A DNA stretch of 35,234 nucleotides from the NCBI GenBank assembly GCA_017465605.1, contig JAFTVW010000043.1:1-35234 (forward strand), in the 5' to 3' direction. The notes under the pieces were generated by a model that was not told the DNA's origin, ran no database searches, and was given only the letters and a program-made list of their open reading frames with translations. Within the stretch, counting starts at the first letter, position 1. Each line of letters starts with the position of its first letter. Both the position numbers and the translations under genes were made by a program. Below, piece after piece: positions 1 through 35,234 of the stretch. Source of the stretch: Alistipes sp. Lineage in GTDB: Bacteria; Bacteroidota; Bacteroidia; Bacteroidales; Rikenellaceae.

Positions 1-119
1 CGGACAACCACATCTATCTCAGAAGTTGTATAACAAGAGCTATTTTTAGGCCCTCGAAGCCCGAAAAACCGCAGCATACTCTGGGTATGTGAGCATTTTG
101 AGGGCAAGAGAAACAACAA
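1..119. repeat. Dispersed structured intergenic repeat, left copy
   Basis: Bases 1-119 match 35116-35234 in the same orientation at 117 of 119 positions; the differences are at 65 (A here, C at 35180) and 94 (C here, G at 35209). The element contains nested inverted repeats. The outer arms begin GCCCTCGAA near 52 and end TTTGAGGGC near 103, pairing over 9 bp with one G-T wobble. The inner hairpin is CATAC/GTATG near 74-88. The copy starts abruptly with the right arm of the 32-bp palindrome seen whole at 12106-12137 and 35095-35126. It lies just downstream of yidC. Its function is unknown; a 3'-UTR or terminator-associated repeat, or a small RNA, are possibilities. Confidence 0.85.
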
Positions 120-159
120 AAGAGCCTTGTTAGACAGCTTCATTCTATAACATAGGCTC
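108..159 (-). terminator. Probable yidC terminator
   Basis: Arms 122-132 and 148-159 pair over 11 bp (GAGCCT and TGTTA against TAACA and AGGCTC) with a one-base bulge. Read on the minus strand, the hairpin follows the yidC stop and is followed by a T-rich stretch (TTTTGTTGTTT). The T-rich part overlaps the right end of the dispersed repeat, so repeat and terminator may be one unit. Confidence 0.6.
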
Positions 160-169
160 CAAAGAGCAT

Positions 170-2128
170 TTACTTGCGTTTGCCACCTTTGGCCTGTTGC
201 TGCTGACGCATCATCTCCTCCTGCTGGCGCATCAACTCCTCATATCGAAGCTGGAACTTTGACTTCTTCTTATTCTTCTGCTTAGAGGCGTTGCGCTCCA
301 TAATGGCACGAATCTTACCATCATCAACAAAACGACGGATAGCCGTCATCTGAATCATTGTAATAATCTGCGACAAGAGGTAGTAGTAGCACAATCCTGA
401 TGCATAATCGTTAAACCAGAAGAGCATCATCGCTGGCATCATATATACCATCATAAACTTCATACCCGCCATCTGAGGTTGAGAAGCTGCATTCTGCTGA
501 TAGCTGAAATATGAGAATCCAATCATCGCAATAGCCATCAACAAACAGAACAAGCTGACGTGGTCACCATAGAATGGAATTGTGAATGGCAAGTTCAACA
601 CGCTATCATACGATGAAAGGTCATCAGCCCAAAGGAATGGCTCACCACGAAGCTCGATACTTGCAGGGAAGAAACGGAATAATGCCCACAAGATAGGCAA
701 CTGAATAAGCATAGGAATACAACCACCCATAGGGTTGATACCAGCCTTCTTATAGATATTCATCATCTCCTGCTGCTTCTTCATTGCGTCCTCCTGACGA
801 GGATACTTCTCGTTCAAAGCGTCCATCTCGGGCTTAACAACTCGCATCTTGGCCGTTGAAAGGTAGCTCTTATAAGTGAGCGGGAAGATTAACAACTTAA
901 CCAATACGGTAAGAATCAATATAATGATACCAAAACTTGCGATATACTTGCTAAGGAAATCAAATACGGGGATTACAATCCAACGGTTAAACCAACCGAT
1001 AATCCACCCTCCCAATGGGATAAGACGCTCCATTGAGATTGACTCGCCGTTAGCACCCACAACCTTCGACAAGATAGCATACTTATTTGGGCCACAGTAG
1101 ATTGACATAGCATAGCTATCGGTCTGAGGGGTATATGTAAGACCCATAGTCGAATTGTAGTGCTTAATGTAACCCGAACCAGCCTCCTCGGTAGAGAATC
1201 CCGCATTGGCGTAGGCAAAATTGTTGTGAGCCACAAATGCCTGTGAGAAATATTGCTGGCGGAATGCCACCCAATTTACAGGCTCCTCGACATACTCCGA
1301 AGTCTCGCCCTCGCTCATACCCAAATCCTCAACAGACTCTTCATCGGGCAGACGATACGAGAGTGTGGTGTACATATTCTCGTTCTTAAAGCTACGCTCG
1401 TTCTGATATGTGCGGTTACTCCACTTCAAACCGACAGTCGATTGCTGGGCCATAATTGGAGAGAGGTTCTCAAATTTGACATTGAAATCAAGCATATAGT
1501 CGCGCGAAGGATTCTTCTCGTCGTACAACACATACTCATACACAACGTAAGCACCTGCACTTACCTCCAAGCGCATCGATAGTCGCTGACAACCATTCTC
1601 TTTGCGAACACCCTCGCTCTGGAATACATACTCCGAAGTGTTAACCTTCAAGTTGTTAAGACCTCGCTTTACATAGAACTCCATATCGAACTCGGCACTC
1701 TCGGGATCGTACAATACAACCTTCTCGGTGCGCTCATCTTTGGGAGCATACTTTGTGTACTCTTCGAGTGTAACCTTCGACATCATACCACCTTGTGTGG
1801 TAAAATCAACTGTCAAATAGTCATTCGACATTGTAAATAAGGCCACCTCGGCATTACGAGCAGCCGAAAGAGTCTCACCATAAATCTCAACCTCGCGATT
1901 GATTGCCTGCTCGGCAGCGGTAGCCAAAGAAGTAGAGTCGGTAGCAATAGCAGCCTGAGCCTGCTCAGCTGCAACCTTTGCTTGCTCGGCCTCGGCCTTA
2001 GCCATCTCCTCGGCCTGCACCTGCTCCATATACTCTTGATACTCTGCCTGCTGTTTTGAACTATACATAACGTAGCCAATAAATATGGCTGCCATAAGTA
2101 CAATTCCAATAATCGTTTTTTTATCCAT
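170..2128 (-). CDS. yidC: Membrane protein insertase YidC, long Bacteroidota form
   Basis: YidC inserts and folds inner-membrane proteins, alone or with the Sec translocon. The 652-residue product begins with one membrane segment (about residues 4-22), followed by an Ala/Glu/Gln-rich linker (about 25-75) that may form a coiled coil. A large periplasmic beta-type domain runs to about residue 370. The conserved insertase core follows, with several membrane segments, a cytoplasmic hairpin with the AKMRVVKPEM motif and the PMGGCIPMLIQLPI stretch. The tail is rich in Lys and Gln, as expected of a ribosome-facing tail. The length fits the family in this phylum. It lies 157 bp downstream of the DUF349 gene on the same strand. 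The ATG at 2128 is the natural start because the signal-anchor follows at once. Confidence 0.97.
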   Translation of the reverse strand: MDKKTIIGIVLMAAIFIGYVMYSSKQQAEYQEYMEQVQAEEMAKAEAEQAKVAAEQAQAAIATDSTSLATAAEQAINREVEIYGETLSAARNAEVALFTMSNDYLTVDFTTQGGMMSKVTLEEYTKYAPKDERTEKVVLYDPESAEFDMEFYVKRGLNNLKVNTSEYVFQSEGVRKENGCQRLSMRLEVSAGAYVVYEYVLYDEKNPSRDYMLDFNVKFENLSPIMAQQSTVGLKWSNRTYQNERSFKNENMYTTLSYRLPDEESVEDLGMSEGETSEYVEEPVNWVAFRQQYFSQAFVAHNNFAYANAGFSTEEAGSGYIKHYNSTMGLTYTPQTDSYAMSIYCGPNKYAILSKVVGANGESISMERLIPLGGWIIGWFNRWIVIPVFDFLSKYIASFGIIILILTVLVKLLIFPLTYKSYLSTAKMRVVKPEMDALNEKYPRQEDAMKKQQEMMNIYKKAGINPMGGCIPMLIQLPILWALFRFFPASIELRGEPFLWADDLSSYDSVLNLPFTIPFYGDHVSLFCLLMAIAMIGFSYFSYQQNAASQPQMAGMKFMMVYMMPAMMLFWFNDYASGLCYYYLLSQIITMIQMTAIRRFVDDGKIRAIMERNASKQKNKKKSKFQLRYEELMRQQEEMMRQQQQAKGGKRK

Positions 2129-2152
2129 CTTATACTTTTATTGTCAACATTA

Positions 2153-2190
2153 AGTTTCGCAAGCTGCTACAAATCGCAACTTGCGAAACT
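2153..2190 (-). promoter_or_regulatory. 11-bp inverted repeat between the DUF349 gene and yidC
   Basis: AGTTTCGCAAG at 2153-2163 pairs perfectly with CTTGCGAAACT at 2180-2190 across a 16-base loop. No T-run follows on either strand, so this is not a standard intrinsic terminator. It sits about 25 bp upstream of the yidC start and could be an mRNA structure or a protein-binding dyad. Its role is unknown. Confidence 0.5.
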
Positions 2191-2285
2191 CACATTAACA
2201 GGTTAATATTTTCTATGTCTCAATAAATTGGCTCGGCTAAACACTACCTTTCTTTGTCTGTTTAACATTGCCCATATTACTTCGG

Positions 2286-4256
2286 TTACTCCTTACCCTC
2301 GGCAACCTCCTCGGCACGGTTGTCGATAAGGTGAATCTTCTCGATAGTATCCTGCAACTCGCGCTTCGACTTGGCTATCTTCTCCTTGATATCGGCAATC
2401 ATAGCCTCGGCATTCTTTGACTTCGAGAAGAATCCAATGTTATTCTCCAAAAGTGCGATATCCTGCTCCATCTGGCGAACTTTATTATAAAGACGCTCTC
2501 GCTCGTTGCGCATACGCTTATCGCCTGCACCCTTCATACTCTGCAAACGCTCCTTAAAGCGGTTCATCGAACGGTCACGCTCCGAGCCACGCAATACAGC
2601 AAACATTGCATCAACAGCCTCCTTATAACGTTTCTGCACAGAATCCTTGTGCTTGATAGGCACAAATCCTATCTCGGTCCAACGACGCTGGAACTCTTTG
2701 ATAAGGTCGTATCCACCTGTCTTGATATCGGCGGCCGACATCTCCTCAATCAGAGCCAATTTCTTCTGCAAGTTAGCCTCATACTCGTTCTCCACACTCG
2801 CAAAATGCTGGGCCTTACGCTCGAAGAATGTATCGCAAGCCGAGCGGAATCGTTTCCAAATCTGGTCGGCATAACGACGTGAAACTGTACCTACACCCTT
2901 CCACTTCGCCTGCAAAGCGATAATCTCCTCTGTGGCGTGCTTCCAATCCTCGCTATTCTGCAAAGCCTCAGCAGCCTCGCAAATCTCTTGTTTGAGTTGG
3001 AGGTTATGCTCCATTTCGGTCTTCACACCTGCATAGAACTCGCGCTTAGCCTCAAAGAAGCGGTCACAAGCCTGACGGAATCGCTCATAGATGCGGGTAT
3101 TATCCTTCTTCGGAGCGAATCCAATTGTACGCCATATCTTCTGAATCTCCAACAACTTCTCGCTCGACTTATTCCACTCCTTACGCGAAGTGTGAGGTTG
3201 CTCGGCCAAAGCCTCGGTCTTGACACACAACTCTCGTTTAAGCTCCAAGTTTTTGAGTTGCTCCTGCTTCAAGCTCTCGAAGTACTCCTGATGCTGTTTA
3301 TTTATACGGCTCGATGCCGACTTAAATCGCTCCCACAAAGACTCCTTATACTCGTTAGCCACAGGGCCCGTTTCGCGCCACTCGTCGTGCAGTTTCTGCA
3401 ATTTATGGAATGCATCAACGATAGATGGCTCAACCATCAAAGCCTCGGCCTGCTCACAAAGAGCGAGCTTCTGCTCATAATTCTTTTTAAGGTCAAGGTC
3501 TCGAAGTTCCTTGTTTATCTTGATAAAATTATAAAAATTCTCAACGTGCAGATTATATGTCTCCCACAAATCCTTCACTTTCGCCTGTGGGACTACACCC
3601 GTATCCTTCCAACGCTGTTGCAAGTCGCGGAATTTTGCAAAGGTGTTGTTCAGAGTCTCATCTGAGTTAATCAACTCCTTCAACTCCTCGATGATAGAGA
3701 GTTTAATTTTCAGATTCTCCTCCTTGATACTGTCCAAATTGGCGATATACTCATCGCGACGCTGACGATACACCTTGAACAAATCCTTCAAACGTACCTC
3801 CAACGCATCAACCTGAGGAGTGAACTCTGCACCTTCACCCTCCAAAGCCTCAAACTCTTTACGCGCAGCATCAACCTCTGCACGATGCAGTTTATAAAAA
3901 GCAATCTTGATAGCCTCAACACTCTTACGAAGTGTCTGTACTGGCTCATTCTCCAACAACTCAGAGAACATATCAACAAGCTCCTGCTTGCTCTTGCCGC
4001 TCAAATCGTTCTTATCGACCTCCTCGGCAGCCTGCTCCTCGGCAGTCTCCTCATCGAGCGAAAGTCCAGCCTGCTCGGCATCAAGCGCGGCGTCCTCCTC
4101 CGCAAAATCAGCCTCCGAGACTGTGAGTTGTTCATTAGAAGTAGGCTCAGCCTCCTGTTCAGGGACTGAATTAACCTCAACAGTTACATTTTGCACATCA
4201 TCGGCATTGCCGACAGACTCCACGGGAGTCGCAAGGTTAGAATTTTTAGTAGTCAT
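2286..4256 (-). CDS. DUF349-repeat coiled-coil protein
   Basis: A 656-residue protein with an acidic, Glu/Ala-rich N-terminal region (about 1-100) and then tandem helical DUF349 units. Five copies of a Trp-x3-Gly signature are visible: RWKDTGVVP, EWRETGPVA, IWRTIGFAP, KWKGVGTVS and RWTEIGFVP, spaced roughly 70-80 residues apart. The C-terminus is a charged coiled coil. No signal peptide or membrane segment is seen, so it should be cytoplasmic. DUF349 proteins are common and multi-repeat in Bacteroidota and their biochemical role is not established; I assign no function. It lies upstream of yidC on the same strand and diverges from the response regulator gene. Confidence 0.93.
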   Translation of the reverse strand: MTTKNSNLATPVESVGNADDVQNVTVEVNSVPEQEAEPTSNEQLTVSEADFAEEDAALDAEQAGLSLDEETAEEQAAEEVDKNDLSGKSKQELVDMFSELLENEPVQTLRKSVEAIKIAFYKLHRAEVDAARKEFEALEGEGAEFTPQVDALEVRLKDLFKVYRQRRDEYIANLDSIKEENLKIKLSIIEELKELINSDETLNNTFAKFRDLQQRWKDTGVVPQAKVKDLWETYNLHVENFYNFIKINKELRDLDLKKNYEQKLALCEQAEALMVEPSIVDAFHKLQKLHDEWRETGPVANEYKESLWERFKSASSRINKQHQEYFESLKQEQLKNLELKRELCVKTEALAEQPHTSRKEWNKSSEKLLEIQKIWRTIGFAPKKDNTRIYERFRQACDRFFEAKREFYAGVKTEMEHNLQLKQEICEAAEALQNSEDWKHATEEIIALQAKWKGVGTVSRRYADQIWKRFRSACDTFFERKAQHFASVENEYEANLQKKLALIEEMSAADIKTGGYDLIKEFQRRWTEIGFVPIKHKDSVQKRYKEAVDAMFAVLRGSERDRSMNRFKERLQSMKGAGDKRMRNERERLYNKVRQMEQDIALLENNIGFFSKSKNAEAMIADIKEKIAKSKRELQDTIEKIHLIDNRAEEVAEGKE

Positions 4257-4279
4257 CTTTATCAGTTTTAGGGATACTG

Positions 4280-4296
4280 TATATACAATGTATATA
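4280..4296. promoter_or_regulatory. AT-rich dyad between divergent genes
   Basis: TATATAC at 4280-4286 and GTATATA at 4290-4296 form a perfect 7-bp inverted repeat with a 3-base centre. It sits 24 bp upstream of the DUF349 start and downstream of that gene's likely -7 box. It could be an operator, possibly of the neighbouring response regulator, but AT-rich dyads arise by chance and the assignment is speculative. Confidence 0.3.
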
Positions 4297-4302
4297 GTTG
4301 CG

Positions 4303-4310
4303 CAAATATA
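4303..4310 (-). promoter_or_regulatory. -7 box for the DUF349 gene
   Basis: The minus strand reads TATATTTG, an exact match to the Bacteroidota TAnnTTTG element, 47 bp upstream of the DUF349 start. No convincing TTG -33 element is present at the usual distance. Confidence 0.45.
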
Positions 4311-4354
4311 ATCAATTTATTGTATCGTTATCCGCTTTTTTACTTGGAATTTTG

Positions 4355-4362
4355 TATATTTG
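4355..4362 (+). promoter_or_regulatory. -7 box for the response regulator operon
   Basis: TATATTTG matches TAnnTTTG and lies about 30 bp upstream of the ATG at 4392. The -33 position lacks a clear TTTG. Confidence 0.45.
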
Positions 4363-4391
4363 TAAAAATTTACCCGCAAACAGATTCAATT

Positions 4392-5102
4392 ATGGGATAT
4401 CGCATTCTACTTATCGACGATGAGGACGACATTTTGGAGTTCGTGAAATATAACTTGGAGCGTGATGGATACGAAGTATTCACAGCCGCAAACGGAGCAG
4501 AGGGATTGAACGTCGCACTCAGAGTCAAGCCCCATCTTATACTTCTTGATATGATGATGCCGGTGCTGGACGGTATTGAAACGTGCAAAGCCATACGCAA
4601 CTCACCCGCACTGAAAAACGTGATGGTGGTATTCCTATCGGCAGTCGGCAGCGAGGAAACCCAGCTACAAGGGTATGATGCAGGAGCTGACGATTACATC
4701 AACAAGCCTATCAAGATGAATATCCTGCGCAGTCGTGTGCAGGCAATTCTAAAACGCATCGCCCCAACGGACTCTTCACAAGAGCTAACAATCGACACCG
4801 AGCATCACATTGTAAAAAAAGGCGACGAAACAATCATTCTACCCCGCAAAGAGTTCTCGCTATTGCAGTTGTTACACTCCGAGCCGGGCAAGCTCTTTAC
4901 TCGCGATGAGATATACCGTCAAGTGTGGGGCAATATTGTCGTTGGAGACCGCACAATCGACGTTCACATTCGCAAGTTACGTCAAAAGATTGGTGATAAT
5001 CACATCGTTACGGTAAAGGGTGTAGGATATAAATTTGAGGCTGCACAACCACAAGAAGAGCAGGACAAAGAGGACAAACAAGAGCAAGAACAAAGCAACT
5101 AA
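4392..5102 (+). CDS. OmpR/PhoB-family response regulator
   Basis: A 236-residue two-domain regulator. The receiver domain (about 1-122) has the acidic pair at residues 10-11, the phospho-acceptor Asp53 in LLDMMMPVLDG, and the conserved Lys in NKPIK. The C-terminal winged helix (about 135-225) carries the RKEFSLLQLL, FTRDEIYRQVWG and VHIRKLRQKIG motifs that bind DNA in this family. The last 18 residues are an unusual Glu/Gln/Asp/Lys-rich tail. I start at the ATG at 4392 because MGYRILLIDD is the normal beginning of a receiver domain; the reading frame extends upstream to 4320 but that part is not domain-like. No histidine kinase is adjacent, so it is an orphan here. The M64 peptidase gene begins 12 bp after the stop and is probably co-transcribed. 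Confidence 0.95.
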   Translation: MGYRILLIDDEDDILEFVKYNLERDGYEVFTAANGAEGLNVALRVKPHLILLDMMMPVLDGIETCKAIRNSPALKNVMVVFLSAVGSEETQLQGYDAGADDYINKPIKMNILRSRVQAILKRIAPTDSSQELTIDTEHHIVKKGDETIILPRKEFSLLQLLHSEPGKLFTRDEIYRQVWGNIVVGDRTIDVHIRKLRQKIGDNHIVTVKGVGYKFEAAQPQEEQDKEDKQEQEQSN

Positions 5103-5114
5103 TTTCCAACCAAG

Positions 5115-6407
5115 ATGAAGAGATTTATTATGCTTATGATTTCGCTATGCGGAGTCATAGGTTTGAACGCACAAGAGTTTAATCAACACTTCCAAAATAA
5201 GACATTACGCATAGATTATATCTTTGCAGGAAACGCCTCGGCACAAATCGTTGCGCTTGATGAATTGGCTCAAAGCGACGGCTGGGCAGGCCGCAGAGTA
5301 AATATGGGAGAAATTCCAGTCAGAGGTAACGGAGATATCAAAGTAATCGACCCTGCAAGCGGTAAAATTCTCTACCGCAATTCTTTTTCGAGCCTATTTC
5401 AAGAGTGGCTCACAACAGATGAGGCACAAAAATTAAGCAAGAGTTTTGAAGCTACGTTTCTTGTACCATTTCCCAAACAGAACGTTTTAGTAGAGATTAC
5501 TTTGCTTGACAACGAGGGCAAAACTCAGGCCACCCTACGCCACGAAGTCAACCCCGAAGATAAACTGATTCGTAAGCTATCAGCCCCAACGCCCACACCT
5601 CACGAGTATCTGCTTAAAAGTGGTAGCGAGGAGGAGAAAATCGACATCGCAATCATTGCAGAAGGCTACACCGCCGAGCAGATGGATACGTTTATGAAAG
5701 ACGCCCGCACAGCATGCGATGAGATTTTCCGCTACGAGCCATTCGCCTCAATGAAGGAGAGATTCAACGTTGTGGCTGTTATGTCGCCATCGGAGCAAAG
5801 CGATGTAAGCGTACCGCAAGATGGTGTTTGGAAAAAGACGGCCCTAAACTCTAATTTTATGACCTTCTATTCGCCAAGATACCTCACAACCAATAGCGTA
5901 CACCTGATTCACGACTGCCTTGTAGGTATCCCCTACGAGCATCTGATTATTCTTGCCAACACCGACACATACGGCGGTGGAGGAATCTACAACTCATATA
6001 CGCTCACAACGGCCCACAATCCACTATTTAAGCCTGTGGTTGTTCACGAATTTGGGCACTCATTTGGAGCTTTGGCCGATGAGTATTTTTATGATGAGCC
6101 CGACCACACAGAGAATTTCTACAAGCTCGACTACGAGCCCTGGGAGCAAAATATCTCTTCGTTGGTTGACTTCAACTCAAAGTGGGCCGATATGCTTGAC
6201 AAACGCACAAAAATCCCAACCGAGCCGACCGACAAACGTAAGAAGAACTATACGGTGGGTGTTTACGAAGGTGGCGGATATATGACCAAAGGAATGTATC
6301 GTCCAGCTGTGGTGTGCCGTATGAGAGATAACGAGGCCACACAATTCTGCCCCGTTTGTCAACGTGCCATCGAGCGCATAATTCGATACAATACCGAGCA
6401 AAGATAG
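5115..6407 (+). CDS. Secreted M64-family zinc metallopeptidase
   Basis: A 430-residue protein with a signal peptide (about 1-19, ending NAQ). A beta-rich N-terminal domain reaches about residue 150 and matches the usual M64 N-terminal layout. The catalytic domain has HEFGH at 311-315 followed by Asp322 in LADEY, which together fit the HExxHxxxxxxD zinc-binding signature of the M64 (IgA peptidase-like) family. The GGGGIYNSY stretch just before it is also typical. The family founder cleaves IgA, but most Bacteroidota members have untested substrates, so the immune role is inference. Location is expected to be periplasmic or extracellular. It sits 12 bp after the response regulator gene. A strong hairpin follows. 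Confidence 0.93.
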   Translation: MKRFIMLMISLCGVIGLNAQEFNQHFQNKTLRIDYIFAGNASAQIVALDELAQSDGWAGRRVNMGEIPVRGNGDIKVIDPASGKILYRNSFSSLFQEWLTTDEAQKLSKSFEATFLVPFPKQNVLVEITLLDNEGKTQATLRHEVNPEDKLIRKLSAPTPTPHEYLLKSGSEEEKIDIAIIAEGYTAEQMDTFMKDARTACDEIFRYEPFASMKERFNVVAVMSPSEQSDVSVPQDGVWKKTALNSNFMTFYSPRYLTTNSVHLIHDCLVGIPYEHLIILANTDTYGGGGIYNSYTLTTAHNPLFKPVVVHEFGHSFGALADEYFYDEPDHTENFYKLDYEPWEQNISSLVDFNSKWADMLDKRTKIPTEPTDKRKKNYTVGVYEGGGYMTKGMYRPAVVCRMRDNEATQFCPVCQRAIERIIRYNTEQR

Positions 6408-6428
6408 GCCAATGGAGGCAAGTTTCTA

Positions 6429-6468
6429 TCAAAAGAGGTGAAAATGCATATTTTTTCACCTCTTTTGA
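6429..6468. terminator. Strong intrinsic-type hairpin after the M64 gene
   Basis: Arms 6429-6444 and 6453-6468 pair perfectly over 16 bp (beginning TCAAAAGAGGTG) with the 8-base loop at 6445-6452. It begins 21 bp after the M64 stop. The A/T-rich top of the stem makes it near symmetric, so it could work on either strand. No separate T-run follows on the plus strand. Confidence 0.75.
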
Positions 6469-6497
6469 CATTCTGTCAACTTTTATTTGTATCTTTG
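6464..6497 (+). promoter_or_regulatory. Candidate promoter for the ackA operon
   Basis: TTTG at 6464-6467 and TATCTTTG at 6490-6497 match the Bacteroidota -33 and -7 elements with a 22-bp spacer, slightly longer than usual. The -33 element lies in the right arm of the preceding terminator hairpin. Transcription from here would give a leader of about 245 nt before ackA. A second -7-like box, TAAATTTG at 6620-6627, lacks a well-placed -33. Confidence 0.4.
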
Positions 6498-6748
6498 TTA
6501 GAGCGAACATTTTTATCCTTGTGATTTGGTTTGGTACGCTACTATGGCACGCCCAATAATTGTTTCACTGCGTAGGTTAATCCCCGATGCAAGGCACGAT
6601 ACTTGGGTGGGTATTTGTGTAAATTTGTGTATAGCGGTTTAGTGTAATTAACCACGTCAGACCACAACCAACAACATCACTCGGAAATTTGGTTGCAAAA
6701 CTTACAAACGTTGAACAAACTCAATAAAATTAATAAATAAAAACATCT
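6498..6748 (+). other. Long non-coding leader upstream of ackA
   Basis: With the preceding terminator and promoter this makes a 341-bp stretch without a convincing gene; the short reading frames in it do not look coding. I see no tRNA and no riboswitch that I recognise. The last 40 bases are A-rich, as is common before Bacteroidota start codons. A weak stem (GGTT/AACC near 6635-6652) is present. It may be a long 5' UTR. Confidence 0.4.
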
Positions 6749-7957
6749 ATGATTGTATTAGTTCTCAACTGTGGAAGTTCGTCGATTAAGTATCAGGTGA
6801 TTGATATCGACGACAACAGCAATGCTCTTTTGGCCAAAGGTCTTGTTGACCGTATTGGTTTGAGCGAAGGTAGTCTTACTCACAAGCCATCGGGCAAAGA
6901 TAAGTATGAGGTAAAGATGCCTATACCCGACCACACAACTGGTATTAGCCTTGTTTTGGAGGCGTTGACAGATGCCACTCACGGCGTAATCGAGAATCTC
7001 AAAGAGATTAAAGCCGTAGGTCATCGTGTAGCTCACGGTGGCGAGTACTTCAAGAGTAGCGCACTAATCGACGAGCAGGCTAAGGAGAATATCCGCTCAT
7101 TGTTTGAGATTGCACCTCTGCACAACCCCGCAAACTTGGAGGGTGTACTATCTATCGAGAAGGTGCTTCCAGGTGTTCCTCAGGTGGGTGTATTCGACAC
7201 TTCTTTCCACCAGACCATTCCTGCTATCAACTATCTCTACGCTCTTCCATATGAGTATTACGACAAGTATCGTGTTCGCAAGTATGGTTTCCACGGCACA
7301 AGCCACAAGTTTGTAGCAAAAATAGGAGCAGAGTTTGCTGGCTTGGATATCAACAACTCAAAGATTATCACTTGCCACGTCGGCAACGGAGGCTCTATCA
7401 CAGCCGTTTTGAATGGTGAGTCATTTGATACTTCGATGGGATTCTCTCCACTCGACGGTTTGGTGATGGGTACTCGTTGTGGAAACGTTGACGCGAGTGC
7501 AGTTACATACATCGGAGAGCGTGAGGATATGTCGTACGCCGAGCTCAACTCGATGATGAACAAGAAATCGGGAGTGTATGGTATGACAGGTCTATCGAGC
7601 GATATGCGCGATATTGATGCCGCCTATAACGCCGGCAACGAGAAGGCTATCGTGGCTCGCGATATGTACTACAACCGAGTAAAGAAGTTCGTTGGAGAGT
7701 ATGCTGCCGAGATGGGTGGTGTGGATTTGGTTATCTTCACAGGCGGTGTAGGCGAGAATTCAGCCGACTTGCGTCGTTATGTATGTAAGAATATGGAGTT
7801 TATGGGTATCAAGCTCAACGATGCAGTAAACGACGTTACTCACGGCGACAACGCCATTATCTCAACCGATGACTCAAAGGTTAAAGTTGCCGTTATCGCA
7901 ACAAACGAGGAGCTTGTAATCGCAACCGACACATACGAACTTACAAAGAACTTGTAA
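6749..7957 (+). CDS. ackA: Acetate kinase
   Basis: Acetate kinase interconverts acetyl phosphate plus ADP and acetate plus ATP, usually the last ATP-yielding step of acetate fermentation. The 402-residue product has all the expected blocks: the N-terminal LNCGSSSIKYQV, GHRVAHGG, FDTSFHQTIP, YGFHGTSHK, HVGNGGS, the nucleotide-site GLVMGTRCGNVD and the C-terminal FTGGVGENS. GTRCGN differs slightly from the common GTRSGD. It begins directly with the conserved strand, so the ATG at 6749 is secure. It is first of a probable operon with the acyltransferase gene 49 bp downstream. A phosphotransacetylase of the usual Pta type is not in the window. Confidence 0.96.
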   Translation: MIVLVLNCGSSSIKYQVIDIDDNSNALLAKGLVDRIGLSEGSLTHKPSGKDKYEVKMPIPDHTTGISLVLEALTDATHGVIENLKEIKAVGHRVAHGGEYFKSSALIDEQAKENIRSLFEIAPLHNPANLEGVLSIEKVLPGVPQVGVFDTSFHQTIPAINYLYALPYEYYDKYRVRKYGFHGTSHKFVAKIGAEFAGLDINNSKIITCHVGNGGSITAVLNGESFDTSMGFSPLDGLVMGTRCGNVDASAVTYIGEREDMSYAELNSMMNKKSGVYGMTGLSSDMRDIDAAYNAGNEKAIVARDMYYNRVKKFVGEYAAEMGGVDLVIFTGGVGENSADLRRYVCKNMEFMGIKLNDAVNDVTHGDNAIISTDDSKVKVAVIATNEELVIATDTYELTKNL

Positions 7958-8006
7958 TTGCATTTTGACATAGAGATTTTATAAACAAATAAATATTTAC
8001 AAAAAG

Positions 8007-8912
8007 ATGATTAAGCATTTGGACGAAATCGTAGCAGCTGCTGTTGCTCGTGGCAAGAAACGCATTGCGGTTGCATACGGACAGGACACTCACACTATCG
8101 AGGCTGTGTATAACGCTTGGAAAGAGGGTTTGGTAGAGGCTACATTGTATGGTGACAAGGCCACCATCGAGGCTGCTTGTGCCGAGCTCAATATCGATTC
8201 AAACATTTTCAACATCGTACACGAGCCAAGCGACGTGAACTGCGTAAGAATGGCCGTAGCGGCTGTAACAGCAGGCGATGCTGATGTATTGATGAAGGGT
8301 TTGGTTTCAACAGATAAGTATATGCGCGGTATCCTGAACAAGGAGGCTGGTTTGTTCCCTCCAAAGGGTGTATTGAGCCACGTTGCAGTTATCGAGCTTC
8401 CAGGCCGCGACAAGTTGCTTTCAATTTCTGACGTTGCCGTTATCCCTGCTCCTGATTTCAAGCAGAAACAGAAGCTCATCGGTTATTTGGCACAGACTGC
8501 CAAGATTCTTGGCATTGAGGTTCCAAAGATTGCCTGCATTTCAGCTTCTGAGCAAGTATTGCCTTCTGTACCATCATCTACCGAGGGTGCTATCTTGGCG
8601 AAGATGGCCGATCGTGGTCAGTTGGGTAAGGTTATCGTTGACGGCCCATTGTCGTTGGACGTAGCTCTTTACAAGGAGGTTGCTGAGCATAAGAAGGTTA
8701 CAGGTTCAAGCGTAGCTGGTGAACCCGATTGCTTGCTCTTCCCCAACATTGAGTCTGCTAACGTATTCTTCAAGGCTGCTACTCACATCGGCGGCTCGGA
8801 GTTGGCTGCAATGGTTATGGGTACAAAGGTTCCTTGTGTCCTCACATCGCGTGGTGACTCAGCCCTTACGAAGAAGTACTCAATTGCATTGGCTTGCTTG
8901 GCAGCACGTTAA
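8007..8912 (+). CDS. ptb: Phosphate butyryltransferase-type phosphate acyltransferase
   Basis: The 301-residue product belongs to the Pta/Ptb fold and is the right length for Ptb. These enzymes exchange CoA for phosphate on short acyl-CoAs. Conserved stretches include DVLMKGLVST near residue 92, the SHVAV and SDVAVIPAPD region, SEQVLPSVPSSTEGA, IVDGPLSLDVAL near 210-220, and the CLLFPNIESANVFFK segment. The following gene encodes butyrate kinase, which supports butyryl or branched-chain acyl substrates. The neighbouring acetate kinase leaves acetyl-CoA possible. It starts 49 bp after ackA and ends 64 bp before buk, with no terminator between, so co-transcription is likely. Confidence 0.92.
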   Translation: MIKHLDEIVAAAVARGKKRIAVAYGQDTHTIEAVYNAWKEGLVEATLYGDKATIEAACAELNIDSNIFNIVHEPSDVNCVRMAVAAVTAGDADVLMKGLVSTDKYMRGILNKEAGLFPPKGVLSHVAVIELPGRDKLLSISDVAVIPAPDFKQKQKLIGYLAQTAKILGIEVPKIACISASEQVLPSVPSSTEGAILAKMADRGQLGKVIVDGPLSLDVALYKEVAEHKKVTGSSVAGEPDCLLFPNIESANVFFKAATHIGGSELAAMVMGTKVPCVLTSRGDSALTKKYSIALACLAAR

Positions 8913-8976
8913 TCTGGAAAGATTATTCCATTTACAAGCAAGTTAATACATTAAAAACTATTAAAAACAACCGCAA

Positions 8977-10119
8977 ATGAGAATTAAATTCACTCCAAGT
9001 ATCAACTGCCAGATGCAGGATTGCGAACCGATATCGTTTCAAGGCGCACAGTCGAACAGTTTTAGAGTCCTTGTTATCAACACAGGCTCGACATCTACAA
9101 AGATAGCTGTTTATCAAGACGATGAGCCTATAATTGAGCAGACCCTCGCTCATTCGACCGAGGAGTTGTCGCGTTTTGGCAATGTAGTTGAACAATTGGA
9201 GTGGCGTCAGCAAATAATTCTCGATAACCTTGCGGCGGAAAATATTGCGATGGATTCCCTCTCGGCTGTAATTGGCCGAGGGGGTCTGTTGCGTCCCGTC
9301 AAAAGCGGAGTTTATAGGGTCAATCAGAAGATGATTGACGAACTGCATTGTTGTACGCCGCAGCACGCATCGAATCTGAGTGCGATTATTGCGGCCAGCA
9401 TTGCCGACAAATGTCAAATCTCGGCATATATTGCCGACCCGATTGTAGTTGACGAGCGAGCCGAAGTAGCAAAGATATGTGGCATCAAGCAGATTCGTTC
9501 ACGTTGCATATTCCACGCCCTGAATCAAAAGGCGACTGCTAGAATCTACGCCGATGAAATTGGCGAGTGCTACGAAAATCTGAATCTTGTGGTGGCGCAT
9601 ATGGGCGGAGGTATTTCGGTTGCTGCACACGAGAAGGGTGTGGTGGTAGATGTAAACAACGCGCTTGATGGCGAGGGGCCCATTGCTCCCGAAAGAGCTG
9701 GTACGCTTCCAGCAGGGGCATTGGTTGATATGTGTTTTTCGGGTGAATATACCCACCAGCAGATAAATTCAATGATAGTAGGCAAAGCAGGTCTGGTATC
9801 ATTGACAGGCTGCAATTCAGTAAAAGAGCTATGCGACAAGGCGCAAGCGGGTGATGCTGAGGCTGAGATGGCTATCGAGGCGATGTGCTACACCACTGCC
9901 AAGCAGATTGGCGCAATGGCCACCGTACTAAAAGGTAATGTAGATGCGATCCTCCTTACGGGAGGAATCACCAACAGCAAATTCATAGTCGAACAAGTAA
10001 GTGGTTACTGCCGCTATATAGCTCCTATCAGAGTATATCCGGGAGAGAATGAGTTGATGGCACTTGCGATGAATGCAATGAGAGTATTGCGAGGTCAGAC
10101 TCAGGCACAAGACTACTAA
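8977..10119 (+). CDS. buk: Butyrate kinase
   Basis: Butyrate kinase makes ATP from butyryl (or isobutyryl/isovaleryl) phosphate. It is an ASKHA-fold kinase related to AckA. Visible motifs are VLVINTGSTSTKIAVY (31-46), the GRGGLLRPVKSGVY loop, HMGGGISVAAH, the DALDGEGP-like NNALDGEGPIAPERAG, and ILLTGGITNS near the C-terminus. The protein is 380 residues, roughly 25 longer than usual, because about 28 residues precede the first beta strand. An internal ATG at 9013 (MQDCEP) could be the true start, but still leaves about 18 extra residues. It forms a fermentation module with ptb and ackA. Confidence 0.94.
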   Translation: MRIKFTPSINCQMQDCEPISFQGAQSNSFRVLVINTGSTSTKIAVYQDDEPIIEQTLAHSTEELSRFGNVVEQLEWRQQIILDNLAAENIAMDSLSAVIGRGGLLRPVKSGVYRVNQKMIDELHCCTPQHASNLSAIIAASIADKCQISAYIADPIVVDERAEVAKICGIKQIRSRCIFHALNQKATARIYADEIGECYENLNLVVAHMGGGISVAAHEKGVVVDVNNALDGEGPIAPERAGTLPAGALVDMCFSGEYTHQQINSMIVGKAGLVSLTGCNSVKELCDKAQAGDAEAEMAIEAMCYTTAKQIGAMATVLKGNVDAILLTGGITNSKFIVEQVSGYCRYIAPIRVYPGENELMALAMNAMRVLRGQTQAQDY

Positions 10120-10145
10120 TCACAGCAAAAACGACTAATCAATAT

Positions 10146-10568
10146 ATGAAAAAGATACTTATTCTTAATGGCCCAAACCTCAATCTGCAAGGCAAACGTG
10201 ATGTGGAGGTTTACGGCACAACCACTTTCGAGGAGTACACAGCATCACTGGCTGAGCGATATGCAGACAGAGTGGAGTTTGATTACTTCCAGTCGAATAT
10301 CGAAGGAGAATTGATAAATGCCGTACATCAAAGCGTAGGTCGCTACGACGGCATCGTGCTGAACGCAGGAGGTTACACACATACATCGGTAGCTCTGCGT
10401 GATGCTATCTCGGCAGTCTCGACACCCGTTGTAGAGGTTCACATCTCATCAATTCTCGCACGCGAGGAGTTCCGCCATATATCAATGATTGCACCCGTAG
10501 CCAAAGGTTCGATTATGGGATTTGGTCTCGACTCATATCGCTTGGGAGTAGAGGCATTGATTGGGTAG
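10146..10568 (+). CDS. aroQ: 3-Dehydroquinate dehydratase, type II
   Basis: The enzyme catalyses the third step of the shikimate pathway, 3-dehydroquinate to 3-dehydroshikimate. The 140-residue protein is the usual size and begins with ILNGPNLNLQGKR, the family signature, followed by the catalytic-loop Tyr23 in EVYG. Later blocks are IEGELI, LNAGGYTHTSVALRDAI with the catalytic His, EVHISSILAREEFRH, and PVAKGSIMGFG. It starts 26 bp after buk and is followed closely by the flippase gene, so it is probably in the same transcript. The link to the fermentation genes appears positional rather than metabolic. Confidence 0.96.
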   Translation: MKKILILNGPNLNLQGKRDVEVYGTTTFEEYTASLAERYADRVEFDYFQSNIEGELINAVHQSVGRYDGIVLNAGGYTHTSVALRDAISAVSTPVVEVHISSILAREEFRHISMIAPVAKGSIMGFGLDSYRLGVEALIG

Positions 10569-10614
10569 TGATGCTGGCCAAAAATCTGACAACATAGAAT
10601 ACCACCATATCACA

Positions 10615-12072
10615 ATGGCAAAAGAGCAACAGTTGCGTGAGCGAGTCGCTTCGGGCGTAGCTTGGAGCATAGGCGAGAAGGTTGGCTCGGCGTTGATGCA
10701 GATAGCCGTTAGCATCATCGTCGCCAATGCGCTTATGCCTATGGATATGGGTATTATGGCTATCCTGACCGTATTTACAGCATTGGCTCAGGTGGTAGTA
10801 GATAGCGGATTCTCGCAGATGCTCATTCGCAAGGCATCACCTACGGAGGGTGATTTCCGCTCGGTGTTTCTCTTCAACATCATCACCGCGTTTGCTCTAT
10901 ACGCAATTTTCACCGCCTGCTCACCACTCTTGGCACGATTCTATGGCTGGCCCATACTTGCGAAGATTGCACCCGTATTATTTCTGATAATCCCACTCAA
11001 CGCGGTGTGCGTAATTCAGAATACAATAATGGTGAGGGAGTTCCGTTTTGCCAGCCTCTCAACCATCATCTTTATAGCAGCTCTCATCAGCGGAATCATA
11101 GCCGTTGCAATGGCATTGAACGGTTGCGGAGTGTGGAGTTTGGTAGGACAGAGAGTGAGCCAAATGGTCGTAAAAGCTGTGTTGCTGTGGTGGACAAGCA
11201 GTTGGCGACCTAAGGCTAAGTGTAACGATTCCTCGTTCCGAGAGATGATTCCATACAGTATGCGACTGATGGCCACCGACCTTATCACTTCGCTATACAA
11301 CAATATATCGCAACTATTCATCGGAAGAATCTACTCTGCCGATGCCCTCGGCTTCTTTAATCAAGCCCAGAAATTAAAAGATATGCCTGTCACCTCGACT
11401 ATGCAGTCGATTCAGAGCGTTACGTTCCCTGCGCTTGCAAAGATTAACGATAACGAAAATAAATTCATCGACAGCTACCGCCGAGTAGTAATGCTGACGG
11501 CATACATCATCTTCCCAATTATGATGGGTCTTATCTCGACGGCTGATGATATATATACTCTGCTACTTAAACCCCAATGGCACCCAGCCGTACCATATTT
11601 CAAGACACTATGCCTTGTGGGATTGTTCTACCCAATAGCTGCGGTGTCGTACAATGTGCTAAAAGTTAGGAGCAACGGAGCCATAATTCTCCGCTTGGAG
11701 ATTCTTAAAAAGGTGATTATGACACTTATTCTCGTGGTCACCATTCCACAGAGTGTGATGGCAATTGCTTGGGGATTGGTCGTAGTAGCGGCCTGCGAGA
11801 TGATTCTAAATTATGTGGCCTCACGACGCTATGCGTTGCTCTCGGTATGGGATTTTGTGCGTACAATCCTACCTATTGCCATAGTAACGGGAGTGATGTA
11901 TTTAACGATTATGTTTGAGACCGAGTGGTTAGCCGAGTGGAGTGTGGGTGCACGCCTTGCAATAAAAATCCTAACGGGCGTAGTGGTCTATGCATCAGTA
12001 TCGGCAGTAATGCGAATGGAGGCATTCGCCGAATCCCTAACCATCGCCCGACAATTCCTTAACCGCAAATAG
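10615..12072 (+). CDS. MOP-superfamily polysaccharide/lipid flippase
   Basis: A 485-residue, strongly hydrophobic protein with about 12-14 membrane segments and the N-terminal pattern of Wzx/WzxC-type flippases (RVASGVAWSIGEKVGSALMQ, then ALMPMDMGIMA). The mid-protein SRIYSADALGFFNQAQKLKDMPV-like region (here beginning GRIYSADALG) is also typical of lipopolysaccharide biosynthesis flippases. It probably moves an undecaprenyl-linked saccharide across the inner membrane. No glycosyltransferases are nearby, so the substrate cannot be inferred. I chose the ATG at 10615; the frame can be opened upstream at a TTG at 10561 inside aroQ, but those residues do not resemble the family. Confidence 0.88.
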   Translation: MAKEQQLRERVASGVAWSIGEKVGSALMQIAVSIIVANALMPMDMGIMAILTVFTALAQVVVDSGFSQMLIRKASPTEGDFRSVFLFNIITAFALYAIFTACSPLLARFYGWPILAKIAPVLFLIIPLNAVCVIQNTIMVREFRFASLSTIIFIAALISGIIAVAMALNGCGVWSLVGQRVSQMVVKAVLLWWTSSWRPKAKCNDSSFREMIPYSMRLMATDLITSLYNNISQLFIGRIYSADALGFFNQAQKLKDMPVTSTMQSIQSVTFPALAKINDNENKFIDSYRRVVMLTAYIIFPIMMGLISTADDIYTLLLKPQWHPAVPYFKTLCLVGLFYPIAAVSYNVLKVRSNGAIILRLEILKKVIMTLILVVTIPQSVMAIAWGLVVVAACEMILNYVASRRYALLSVWDFVRTILPIAIVTGVMYLTIMFETEWLAEWSVGARLAIKILTGVVVYASVSAVMRMEAFAESLTIARQFLNRK

Positions 12073-12092
12073 TCATCTTTCCTCTGGAATTC

Positions 12093-12137
12093 AAAATTGA
12101 AAAAAGTGGTTGTCCAACAAGTTTGTCGGACAACCAC
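12093..12137 (-). terminator. Palindromic terminator between convergent genes
   Basis: GTGGTTGTCC at 12106-12115 pairs with GGACAACCAC at 12128-12137. The loop can pair further over ACAA/TTGT. On the minus strand the hairpin is followed by six T and an AT-rich tail, so it should end the superoxide reductase transcript. It may also stop the flippase transcript from the other side. The same 32 bases occur exactly at 35095-35126. Confidence 0.8.
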
Positions 12138-12202
12138 TTCTCTTTAATGCTGATACCAAAGATACCAGCTTAGACAATTTGCTATTTGAATTATCTTCGA
12201 CC

Positions 12203-12577
12203 CTACATCTCTGTTTTCCAAAGACCGTGCAGATTACAATATTCATAAACTGCAATCGGTTTGCTTTGGCAAGTGCAGACAACTGCTTCGGGCTTATCCT
12301 TCAAGTTTATGCGAACACCACCCTTCTCGGTCTCCACATATATAAAAGCGATGTGATGTTCGGGGGTCATTGGGTGCTCCACACTACCAACCTTCACTCG
12401 AATCTGGCCCTCGCCAAGATTCTCAACCACAGGAACGTGTTTCTCACCACTCGCATCAACCGTATTGGGGATTAACTCCTCCATCTGCTCACCGCAGCAA
12501 ACAACCGATACTCCTGAATCTACTACCTTTTCAATTACATTGCCGCAATGACGGCACTTATAAAACTTTGTTGCCAT
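12203..12577 (-). CDS. Superoxide reductase (desulfoferrodoxin, class I)
   Basis: It reduces superoxide to hydrogen peroxide in the cytoplasm without making oxygen, an anaerobe's defence. The 124-residue protein has both metal sites of the two-iron class. The desulforedoxin centre is Cys8, Cys11, Cys27 and Cys28. The catalytic neelaredoxin centre has Glu45 and Lys46 in GEKH, His47, His68, His74, Cys114 and His117 (CNLHG). All ligands are intact. Two more cysteines (CTC at 101-103) are also present. It is last in a run of three minus-strand genes with a NifX-like protein 42 bp upstream and ferritin beyond, which supports an iron and oxidative-stress role. Confidence 0.96.
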   Translation of the reverse strand: MATKFYKCRHCGNVIEKVVDSGVSVVCCGEQMEELIPNTVDASGEKHVPVVENLGEGQIRVKVGSVEHPMTPEHHIAFIYVETEKGGVRINLKDKPEAVVCTCQSKPIAVYEYCNLHGLWKTEM

Positions 12578-12619
12578 AATAATATTTTTAGGATAAAACC
12601 ATAAATCAACAAAAACGCA

Positions 12620-12985
12620 TTAATGCCCAGCGCACTGATGGTCGCCAGCGTGCCCTGCACAACCCCGACCCGAATCGAGAATAAATCCTGCCAAATAGCC
12701 CGAAACAACCGCATCAATGTCACCCATACAACCTCTTACAACTTTAATGCCGCACGATTCGAGTTTGTTTTTAGCACCTTCGCCCATATTGCCAGCAAGC
12801 ATCACTTCGACGCCCATCTTCTGCAAGTCAAATGCAACACCCGACTTGCACCCGCAACCTTGCGGTGATGGTAACTCCTCGCGACTGACAACCTTCTTAT
12901 CCTCTATGGTATAGATTGTATAGTGGTCACAATGGCCAAAATGGTCGTCGATACGGCCTTCGCGTGTAGGAACTGCAATTTTCAT
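12620..12985 (-). CDS. NifX/NifB-type dinitrogenase iron-molybdenum cofactor domain protein
   Basis: A single-domain protein of 121 residues. It starts MKIAVPT and contains the family landmarks DDHFGHCDHYTIY and VEVMLAGNMGEGAKNKLESCGI. The C-terminus is Cys/His/Gly-rich (GRGCAGHAGDHQCAGH), suggesting metal binding. No other nif genes are present, so it is not evidence of nitrogen fixation; stand-alone members are common in anaerobes and their role is poorly defined. I start at the ATG at 12985 rather than four codons earlier, because the conserved strand begins at once. It lies between ferritin and superoxide reductase genes, which suggests iron or iron-sulfur handling (inference). Confidence 0.9.
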   Translation of the reverse strand: MKIAVPTREGRIDDHFGHCDHYTIYTIEDKKVVSREELPSPQGCGCKSGVAFDLQKMGVEVMLAGNMGEGAKNKLESCGIKVVRGCMGDIDAVVSGYLAGFILDSGRGCAGHAGDHQCAGH

Positions 12986-13007
12986 CGTATTATACATTTT
13001 AGAATGT

Positions 13008-13042
13008 GCAGAGCACCTATACTGTGCTAAGAAATACTCTGC
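13008..13042 (-). promoter_or_regulatory. Alternative hairpins between ferritin and the NifX-like gene
   Basis: GCAGAG at 13008-13013 can pair with CTCTGC at 13037-13042. AGCAC at 13012-13016 can pair with GTGCT at 13024-13028. The two stems share bases 13012-13013, so the full forms compete. No T-run follows. It could be a weak terminator or processing site after ferritin; evidence is only the pairing. Confidence 0.35.
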
Positions 13043-13089
13043 CTAAATTATTTACTATTTTACAAACGTGACTCTGAAATCACACTTTG

Positions 13090-13614
13090 TTACTCCTCCG
13101 ATGTTGCCAATGGCGAAGCCTGAGTATATACACGTGAAGCCAACTCTTTATCAAGTTGGTACATTCCATACTTGTTACCCTCGACTGCTTCAACTGCAAA
13201 AATCATATCGCGAGCTGACTCTTCCTCTTCGACCTGCTCGTTGATAAACCACACAAGCATATTTGAAGATGCAAAATCCTTATCCTCGGCAGCAATAGCA
13301 GCCAAATTATTGATAAGGCTTGTAACCACCTTCTCGTGACGAAGAGTCTCCTCGTACATCTCCAATACTGAACTCCACTCGGTACGAACCTCAGCGATTG
13401 GCTTCAACGTCACCTTACAGTCGCGCGAATTGAGATAGTTCATCAAAATATGAGCGTGGTCCTGCTCCTCTAACCACTGTACATAGAACCAATTAGCAAC
13501 ACCTTTATACCCCTTAGACTCGGCGTCCATCGACATTGCCAAATATAGGTATGCCGACCACAACTCGGCATTAATCTGCTCATTAATAGCAGCGTGTAAT
13601 TTTTCACTCAACAT
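13090..13614 (-). CDS. ftnA: Ferritin (FtnA type)
   Basis: Ferritin oxidises ferrous iron and stores it in a 24-subunit shell in the cytoplasm. The 174-residue protein is a non-heme ferritin whose ferroxidase ligands fall at the same numbers as in E. coli FtnA: Glu17, Glu50, His53, Glu94, Gln127 and Glu130. The four-helix core is complete and the short tail is ordinary. The start at 13614 matches the family (MLSEKLHAAINEQ). A -7 box lies about 47 bp upstream. Its two downstream same-strand neighbours are the NifX-like protein and superoxide reductase, so the three may respond together to iron or oxygen. Confidence 0.97.
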   Translation of the reverse strand: MLSEKLHAAINEQINAELWSAYLYLAMSMDAESKGYKGVANWFYVQWLEEQDHAHILMNYLNSRDCKVTLKPIAEVRTEWSSVLEMYEETLRHEKVVTSLINNLAAIAAEDKDFASSNMLVWFINEQVEEEESARDMIFAVEAVEGNKYGMYQLDKELASRVYTQASPLATSEE

Positions 13615-13660
13615 AGTTCTCAGTATTTTAGATTAATAATATTCTTTGTTTGTCTCTATG

Positions 13661-13668
13661 CAAATATA
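13661..13668 (-). promoter_or_regulatory. -7 box for ferritin
   Basis: The minus strand reads TATATTTG, matching TAnnTTTG, 47 bp upstream of the ferritin start. The -33 element is not clear. Confidence 0.45.
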
Positions 13669-13802
13669 ATACTTAAATTGCTTGCTTGACACCTTAAACA
13701 AATCAATAATTTTTATAACAACATAATCGTTTCTTATAAACACGATTGTTTGTTCAGGAAATGAGCGGCACACAAAACAATTCCACTCCGCTATTTGGCT
13801 TA

Positions 13803-15023
13803 CTACTCCTTCACCCCTGCCAAGCGGTCTGTAACGGCTGCGCAGGCGGCATCGCCCGTAATGTTAAGCACCGTACGAATCATATCGAAGATTCTATCAA
13901 GCGCATACAACATTGGCAATCCTTCGATGGGGATTCCCGCAGCTACCAATACCGCAACAACCATAAGTGTCGGCCCGGGGACACCTGCTTGTCCCACGCT
14001 ACCGAGCGAAGCGGTGATGGTAATGGCCACATACTGAGCCATCGAGAGTTCAAGGCCATAGAATTGGGCGAAAAACAGAGCCACCAAAGTATAGTAGATG
14101 GCGTTGCCCGTCATATTGATTGTCGCTCCAAGCGGCACAACAAATCCAGAGGTCTGCTTCGATATGCGCATTTGGTCGCAAGCACTCAGCGTTACGGGTA
14201 GAGTAGCCATCGACGAAGCTGTCGAAAAAGCAATTATCTGAGGCCGCATCATTGCTCGGAAGAACTCACCTATGCCCACCCTTGAAAAGAGTGCCAACAA
14301 CGCAGGATAGACAATCAACCCCATTATAAACACAGCCAGCAAGTTGACCCACAACAGATTCGCCACTTTGAGCAAAATATCGAATCCAAACGTGCCCGTA
14401 GCCTCGGCCATAAGACCAAACACTCCGACAGGAGCTACCAACATAACCTTGCCAATACACCATATCAGAGCCTCCAACAGATAGTTCAGACCATTGATAA
14501 CCTTCTCGCGCTTGTGCGGCTCGATGGAAGCTATTCCAAAACCGAGCAGCAAGCCAAACACAATTATCTGCAAGATATTTCCCTCGGCAAATGCCTGAAT
14601 CGGATTGGTGGGAATCATTCCAATCACAATCCCCCAAAACGACATCTCAGGCTCTTCGTAATTAGCCGACGACGCTTGGGCCATAATTGCCCCCACGCTA
14701 TCGGCCGTAAGACCAGCTCCGGGCTTGAAAATAAGGCCTGCCGCAATGGCTATCCAAATCGACACAACGGTAGTAACTAAGATAAAACCTATGCTGACAA
14801 AACCTATCTTGCCCGCCGAGCGGCTACCACCCAATGCCGCAGCACCCGAGATGATAGATACAGCCACAAGCGGCACTACCAACATCTTAATCAGTTGAAT
14901 AAAAAACGCTCCAAGTGGTGCAAAAACCGAGGCTTGCTCGCCCATCACCGCACCTACCACGATACCTGCCACCATAGCAACAAGTATCCAAAAACCGAGA
15001 TTCTGAAATATCTTCTTTACCAT
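13803..15023 (-). CDS. Dicarboxylate/amino acid:cation symporter (DAACS family)
   Basis: An inner-membrane symporter of 406 residues in the glutamate/aspartate/C4-dicarboxylate family, driven by Na+ or H+. Eight membrane segments and two re-entrant loops are expected. Signature stretches are MLVVPLVAVSIISG in segment 2, the serine-rich re-entrant motif seen here as STASSMATLPVT, and NMTGNAIYY where many relatives have NMDG. The NMTG variant lies in the cation- and substrate-binding motif, so specificity is uncertain between glutamate, aspartate and dicarboxylates. It is probably monocistronic. A -7 box lies about 42 bp upstream. Confidence 0.93.
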   Translation of the reverse strand: MVKKIFQNLGFWILVAMVAGIVVGAVMGEQASVFAPLGAFFIQLIKMLVVPLVAVSIISGAAALGGSRSAGKIGFVSIGFILVTTVVSIWIAIAAGLIFKPGAGLTADSVGAIMAQASSANYEEPEMSFWGIVIGMIPTNPIQAFAEGNILQIIVFGLLLGFGIASIEPHKREKVINGLNYLLEALIWCIGKVMLVAPVGVFGLMAEATGTFGFDILLKVANLLWVNLLAVFIMGLIVYPALLALFSRVGIGEFFRAMMRPQIIAFSTASSMATLPVTLSACDQMRISKQTSGFVVPLGATINMTGNAIYYTLVALFFAQFYGLELSMAQYVAITITASLGSVGQAGVPGPTLMVVAVLVAAGIPIEGLPMLYALDRIFDMIRTVLNITGDAACAAVTDRLAGVKE

Positions 15024-15064
15024 AAATCTACTTTTACAGATTAATACATATACAAATTAGTCTC

Positions 15065-15094
15065 CAAATATAGTAATATTTGAAGACTAATCAA
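15065..15094 (-). promoter_or_regulatory. Promoter for the DAACS symporter
   Basis: On the minus strand a TTG at 15094-15092 and TATATTTG at 15072-15065 are separated by 19 bp, close to the Bacteroidota consensus. The -7 box is part of a short dyad (CAAATAT, AGTA, ATATTTG). Confidence 0.5.
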
Positions 15095-15126
15095 TCATTT
15101 TGTAGAGCTTTATTGCCCCACAAGTG

Positions 15127-16254
15127 CTATTTATTGAGCGTAAAGGAGAAAATGTAGGGATTGTCATATTCCCCGACCTGCTCGAAACCTTTCCTTTCTA
15201 TAAGAAAATCTACCGACCAATAACAGAAAATCTTATCGCCCGACATTACTGCATTATGTTGGAAAAAGAATGGGTATTTTTTATCCTCAAATATTGAATC
15301 CTCACGGGTGAATATCTTTGTCTGACCTGTTTTGAGGTTGTGGCGAATTAGGTGTAAGCCTGATTTCGGATTGTCATAACCACCTTGAACCACCGCCATC
15401 GGCATCACAAAAATCTCATCTCCCCGAACTTCGATATGCTTGATATGATAGAGATACTCTTTGCGCTCCGAGACCTTATCCATCAGCTTCATTTGCGTAA
15501 GAGTTGCTATCTCCTGTTGCGTTGCGCTACCACTCAAATCAAAATCAAAAGTTATGAAAGGTGTTAAAGAACGCTCACTGAGGCGATAGACTATGTTGTC
15601 GTAGGGTCGTGCCACAAGTGGGTCGCCCTCGTACTCGCCAATAAATATCGGCGCTGGGCCACTCATTCCATACAAATCCTCGATGCTTGGCAGATGACGC
15701 ACATCAATCTCACCCGTCGTTAAATCCATACGGTTAAAATAGCAAGAGTCGGCCAGCTCGGAGTAGAGCCAAATCTTATTGCCACGAGGGCGGTCCATCT
15801 TGGTAAAGCGGCCTTTCTTGTATCGAGTTTCACCCACAAACTCGCCACTCAGTTTATAGGTGAGAATCTTACCCATATCGAGCACATATAGTTTGCCGTC
15901 GGCCACAACAACATCGCGAAGCGAAATAAACTCCTTGGGGCCGCGACCTTGATGCCCTATGCAATTGAGAAATTTACCCGTCGCTGCGTCGAACACCAAT
16001 ATCTTATTGTTTTCTTTGTCAACTACGATAAGTTTTCCATCGTCATATAGCAGTTTGGAGATATTACCTACAAGCGAAGCATCGGTTGTCTCCAACGGTA
16101 TATATCCATCGTAACTCTTCACATATTCATCAATCGACACATTTTGTTTAAGAGCTATCTTACACTTTCTGTTTTGGATTTGCGCCGAGCAACTCACAAA
16201 GCCCAAGGCCGATAAAGCCAAACAAAACAATAGAAGCAATAGAAATCGTTTCAT
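15127..16254 (-). CDS. Secreted 6-bladed beta-propeller protein
   Basis: A 375-residue protein with an N-terminal signal (about 1-22, ending GFVSCSAQ). The Cys could be a lipidation site or the signal could be cut by signal peptidase I after SAQ. The rest is made of repeating beta blades, each with a pattern like DGKLIVVDKENNKILVFDAATGKFL or GKLYVLDMGKILTYKLSGEFV. This matches the 6-bladed beta-propeller (BF2992-type, NHL-like) families common in Bacteroidota. No catalytic motif is visible and the ligand is unknown. It is expressed from the minus strand, downstream of the patatin gene but separated from it by a terminator. Confidence 0.82.
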   Translation of the reverse strand: MKRFLLLLLFCLALSALGFVSCSAQIQNRKCKIALKQNVSIDEYVKSYDGYIPLETTDASLVGNISKLLYDDGKLIVVDKENNKILVFDAATGKFLNCIGHQGRGPKEFISLRDVVVADGKLYVLDMGKILTYKLSGEFVGETRYKKGRFTKMDRPRGNKIWLYSELADSCYFNRMDLTTGEIDVRHLPSIEDLYGMSGPAPIFIGEYEGDPLVARPYDNIVYRLSERSLTPFITFDFDLSGSATQQEIATLTQMKLMDKVSERKEYLYHIKHIEVRGDEIFVMPMAVVQGGYDNPKSGLHLIRHNLKTGQTKIFTREDSIFEDKKYPFFFQHNAVMSGDKIFCYWSVDFLIERKGFEQVGEYDNPYIFSFTLNK

Positions 16255-16346
16255 ATTGAGCAGATTTTATAATTTGTTTTTATTTTTACAAAAATAATAC
16301 AATTCTACTAAATAAGCAAGTTTAGTTTCAACTTCTTCACATCTGA

Positions 16347-16386
16347 CATAAAAGAGGTTGCCAAACTATACAACGCAGGCAACCTC
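16347..16386 (-). terminator. Terminator after the patatin-like gene
   Basis: GAGGTTGCC at 16354-16362 pairs with GGCAACCTC at 16378-16386 over 9 bp. On the minus strand TTTT follows directly, 79 bp or more after the patatin stop. Confidence 0.7.
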
Positions 16387-16464
16387 AACTCTCTAAATAT
16401 TTTCAAATTTTTCGACTCCTCAAATCCCCATTCCCAAACTTATGGGTTGGGTGAAACAAGCGAT

Positions 16465-17313
16465 TTAATTGATAATTCTCACCTTCGCGGCACACTCATA
16501 ACCCTCCTCATAGAGCGCAAGCAGCTTGGCCGCATCACGTTCCATACGGTCAACCTCGATGGGTCGCTCTGGGCGGATAACCACTAAATCGCCCTTTGCT
16601 TCAAGCTGCTCAACATTAGATATCTGCTCGTTATACACCCCGTTACGTTCCTTGATGGCTCGGCGCAATTCAGGATATTTACGATAGAAAAACGGAGGCA
16701 CAGGAGTAGGTTTTGTCGATTTACGATAGCCCCGATTACGAGTAAGCACCACAATATTATTGTCGTAGCCCAGCGACTGCGCACGTCGCAACGGAATAGA
16801 ATCGGCGATACCACCATCGAGCATAGGTCGGCCATCTATATAGCTTATGGGTGACACAAATGGCAGGCTACTCGACGCCTTCACCAAATCTATAATTCTT
16901 GCAGGGTCTTGCTTCTCCTCAAAATAACACGCTTGGCCCGTGTGGCAATCGGTTGTCACCATCTCGAAATGCTCCTTGCAAGCAGCAAAACGGTCGTAAT
17001 CGTATGGGATTATCTTTTCGGGGAATGTGTGGAAAAGCAGTTCGAAATCCATCAAGTTTCCTTTCAGCAGAAGTTGTTTAAGACCTATGTAATGGTACTT
17101 CTGCAACAAATCAATATTGCTATATTTGGCGCGACCTCGCTGCTCCGACATATACGAAAGACCGTTGCAAGCACCAGCACTCACACCAATCGTATATGGG
17201 AATCGCACCCCTCTATCCATAAAATTATCCAGCACTCCGCAGGTAAACACACCGCGCATACCTCCACCTTCGAGTACCAAGCCCGACCTCGGAGTCAATT
17301 TATATTCTGTCAT
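16465..17313 (-). CDS. Patatin-like phospholipase family protein
   Basis: A 282-residue cytoplasmic-type acyl hydrolase with no signal peptide. The oxyanion loop is GGGMRG (16-21), the nucleophile elbow is GVSAG with Ser45, and the dyad aspartate is Asp166 in LDGGIADSIP. All catalytic elements are intact. Its length and its RNRGYRKS region resemble the bacterial YjjU-like patatin group. The natural lipid substrate is unknown. It lies 131 bp downstream of uxaA on the same strand; a TATCTTTG box upstream suggests its own promoter, so it may not belong to the uronate operon. Confidence 0.92.
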   Translation of the reverse strand: MTEYKLTPRSGLVLEGGGMRGVFTCGVLDNFMDRGVRFPYTIGVSAGACNGLSYMSEQRGRAKYSNIDLLQKYHYIGLKQLLLKGNLMDFELLFHTFPEKIIPYDYDRFAACKEHFEMVTTDCHTGQACYFEEKQDPARIIDLVKASSSLPFVSPISYIDGRPMLDGGIADSIPLRRAQSLGYDNNIVVLTRNRGYRKSTKPTPVPPFFYRKYPELRRAIKERNGVYNEQISNVEQLEAKGDLVVIRPERPIEVDRMERDAAKLLALYEEGYECAAKVRIIN

Positions 17314-17330
17314 AACATCTGTTTTCAGCG

Positions 17331-17338
17331 CAAAGATA
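17331..17338 (-). promoter_or_regulatory. -7 box for the patatin-like gene
   Basis: The minus strand reads TATCTTTG, matching TAnnTTTG, 18 bp upstream of the patatin start. No clear TTG is found at the -33 position. Confidence 0.35.
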
Positions 17339-17444
17339 CAAATTTCCCGCCTAACAGTGAATTGCCTTCAATCTATAATAAAAATATACGGCACCATACC
17401 CACTCACCATCACACGCGCCCTAATGCCCCGTTCATCGCCGCTA

Positions 17445-18947
17445 CTACAACGTCACACCGCTCTTGAAGATTGCAAGTTCCTTGAATCCGGCCTGTTCGT
17501 GCTTTAACTCCTTGCCGTTGACAACGGCCAATACCTCATCTACAAGATGGCACAAAACCTGCTGCACATCTACCTGCGGCTCAACCATAACACCCGCATC
17601 GAAATCTATCCAGCCTGCTTTGAATCGAGCGAGGTGGGAGTTCGTGGAGATTTTCATAGTGGGGACAACCGTACCAAATGGAGTACCTCGCCCCGTAGTA
17701 AACAGCACAATCTGACACCCCGACAAGGCCAACGCCGACGATGCTACAAGGTCGTTACCAGATGCCTGCAACAGATTAAGGCCACTACGCTTTATCGGTG
17801 CGCAATAACTCAACACACCGACTACCGCCTGACTGCCACCCTTCTGCACGCAGCCCAACGATTTCTCCTCCAATGTTGTAATTCCACCACTCTTGTTTCC
17901 GGGCGAAGGATTTTCGTAGATTGGCTGATTATAGCTTCTGAAATACTCCTTAAAGTCGTTTATCAACTTAACAGTACTATCGAACACGCTCCTATCTGCT
18001 GCTCGATTCATCAAGATTGTCTCGGCTCCAAACATCTCTGGCACTTCCGTCAACACAGTTGTACCGCCGCGCGAAATCAACCAATCCGAGAATTGTCCCA
18101 CAAGCGGATTAGCCGTGATTCCCGACAAACCATCAGAACCACCACACTTCAACCCGACACGCAAAAGACTGAGTGGCAACGGTTCTCGCTTATCGCCGCG
18201 CATCTCCTCTACAAGTTCACTGCATAGCTTAAAGCCCTCCTCTACTTCATCTTCAACCTGTTGCGCAACCAAGAAACGCACTCGCTCACAATCCCAATCG
18301 CCGAGTAATTCTTTGAGCGATGCAATTTGGTTGTTCTCACAACCCAATCCCAGCACCAACACTCCTCCCGCGTTTGGGTGCTTGATAAGTGCAGCCAAAG
18401 CTCGCTGGGTGTTAGCGTGGTCTTCGCCCAACTGCGAACAACCGTAATTGTGGGTAAAAGCTCGTACATCATCTAATTGCGAACAGTCGCACTCTCGCTT
18501 TACACGCTCAACAATAGCCTGCGCCTGACCATTCACACAACCCACAGTAGGCACGACCCACAACTCATTACGGATACCCATCTGACCATCTTTGCGCAAA
18601 TAACCCATCACACTGGGCGCATCGTTGATAGACGTTTCAGTCTGACAAAGTGTAGGCAACGGATTGTATTGGTATTCCAAATTATCTTGCAAATTGGTGG
18701 ATAAATTATGCGAATGAATCCACTCGCCTCGCCTAACGGGGCGAGTGAGATGACCTATCGGATAACCATATTTTATAACGTTGTCACCCAAAGCCATATC
18801 CTGTAACGCAAACTTATGACCGCAAGCAATATCATCTTGTAGTACGACCTCCTGCTGCCCAACAACAACAGTCTCGCCTCGGCTCAAATCCTCGGCAAGA
18901 GCGATAGCCACATTATCTGCGGCATTTATTTTCAAGTACCTCTTCAT
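17445..18947 (-). CDS. uxaA: Altronate dehydratase
   Basis: UxaA dehydrates D-altronate to 2-keto-3-deoxygluconate (KDG) in the galacturonate pathway. The product is 500 residues. An N-terminal SAF domain (about 1-90) carries the CGHKFAL stretch. The catalytic domain has GYLRKDGQMGIRNELWVVPTVGCVNG, THNYGCSQLGEDH, GLGCENNQ, LKCGGSDGLSGITANP and TGRGTPFGTVVPTMKIS, all typical of the UxaA/GarD family. I start at the ATG at 18947 (MKRYLKI), since the four codons upstream do not fit the family. This start lies inside uxaB and overlaps it by 35 bp, suggesting translational coupling. Confidence 0.96.
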   Translation of the reverse strand: MKRYLKINAADNVAIALAEDLSRGETVVVGQQEVVLQDDIACGHKFALQDMALGDNVIKYGYPIGHLTRPVRRGEWIHSHNLSTNLQDNLEYQYNPLPTLCQTETSINDAPSVMGYLRKDGQMGIRNELWVVPTVGCVNGQAQAIVERVKRECDCSQLDDVRAFTHNYGCSQLGEDHANTQRALAALIKHPNAGGVLVLGLGCENNQIASLKELLGDWDCERVRFLVAQQVEDEVEEGFKLCSELVEEMRGDKREPLPLSLLRVGLKCGGSDGLSGITANPLVGQFSDWLISRGGTTVLTEVPEMFGAETILMNRAADRSVFDSTVKLINDFKEYFRSYNQPIYENPSPGNKSGGITTLEEKSLGCVQKGGSQAVVGVLSYCAPIKRSGLNLLQASGNDLVASSALALSGCQIVLFTTGRGTPFGTVVPTMKISTNSHLARFKAGWIDFDAGVMVEPQVDVQQVLCHLVDEVLAVVNGKELKHEQAGFKELAIFKSGVTL

Positions 18948-20436
18948 CGCTGACAACATTAATTATTAAACCCAAATCGTTTAACCCAAAAAAACGCTTT
19001 AACGTAGCGGCCATACCATTATGCTCGATATAATTCAGATAACCCGCAACCATTGGCACAAATCCCGTCACCTCCGAGAAATCGGCCTTGAAAATTCCGC
19101 TATTGCATACAATATTGGTAACGGTTGCCTCGATATTCTCTGAATCCCAATTTTCGCGGATATAGGCAACGTGCTCGGGCGTATCATCGGGAGTAAAGCC
19201 ACTATTCGGACTATAATATGCCAAAAGAGCAGCGAATGTCATACACTCATACTCGGCCACACGCCCAAGTTTAATCCAATTATCCAGCAACGATGGATAG
19301 TTACGCGCCTCCCACTTCGATAGCGAGTTGAGAGAGATGGATTTTAATTGATGCTTTATATATGGATTGTAGAATCGCTCCAAAATACTCGCGGCAAACT
19401 CCTTTAACTCCTGCGGCTCACCACTAATCATTGGAATCACATCGTATGCCACCATTCGATTTACGAATGTCTCGATATCTGAATTATTGAAGGCATCGAC
19501 AACCGTCTGGCAACCCATCAGCAATCCCATCGCAACCATTCCCGTATGCGAGCCATTTAAGATTCGCACTTTCTTATCGCGGTAAGAGTCAACCGAAGGG
19601 GTAAACACCACATTCAGGCCAGCTTGGTCTAACGGCAATAGTTCTTTTGCTCGCTCATAACCTTCGCCGCCAATAACCCATAGGTGATACAATTCGCCCA
19701 CCACAACGGCATTATCGTCGTAACCAATCTCCTGCTTCACTTCATCGATTCTGTCATCGGGAAAACCTGAGACAATACGGTCAACGAGCGAATTGCAGAA
19801 GCTACAACTACTCTCTACCCAATCCACAAACTCCTGCTCCAAATTGCAGCGACGAGCGTGACGCAAAACATACTCTTTGAGCGTCGAGCCATTATTTTCG
19901 ATAAGTTCACAGCATATAATCACAAGCCCATTCGACTTATCGCCCCCAAAATGCTTATATCGGCGATACAACAGAGCCGCTATTTTGGCAGGAAAAGAGA
20001 TTGGCGGACAAGCCTCCAAATCATCTTCCTCTTCGTAACGGATACCCGCCTCGGTGGTATTGGAGATTATAAGATTAAGCTCAGGACTGAGTATATACTG
20101 CTCGTATTTTTCATACTCCTCGTAGGGATTAAACGAATCCATCACACTCCGCACCATACGGACATCTCGCTTGGGTTGTTTATGCTCGATGCCCTCCAAA
20201 TAGACGTGATACATATTATCTTGCCGTTGCAGTACATCAAGCATCTGCTCTGCACCACCTGCCTTGCGGGGGCGAGGTTTGCAGATTGCCACACCTGCAT
20301 TCATCACACCCTTTTCATTGGCTATATCAATAGCCCAATCGGCAAATGCACGCAAGAAATTACCTTCGCCAAATTGCAGAATACGAACAGGGCGTTCAAC
20401 TCTTTCAACCGTAGATTTATTTAAATTCTTAATCAT
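18913..20436 (-). CDS. uxaB: Tagaturonate reductase
   Basis: UxaB reduces D-tagaturonate to D-altronate with NADH. The 507-residue protein belongs to the mannitol dehydrogenase-like long-chain family. It has the nucleotide-fold start RILQFGEGNFLRAFADW (about 18-34), NTTEAGIRYEE near the middle, and the catalytic KKVRILNGSHTGM stretch with the family's Lys/Asn/His pattern. The related mannonate oxidoreductase UxuB is an alternative, but pairing with uxaA points to UxaB. It follows the GH2-like gene by 32 bp and overlaps uxaA. Tagaturonate would come from galacturonate through UxaC, not found here. Confidence 0.93.
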   Translation of the reverse strand: MIKNLNKSTVERVERPVRILQFGEGNFLRAFADWAIDIANEKGVMNAGVAICKPRPRKAGGAEQMLDVLQRQDNMYHVYLEGIEHKQPKRDVRMVRSVMDSFNPYEEYEKYEQYILSPELNLIISNTTEAGIRYEEEDDLEACPPISFPAKIAALLYRRYKHFGGDKSNGLVIICCELIENNGSTLKEYVLRHARRCNLEQEFVDWVESSCSFCNSLVDRIVSGFPDDRIDEVKQEIGYDDNAVVVGELYHLWVIGGEGYERAKELLPLDQAGLNVVFTPSVDSYRDKKVRILNGSHTGMVAMGLLMGCQTVVDAFNNSDIETFVNRMVAYDVIPMISGEPQELKEFAASILERFYNPYIKHQLKSISLNSLSKWEARNYPSLLDNWIKLGRVAEYECMTFAALLAYYSPNSGFTPDDTPEHVAYIRENWDSENIEATVTNIVCNSGIFKADFSEVTGFVPMVAGYLNYIEHNGMAATLKRFFGLNDLGLIINVVSDEEVLENKCRR

Positions 20437-20468
20437 ATTACTCTATCGTTGTTAAGAAACGGTTTTAT

Positions 20469-23363
20469 TTACTCGATTTTCTGAATCTTATACACCACGA
20501 AGTAGCAACCTTCGCCCTTATTGCGGAAACGGAAAGGCTCCAAACGTGTGGTACTACGGCCTGCGCTAACCTCCACACCCTTAAATTGTTTGCGCTCGAC
20601 AACTCGGCCCGCGGTACTTTGCAATTCTATGGTAAGATTCACCTTGCACGCCTCCTCCATATTGAAGATAACGGGACGTATCTGGTCTTGTGGTCCATAC
20701 ACCACATCTACATCGTCGCTCGCAGCCCAAATTCTATTGAATGCCATACGGTTGGCGTGGAATGCAAGTTTCGGCACATAGAACGGGTCAACAAGAGGCT
20801 TCTGATAGGTAAACATATTGGGGCCTGATTCCATCGAGCACCACGAATAACCACACACTCCTGCCATAGTCTGAATCTTCATTGACTCCCAAGCCGAGAA
20901 GGCCTGAAATGCCTGACTCGCACGCCACTCCGTAGCTTGCAGATTGCGACCAATGCTACCCTTCTCGTAATCCCACTCATAAGACTGCACCTTATACCAC
21001 GGCTCACGACGTGCCAACTCCCAGTTGGGTTGTGCTGCCGACTCCTCGTGTTCGAAGTTGAAATAGCACAAATCTTTGGCCTCCAAGCACTCCTTCGCCC
21101 AATCAGATGGGTGATTTCGGAGCTTGCTCCACTTTGCACCGTAGCCCGTATATGCATCTTGGCTTCCACGCGTCATCATCTTGTGCATCAACAACGGATT
21201 GGGAGCTACCTCATTGCCCTTGAAATCCCGTGTACCACGATAGCTGGCATATTGAGTATGCTGCCAGAACGAGGTGGGTGAAATAAGTCGGCTGGTATCG
21301 GTTGCTATGATGGTTGAAATTATGGCATTGAAATAGTCCTCAGTCTCCGAGAATGGGTGCTGCTTGAATCGGTTGGGGTGGTTGCTGGCCTCCCACATCA
21401 CAATCGATGGGTGGTTATACACCTGCTTCATATAGGCTGGGAAATGCTCTATATCAACATTGAAGGCATTTCCTTCACGAATCCAGCCCGCACTCTGCCA
21501 CAAGATATAGAAACCAAGTTGGTCGGCATACTCGGCATATCGTGGGTCGTTGACTCCCTCCGAAACGTGCATCTCGGCGTGGATATGGATTCTTAGCATA
21601 TTACCTCCAAGTTTTTCGCTCATCATAAAATCACGCATAACCTGCTCGTCGGTTGCACAACGCACGTGCTTTGCGATATTTTCGATTGGCAGACGATAAC
21701 CAAAATTCTGCGCCCCGTTGAGCATCTCAGGCTTGTTGTTGATATAAAGCAGGCCCTCACGTTGCTCGATTATGCGGACACCCGTAGTGGTGACATAATC
21801 ATCAATCGGCGTACCCTTCTCATCTTTCAACACCACCTCCACACGGTAGAGTTGCGGTTTGTAGGGCGACCAGAGATTTGGCGAAGGCAAAGTCACATCT
21901 ATCGCATACGAATTATTGACATTGGGGCGAATCAGTACCTCACGCGAAGCCGATGCCACACACTCACCCTCCTCTGGAAACCACGGATAGTAGTTGACCT
22001 CCAACTGAGCCTTTTTCGCAAAGACATCTTCGTTGCGGATATCAATCTTATGAGCTTGCACAGCCTCCGTATCGGAGAGTGATGTAGTATGCACCAACCC
22101 TTCGGTGATGTGCGCCTTATGCTCCGTAAGAACGAGTTTTGCACGACCCAAGAACCAACCGATATTACGGTCTGATGGAGAATGTAGCATTGGATAGCGT
22201 GAATAGTATGGCTTTACCCTTACTGCGATAACATTCTCGGCATTGGGTATTAGATACTCTCCAATCTCCACTCTCTTTGGCTCACGACCCTTTAATACCG
22301 CCGCAGGAACTCCATTTACCCATACTTCGCCCGCTGGGTCAAGTGCTTCGAGGTTAAGTTCTGCATATTTGAAATAACCAACCTTGACCTTCGTGCGCAG
22401 ATAATAGCTCTCGCCCGCTGCACTCTGTCCTCCGTGAACAGCTGGCAGGGTAACACTCTCCCACTGAGAATCATCGTAATCGTTAGCCGACCAATCTCTC
22501 ATCGAAGGTACTGCCTTGAACTCCTCGTCGAAATGAAGTATTGTAGAAAATGGCATTCGAGCATTATTCTTGTTGCGAACAAAACTATACATCGAACACT
22601 TTTCGATTGTGGCTTTACCATCAGCAGCCGACAACGCAAGTGATTCAATTTTATCTCCTATCTCCTCGCTCAGCTCAAACTCAAACACGCACTTATCGTG
22701 TGACGAAAAGAAGATTCTTCGATTCTCCAAATCGCCATACACCTCAAAATACGCCATCGGAGCGGCCAATGTGGCTTTATGTGATTTGTCGCCCACACGA
22801 GCCTCCACCCTATCACCATAGAGTGTGATATCAATCGGTTGTTTCTGCTCGGTAAGAAGTGATATTTTCAGAGCTGATGGAGCTTCATCAAGCCAGCATT
22901 TTAGCCTGAATCGCCAGTCAATCGGGCTAATCGTAGGCTTTGCCACTGCACCATCGAGGAGTAACTTTCCGTCGCTGATGCGCGCACCATCTCGGCACCA
23001 CATCTGCCACTGCTCGGCCTGCGCCTGCTCCTTGCCTGCCTTATAGCCATATGCCTGCCAATTATCAAGTGAAAGGGTACGACGTACCGATGTTGTAGGC
23101 TGAGGTTTGATTTTGGCTACTCGTTCACTAACTTCGTTATCGGTGAACATAGGAGTATTAAGTCCCTCATCTCCCCAGAACTTCGATGCATAGTCGGCAT
23201 ATCGGTTCAGAGCCTCAACTCTCTGCTCGGTATCGAACACCTCGGTCTCGCCATTAGCCTTCGCATCATTTTTGAAATGACGCATCTCAAAGATGGTTAC
23301 TTGCTGCTGAGCCGAAAGAGTAGTAGCAGTCAGCAAGAATGAAATAAATAACAACTTCCTCAT
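20469..23363 (-). CDS. Secreted GH2-like glycoside hydrolase with atypical catalytic motif
   Basis: A 964-residue protein with a signal peptide (about 1-18, LSAQ). An N-terminal region of about 250 residues is unusual for the family. It is followed by a GH2 sugar-binding jelly roll (about 275-415, with GEVWVNGVPA), an Ig-like domain (about 420-535), a TIM barrel (about 540-860) and a short beta C-terminus. The barrel contains HPSIVMWEASNHPNRF, where GH2 enzymes normally have the acid/base Glu after Asn; here it is Asn661-His662. NFEHEES (768-775) may hold the nucleophile, but I cannot place it firmly. Substrate is unknown; context suggests a uronate- or rhamnose-containing glycan. It starts 12 bp after the triple hydrolase gene and precedes uxaB by 32 bp. 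Confidence 0.85.
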   Translation of the reverse strand: MRKLLFISFLLTATTLSAQQQVTIFEMRHFKNDAKANGETEVFDTEQRVEALNRYADYASKFWGDEGLNTPMFTDNEVSERVAKIKPQPTTSVRRTLSLDNWQAYGYKAGKEQAQAEQWQMWCRDGARISDGKLLLDGAVAKPTISPIDWRFRLKCWLDEAPSALKISLLTEQKQPIDITLYGDRVEARVGDKSHKATLAAPMAYFEVYGDLENRRIFFSSHDKCVFEFELSEEIGDKIESLALSAADGKATIEKCSMYSFVRNKNNARMPFSTILHFDEEFKAVPSMRDWSANDYDDSQWESVTLPAVHGGQSAAGESYYLRTKVKVGYFKYAELNLEALDPAGEVWVNGVPAAVLKGREPKRVEIGEYLIPNAENVIAVRVKPYYSRYPMLHSPSDRNIGWFLGRAKLVLTEHKAHITEGLVHTTSLSDTEAVQAHKIDIRNEDVFAKKAQLEVNYYPWFPEEGECVASASREVLIRPNVNNSYAIDVTLPSPNLWSPYKPQLYRVEVVLKDEKGTPIDDYVTTTGVRIIEQREGLLYINNKPEMLNGAQNFGYRLPIENIAKHVRCATDEQVMRDFMMSEKLGGNMLRIHIHAEMHVSEGVNDPRYAEYADQLGFYILWQSAGWIREGNAFNVDIEHFPAYMKQVYNHPSIVMWEASNHPNRFKQHPFSETEDYFNAIISTIIATDTSRLISPTSFWQHTQYASYRGTRDFKGNEVAPNPLLMHKMMTRGSQDAYTGYGAKWSKLRNHPSDWAKECLEAKDLCYFNFEHEESAAQPNWELARREPWYKVQSYEWDYEKGSIGRNLQATEWRASQAFQAFSAWESMKIQTMAGVCGYSWCSMESGPNMFTYQKPLVDPFYVPKLAFHANRMAFNRIWAASDDVDVVYGPQDQIRPVIFNMEEACKVNLTIELQSTAGRVVERKQFKGVEVSAGRSTTRLEPFRFRNKGEGCYFVVYKIQKIE

Positions 23364-23375
23364 AATAGACTTATC

Positions 23376-25475
23376 CTATTTAGATATCAATTCTGCAATT
23401 TTCTCACTCCACATTTGGTATCCAGCACCGCTCAGATGCAGATAATCACCCGCATACAACTCCTTGCGAAGCGTTCCGTCGGGTTGCACAAACCACTCGG
23501 TGGGATTGATATACTCCACGCCCTTAATCTTCTTTGTAGCAAGTATTGAGTGAATCTTGTCGCAAGCTGCACGCGTTGACGATTGGGCCTCTAATCCTGC
23601 AGGCAGTAGGCCAAACAGAATAATCCGCGACGAGGGCATTTGTCGGCGAGCCTCCTCGGCACAAGCCACAATACCTTCGGCTATGAGTTCGGGGTCATCG
23701 CCTGCAACGACGTTGTTCACGCCGATTGTAATCACTACATTCTCGGGATTGCAATGATTGTAATTACCGTTCTTGATTCGCCATAACAGATGTTGTGTTC
23801 TATCGCCCGAAATGCCGGCACTCTCCCAAACATCTTTGCCGAGTGCATTATCCATTGCCTGCTTTCCTACCTTGTGAGTTACCAGTTGGCGATTACCACC
23901 AAAACCCTGCGTGATTGAGTTTCCAAGCAATAAAAGTCGAAGATTGCGCCCCTCCAACGTATGTTCGATATCCTTCGCTACACTATGCCACTCAGAGCCT
24001 TTACTCCACCCTGCGGCCGAGCGATACTCATTACCAGGAACGGGGTGAGTGCAACGATTGTGAGAATATCCCGTTGCCTTCAAAATAAAATCGACTATCG
24101 GCTTGGGATTATTAAGCGAATGAGGGTGATGATTGACCCCAGCTTTATGAATCACCGTCATCTTACCGCCATACGAGGTCAAAGCCTTCTCGAAAATAGT
24201 TGTATTCTCATCGACGGGAACAATCTCATCGGCATCTCCCACAACGTGAATCAACGCCACATCAGATTTGGCAAATTGTTTAGCGTGATTGACTGGATTC
24301 TTTTGCCAAGCCTTAGCTCCGGCAATATCCGTAAAGCCATAGGCCGCCATCATTGTTTTGATGCAACCCGCATCGCCCCGATACTTTCCTTCGCCTATTG
24401 GCCAGCTCTTCAAGTCCATTACGGGAGCATCACCATATATACAAGCCACCTTCGAAAGATTCTTGACGGCCCAATTATATATTATCAAACCGCCTCGGCT
24501 CATACCTTCGAGTACTGTCTTTCGATTCAGACCAGCTTTTACTGCTAATTTATAGAACGTATCCCATCGCTCCACAGCCTTCGGCGAGCCATACAAATCC
24601 CCCACTTCGCAATAGGTGAGATGGAATCCTCGCTCCAACAAATCGATATCGGTCTGTGGTTCGTGACCCCAGAAACGGGCGCGCCAAATCCAAGGATTAC
24701 CCTCGGCCACTTGATGTGGCTCAACAATGTAATAGCGCACACCTTCGTTGTCGAACTCATAGCCTTTATAGCCGTGAAAATTAAATTCACGTTTAGGTTT
24801 GATGGCAAAACGCCCTACCACATCGGCCTTTCGAGAAGGCACAACCGAAAGATAGCTATAAATTTTCTCCACAATATCGCCAGCACCTATCGACGAAGGG
24901 TGCAATCTATCAGTCATAAGGTATTCAACCCACTTGTCGCCGAATATATTGTGCAGATTTATGATATCGAGATTACGCTCATAGGCCGTCTGCTCGATTA
25001 CAGGAATTATCTCTTTGCATATGACTTGGTCTTGATTTGATTGTAGGAAACAGCGCACAGGAGTCATCAAAATAACCCTCGGGCGTGATGGCAAGTTACG
25101 ATACACATCTACCAACTTACGATAATCGTGGCCAAAATTGGCACGCCACTTATCGTTGCGATGGTTGGCATCATTAGTACCCAACTTTATAATCACCACA
25201 TCGGGATTATAATCAAGCGAGCGACGATATTGTTCGGTCTCGACGTATGGATATAGGCCCTCGCAGAGAGCGGTTGTCCCTGAAACTCCAAAATTTACAA
25301 TCTCGTACTCTTCGCCCAGCCACGCTTGCAACTGAACAGGAAAACAATTCTGCTCTCGATTGGCGACATAGGCTCCATAGGTAATACTATTACCCACACA
25401 AGCGACTTTTATCTTTTGTGCATAAGACTCGATGGCCACCATCAAGCAGACCATCAAAAATATAAATTTCTTCAT
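23376..25475 (-). CDS. Secreted triple hydrolase: SGNH, alpha/beta-hydrolase, SGNH
   Basis: A 699-residue protein with a signal peptide (about 1-19, ESYAQ) and three hydrolase domains in one chain. Domain 1 (about 21-212) is SGNH type: GNS with Ser30, Gly66, Asn101 in GTND, and Asp189-His192 in DRLH. Domain 2 (about 230-470) is alpha/beta-hydrolase type: GMSRGG with Ser326, an acid at Asp414 or Asp416 (GDADEIVP), and a His in NHHPH at 449-452. Domain 3 (about 500-699) is again SGNH: GNS with Ser520, Gly557, Asn587, and Asp677-His680 in DYLH. All three active sites look complete. The likely activity is removal of ester groups (acetyl, methyl, feruloyl or similar) from plant glycans; this is inference. 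It is first in the operon with the GH2-like gene, uxaB and uxaA. Confidence 0.9.
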   Translation of the reverse strand: MKKFIFLMVCLMVAIESYAQKIKVACVGNSITYGAYVANREQNCFPVQLQAWLGEEYEIVNFGVSGTTALCEGLYPYVETEQYRRSLDYNPDVVIIKLGTNDANHRNDKWRANFGHDYRKLVDVYRNLPSRPRVILMTPVRCFLQSNQDQVICKEIIPVIEQTAYERNLDIINLHNIFGDKWVEYLMTDRLHPSSIGAGDIVEKIYSYLSVVPSRKADVVGRFAIKPKREFNFHGYKGYEFDNEGVRYYIVEPHQVAEGNPWIWRARFWGHEPQTDIDLLERGFHLTYCEVGDLYGSPKAVERWDTFYKLAVKAGLNRKTVLEGMSRGGLIIYNWAVKNLSKVACIYGDAPVMDLKSWPIGEGKYRGDAGCIKTMMAAYGFTDIAGAKAWQKNPVNHAKQFAKSDVALIHVVGDADEIVPVDENTTIFEKALTSYGGKMTVIHKAGVNHHPHSLNNPKPIVDFILKATGYSHNRCTHPVPGNEYRSAAGWSKGSEWHSVAKDIEHTLEGRNLRLLLLGNSITQGFGGNRQLVTHKVGKQAMDNALGKDVWESAGISGDRTQHLLWRIKNGNYNHCNPENVVITIGVNNVVAGDDPELIAEGIVACAEEARRQMPSSRIILFGLLPAGLEAQSSTRAACDKIHSILATKKIKGVEYINPTEWFVQPDGTLRKELYAGDYLHLSGAGYQMWSEKIAELISK

Positions 25476-25506
25476 AATATAGTTATGTAATTAGGTTTCC
25501 TTTGAG

Positions 25507-25514
25507 CAAAGTTA
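25507..25514 (-). promoter_or_regulatory. -7 box for the triple hydrolase-uxaBA operon
   Basis: The minus strand reads TAACTTTG, matching TAnnTTTG, 32 bp upstream of the first gene's ATG. The -33 position has only a CTG. It sits in the 223-bp divergent region shared with the rhamnosidase gene. Confidence 0.45.
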
Positions 25515-25617
25515 CAAATTTTAACAAATAAATCAGTGTCCCTCACTCAAATAAAAAGCAAGCCATCAAAACTTAAATTATCAATATCAAATAATCAAGT
25601 AATTTTCATATAATATA

Positions 25618-25649
25618 TTTGCGTAATTGAGGGGTTATTGTTAAATTTG
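25618..25649 (+). promoter_or_regulatory. Promoter for the alpha-L-rhamnosidase gene
   Basis: TTTG at 25618-25621 and TAAATTTG at 25642-25649 are separated by 20 bp, a full match to the Bacteroidota housekeeping promoter. The predicted transcript start is around 25656, about 40 nt before the ATG. Confidence 0.65.
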
Positions 25650-25698
25650 TTCTAATGTTTTGCATTTAGGTTGCACAAAATTTTTAACTCAAATCTAT

Positions 25699-28269
25699 AT
25701 GAAGAAGAAACTACATCTATTAACAAATCTCGCTATGGCTATCGCTGCAACCCTTATGATTGGTTGCGCTGGCGACCAAAAGCAGCAGGTGGGAACACGA
25801 ATTGACGCCCTTGACGCAGGAGCTTGGGAGGTATCAAAATGGATCTCAGCCCAAAATGCAACGGTTATCACTGATTACAACGATGGCCGAGCTGCCGATG
25901 GCGCAAGTTGGTTCCTTTCGACTATCAAGAACGAAAAGAAGGTTACGTCGGCCAAACTAATGGCAACAAGTTTGGGTGTTTTTGAGGTTTACATCAACGG
26001 TAAACCTATCGGTGAGGAGTTCCTAAAACCTGGATTCACTCACGTCTTGAAAACCCGCCGTTCATTTACCTACGACATCACCGACGCTTTCAAGAGTGGA
26101 GCCAATGCCGAAAACACCATCTCAGCACAGGTAACACCGGGCTGGTGGGCCGATAAGATTGTAACTCCTGGCGGAGGCAATGGCCCAATAGGCAAAAAGT
26201 GCGCGTTCCGTGCTGTTTTGGAGCTCACATACGCTGACGGTAGCACAAAGCTCTACGGTACCGACCTTGAAAATTGGAAGGCAGGAATCGCTGGCCCTGT
26301 AAAGCACGCTGCAATTTTCGATGGTGAGGAGTATGATGCTCGTGAGCCAATGGGTTATTTGAGCCCAGAAAAGCTCTCTACACCCGAGGAGAACAAAGAG
26401 TTTAAGGGTGAGATTCTTCCATCTGAGGGTGCCGAGATATATCTTCGTCGTGATATTACTCTATCACCCATTCGTCAATACACTTGGAAAGATGTAGAAA
26501 ACAAGAGCGAGCAAGAGCACGGTAAGGTGGTAATTGCGCAAGAGTACGCACCGGGGGCAACCATTACATTGCAACCTGGCGAGACTTTGGTTGTAGATTT
26601 TGGTCAGAACTGTGCAGGAGTACCCGAATTTGTATTCAAGGCTGCCGCTGGCACAAAGCTCCGTTGCTTACCCGGAGAGCTTCTTAACGATGGAAATGGT
26701 GCAAAGAAGCGTGGCATGGACGGTCCTGAGGGTAGTGTACACCGCGAGAATCTGCGTATTCCTAATACAGGTATCCGCCTCGATTATACTTTTGCCGATA
26801 GCAAAGATTATGTGACATATCACCCCTGCCACACATTCTACGGTTACCGTTACATCTCTGTTACTGCCGATGCAGAGGTAAGCATCAAGGCCGTAACAAC
26901 TATCCCCGTAACATCTATCGCTAAGGGTCTTGAAATAGGTAAAATCACAACTGGTGAAGAGTCGGTTAACAAGCTCATCTCTAACACATACTGGGGACAA
27001 CTCTCGAATTATCTCTCAGTTCCAACCGACTGCCCACAACGTAACGAGCGTTTGGGTTGGACTGCCGACACTCAGGTATTCACCGAGACGGGTACATTCT
27101 TTGCCAACACTCTCACATTCTTCCACAAGTGGATGCGCGATATGCGTGACAGTCAGAACGAGTTGGGAGGATACCCTGGTGTTGCTCCTTACGCACAGTA
27201 TGGCAACGAGAAGATGCGTTTGGGTTGGGCCGATGCTGGTATCATCGTACCCTGGACTGTATGGAAGCAGTTTGGCGACAAGCAGATTGTTGAAGAGAAC
27301 TGGGAATCGATGAACCTATTTATGAATCATATCTACGAGACCAAATACAATCACCAATCTCTAACAGCTGAGAACGGCAACTACCAGTGGGCCGATTGGC
27401 TAAGCTACGAACCTTTGGAGAGTAGCGGTGGAGGTGCATTTGGCAAAAAAGGCCCTCTGCCTGAGACATACGACTACTGGAACTATCTGAGTGCTTCGTA
27501 TTGGGCTATTGATGCTTCGATGATGCGCGATATGGCAGCAGCTACTGGTCGCGATGCGGCTAAGTATCAGAAGATGGCTGATGAGGCTAAGGCATACATC
27601 AAGGAGCAATTCTTCAAGGCCGACGGCACATTCAAGACAGAGATTCTCAACACTATGCAGACTCCTGCTCTGTTTGCGTTGAAGAACGGCATCGTAGAGG
27701 GCGAGGCTAAGACCAAGATGATTGAGCGTCTGCGCGAGAATTTTGCTCAGCACGGCAATTGCTTGCAGACTGGATTCTTGGGTACTTCAATCCTGATGTC
27801 AACCCTCACCGACAATGGAATGGTCGATATTGCTTACGAGCTTCTTTTCCAGCGCAAGAACCCCAGCTGGCTCTACTCGGTTGACAACGGTGCCACCACA
27901 ATTTGGGAGCGTTGGAACAGCTATATGCTTGACAAGGGTATGGGTCCACGCGGTATGAATAGCTTCAACCACTACGCTTACGGTTGCGTATGCGAGTGGA
28001 TTTGGGAGACCGCAGCAGGTATCTCATCTGACCCAGCAACACCCGGATTCAAGCATATCATTATGCGTCCTATCCCCGACAAGCGTTTGGGCTATGTGAA
28101 TGCCGAGTACAACTCAGCAGCAGGCCTTATCAAGAGTGCTTGGAAATATGAGGGCGACAAATGGATTTGGGAGTTCACAATCCCCGAGGGCGCAAAGGCT
28201 ACTGTAACTCTTCCGGGTGAAACCGAGTCGAAAGAGTACGCAAGCGGCACACACCGAATTGAGAAATAG
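25699..28269 (+). CDS. Alpha-L-rhamnosidase, GH78, lipoprotein
   Basis: GH78 enzymes release terminal alpha-L-rhamnose by inversion. The 856-residue product has a lipoprotein-type signal ending MIGC, so it should be anchored in a membrane. The N-terminal beta domains (about 30-400) include the YINGKPIGEEFLKPGFTHVLKTR region of the rhamnosidase N domain. The (alpha/alpha)6 catalytic barrel carries the general-acid region DCPQRNERLGWTAD near residue 445 and the downstream WERWNSY near 735, where the general base lies in characterised members. A C-terminal beta-sandwich ends the protein. The start at 25699 gives the signal peptide; an upstream TTG at 25660 overlaps the promoter region and is unlikely. 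Confidence 0.94.
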   Translation: MKKKLHLLTNLAMAIAATLMIGCAGDQKQQVGTRIDALDAGAWEVSKWISAQNATVITDYNDGRAADGASWFLSTIKNEKKVTSAKLMATSLGVFEVYINGKPIGEEFLKPGFTHVLKTRRSFTYDITDAFKSGANAENTISAQVTPGWWADKIVTPGGGNGPIGKKCAFRAVLELTYADGSTKLYGTDLENWKAGIAGPVKHAAIFDGEEYDAREPMGYLSPEKLSTPEENKEFKGEILPSEGAEIYLRRDITLSPIRQYTWKDVENKSEQEHGKVVIAQEYAPGATITLQPGETLVVDFGQNCAGVPEFVFKAAAGTKLRCLPGELLNDGNGAKKRGMDGPEGSVHRENLRIPNTGIRLDYTFADSKDYVTYHPCHTFYGYRYISVTADAEVSIKAVTTIPVTSIAKGLEIGKITTGEESVNKLISNTYWGQLSNYLSVPTDCPQRNERLGWTADTQVFTETGTFFANTLTFFHKWMRDMRDSQNELGGYPGVAPYAQYGNEKMRLGWADAGIIVPWTVWKQFGDKQIVEENWESMNLFMNHIYETKYNHQSLTAENGNYQWADWLSYEPLESSGGGAFGKKGPLPETYDYWNYLSASYWAIDASMMRDMAAATGRDAAKYQKMADEAKAYIKEQFFKADGTFKTEILNTMQTPALFALKNGIVEGEAKTKMIERLRENFAQHGNCLQTGFLGTSILMSTLTDNGMVDIAYELLFQRKNPSWLYSVDNGATTIWERWNSYMLDKGMGPRGMNSFNHYAYGCVCEWIWETAAGISSDPATPGFKHIIMRPIPDKRLGYVNAEYNSAAGLIKSAWKYEGDKWIWEFTIPEGAKATVTLPGETESKEYASGTHRIEK

Positions 28270-28296
28270 ATCTTTCTCCAATAATTAAACCTCACG

Positions 28297-28334
28297 GGGA
28301 CTGTTCAATAGATTTGGGCAGTCCCTCAGTTTTT
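28297..28334 (+). terminator. Terminator after the rhamnosidase gene
   Basis: GGGACTG at 28297-28303 pairs with CAGTCCC at 28319-28325 and is followed closely by five T. It begins 27 bp after the stop and separates the rhamnosidase from the kinase gene. Confidence 0.7.
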
Positions 28335-28363
28335 AGAACGTCTGCATTATGACTTAATATAGA

Positions 28364-28395
28364 TTCGGTTATTTGAAAATTTATTTATAACTTTA
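28364..28395 (+). promoter_or_regulatory. Candidate promoter for the ribulokinase-like gene
   Basis: TTCG at 28364-28367 and TAACTTTA at 28388-28395 lie 20 bp apart; each differs by one base from the TTTG and TAnnTTTG consensus. A separate promoter is expected because of the terminator just upstream. Confidence 0.35.
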
Positions 28396-28428
28396 CCATA
28401 AGTAAACAACACTCTACGACTACCAGAT

Positions 28429-30048
28429 ATGAACAGCAGGAAATATGTCATCGGTATAGATTTTGGCACCGATTCGGTGCGTGCGCTAATTGTGGCTACC
28501 GATAATGGCGACGATATAGCTTCGGGCGTGAGTGCCTACACGCGATGGAGCAAGGGACTATATTGCAACCCCAAACTCAATCAGTACCGTCAGCACCCAT
28601 TGGATTATATCGAATCACTAAGCGAGGCCATACACTCGGCTTTGTGCAAGTGCGATAGCTCGGTGGCAGATGGTGTTGTGGGACTTTCGTTTGACTGCAC
28701 GGCATCGACCCCTTGCCTAATTAATAGCGCAGGTACTCCGCTGGCCCTGCTTGATAAGTACAGCGAGAATCCCGATGCAATGTTTATCCTTTGGAAAGAC
28801 CATACAGCCATTGCAGAGTCTGACAAAATAAACGACGTAGCCAAACGTTGGCACACCGACTACACCAAATATGGTGGAGGTAACCACTCTTGCGAATGGG
28901 TGTGGGCGAAGATGTTGCACTCACTAAGGGTTGCGCCCGAACTTCAAGCCGATGCCTACTCGTGGGTTGAGCACTGCGATTGGATAAGTGCCCTGCTTGC
29001 TGGTGACACCACACCTGAGCGCATTTTGCGCAGTCGTTGCGCAGCTGGCCATAAGGCTATGTGGCACGCCGAGTGGGGCGGACTTCCCGAAAAGGAGTTT
29101 CTGCACAAGGTGGACCCACTACTTGATATATTCGATGGTCACCTCTTTTCCGAGAGCTACACAAGCGATGTGGCCGCAGGTCGTCTATGCCCTCAGTGGG
29201 CCGAGCGATTGGGACTCAAAGAGGGTATTGCTGTGGGTGTAGGCTCGATTGATTGCCACGTTGGAGCTGTGGGCGCTGGTGTGCGAGATGGCGTATTGGT
29301 CAAGGTTATAGGCACATCTACTTGCGATATCACTACGGCCGCATATGAGGTGATTGGAGAGCATACGGTGCGCGGTATTTGCGGACAGGTTGATGGCTCC
29401 GTACTACCCGGAAGAATAGGATTCGAAGCAGGACAAGCCGCCTTTGGCGATATATACGCTTGGTACAAGCGACTGCTTGGGTGGAGTTTAAGATGTATAG
29501 CCGATATGCCCGATTTGGAGGATAGAATTCTCGGAGAACTAACCCGTCAGGCCGAGCAGATACCCGTTACGGCTGACGATATGATTGCCGTAGATTGGTT
29601 TAATGGTCGCCGCTCACCCGACGATGACCCGCTGGCTACGGGACAGTTCACGAATCTTTCGTTGGCCACAACAGCCCCTGAGATATTTAAGGCATTGGTT
29701 GAGGCTACGGCCTTTGGTTCGCGCGCCATCAATGAGCGTTTGGCCGACGAAGGTCTGCGTATTGATACAATTTTGGCAGTTGGAGGAATATCGAAGAAAT
29801 CTCGTTTTGTGATGCAGACTATGGCCGATGTTATTGGAGTAAATATTCGCGTGGTGCGTAGTGAGCAGGCCTGCGCTTTGGGCTCGGCTATGAATGCAGC
29901 CGTTGCGTCAGGAGTTTATCCATCGGTTGAGGCCGCACAAGATGCAATGTCATCGGGCTTCGAGGCCGAATACATACCCAACGCCGAGCGACACGAAGTC
30001 TATAATAAGCTATACGCCCGTTATCTTGCCATCGCCTATCGCAAGTAA
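28429..30048 (+). CDS. araB: Ribulokinase-like FGGY carbohydrate kinase
   Basis: Ribulokinase phosphorylates L-ribulose at O5 in arabinose breakdown. The 539-residue product has the FGGY N-terminal signature GIDFGTDSVRALIV (9-22), the substrate-region HKAMWHAEWGGLP that is characteristic of ribulokinases, VGVGSIDCHVGAVGAG, VIGTSTCD, and the C-terminal ATP-site ILAVGGISKKSRFVMQ. Length and motifs favour AraB over xylulokinase or rhamnulokinase. No araA or araD is in the window, so the pathway must be completed elsewhere or the true substrate differs. It sits downstream of the rhamnosidase but behind a terminator. Confidence 0.87.
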   Translation: MNSRKYVIGIDFGTDSVRALIVATDNGDDIASGVSAYTRWSKGLYCNPKLNQYRQHPLDYIESLSEAIHSALCKCDSSVADGVVGLSFDCTASTPCLINSAGTPLALLDKYSENPDAMFILWKDHTAIAESDKINDVAKRWHTDYTKYGGGNHSCEWVWAKMLHSLRVAPELQADAYSWVEHCDWISALLAGDTTPERILRSRCAAGHKAMWHAEWGGLPEKEFLHKVDPLLDIFDGHLFSESYTSDVAAGRLCPQWAERLGLKEGIAVGVGSIDCHVGAVGAGVRDGVLVKVIGTSTCDITTAAYEVIGEHTVRGICGQVDGSVLPGRIGFEAGQAAFGDIYAWYKRLLGWSLRCIADMPDLEDRILGELTRQAEQIPVTADDMIAVDWFNGRRSPDDDPLATGQFTNLSLATTAPEIFKALVEATAFGSRAINERLADEGLRIDTILAVGGISKKSRFVMQTMADVIGVNIRVVRSEQACALGSAMNAAVASGVYPSVEAAQDAMSSGFEAEYIPNAERHEVYNKLYARYLAIAYRK

Positions 30049-30080
30049 GACTCAAAAAAAACAGAATACAGTATATAAAC

Positions 30081-30119
30081 AAATCCTCTATCTGACAATA
30101 AGTTAGATAGAGGATTTTT
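30081..30119. terminator. Bidirectional terminator between convergent genes
   Basis: Arms 30081-30093 and 30105-30117 pair perfectly over 13 bp with an 11-base loop; T follows on the plus strand and an A/T-rich stretch flanks the other side. It ends the ribulokinase transcript and may also stop the transporter operon coming from the right. Confidence 0.85.
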
Positions 30120-30136
30120 AATTTTGAATATATTTT

Positions 30137-30205
30137 AAGGCTGCTCGCAGATGGGGAAACCGCAGCATACTATGCGTATGCGTGGATTCTCACATCAAGG
30201 CAGAT
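30137..30205. repeat. Diverged copy of the dispersed structured repeat
   Basis: Bases near 30157-30191 share the core AAACCGCAGCATACT, then GTATG and GGATT, with the elements at 66-100 and 35181-35215 (about 28-29 of 35 positions by eye). The core hairpin GCATAC/GTATGC is kept, with changed bases in the loop and flanks, while the outer arms differ. It lies between the terminator at 30081 and the end of the transporter gene. Confidence 0.55.
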
Positions 30206-30226
30206 GCCAAAATAGCCGCATTGGTT

Positions 30227-31678
30227 TTACAACACGATAGGTTTATACTTAGGCACAAAAGCCTTCATCGCAAGCCAACTTGCAAGATAAGCCACTGCAC
30301 AGAACGAGAAGGCAATCATATATCCAGCCTCAATGCCCTGATAACCCATAAATGTCATATTACTCTGCTCGGCATAATCGAAGAGCTGACCAGCACCAAG
30401 CTGAATACCAAACGAGCCGATACCTCCTGCCATACCTCCGATACCTGTGATTGTTGCAATCATCGACTTAGGGAACATATCGCCCACAGTAGAGAAAATA
30501 TTTGCCGACCACGATTGGTGAGCTGCCGCAGCAATACCCACAATCACGATTGGCCACCAATACGAATACTGCGACAAAGGTTGCGCCAACAAAGCCAACA
30601 ATGGGAAGAACGCGAAGATAAGCATCGCACGCATACGCCCTGCATAGGGATTCATCTTATACTTTTCAATGAAGATTGTAGGCAGATAGCCACCCACAAG
30701 CGACACCATCACGATAAGATACAACACTCCCAACGCCAACTGAAACTCAAAACTGGTCGATGACATTCCGCAAGCATTCTTCAAATACGATGGCATCCAG
30801 AAGAGATAAAACCACCACACTCCGTCAGCAATAGCCTTACCTGAGATGAAGGCCCACGTCTGGCGGAACGAGAAACACTTCCATATCGACACCTTTGGAG
30901 CCGAAGCAGCCTCCTCGGCAGCACGAGCCGCAGCAGCAGCCTCCTCCTTGCTGTCGGAGTTGATATACTCCAATTCAGCAGCGTTGACTAATGGGTTTTG
31001 CTCAGGCTTCTTATAAAGGAACTGCCAAAATCCCATCCATACAAATCCCAACGCTCCGATTATGATAAAGGCGGCCTCCCAACCGAAGTGTTGAGCCAAC
31101 ACGGGGATAGTAAATGGCGCAAGCAGAGCACCGATGGTAGAGCCCGCATTGAAGATACTTGTGGCATATACTCTATCCTTCTTGGGGAAGTACTCGGCCG
31201 TAGCCTTAATAGCGGCAGGGAAGTTACCCGCCTCACCCACAGCAAGCACACAACGAGCTATGATGAAGAAGGTGAGCGACACCACTGCAATTCGCGACAC
31301 AAGAGCCGCATTATCGACCACAGCGCGCAATGCCTCGGCATTTGGCAAATCCACGACCCACTCGGTAGCCACACCACACAAGGCGTGCAAGCAGGCACCT
31401 ACCGACCATATACCGATACTCCACATATATCCACGTTTGGTATCCAACTTATCCACAATGCGACCTGCGAAGAGCATTGCCACAGCATAGACAAGCGAGA
31501 AGATACCAGTTACCCAGCCATAGTGAGAGTTAGTCCAATGGAATTCGGGACGGATAAAATCCTCCCAAGTGAGCGACAGAACCTGACGGTCAAGATAGTT
31601 GATGGTAGTCGCAAAGAAGAGCAAAGAACAGATAACCCAACGTTGCGAGGTCATCTTTTGATTACTGCTTTTAGTCAT
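30227..31678 (-). CDS. MFS transporter, hexuronate (ExuT-like)
   Basis: A 483-residue inner-membrane transporter with about 12 membrane segments. Features shared with the anion:cation symporter (ExuT/GudP) group are INYLDRQVLS in the first segment, the RIVDKLDTKRGY loop, CVLAVGEAGNFPAAIKATAEYFP and STIGALLAPF. An Ala/Glu-rich cytoplasmic loop (about 235-265) separates the two halves. It probably imports galacturonate or glucuronate. It lies downstream of kdgA and kdgK on the same strand, which supports this. A second Met at codon 9 (MTSQRW) is an alternative start. Confidence 0.9.
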   Translation of the reverse strand: MTKSSNQKMTSQRWVICSLLFFATTINYLDRQVLSLTWEDFIRPEFHWTNSHYGWVTGIFSLVYAVAMLFAGRIVDKLDTKRGYMWSIGIWSVGACLHALCGVATEWVVDLPNAEALRAVVDNAALVSRIAVVSLTFFIIARCVLAVGEAGNFPAAIKATAEYFPKKDRVYATSIFNAGSTIGALLAPFTIPVLAQHFGWEAAFIIIGALGFVWMGFWQFLYKKPEQNPLVNAAELEYINSDSKEEAAAAARAAEEAASAPKVSIWKCFSFRQTWAFISGKAIADGVWWFYLFWMPSYLKNACGMSSTSFEFQLALGVLYLIVMVSLVGGYLPTIFIEKYKMNPYAGRMRAMLIFAFFPLLALLAQPLSQYSYWWPIVIVGIAAAAHQSWSANIFSTVGDMFPKSMIATITGIGGMAGGIGSFGIQLGAGQLFDYAEQSNMTFMGYQGIEAGYMIAFSFCAVAYLASWLAMKAFVPKYKPIVL

Positions 31679-31744
31679 ATCTTAGTAGTTTTGGTTTTCG
31701 TTTTGTTTTACATCTAAGCCTGCAACATAGCAAGGCTAAAAGGA

Positions 31745-32413
31745 CTACCGTGCCGAGGCAATAATATCGAGAGCCTTGCGACACAACGCAGAAATAGCTG
31801 CCCAATCGCCAGCCTCGATAGCTTTCTTAGGGAAGAGCTTCGAGCCCATACCGACTACCGTTACGCCCGCCTTAAACCACGCTGTAAGGCTCTCCTCTGT
31901 GGGTTCCACAGCACCTGTGGCCATAATCATCGACCACGGCATAGGAGCCTTTACGTTCTTGACAAACGAAGGGCCTCCCACCTCTCCTGCGGGGAATATC
32001 TTTACCAAATCGCAACCAGCAGCCTGCGCAGTACTAATCTCTGTTACAGTACCACACCCAGGCGTATAGGGCAGACAACGGCGATTACACAATACGGCCA
32101 CCTCGGGGTTGAACATCGGCCCCACGATGAAATTCGCCCCCGACTGAATATATAGTGCTGCCGTAGGGGCATCTACCACACTACCAGCACCGAGAATCAA
32201 CTCTGGGCACTCCTTTGTGGCCCATTTGACCAACTCGGCAAATATCTCGTGGGCAAACTCTCCACGATTGGTAAACTCGAACACGCGTACACCACCTTCG
32301 TAGCACGCCTTAATGACCTGCTTTGAGAGTTCCAAATCGGCATTATAGAATACGGGGACCATACCCGTCTGCTGCATTGCCAAAAGCACCGCTACCTTTG
32401 AAAATCTTGCCAT
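31745..32413 (-). CDS. kdgA: KDPG aldolase (2-dehydro-3-deoxyphosphogluconate aldolase)
   Basis: Splits 2-keto-3-deoxy-6-phosphogluconate into pyruvate and glyceraldehyde-3-phosphate. The 222-residue class I aldolase has Glu46 and Arg50 in EFTNR, GAGSVVDAPTA, and the Schiff-base Lys138 in DLVKIFPAGEVGG. All catalytic residues are present. The gene begins 31 bp after the kdgK stop and is followed by the transporter, forming one operon. It completes the route from altronate begun by the uxaBA operon about 11 kb away. Confidence 0.96.
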   Translation of the reverse strand: MARFSKVAVLLAMQQTGMVPVFYNADLELSKQVIKACYEGGVRVFEFTNRGEFAHEIFAELVKWATKECPELILGAGSVVDAPTAALYIQSGANFIVGPMFNPEVAVLCNRRCLPYTPGCGTVTEISTAQAAGCDLVKIFPAGEVGGPSFVKNVKAPMPWSMIMATGAVEPTEESLTAWFKAGVTVVGMGSKLFPKKAIEAGDWAAISALCRKALDIIASAR

Positions 32414-32444
32414 TGTTTTCTATTTTTAATTCAATTAAGTCCTA

Positions 32445-33482
32445 TTATCTCGAAACTCGGCCTGAGCCATCACCACCCATCAAAGTCTCCACTTCGGCTA
32501 CCGTAACCTGATTGAAATCGCCATAGATTGTGTGTTTCAAGGCTGATGCCGCCACCGCAAACTCCAACGCCTGCTGTGGCGATGAGTAGTGGCGCAAGCC
32601 ATAAATCAAGCCTCCCATAAACGAATCGCCACCTCCCACTCTATCGACAATATGGGTGATGTCGTAACGCTTCGACGAGTAGATTTTCTGCCCATCAAAC
32701 AGCACTCCACCCCAAGTATTATGCGAGGCATTGATTGAGCCACGCAGAGTGATTATAACCTTCTCGGCTCGTGGGAAACGCTCCATAAGCTGGCGGCATA
32801 CACTCTCGAACTCCTCAGCCTCGACTTTACCCGCAGTAGCCGTCACATCGAAACCTTCGGGCTTGATACCAAAGACCTTTTCGGCGTCCTCTTCGTTGCC
32901 GAGTATCACGTCGCAACACTCCACAAGCTGAGGCATAACCTCCGATGCCGACTTGCCATATTTCCACAGATTCTTGCGGTAATTCAAGTCGCACGACACC
33001 TTTACTCCCAAGCGGTTTGCTGCGCGACAAGCCTCCAAACACACCTCGGCTGCCGAAGCACTGATTGCGGGGGTGATACCAGTCCAATGAAACCAATCAG
33101 CACCTGCAAATACCTGCTCCCAATCAATCATACCAGTCTCGATGGTCGAAATCGACGAGTGGGCTCTATCGTAAACCACCTTGCTCGGACGTGCCACAGC
33201 ACCTGTCTCCAAGAAGTAGATTCCCAATCGCTCACCACCATATACTATCTGCTCCACGCCAACGCCATATCGCCTGAGTTCCATCACGCACGAGCGGGCC
33301 ACATCGTTCTGCGGCAGACGGGTCACAAACTCCACCTGCTCACCATAATTAGCCAATGAAACTGCCACATTGGCCTCACCGCCACCGAAGGTAGCAGAGA
33401 ATGAATTGCTCTGACAAAAGCGTAAATTGTCGGGAGTTGCCAAACGCAACATTATCTCACCAAAAGTTACAATCTTACCCAT
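32445..33482 (-). CDS. kdgK: 2-Keto-3-deoxygluconate kinase
   Basis: KdgK phosphorylates KDG to KDPG with ATP. It is a 345-residue PfkB/ribokinase-family kinase. MGKIVTFGEIMLRL begins the fold, FGGGEANVAVSLA is the first PfkB signature region, and DRVGGGDSFMGG is the second, with the catalytic Asp; GGGD replaces the commoner GAGD. I start at the ATG at 33482 because five codons upstream (33497) add nothing family-like. It is first gene of the operon with kdgA and the transporter and has a good promoter upstream. Other PfkB sugar kinases are possible by sequence alone; the aldolase next to it makes KdgK likely. Confidence 0.93.
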   Translation of the reverse strand: MGKIVTFGEIMLRLATPDNLRFCQSNSFSATFGGGEANVAVSLANYGEQVEFVTRLPQNDVARSCVMELRRYGVGVEQIVYGGERLGIYFLETGAVARPSKVVYDRAHSSISTIETGMIDWEQVFAGADWFHWTGITPAISASAAEVCLEACRAANRLGVKVSCDLNYRKNLWKYGKSASEVMPQLVECCDVILGNEEDAEKVFGIKPEGFDVTATAGKVEAEEFESVCRQLMERFPRAEKVIITLRGSINASHNTWGGVLFDGQKIYSSKRYDITHIVDRVGGGDSFMGGLIYGLRHYSSPQQALEFAVAASALKHTIYGDFNQVTVAEVETLMGGDGSGRVSR

Positions 33483-33524
33483 AATCGTAGTGCTCAAATA
33501 TCTCTATCCAACAGAATAGTCTTA

Positions 33525-33555
33525 CAAATTTATGAAAAAAATGACACAAGAGCAA
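33525..33555 (-). promoter_or_regulatory. Promoter for the kdgK-kdgA-transporter operon
   Basis: Read on the minus strand, TTG (33555-33553) and TAAATTTG (33532-33525) are separated by exactly 20 bp, the Bacteroidota consensus arrangement. The -7 box lies 42 bp upstream of the kdgK start. Confidence 0.65.
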
Positions 33556-33587
33556 TATCCGAGCTGTCAAAAATCGAATAAATTATG

Positions 33588-33595
33588 TATATTTG
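33588..33595 (+). promoter_or_regulatory. -7 box for the sialidase gene
   Basis: TATATTTG matches TAnnTTTG, about 77 bp upstream of the ATG at 33673. No good TTTG is found at -33. It is divergent from the kdgK promoter. Confidence 0.4.
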
Positions 33596-33672
33596 TAAAA
33601 CAACGGAGAATAGTTGCTGGTGCAATCAAACTCGCGACCCAACTCCACGCAACAAATATAATAAAGATATAT

Positions 33673-35055
33673 ATGAGACATCTACTTCCTACTTCGCTAC
33701 TGAGTCTTGCTATTAGTATAGCGACCATTGCGTCAAGCGCAATCACAACCGTAGCCATAGCGCAGAATGTTATGCCACAACCCACCTCCGAGGAGGTAAA
33801 ACGTACACTCCACACAAAGGCGGGTGTCAACGTCTTCACAACCCCCAACGATGATGCAATCCCCTATCGTATTCCTGCCATTGCAGAGACACGCCGAGGA
33901 GAACTCATTGCAGTTGCCGACTATCGCCATAGCCGTAGCGATATAGGTTGGATTCGTGACGGACGTATAGACCTTGTGGGTCGTACAAGTAGCGACAATG
34001 GCGCAACGTGGGGCAAGGAGTTCACAATCATTGCAGGCAAGGGTGCTGCTTCCCCTGATTTTATGAACGTAGGATTTGGCGACCCCTGCATTGTGGCCGA
34101 CCGCGAGAGCGACGAGGTGCTGGTGGTGAGCTGTGCCGGCAATGTTGCATTCCTCTATGGCCAACGCAACAATCATCAGAATATGGTGCGTATGCGCAGT
34201 ATGGATTCAGGACGCACGTGGAGCAAACCCGACGATATGGCCGAGAGTATATATGCAATGTTCGACGAAGCTTCGTATGGTCCTGTAAAGTCGATGTTTA
34301 TGGCTTCGGGCCGCATTGTGCAGAGCCGTCAGGTGAAGGTGGGCGACTACTATCGTATATATGCCGCAGTGCTTGTTATCGACAAGAATAATGTGTGGTT
34401 CAATGCTGTGATCTACTCCGATGACTTCGGCCGCAAGTGGCATCTGCTGGGCGACAAGGAAGACGTAGCCATCACATCGCGTGCCGACGAAGCTAAGGTC
34501 GAGGAACTACCCGACAAGTCGGTTATCATAAGTTCACGCATCGCTGGTGGCCGCCAATATAATATCTACACCTACGACGATGTAGTATCAGCCAAAGGAC
34601 ACTGGGGTAAGATGGCATTTTCGGGTGCTGGCAATAAAGGCGTAACAGCCGAGAAAAATGCCTGCAATGGAGAGATGCTGATTCTTCCTGTCAAAAGCGT
34701 TGCCGATGGCTCACGCAACTATCTGTTGATGCAATCTGTCCCATTGGGTCCGGGACGTGCTAACGTGGGTATATATTATAAGGTACTGCGCCAGCCTGCC
34801 GACTACTCATCACCCGAGGTGCTGGCTCGCGATTGGGAAGGCTGCTTGCAAGTGACACGCTTAGGCTCGGCCTACTCGACAATGATCGAGCAACGTGGCG
34901 GCCGCATAGGATTCTTCTACGAAGAGGAGACCTTCTGCACTCCTCGTGGCGGAGGTTTTACATTGGTTTACAAAAACCTCTCGGTGGAAGATATCACCTC
35001 TGGCAAATATACCTTCGACCGTAAGCCCAAACTCAAAGCCTTCTTAAAACGATAA
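33673..35055 (+). CDS. Exo-alpha-sialidase, GH33 type
   Basis: A 460-residue secreted protein with an N-terminal signal (about 1-30, ending AIAQ). It has the YRIP motif with the first active-site arginine, ADYRHSRSDIG containing the likely acid/base Asp, and three Asp boxes (SSDNGATW, SMDSGRTW, SDDFGRKW). SSRIAGGRQYNIYT and a later SAYSTM region probably hold further active-site residues, and NACNGEM the catalytic Glu. These fit a six-bladed GH33 sialidase that removes terminal sialic acid. The frame opens earlier, at 33532, but the signal peptide begins at 33673. No sialic-acid catabolic genes are nearby. Confidence 0.9.
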   Translation: MRHLLPTSLLSLAISIATIASSAITTVAIAQNVMPQPTSEEVKRTLHTKAGVNVFTTPNDDAIPYRIPAIAETRRGELIAVADYRHSRSDIGWIRDGRIDLVGRTSSDNGATWGKEFTIIAGKGAASPDFMNVGFGDPCIVADRESDEVLVVSCAGNVAFLYGQRNNHQNMVRMRSMDSGRTWSKPDDMAESIYAMFDEASYGPVKSMFMASGRIVQSRQVKVGDYYRIYAAVLVIDKNNVWFNAVIYSDDFGRKWHLLGDKEDVAITSRADEAKVEELPDKSVIISSRIAGGRQYNIYTYDDVVSAKGHWGKMAFSGAGNKGVTAEKNACNGEMLILPVKSVADGSRNYLLMQSVPLGPGRANVGIYYKVLRQPADYSSPEVLARDWEGCLQVTRLGSAYSTMIEQRGGRIGFFYEEETFCTPRGGGFTLVYKNLSVEDITSGKYTFDRKPKLKAFLKR

Positions 35056-35094
35056 ACACCACGCAAGGCGGAAATTCCAAGCGTAAAATTGATA

Positions 35095-35126
35095 GTGGTT
35101 GTCCAACAAGTTTGTCGGACAACCAC
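35095..35126. terminator. 32-bp palindrome after the sialidase gene
   Basis: The sequence is identical to 12106-12137, with 10-bp arms GTGGTTGTCC and GGACAACCAC. It begins 39 bp after the sialidase stop and runs directly into the dispersed repeat. No T-run flanks it here, unlike the 12.1-kb copy, so terminator strength is less certain. Confidence 0.6.
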
Positions 35127-35234
35127 ATCTATCTCAGAAGTTGTATAACAAGAGCTATTTTTAGGCCCTCGAAGCCCGACAAACCGCAGCATACTCTGGG
35201 TATGTGAGGATTTTGAGGGCAAGAGAAACAACAA
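35116..35234. repeat. Dispersed structured intergenic repeat, right copy
   Basis: Matches bases 1-119 at 117 of 119 positions in direct orientation and keeps the nested hairpins. It lies downstream of the sialidase gene and begins within the right half of the 32-bp palindrome. The window ends inside or at the edge of this copy. Confidence 0.85.

Follow-up and report, generated by a model that had tools for sequence, protein, structure and literature searches.

Acyl decorations hinder the breakdown of glycans, and to our knowledge many SGNH and alpha/beta esterases of the Bacteroidota have no known substrate. Kmezik et al. (2020; PMC7110780, accessible sections) describe acetyl-feruloyl esterases in which distinct CE6 and CE1 domains are natively fused, from Bacteroides ovatus and Flavobacterium johnsoniae; for the former enzyme they reported intramolecular synergy. 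The first enzyme described as having three distinct esterase domains, according to the accessible sections of that report, is Fll4 of Flavimarina sp. Hel_I_48 (CE6-CE1a-CE1b), the third domain of which was inactive on the substrates studied (Teune et al., 2025; PMC12247016).

Here, we analysed a 35,234-nucleotide stretch of an Alistipes sp. genome (contig JAFTVW010000043.1; hereafter the window) that encodes a single chain of 699 amino acids with an SGNH domain (D1), an alpha/beta-hydrolase domain (D2) and a second SGNH domain (D3), in this order from the N terminus and with no sign of a fourth module. The features are listed in Table 1. By sequence, the protein is of the same tri-catalytic kind as Fll4, with three distinct esterase-type domains in one Bacteroidota chain, and Fll4 likewise begins with an SGNH fold (CE6), followed by two putative CE1 domains. 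The two proteins differ in that Fll4, in the sections available, has SGNH, CE1a and CE1b around a central unassigned domain and is encoded in a xylan locus (PMC12247016). The CE6-CE1 enzymes differ in having two catalytic domains, of families CE6 and CE1, and also belong to xylan loci as far as the accessible text goes (PMC7110780). With a three-esterase enzyme already published, we regard the window protein, as judged by its sequence, as another variant among the multi-catalytic carbohydrate esterases. We found no paper on an enzyme of the order SGNH-alpha/beta-SGNH in a literature search that mostly could not reach subscription papers, and the phrase "two SGNH" did not occur in the passages of an SGNH review that were accessible (PMC9487903). 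This agrees with a preliminary description of the locus, which knew of no characterised enzyme with this order of domains.

Table 1. Features of the esterase gene and its neighbours in the window, with the basis of each assignment.
Feature	Position	Strand	Basis
Three-domain esterase gene, 699 aa	23376..25475	-	ORF and translation; 14 three-domain relatives aligned
Apparent signal peptide, residues 1-20 (MKK...SYAQ), no lipobox	25416..25475	-	Inspection and pattern check
D1, SGNH/GDSL domain, residues 21-212, AxeA1-like; Ser30, Asn101, Asp189, His192	24840..25415	-	Pfam PF13472, NCBIfam, conservation
D2, alpha/beta-hydrolase domain, residues 213-470; Ser326, Asp416, His450	24066..24839	-	Sub-threshold Peptidase_S9 and alignments
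D3, SGNH/GDSL domain, residues 471-699, PAF-acetylhydrolase/sialate-O-acetylesterase type; Ser520, Gly557, Asn587, Asp677, His680	23379..24065	-	phmmer and PDB profile
GH2-like protein, 12 bases downstream of the esterase gene	20469..23363	-	Pfam PF00703/PF02836; same order in L062
Tagaturonate reductase (UxaB)	18913..20436	-	NCBIfam PRK03643, 529.5 bits, cut-off 359
Altronate/galactarate dehydratase type (UxaA)	17445..18959	-	Pfam GD_AH domains; NCBIfam galactarate dehydratase below cut-off
Divergent alpha-L-rhamnosidase-type gene (GH78 type)	25660..28269	+	PF17389 at 26935-28011, 1.2e-96

The three-domain esterase-type chain reported in the preliminary description is confirmed at the level of the sequence: three complete catalytic sets and an apparent signal peptide lie in one 699-residue protein, and the residue numbers given there are correct. 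By inspection, the N terminus (MKKFIFLMVCLMVAIESYAQ) resembles a type I signal peptide and has no lipobox. A lipobox-like pattern is likewise absent from 12 of the 15 three-domain proteins; L064 has VVGC, and the matches at L069 and L100 fall within the leader and are ambiguous.

The Pfam model Lipase_GDSL_2 (PF13472) matched the protein at two stretches (7.4e-45 for the whole protein, best stretch 26-197). D1 resembles the SGNH domain of the acetylxylan esterase AxeA1; residues 19-203 match positions 272-457 of the 459 positions of the NCBIfam profile NF042968 with 170.8 bits, which does not reach the full-length equivalog cut-off of 700 bits, and no other domain of the window protein matches this model. 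The best PDB profile match of D1 was a GDSL-like protein (2.3e-08). D3 is of the SGNH type of PAF-acetylhydrolase Ib (1fxw; 5.8e-18 by phmmer, 1.5e-36 by profile) and of the Phocaeicola vulgatus sialic acid acetylesterase PvSAE (7pzg; profile 7.9e-23; PMC9063846, accessible sections), and its profile also matched the sialate O-acetylesterase 6njc (1e-22). Both PAF-acetylhydrolase Ib and PvSAE are single catalytic domains, and D3 is likened to them by sequence and not by substrate. As the GxNN of D3 block III is common to PAF-acetylhydrolase (GTNN in the 1fxw alignment), GVNN in D3 marks a subfamily and is not an oddity. The preliminary description had pointed to clear differences between the two SGNH domains. 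This is borne out, as D1 and D3 share 51 identities over 182 columns (28%), which rules out a recent tandem duplication.

D2 is more distant from proteins of known structure. Its best PDB profile matches were a monoacylglycerol lipase (E 0.0029), with weak stretches at the nucleophile and the acid, and 3wyd (LC-Est1C; 0.0046), and thus no convincing solved relative was found in this search. Between the two Lipase_GDSL_2 stretches, Peptidase_S9 (PF00326) matched residues 318-449 with 19.7 bits, which is below its cut-off of 22.6. The same cut-off was passed by six of eight D2-bearing relatives scanned (22.8-27.9 bits) and not by the other two, and L085 and L098 were in addition above the cut-off of Abhydrolase_1. 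These matches support D2 as a predicted alpha/beta hydrolase. Although most of the relatives pass, we do not adopt Peptidase S9 as the name of D2, because the match in the window protein is sub-threshold; a distant predicted tie to the Peptidase_S9 superfamily stands. D2 may found a new esterase family.

We aligned the domains from proteins of any architecture. Ser30, Asn101, Asp189 and His192 of D1 are present in 34/34 sequences, and Ser520, Asn587, Asn588, Asp677 and His680 of D3 in 22/22, with Gly557 in 21/22. In D2, Ser326, which lies in a G-x-S-x-G nucleophile elbow (GMSRG), and Asp416 are found in 40/40 sequences, and His450 in 39/39 that reach the position, one row stopping at a contig end. 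The preliminary description had left the acid open between Asp414 and Asp416 and the base between residues 449 and 452. Conservation narrows these alternatives to a most likely predicted triad of Ser326-Asp416-His450, because His449 occurs in 34/39 sequences and Asp414 in only 27/40; the latter, replaced by Glu in L070 and by Ala in L073, is ruled out as the catalytic acid. When the 15 three-domain proteins, including that of the window, are compared, all keep the Ser/Asn/Asp/His residues of D1 and D3 and the triad of D2, even though the most distant have 44-50% identity. A sixteenth, from Phocaeicola massiliensis (L107), keeps them as well when read by eye. Among the 14 aligned three-domain proteins 151 of 699 columns are invariant, including the named catalytic Ser, Asn, Asp and His columns. 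The block II glycine of D1 (Gly66 in the window protein) is Gly, Ala or Ser in the same alignment; here the main-chain NH might do the job. Comparison with the sister protein at L062 (604/700 positions identical, stop included) gave dN/dS values of 0.033 for D1, 0.026 for D2 and 0.047 for D3 (Nei-Gojobori), which are rough since dS is near saturation (1.5-2.8). The sequences thus show purifying selection on each of the three domains.

A near-full-length match in one frame was found in 13 of 268 genomes of the family (own genome included), and in one more genome (G084) the protein is split, with one half at the end of each of two contigs. The order search (393 genomes, own included; E <=1e-30) and the phylum search (395 genomes, own included; E <=1e-50) each added a single genome, G522 with 50% and G953 with 44% identity. 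The order and phylum counts are lower bounds, as at most two candidates were scored per genome under these strict limits. Searching the genome contigs with a pattern yielded 54 matching stretches and one confirmed relative. Of 72,556 plasmid records nine matched, one of them over at least 80% (OY726026.1, Phocaeicola massiliensis, 54.6%). The gene on this record, which is the L107 copy, lies among genes that by eye read as chromosomal housekeeping genes. The record is therefore probably a piece of chromosome, and we consider a plasmid origin of this copy doubtful. Occurrence in a single frame in 13 family genomes, and singly beyond the family, rules out a one-off fusion or an assembly artefact. 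The three-domain protein is a conserved family.

The domains also occur in other combinations. There are two-domain forms with D1-D2 alone or D1-D3 alone (L090-L093), and D2 is the sole domain of proteins of 266-343 aa (L102-L105). D2 is also found fused behind a GH20 domain (L095), and D1-D2 is followed by an alpha-L-fucosidase of GH29 in L101 (97.8 bits for the fucosidase part) and by a weak GH99-like part in L084 (22.8 bits, cut-off 33). In further proteins D2 precedes an SGNH domain of another subfamily, here SGNH', either on its own (L096-L099, L106) or behind D1 (L082, L085, L086). The latter three have the same SGNH, alpha/beta, SGNH order as the window protein and differ from it in the subfamily of the third domain and in a further C-terminal part. 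The D3 profile gave 5.4-22.4 bits against eight SGNH' pieces (6.5-8.0 bits for L082, L085 and L086), compared to 267.5 bits for the D3 of L094, itself left out of the profile. Because SGNH' is another subfamily than D3, the order exists with two unlike third domains. Matches to CE2_N behind SGNH' were all below the cut-off.

One clade of the D2 tree (99/95) unites 13 three-domain rows with five D1-D2 rows, among them L078, which is truncated where its contig stops; the three-domain L074 and L100 fall outside it. In the D3 tree, the three-domain D3s group with G084 and L094 (17 rows; 95/91), separately from the D1-D3 proteins. If three domains are ancestral in the D2 clade, which unrooted counts do not show, D3 would have been lost in L075-L077 and in L080; a tblastn search of these loci (E <=1e-4) found no D3. 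The D1 tree separates L075 and L076 from L077, so the count of losses is uncertain. The L094 protein (8991-10313 on the plus strand, 440 aa) carries a D1-like part (25.1 bits to the D1 profile) in which the catalytic serine is missing (GND for GNS), as are the later SGNH motifs, fused to an intact D3. This D1-like domain is a probable pseudo-enzyme domain.

We consider it fairly likely that the window protein is a tri-catalytic serine esterase of the periplasm. It would strip decorated oligosaccharides of several O-acyl groups, for the most part acetyl, and thereby open them to glycosidases. D1 and D3, as two unlike acetylesterase-type SGNH domains, would serve different positions or sugars. 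The alpha/beta hydrolase D2, for which we found no close relative that has been characterised, would remove a third ester. We infer the periplasmic location and the activity of all three domains. A leaving group that is mostly acetyl is supported by the matches of D1 to AxeA1 and of D3 to PAF-acetylhydrolase and sialate O-acetylesterases, which both act on acetyl esters. That the substrate would be a glycan is indicated by the fusions of D1-D2 to a fucosidase and of D2 to GH20. The intact catalytic residues, the low dN/dS, the adjacent uronate genes and the PF17389 enrichment described below also favour our reading. The variable block II glycine of D1 and the lack of D3 in close relatives count against it, as do the missing solved relative of D2, the varied neighbours in other genomes and the absence of SusC- or SusD-like proteins among the window proteins scanned. 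The missing D3, together with the dead D1-like domain beside an intact D3 in L094, could instead mean that just two domains work in practice, with the third serving as structure or no longer functional even though its motif is intact. We find this rather unlikely, as the catalytic residues are kept in 15/15 three-domain proteins and dN/dS is low in each domain. The natural relatives lacking D2 or D3 offer a direct route to assigning the role of each domain.

Beyond the tri-catalytic esterase itself, we put forward, tentatively and with less than even confidence, that D1, D2 and D3 form a portable deacylation kit of complementary specificities. Chains of the order SGNH-alpha/beta-SGNH would have been built from it repeatedly, in one lineage with D3 and elsewhere with the other SGNH subfamily, because several different acyl groups on one sugar unit need joint removal, and D2 would then found a new carbohydrate esterase family.

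The preliminary description linked the gene to a GH2-like enzyme and galacturonate catabolism, and GH2-like, tagaturonate reductase and altronate dehydratase-type genes do follow the esterase gene on the same strand. Behind the GH2-like gene, which is probably on one transcript with the esterase gene, a gap of 32 bases leads to uxaB, and the uxaB and UxaA-type genes overlap as called. The window also encodes a KDPG aldolase (NCBIfam) and, from its sequence, a possible 2-keto-3-deoxygluconate kinase. The divergent rhamnosidase-type gene matched the NCBIfam rhamnosidase models below their cut-offs. Its ORF starts with TTG, and an ATG 39 bases into the frame is a likelier start; the distance to the esterase gene is 184 bases as called and 223 from this ATG. 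No SusC- or SusD-like protein was found among the window proteins scanned (9 with Pfam; 10 + 2 with NCBIfam). Because of the genes next to the esterase gene, the substrate in this species would likely be an oligosaccharide with rhamnose and galacturonate, which is the weakest step of our proposal. GH2 enzymes usually carry an Asn-Glu motif with the acid/base glutamate; the GH2-like protein has HPSIVMWEASNHPNRF in its place, identically in the L062 sister, and its acid/base glutamate seems to be replaced.

In relatives, we scanned 20 neighbour proteins with Pfam. Besides the rhamnosidase type, which the D1-D2 locus L077 keeps in divergent orientation, we found glycosidases of GH92 (L064), GH20 (L068, L072), GH42 (L074) and GH31 (L076) and GxDLY-type esterases (L063, L068). 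Other neighbours are peptidases of the S41 (L066) and S66 (L072) types, a metallophosphatase (L066), a GntR regulator and a BNR protein (both L067), a lactamase-fold protein (L077), and the housekeeping-type TsaD (L071) and PP-loop (L073) proteins; two scanned proteins, from L069 and L070, had no Pfam match. At L107 the gene lies between a BlaI/BlaR-like pair and guaB, as named by eye, with no PF17389-type gene near it by eye. PF17389 genes were present in the fetched flanks of 6/15 genomes (G000, G039, G048, G084, G136, G197), where 0.55 were expected. These 15 were G084 and the 14 genomes that carry a copy in one frame and whose flanks were fetched; L107 and G953, the latter with short flanks, did not enter the set. 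The enrichment has P = 4e-6 if all genomes are independent, which ignores sugar-gene clustering and kinship. Taking the six positives as about four lineages gives P = 1.3e-3 for four or more, still uncorrected for sugar-gene clustering. No PF17389 match was found anywhere in four of the 15 genomes (G219, G221, G212, G194). As a control, the family matched in 5 of 14 named genomes, in two of them above the cut-off.

The preliminary description had suggested a multi-specific esterase for pectin-like glycans, and a dedicated pectin multi-esterase (RG-I or RG-II type), with D1 and D3 as deacetylating domains and D2 acting on either a methyl ester or a feruloyl ester, would suit the uronate genes, the aldolase, the possible kinase and the rhamnosidase-type gene in the window as well as the PF17389 enrichment. 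The part of the suggestion that holds is local: the GH2-UxaB-UxaA row was found in the window and at one sister locus (L062, 86% identity) and did not turn up at 18 further loci that carry a three-domain copy or a close D1-D2 one. As neighbourhoods vary widely between relatives, with some copies beside housekeeping-type genes and four genomes without any PF17389 match, the pectin reading does not extend to the family, and we regard such a dedicated enzyme as unlikely. Nothing was found that points to methyl or feruloyl esters. The GH92, GH20, GH42, phosphatase, peptidase and housekeeping-type neighbours elsewhere make one fixed substrate unlikely. The varying neighbourhoods, including that of the Phocaeicola massiliensis copy, and the PF17389 enrichment would also fit a deacylase of broad range that acts on varied acylated oligosaccharides or on plant glycosides (e.g., acylated rhamnosides), with no single polysaccharide as its target. 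We hold this to be doubtful, since the fucosidase and GH20 fusions suit glycans more than small glycosides.

Several further esterase-like proteins were seen in passing. A double esterase of about 580 aa at L068 (7100-8848; GxDLY, GDSL_3, GDSL_2) matches D3 at about 30%, as does a frame of 580 aa in the own genome (G000:C58:73475-74032). Just upstream of the D1-D2-fucosidase gene of L101 lies a gene for a 285-aa SGNH protein (566-1423 on the plus strand) with 27.6% identity to D3, in which the block II glycine is replaced in the alignment. Elsewhere in the window, a sialidase-like protein (33532-35055, plus strand) matched NeuramTDE0471 with 288.7 bits, short of the cut-off of 900, and a DUF5128/DUF4934 six-bladed beta-propeller protein (15127-16254, minus strand) has a dicarboxylate symporter gene on one side and a patatin-like gene on the other.
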